Positions 1 through 5,590 of a DNA stretch of 5,590 nt are shown in pieces. How positions within the stretch are numbered: position 1 is the stretch's first letter; each line of letters starts with the position of its first letter. Source of the DNA: Actinomycetes bacterium (GTDB lineage Bacteria > Actinomycetota > Acidimicrobiia > Acidimicrobiales > Palsa-688); assembly GCA_021821705.1 (NCBI GenBank), contig JAKACE010000148.1, positions 1 to 5,590 on the forward strand, in the 5' to 3' direction. The notes below the pieces were generated by a model, which did not search any database, was not told the origin of the DNA, and saw nothing but the letters and a program-made list of their open reading frames with translations. The translations under genes were made by a program, and so were the position numbers.

Positions 1-135
1 CGGCCGTAGGGGCACACCGCCTCCGCCACATTGTTTCGCCTTACTTACTGTGTAGCGATTGGCCCTTCAACAGCAGGCAACTCGGGGGTTTGCGGCTTGC
101 CGAGGCCGGTGTGGTGTTTCTATGGTCGGGCGCCG
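1..135. other. Non-coding leader upstream of the first recombinase
   Basis: I see no gene that I would defend here. The reading frame of the downstream recombinase is open back to a TTG at 31, but the first fifteen or so codons from 31 end mostly in A or T, unlike the G/C-ending codons that dominate the gene proper, so this stretch behaves as non-coding DNA. A short inverted pair (GGCAA at 76-80, TTGCC at 97-101) is present but weak. A promoter for the recombinase should lie here; TTGTTT at 31-36 followed by an imperfect -10 around 53-59 is the only candidate and is not convincing. An element end or attachment site could also be in this part, but one copy alone cannot show it. Confidence 0.5.
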
Positions 136-1590
136 ATGATCTTGAACTTCTTCTCGTCTCGCGGTTGGCAGCAGTGGGACGTCGCCTGCCAGCCGTTGAT
201 CCCCGAGGGGATGCCGGTGCTGGTCGACGACGACCTCGTCTTCGAGGACGGCCCGACGGCCCCGCGGGCCACAGTGGCGGTGAACCGCTGGCTGCGGGAG
301 CTGCCGAGCAGCGGGGCACCGGCGAAGAGCTCTTGGGCGAACTATGCCCGAGCTGTCAAGGCATGGGCAGAGTTCCTGGCCGGCCGCGGAGTCGAGTTGT
401 TCGGCCCCCGGGAGCGCCTGAAGCAGGCGCTTGGCAGCTATGCCGAGCACCGCTCGGCCGGGCCGGTGGAAAAGCGGTTCGCGCCCAGCACCTGGAACCA
501 GCACATGAGCGTGCTGTCGTTGTTCTACCGCTGGGCAGTGGCCGAAGGCCATGCGAGCGCGGAGCCGTTCACTTACAAGACTGCGAGGGCGCTCTTCGAC
601 GGCACCGGCCGGGACGTGCGGGTGAACCTGGCTATGCGCCGGGCCCCCAAGCCGCACGTCACGGTCAAGTACCTGGAGCCTGACTTCGCGCGGCTGTTCC
701 TGGCCGGCCTCAAGGGCCTCGCCCCTGATGGCAGCCAGGACACCGGCTTCCGGGGCCGGGAACTGGCCCGTAACGCGGCGGTGGGCGGGCTCGCGCTGGC
801 TACGGGGCTCCGTTTGCAGGAGTTCAGCTACTTGTTGGCCTACGAGGTCCCTGCGCTGCCGGCGCGCCCGACGGCGGTGCCGCTCCCCTTCCCGGTCCCT
901 GAGGGGGTGGCCAAGGGCCGCAAGCACCGCACCACGTGGGTCTCTTACGAGGCGCTGGTCGCCGTCCACCAGTACCTCGAGCTGGAGCGGGCAGCAGCGG
1001 TGGCCGGCTCGGGGTGGCGGCCGCCCGAGCGGTGGGGCCCCGGGCTCGTGGTGAGCGACGCCGATGCCGCCGGCGGGAGGGTCAACGGGAGCCGCCGGCC
1101 CTGGGGCTCGCTGGCCCCGGCCGAGCGCCGACGCCTGGTCGCCCCCGGTGGCGGCTCGTGCCTGTTGGCGGTCACCTCGACGGGGGCGCCCTTCACGGCG
1201 TGGCCGAGGGTGTTCGAGCGCACTTCGGACCGCGTCCGGGCCCGGTTCGAGCCGCGCTTCCCCCACGTAAATGCCCACCGGCTCCGGCACAGCTTTGCCA
1301 TGGCTACATTGGAGTTTTTGGTGGCTGGCCACTACCGCCAGGCCGCCCGCCTGGCTGCCGAAGCCGGCGGGGACGCCGCCTTGGCGCTGTACTTGACCAA
1401 GGCCGACCCGCTTTTGGTGCTTCGCGACCTGCTTGGGCATTCGAGCGTGCTCACGACTGAGAAGTACCTGCGTCGGCTCGACACGGCCCGCATCTACAGG
1501 GAGGCTTACGAGGCGGCGGGCTTCGGGCTGGGCGGGAAGGCCGAGGCAAGACCCGGAGCACGCACCGAGCTCACCGAGGTGGCCACCTAG
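136..1590 (+). CDS. Tyrosine recombinase/integrase with complete catalytic set
   Basis: This 484-residue protein is a site-specific DNA recombinase of the phage integrase/XerD class, which cuts and rejoins DNA through a 3'-phosphotyrosine intermediate. Residues about 44-150 form the helical core-binding (SAM-like) domain. The catalytic domain shows Arg box I as TGLRLQEF (R226), a beta-hairpin lysine in AKGRKHR (K260 or K263), box II as HRLRHS (H381, R384), and LLGHSSVLTTEKYLR (H435, nucleophile Y444). All catalytic residues are present. R226 to H381 is 155 residues, against 96 in XerD, and R384 to H435 is 51 against 23, so two extra segments are inserted. I chose ATG 136 because the extension back to TTG 31 has non-coding codon use; GTG 109 and TTG 97 are alternatives, and no start has a good Shine-Dalgarno. 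It is followed by a structured gap and a coupled operon of two further recombinase-like genes. It is most likely the active integrase of a mobile element; target site unknown. Confidence 0.93.
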   Translation: MILNFFSSRGWQQWDVACQPLIPEGMPVLVDDDLVFEDGPTAPRATVAVNRWLRELPSSGAPAKSSWANYARAVKAWAEFLAGRGVELFGPRERLKQALGSYAEHRSAGPVEKRFAPSTWNQHMSVLSLFYRWAVAEGHASAEPFTYKTARALFDGTGRDVRVNLAMRRAPKPHVTVKYLEPDFARLFLAGLKGLAPDGSQDTGFRGRELARNAAVGGLALATGLRLQEFSYLLAYEVPALPARPTAVPLPFPVPEGVAKGRKHRTTWVSYEALVAVHQYLELERAAAVAGSGWRPPERWGPGLVVSDADAAGGRVNGSRRPWGSLAPAERRRLVAPGGGSCLLAVTSTGAPFTAWPRVFERTSDRVRARFEPRFPHVNAHRLRHSFAMATLEFLVAGHYRQAARLAAEAGGDAALALYLTKADPLLVLRDLLGHSSVLTTEKYLRRLDTARIYREAYEAAGFGLGGKAEARPGARTELTEVAT

Positions 1591-1610
1591 CAACCTCGGC
1601 GCCCTGGTCC

Positions 1611-1642
1611 CGGCCTGAGGCTGCTCATGGCAGCCCCGGCCG
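1611..1642 (+). terminator. Hairpin after the first recombinase, possible terminator
   Basis: About 20 bases after the stop codon, GGCTGC (1619-1624) pairs with GCAGCC (1630-1635) around a five-base loop, TCATG. An outer stem, CGGCC (1611-1615) with GGCCG (1638-1642), extends it across a small internal loop. There is no T tract, so it is not a classical intrinsic terminator. The downstream arm can pair differently: CAGCCC at 1631-1636 also matches GGGCTG at 1649-1654, so two exclusive folds are possible. GC-rich DNA makes chance stems common, so function is uncertain. Confidence 0.35.
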
Positions 1643-1673
1643 AGCGCAGGGCTGTCCCGGCACCCACCAGTCG

Positions 1674-1736
1674 GGCGGTCTGACCGACGGGGCCTGCGCC
1701 ACAGGCCCCGCCTGACAGGTCCGACCGCCGGTCAGG
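1674..1736 (+). promoter_or_regulatory. Nested inverted repeats, operator- or RNA-like
   Basis: The core is a perfect 9-bp stem, CGGGGCCTG (1688-1696) with CAGGCCCCG (1702-1710), around a five-base loop. It is flanked by two near-identical palindromic decamers, GGTCTGACCG (1677-1686) and GGTCCGACCG (1718-1727), 41 bases apart and differing at one base. An outer pair, GGCGGTC (1674-1680) with GACCGCC (1723-1729), can enclose the core stem and leave an internal loop of 7 and 12 bases. CCTGAC (1711-1716) with GTCAGG (1731-1736) is another option. The arrangement suits a dimeric repressor or recombinase binding region, a terminator without a T tract, or a structured RNA. The sequence cannot decide between these. 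Confidence 0.45.
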
Positions 1737-1756
1737 TGCGTGCCATCTCTCAACAC

Positions 1757-1765
1757 AGGAAGGGG
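1757..1765 (+). promoter_or_regulatory. Ribosome binding site of the IS110-like gene
   Basis: AGGAAGGGG lies directly ahead of two in-frame ATG codons, at 1766 and 1772. AGGA (1757-1760) is five bases from ATG 1766, and the AAGGGG core (1760-1765) is six bases from ATG 1772. Either start is possible and they differ by only two residues. The site rules against the GTG at 1736, which lies inside the inverted repeats and has no such signal. It also supports the gene being truly translated. Confidence 0.7.
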
Positions 1766-2524
1766 ATGGCAATGCCCATCGTAGAAAGCGCCGCCGTGAC
1801 CGGCGGAGCGGAGGCACACGCCGACAGGTACACGGCCGCAGCACTGGACGACGTCGGTTGCCTGTTGGGGACCGAAGAGTTCCCTTGCAGCCCCGCTGGT
1901 TGCCAGGCGCTCCTGGACTGGCTGGCCGGTTTCGGCCCGGTGAAGCAGGTCGGGGTCGAGCCGGCCGCCCCCTCGGCCAGCTTGTTGGCCCTCCACCTCC
2001 AAGAGGCCGGCATCGACGTCGTGGAGGTCGGCCGAGGAGCGCTCGGCGGCCCCGAGGCGCTCGCCGCCGACGCGCCGAGCGTGGCCCGCGCCGCACGTTC
2101 CGGCGAGGGACGGCCGCTGCCGGCCGGTCGCGCCACGCTCGCCCAGGCGGCTGGCGCCTTGTTGGTGGCAAGGCGCTCTGCCGAGCGCGACCACGGGGCG
2201 GCCGTCGATGCTCTCCGGGCTTTGCTGGCCTCCGCTCCCGGCGACCTCTGGCTCGAGCTGTCCGCCTGCCCGGCGGCAGCGCTGGTCGAGAGGGCAGCGG
2301 CGCTGCGGCCCCTCCCCGCTCACCCGGTGGGCTACGCGACCCGTGTCGCCCTGGCTGAGCTCGGGCGCCGGGCTACCTGGCTCTCCGAACAGGCTGCTCG
2401 CCTGGACGAGCTGCTGGTCCCCTTGGCGGCCGCTCATGCGGCTGGCTTGCTCGGGACCTTCGGGCCGGGGCCCGAGGGGGCCGAGCTGATGGTCGCTGGT
2501 GCCGACGAAGAGGCGGGCGCCTGA
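1766..2524 (+). CDS. Degenerate IS110-type DEDD transposase N-terminal protein
   Basis: This 252-residue protein reads as the N-terminal, RuvC-like DEDD half of an IS110-family transposase. In that family four acidic residues in this domain and a serine in the C-terminal domain carry out recombination. The family pattern is visible throughout: a short first strand, then TAAALDDVGCLLGT (23-36), SPAGCQALLDWL (42-53), VGVE (62-65), LQEAGIDVVEV (78-88), a helical stretch ALRALLASAP (149-158), and LLGTFGPGPEGAELMVAG (228-245), which matches the start of the helix-hairpin-helix region. The first catalytic Asp aligns with Glu16; the Glu is kept (E65), but the usual Gly-Thr-Gly-Ser-Tyr after it is lost; the third acidic position aligns with Leu99; the last is kept as D102. 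The protein ends where the C-terminal serine domain should begin, so it should not recombine DNA. Its frame is intact, it has a good ribosome binding site, and it shares one base with the next gene (TGATG). A domesticated accessory or DNA/RNA-binding factor is my inference; a recently truncated transposase is the alternative. Confidence 0.72.
   Translation: MAMPIVESAAVTGGAEAHADRYTAAALDDVGCLLGTEEFPCSPAGCQALLDWLAGFGPVKQVGVEPAAPSASLLALHLQEAGIDVVEVGRGALGGPEALAADAPSVARAARSGEGRPLPAGRATLAQAAGALLVARRSAERDHGAAVDALRALLASAPGDLWLELSACPAAALVERAAALRPLPAHPVGYATRVALAELGRRATWLSEQAARLDELLVPLAAAHAAGLLGTFGPGPEGAELMVAGADEEAGA
2508..2513 (+). promoter_or_regulatory. Ribosome binding site of the second recombinase
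   Basis: AAGAGG sits ten bases before ATG 2524, inside the end of the preceding gene. It is a moderate signal. Together with the one-base TGATG stop/start overlap it suggests that translation is at least partly coupled to the IS110-like gene. Confidence 0.45.
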
Positions 2525-4242
2525 TGCCGGCGAGCCTCGTCGAGCGGCCGCTGGGTATCCGTTGCACCTTCAGTGACGGCAGCAGGGCCGAGCTCGCCCT
2601 GCGCGGCCTCGACGGCAGCCCGCTGGCACGTGACCTGCTTGTCGGCCTGGCCAACCTGGTCCACCCGCACGGCAGCGTGGACGCGGCGTCCACCGCTGCC
2701 CAGTACGTGCGCGCCGCCCGGGACATGGTGACGAGCTTCGTAGGACGCGGGTTCACCGGCGGTGCAGGTGAGCTCGGCCGGGCCCGGTTGGCCGAGTACT
2801 GGATGGGCACGACTGGGCCACGGGAGGCGTGCACCCGGCGGATGCTGGTCGGCTTCGACGCGGCGACCGGCGGCCTGGCCCGAGACGTGCGCGAGCTGGC
2901 CGAGGGGCGGGCCTTCAACCCGCAGCCGTTCCGCCGGGCGCTGCCGCCCTACCCCGAAGACGAGTGGGCCCGGCTGGCCGGGGTGTGCACGGCGGTCGTC
3001 GAGGAGTCCTTCGCTGCCCACCGGGAGGCCCTGGCCGGCGCGGCCCGTGGCCAGGACCCAGCTGTCGATGGCTGGAGCCTGGACAACTTGCGGTGGCTGC
3101 TTTCGCGCCGGGGCCCTTCCACGGTGGTCGACGTCGGTGCCCATCTCGGTGTCTCTGCACAGACCGTCCGCAAGAGAGGCGGGATAGCCCAGGCAACCAC
3201 CGGGCTGTTCCCGCACCTGGAGGTGACGGTGGCCTACCTGCTCGCGTTCGGGGCCTGCTCCGGTGTTGTGCCCGACGGCATCGGTGACCTGGTCGTAGGC
3301 GATATCGACTGGGCTGGGGACGCCTCGGTCCTCCTCGGCTACATGAAAGGCCGCACGGGGCCCGAGAGCGTCACTTTGGGGCGCCGGGCGGTGCGGCTGC
3401 TCGAGCAGTGGCTGTCGCACTCGGCGCTGCTGCGGAGCTTCGCTGGCCCGACGGTGCGCCGCCAACTGTGGTTGGGGGTCGAGCGCGAAGGCTCGGCCCG
3501 GATCTCGGCTGGGCCGGTCCACCGCAACGTCGTCCGCCGATGGGCCGACAGCCACGAGCTGCTTCGCGGCGAGGACGGCCAGCGCATCGAGATCCACCGG
3601 CACCGCATCCGCACCACCCACCTTTCCCTGCGGGACAGACGTGCCTGGGCCGGCAACCCCCGCGCCAGGGTCGACCCGAACCACACCCCGGCCGTGGAGG
3701 GCGACCACTACCTGGCGGCCACGACGCCGGCCCAACGCCAGGCGGTCGAGGCGATCGTCGAGGACGCCCAGCACGACCTCCTCCGCCGTGCGCAGAAGCC
3801 CGTCGTCCTCACCGGGAACGGCACGCCAGCGGTGGGCGCCCTGCCGGAGCAGCTCGGCGAGCTCGGCCTCGACGAAGCCGCGCTCGGAGAGCTCCTCGGC
3901 GGCGAGCGGGACGTGTTCGCCGCTGCCTGCGCTGACCAGCTGTCGGGCCTGCACGGGCGGGCCGGCCGGCCCTGCCCGGCCCGGCCGTGGGTGTGCCTGG
4001 CCTGCCCTCTGGCCGTCTTCGCCCCCCGCCACGCCACGAACCTGCTGCGGCTGAGGGCGTTCTTCGCCCGGCAGTGGCGGGCCATGCCCGCCGGCCAGTT
4101 CATGGCCGTGTTCGGCCCCTACGCGCACCGGCTCGGCCAGGTCCTCGAGCGCTACCCCCCAGCCGTACTGACCACGGCCGCCTCGGCGGTCGCCGACAGC
4201 GACGACGAGCTCCCGCTCCGCCCCGAGGAGCTCAGCTCATGA
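2524..4242 (+). CDS. Tyrosine-recombinase-like protein lacking catalytic Arg I
   Basis: This 572-residue protein belongs to the tyrosine recombinase superfamily by its catalytic-domain layout. Residues about 45-125 look like the N-terminal helical DNA-binding domain. The box I region reads FGACSGVVPDGIGDL (242-256) and aligns without gaps to SGMRASELMEL of the downstream recombinase, so the essential arginine is Val249. Other elements remain: a hairpin lysine in YMKGRTG (K275), HRIRTT (H360, R363), and a degenerate final box with H387 and Y396 nine residues apart, the same spacing as in the first recombinase. After the catalytic domain comes a region of about 170 residues with C469, H477, C484, C491, C494 and H503, a possible zinc site, then a helical stretch (LLRLRAFFARQW). 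Loss of Arg I normally abolishes or greatly lowers cleavage, so it may be a structural or regulatory subunit of a mixed recombinase complex. It overlaps the preceding gene by one base and the next by four (ATGA). Large two-recombinase systems such as Tn554 are the nearest known analogy. Confidence 0.8.
   Translation: MPASLVERPLGIRCTFSDGSRAELALRGLDGSPLARDLLVGLANLVHPHGSVDAASTAAQYVRAARDMVTSFVGRGFTGGAGELGRARLAEYWMGTTGPREACTRRMLVGFDAATGGLARDVRELAEGRAFNPQPFRRALPPYPEDEWARLAGVCTAVVEESFAAHREALAGAARGQDPAVDGWSLDNLRWLLSRRGPSTVVDVGAHLGVSAQTVRKRGGIAQATTGLFPHLEVTVAYLLAFGACSGVVPDGIGDLVVGDIDWAGDASVLLGYMKGRTGPESVTLGRRAVRLLEQWLSHSALLRSFAGPTVRRQLWLGVEREGSARISAGPVHRNVVRRWADSHELLRGEDGQRIEIHRHRIRTTHLSLRDRRAWAGNPRARVDPNHTPAVEGDHYLAATTPAQRQAVEAIVEDAQHDLLRRAQKPVVLTGNGTPAVGALPEQLGELGLDEAALGELLGGERDVFAAACADQLSGLHGRAGRPCPARPWVCLACPLAVFAPRHATNLLRLRAFFARQWRAMPAGQFMAVFGPYAHRLGQVLERYPPAVLTTAASAVADSDDELPLRPEELSS
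4225..4230 (+). promoter_or_regulatory. Ribosome binding site of the third recombinase
   Basis: GAGGAG lies eight bases before ATG 4239, inside the last codons of the preceding gene. It is a strong Shine-Dalgarno match at good spacing. It fixes the start of the downstream gene, which overlaps the preceding stop as ATGA, a typical translational coupling junction. Confidence 0.75.
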
Positions 4243-5590
4243 CCGACCTCGCCCCCTGGGGCTGGGCCGGCGAGCAGCCGTCGCCCTTCGCCGGTGCCGA
4301 CATCTGTGCCCAAGCGGGCTTCCAACTGCCGCCAGGGGCGCTGCGCCCGAGGTTCGAAGACGACGCCTGGGACTTCACCGAAGTGGTCGGCCTGCCCCAG
4401 GACATGCCCCCGTCGCTTCGTCGCTTCGACTTCGCCTCTATTGCCAACCCCGCCTGGCGGGTGGTCGCCAAGGAGCTGGTCGTGGCGCTGCTCGCCCCCC
4501 GCCACCCAGCAGTGGCAGTGCTGCCTCGCGCCCTGCGCACCCCTCTCCACCTCCGCACCTGTGCGCTGCGCCTGGCCGAGCTCAGATCCTGGTTCGACTG
4601 GCTGACCGGCCAAGGCGTGAGCACCTTGGCCGACGTGGCCGACAGCCACTGCCGGGCCTACCTGGCCGGGCGCCGCCAAGTACTCGACGCCGCCGGCCAG
4701 GTCATCGGTGAGCGCAGCCCGAGCGTCCGGCGCTCGGCCGCCCAGGTCGTGGTCGACCTGGCCAACTACCGGGAGCTGTTCAGCACTGACTCGCTCGACC
4801 CTCGCCTGCGGCCGTGGGCGGGCGCGTCGCCTACAGCAGTCGCCGAGATGCCCAACGGCCGGGGCCAGAACAAGACCGCCCCCCTCGACGACGCCGTGCT
4901 GCGGCCCATGCTGGCAGCCGCCCTCTACCTCACTGCCACCATCGGCCCGCACGCGGTCACCGTCTCCCACCAGGCCAGGCAGTCCACCCTTGCGCACCGT
5001 CGTCTCCCCCAAGTGGCCCAGCCGGGCACCAACACCTTCGAGACCGTCCTGGAACGTCAACGCCACGACCACGTTCCGCTGGTTGCCCTCCCCGACGCCC
5101 TCGTCCGGGACCGGCTGGCAAAGGGCTGGGCGCCCGACGACCCGTTGCTGGCGGTCAGCCTGGACGCCCTGGCCCACGAGGCTGGCTTTCGGCAGTTCTA
5201 CCGGGGGTGGCTGGCCTCGCTGCGGCCGATGATCGAGCTCACCCTGGCCCAGGTGGGCTCCGCCAAACCTTTCGGCCGTGACGCCCAGGCGGTCCCCTCC
5301 GCCAACGGCGAGGGACAGCTGGCGTGGACGCTGCCCCTCCACGCCAGCGAAGTCATCGCCCTGGCCGGCGTGGTGCGCACCGCCTGCATCGTCGTCACGG
5401 CCGCCTTGTCCGGCATGCGGGCGAGCGAGCTGATGGAGCTCACGGTCGGCTGCCGGTGCCCACCCGAGGCCCTCAGCCCCGGCCTGGCCCGCTACCGCTT
5501 GGCCAGCAAGGTCGTAAAGGGCCAGCCCCTCGGTGGCGTCCCCGACGAGTGGGTCGTGATCGAGCCGGTCCACCACGCCGTCGGCCTCGC
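4239..5590 (+). CDS. Large tyrosine recombinase, 3' end beyond window
   Basis: The frame is open from ATG 4239 to the window end and encodes at least 450 residues with no stop. Residues 390-400 read LSGMRASELME, the Arg box I of tyrosine recombinases (R394), followed by a beta hairpin RLASKVVKGQPLGG with the likely catalytic lysine at K424 or K427. Box II (HxxR), the final His and the nucleophilic Tyr should lie beyond 5590 and cannot be checked. About 390 residues precede box I, far more than the roughly 150 of XerD, so this is one of the large recombinases with an extended N-terminal region; residues about 95-180 look like a helical core-binding domain. The catalytic Arg missing from the preceding protein is present here, so this one may supply activity to a shared complex. 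The ATGA overlap and GAGGAG ribosome binding site indicate coupled expression. The family call is firm; function beyond DNA recombination is inferred. Confidence 0.85.
   Translation, partial: MTDLAPWGWAGEQPSPFAGADICAQAGFQLPPGALRPRFEDDAWDFTEVVGLPQDMPPSLRRFDFASIANPAWRVVAKELVVALLAPRHPAVAVLPRALRTPLHLRTCALRLAELRSWFDWLTGQGVSTLADVADSHCRAYLAGRRQVLDAAGQVIGERSPSVRRSAAQVVVDLANYRELFSTDSLDPRLRPWAGASPTAVAEMPNGRGQNKTAPLDDAVLRPMLAAALYLTATIGPHAVTVSHQARQSTLAHRRLPQVAQPGTNTFETVLERQRHDHVPLVALPDALVRDRLAKGWAPDDPLLAVSLDALAHEAGFRQFYRGWLASLRPMIELTLAQVGSAKPFGRDAQAVPSANGEGQLAWTLPLHASEVIALAGVVRTACIVVTAALSGMRASELMELTVGCRCPPEALSPGLARYRLASKVVKGQPLGGVPDEWVVIEPVHHAVGL

What the first reader, a model, noticed from the sequence alone, without database searches (positions are those of the whole stretch)
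1766..2524. Catalytically degraded IS110-like protein inside a tyrosine-recombinase operon
The protein follows the IS110 DEDD-domain layout from its first strand to the start of the helix-hairpin-helix region. However, the first Asp is Glu16, the third acidic position is Leu99, and the whole serine domain is missing. Despite this the frame is intact, it has a good ribosome binding site, and its stop codon overlaps the start of the next recombinase. That combination suggests an RuvC-fold protein recruited as an accessory of a tyrosine-recombinase system, which mixes two unrelated recombination chemistries. I know of no described system with this composition, but I cannot search for one.
Basis: partly seen in the sequence, partly recalled or inferred. 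Interest (0 to 1): 0.78.

Follow-up and report, generated by a model that had tools for sequence, protein, structure and literature searches.

The report
Captured dead IS110 in integrase operon
The front half of an IS110 jumping gene, with the stretch that encodes a guide RNA in its relatives but with key residues of its cutting site and its second catalytic domain missing, sits between two genes of what is likely another mobile element's integrase operon, belongs to a clade of equally shortened genes, and likely controls how much of the downstream integrases is made.

The parts
136..1590 (+). ginA-like tyrosine recombinase (gene A)
   Evidence: Phage_int_SAM_1 E 1e-5 and XerC profile E 9e-13, the latter far below its cut-off (scanned from 139, one codon short); 74% identical to a Streptomyces plasmid integrase in the same layout
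1591..1765 (+). non-coding leader derived from an IS110 left end (bridge-RNA region)
   Evidence: blastn to the left end of full-length IS110 L053: 74% over 132 nt, E 1e-14 against the fetched loci only; covariance model of 13 IS110 left ends hits 1598-1744 with 46.8 bits, rough E 1.8e-7
1601..1652 (+). first predicted hairpin arm, target-binding-loop-like by position, shortened and poorly conserved
   Evidence: fold; this part of the leader is 52% identical to G021 over 65 columns
1659..1744 (+). second predicted hairpin arm, donor-binding-loop-like by position, conserved
   Evidence: fold (whole leader z -5.3); the part holding this arm and the ribosome-binding site is 81% identical to G021 over 109 columns
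1741..1771 (+). predicted hairpin that covers the ribosome-binding site of B
   Evidence: 10 predicted pairs in the window; similar hairpins in G021 and in 4 of 7 IS110 left ends folded (L053, L057, L060, L062; not clearly L002, L021, L067)
1766..2524 (+). gene B: truncated IS110 recombinase, RuvC-like plus coiled-coil, DEDD incomplete, no serine domain; probable real start 1772
2524..4242 (+). gene C, ginB-like, probably a tyrosine recombinase; its start overlaps B's stop as TGATG
   Evidence: no significant profile hit and no PDB sequence hit; low-confidence model (pLDDT 64.9) whose best Foldseek rows are XerH, Cre and lambda integrase, best E 0.03; 1025 homologues at E <= 1e-40 among 7991 scored candidates
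4239..5590 (+). gene D, ginC-like recombinase, runs off the contig
   Evidence: 57% identical to the third gene of the Streptomyces operon; its Nocardia counterpart has a weak Phage_integrase match, E 0.005

Best explanation
The locus holds what is likely a captured 5' half of an IS110 element, made of the bridge-RNA region of its left end and a truncated recombinase with an incomplete DEDD site and no serine domain, lodged between the first two genes of what is likely a GInt-type three-integrase operon, where it likely works as a non-cutting leader cistron that gates and couples translation of the downstream recombinases. Shown here: the homology of leader and protein to IS110, the loss of both catalytic centres, the single clade of short proteins, and the position in two loci. 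Inferred: insertion at the 3' end of gene A; ribosomes that end at B's TGATG restart on gene C, as they would from gene A in B-less operons; B's own start is held by a hairpin inherited from IS110, so output of genes C and D passes through an IS110-type gate. The protein may also bind the retained second arm through its RuvC and coiled-coil parts; that step is the least certain.
For: B is IS110 by profile and predicted fold. Short clade of 11, support 100/99, nearest full-length row P0019 at 91/87; 0 of 11 keep DEDD, 22 of 23 comparison rows do. Leader homologous to an IS110 left end and found by a model built without window and G021 (window E 1.8e-7, G021 E 7e-6; no hit up to E 1 in the B-less loci L048, L049, L051, L070; L071 12.8 bits, E 0.44). 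In 10 of 10 B-less loci the stop of A and the start of C overlap or lie within 1 nt, 8 of 10 exactly as TGATG (in L076 the annotated start of C lies 39 nt further); in both B-bearing loci B's stop makes TGATG with C. Leader differences window vs G021 22 of 114, against 172 of 400 fourfold sites of A and C, Fisher p 3e-6. Omega of B 0.157, 2dlnL 37 against 1. In the short clade the D3/D4 stretch is nearly free (mean identity 0.30 vs 0.86) while helix 43-66 (0.76 vs 0.68) and coiled-coil helix 2 (0.71 vs 0.69) are kept. All four gin genes are reported essential for GInt movement (PMC5385486, passages), so an insert should still let the downstream genes be made.
Against: Only two B-bearing loci are at hand as DNA, so leader conservation rests on one pair. 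G021's B is 78 residues shorter in frame, lacking the D3/D4 loop, the last RuvC helix and most of coiled-coil helix 1, as decay would give. B's omega exceeds A's (0.092) and C's (0.046), with a wide bootstrap range (0.02-0.34) and saturated synonymous sites. In the tree of gene C the four B-bearing rows are not one group: two changes are needed, P0136 falling beside the B-less G008 and G031 (80/90), so B was lost, moved or gained more than once in these operons although the B proteins are one clade. Covariation support is weak: covariation term +0.45 kcal/mol, 8 of 27 pairs with double changes; pair-keeping test P 0.07 (G021) and 0.02 (L053). G021's leader folds only modestly better than shuffles (z -2.0, 6 of 200). 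In IS621 the conserved A and G bases of the bridge RNA are read by the Tnp domain (PMC11208158, passages), which B lacks. The relay alone does not explain why helix 43-66 and coiled-coil helix 2 are kept. No expression data exist.
Confidence: 0.45

Rival explanations
1. B is a protein accessory of the tyrosine recombinases: a dead RuvC fold plus coiled-coil that serves as an RNA-bound or protein-bound scaffold in the integrase complex, as the inactive RuvC-like part of Nop5 recruits fibrillarin in box C/D RNPs.
Confidence: 0.2
2. B is a decaying IS110 remnant without function; the frame is still open because of high GC content or weak, fading constraint.
For: Fast change and varied catalytic replacements; large in-frame deletion in G021; NG86 dN/dS 0.46; B faster than A and C.
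Against: 11 divergent members with open frames in one clade; omega = 1 rejected; segment-specific conservation; second leader arm slower than fourfold sites. The pairwise omega could still average over an early period of constraint.
Confidence: 0.15
3. B is a dominant-negative inhibitor of IS110 transposition: it keeps the dimerising coiled-coil and poisons active IS110 recombinases, protecting the element from IS110 insertion. (Truncated transposases that act as inhibitors, such as Tn5 Inh, are recalled, not searched here.)
For: The coiled-coil domain dimerises in IS621 (PMC11208158, passages); B's coiled-coil helix 2 is as conserved in the short clade as in the comparison rows and stays close to them (between-group identity 0.60 against 0.51 overall); full-length relatives occur in genomes of the same family.
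Against: The window's own genome (61% complete) gave no second match to B up to E 10, so no resident element to inhibit was seen; G021's copy lost most of helix 1.
Confidence: 0.12

Closest known systems
IS110 family (IS621, ISCro4; bridge-RNA recombinases)
   Same: RuvC-like and coiled-coil fold, sequence profile, and the left-end RNA region directly upstream of the gene
   Different: DEDD incomplete, whole Tnp/serine domain absent, first RNA arm shortened, the gene is followed directly by another element's gene instead of a right end, and it is embedded in an integrase operon
GInt genomic islands (ginABCD; PMC5385486, passages)
   Same: three consecutive, closely spaced integrase-type genes; in six annotated plasmid relatives they are followed by a small gene, with weak coiled-coil matches in the two scanned
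   Different: an IS110 half-element stands between the first and second gene; identity to the published GinABCD was not tested
Nop-domain RNPs: TIGR-Tas and box C/D Nop5 (PMC12045711, passages)
   Same: RuvC fold joined to a Nop-like coiled-coil, with an inactive RuvC in some members
   Different: B lacks the C-terminal part of the RNA-binding domain, and no TIGR-type array is among the repeats listed for the window
Domesticated transposon nucleases and truncated transposase inhibitors (TldR-type TnpB relatives, Tn5 Inh; recalled, not searched)
   Same: loss of catalysis with keeping of part of the protein
   Different: other protein families; no regulatory target is known for B

Membership tests
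IS110 family recombinase | complete DEDD active site | tested here: not met
   E16, E65, L99, D102 in the window; 0 of 11 short homologues complete
IS110 family recombinase | Tnp domain with catalytic serine | tested here: not met
   no PF02371 match; the NF033542 match stops at position 235 of 343 and the protein ends shortly after
IS110 family recombinase | RuvC-like domain plus coiled-coil fold | tested here: met
IS110 family element | bridge RNA encoded in the non-coding left end | tested here: inconclusive
   the leader is homologous to IS110 left ends and fits their covariance model, but the first arm is shortened, no guide-to-DNA match was shown for it, and transcription is unknown
IS110 family element | defined ends and own mobility | not tested
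   ends were defined only for a contrasting element in G033
GInt (ginABCD) | three consecutive tyrosine recombinase genes | tested here: inconclusive
   gene A meets an integrase profile; C and D have no significant match in the window; Foldseek for C favours tyrosine recombinases only at E 0.03 on a low-confidence model
GInt (ginABCD) | small fourth gene ginD | not testable with these tools
   the contig ends inside gene D; six annotated plasmid relatives have a small gene in that place
GInt (ginABCD) | homology to published GinABCD, and flanking att repeats | not tested
   the published proteins were not fetched; the contig is too short for ends
TIGR-Tas | tandem interspaced guide RNA array beside the gene | tested here: not met
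   no such array among the repeats listed for the window (20 of 40 direct families shown); B matches no TIGR-Tas profile up to E 5

The most novel reading that the evidence does not exclude
A nuclease-dead IS110 RNP, made of the short RuvC and coiled-coil protein and the retained second arm of the bridge RNA, has been recruited to steer the three tyrosine integrases of a GInt-type element, which would be the first RNA-guided tyrosine recombinase system.
Probability: 0.05. Interest if true: 0.95.

Novelty: new variant of a known kind. Interest (0 to 1): 0.6.

Why it matters
IS110 recombinases were recently shown to be guided by bridge RNAs. A single clade of IS110 halves that lost both catalytic centres, and that in the two loci seen in DNA kept the left-end RNA region and an open, coupled frame inside another operon, would be a case of IS110 exaptation; I found none described in the open library searched. 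It gives a testable example of what IS110 RNA and protein do when cutting is no longer possible, and of two unrelated recombination systems wired into what is predicted to be one transcript.

Tried and rejected
One-off insertion with frameshifted relatives: rejected by the 11-member clade, although G021 carries a large internal in-frame deletion.

Chance resemblance of the leader to IS110: rejected. Rfam has no family for it; the only window matches up to E 1 were two miRNA models far below their gathering scores, one of them over 1661-1742.

Donor-guide match: I looked for short matches between the second arms and the right or left flanks of ten full-length loci. Matches in the expected stretch appear in L063 and L013, and L005 shares CATAGGAGC with its own right end by eye; L060 and L002 gave none and the others scattered 8- to 9-mers. 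Naming the arms target-loop and donor-loop therefore rests mainly on position. The window has no right end to test.

Internal promoter or terminator in 1400-2600: none found by a sigma-70-type scan, which does not cover other promoter types.

Searches without a relative of use: genome contigs, viral contigs, phages. Plasmids gave 1127 records for B, all below 60% identity and, in the 20 rows listed, IS110 transposases or unannotated. Gene C was found in 4 of 32 genomes of the family, 5 of 397 and 3 of 397 in two largely overlapping draws of the order and 1 of 395 in the class, the window itself; in the last three kinds of draw only up to 3 candidates a genome were scored.

Rows chosen by hand: the tree used 11 short and 23 comparison proteins out of the 120 listed of 677 hits and the 18; 22 of the 23 carry PF02371, P0047 (288 aa) does not. 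P0001 (99% identical to the window) was left out; P0016 stands for G021's B, to which it is nearly identical. Segment identities leave out P0016 and four distant comparison rows (10 and 19 rows used). Model R1 used 13 left ends; window, G021 and eight others (L006, L008, L010-L013, L056, L072) were left out. In one search the column labelled E2 was residue 64 by mistake; the right one (65) is. Gene A was scanned without its first codon.

Full report
WHAT IS THERE. The window is one whole contig (C125) of a 522-contig genome of estimated 61% completeness. It reads, all on the plus strand: gene A (136-1590), a 175-nt gap, gene B (1766-2524, the finding), gene C (2524-4242) and gene D (4239 to the contig end). 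A meets an integrase profile; C and D have no significant profile match in Pfam or NCBIfam. A is 74% and D 57% identical to the matching genes of an operon on a Streptomyces chartreusis plasmid, whose C homologue is 60% identical. A low-confidence model of C (pLDDT 64.9) has XerH, Cre and lambda integrase as its best, weak Foldseek matches (E 0.03 and above).

GENE B IS IS110. NF033542 (IS110 transposase) matches at E 1e-9 over residues 16-241, ending at profile position 235 of 343. A profile from 18 sequences (window included) finds ISCro4 and IS621 in the PDB at E 3e-10 and 1e-8. The predicted structure matches these two best. In IS621 the RuvC domain is 1-122, the coiled-coil 123-188 and the Tnp domain 189-326, with DEDD at D11, E60, D102, D105 and the serine at 241 (PMC11208158, passages). 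B keeps the first two domains; its four acidic positions read E16, E65, L99, D102.

B IS A CLADE, NOT A ONE-OFF. Homology searches gave short proteins of about 250 residues and full-length proteins of about 345. In a tree of 34 chosen rows the 11 short ones (one of them 174 residues) form one clade at 100/99, with the intact P0019 next at 91/87 (P0019 has both IS110 domains). D1 is kept in 2 of 11, E2 in 4 of 11, D3 in 2 of 11, D4 in 10 of 11, and all four in none; 22 of 23 comparison rows keep all four. Within the short clade the D3/D4 stretch is nearly free (mean identity 0.30 against 0.86), while helix 43-66 and coiled-coil helix 2 are at least as conserved as in the comparison rows.

CONTEXT. 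In the window's family 4 of 32 genomes hold gene C. Two have B between A and C (window and G021), two do not (G008, G031). In a draw of 397 genomes of the order gene C was found in 5. The other seven short proteins could not be placed. In 10 B-less loci (G008, G031, G039 and seven plasmids) the stop of A and the start of C overlap or lie within 1 nt, 8 of 10 as TGATG; with B, B's stop makes TGATG with C. In one of them (L076) the annotated start of C lies further downstream. B's last codons may be the old end of gene A; this is inference. In a tree of gene C the four rows with B need two changes: window, G021 and P0134 lie in one part, P0136 beside the B-less G008 and G031 (80/90; 19 of the 28 rows have unknown B state). 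With one B clade, this means loss or transfer of B in some operons.

THE OPERON TYPE. Three consecutive, closely spaced integrase-type genes followed by a small gene, as in six annotated plasmids, is the layout of ginABCD in GInt islands, where all four genes were reported essential for excision and integration (PMC5385486, passages). I did not compare sequences with the published GinABCD.

THE LEADER IS IS110 TOO. The gap 1591-1765 matches the left end of the full-length IS110 in L053 (74% over 132 nt, E 1e-14 against the fetched loci) and G021's gap (80% over 130 nt). In G033 two identical copies and a third near-identical one of a related element define ends that enclose the same two-arm region (L005 1236-2543). 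A covariance model from 13 full-length IS110 left ends, without window or G021, finds window 1598-1744 (46.8 bits, rough E 1.8e-7) and G021 (38.3 bits, E 7e-6). Opposite-strand rows reach 19.4 bits; the only row outside IS110 and B loci is L071 at 12.8 bits; L048, L049, L051 and L070 give none up to E 1. The first arm is shortened to about 52 nt; the second is kept. Most IS110-group bridge RNAs are placed in this left end (PMC11208160, passages).

SELECTION. Between window and G021 the second arm and ribosome-binding region differ at 22 of 114 sites, against 172 of 400 fourfold sites in A and C (p 3e-6); the first-arm part is 52% identical over 65 columns. Codon models give omega 0.092 (A), 0.157 (B), 0.046 (C); for B omega = 1 is rejected (2dlnL 37), bootstrap range 0.02-0.34. 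NG86 gives 0.20, 0.46, 0.20. B is thus constrained but less than its neighbours. Covariation evidence for the arms is weak, and G021's leader folds only modestly better than shuffles (z -2.0) while the window's does so strongly (z -5.3).

HOW IT MOST LIKELY WORKS. In B-less operons translation of C is probably coupled to A by TGATG. The insert separates A and C by 713 nt in G021 and 933 nt in the window. B's frame and its terminal TGATG would restore coupling, so ribosomes would traverse B to reach C. B's start is predicted to lie in a hairpin (1741-1771) that resembles those of G021 and of 4 of 7 IS110 left ends folded. The simplest reading is a gated relay that sets the output of C and D. 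This accounts for the open frame and the conserved second arm and ribosome-binding region; it does not by itself account for the kept coiled-coil helix 2 and helix 43-66, which point to some remaining protein function: binding the leader, scaffolding the integrases, or inhibiting IS110. All of these steps are inferred.

NOVELTY. Literature searches for IS110 with bridge RNA, domestication, exaptation, catalytic inactivity and accessory roles, for seekRNA, for recombinase trios and for ginABCD listed no such arrangement by title and abstract; I saw passages of five papers (PMC11208158, PMC11208160, PMC12045711, PMC5385486, PMC11187229), not whole texts. Most subscription papers and all preprints are outside the library.

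Noticed in passing
L053 2276-2450 and 1039-1209; L002 2274-2451 and 1034-1199; also L056, L059, L060, L061, L064, L067: Full-length IS110 elements related to B have bridge-RNA-like structures on both sides of the transposase gene (8 of 24 loci scanned). Two long non-coding regions per element are on record for 26 IS in PMC11187229 (passage), but two structured RNAs in one clade deserve a look.
   Followed up: partly
L005, L020, L028 (genome G033): Three near-identical IS110 copies with defined ends; the second RNA arm shares CATAGGAGC with the element's own right end.
   Followed up: partly
L051 (G039), 3216-4626: Of the ginA-like gene of this B-less operon only the 3' part is seen in the locus, beside a second, different tyrosine recombinase gene.
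   Followed up: no
L048 (G008), 150-1456: The ginC-like gene of this B-less operon matches in two pieces in different frames, so it looks frameshifted.
   Followed up: no
L050/L024 (G021): B is 78 residues shorter in frame, lacking the D3/D4 loop, the last RuvC helix and most of coiled-coil helix 1, yet keeps its start, second helix and TGATG.
   Followed up: yes
window 1766-1774: Two in-frame ATG codons; the second (1772) has the better spacing from the ribosome-binding site and matches the start of several relatives.
   Followed up: partly
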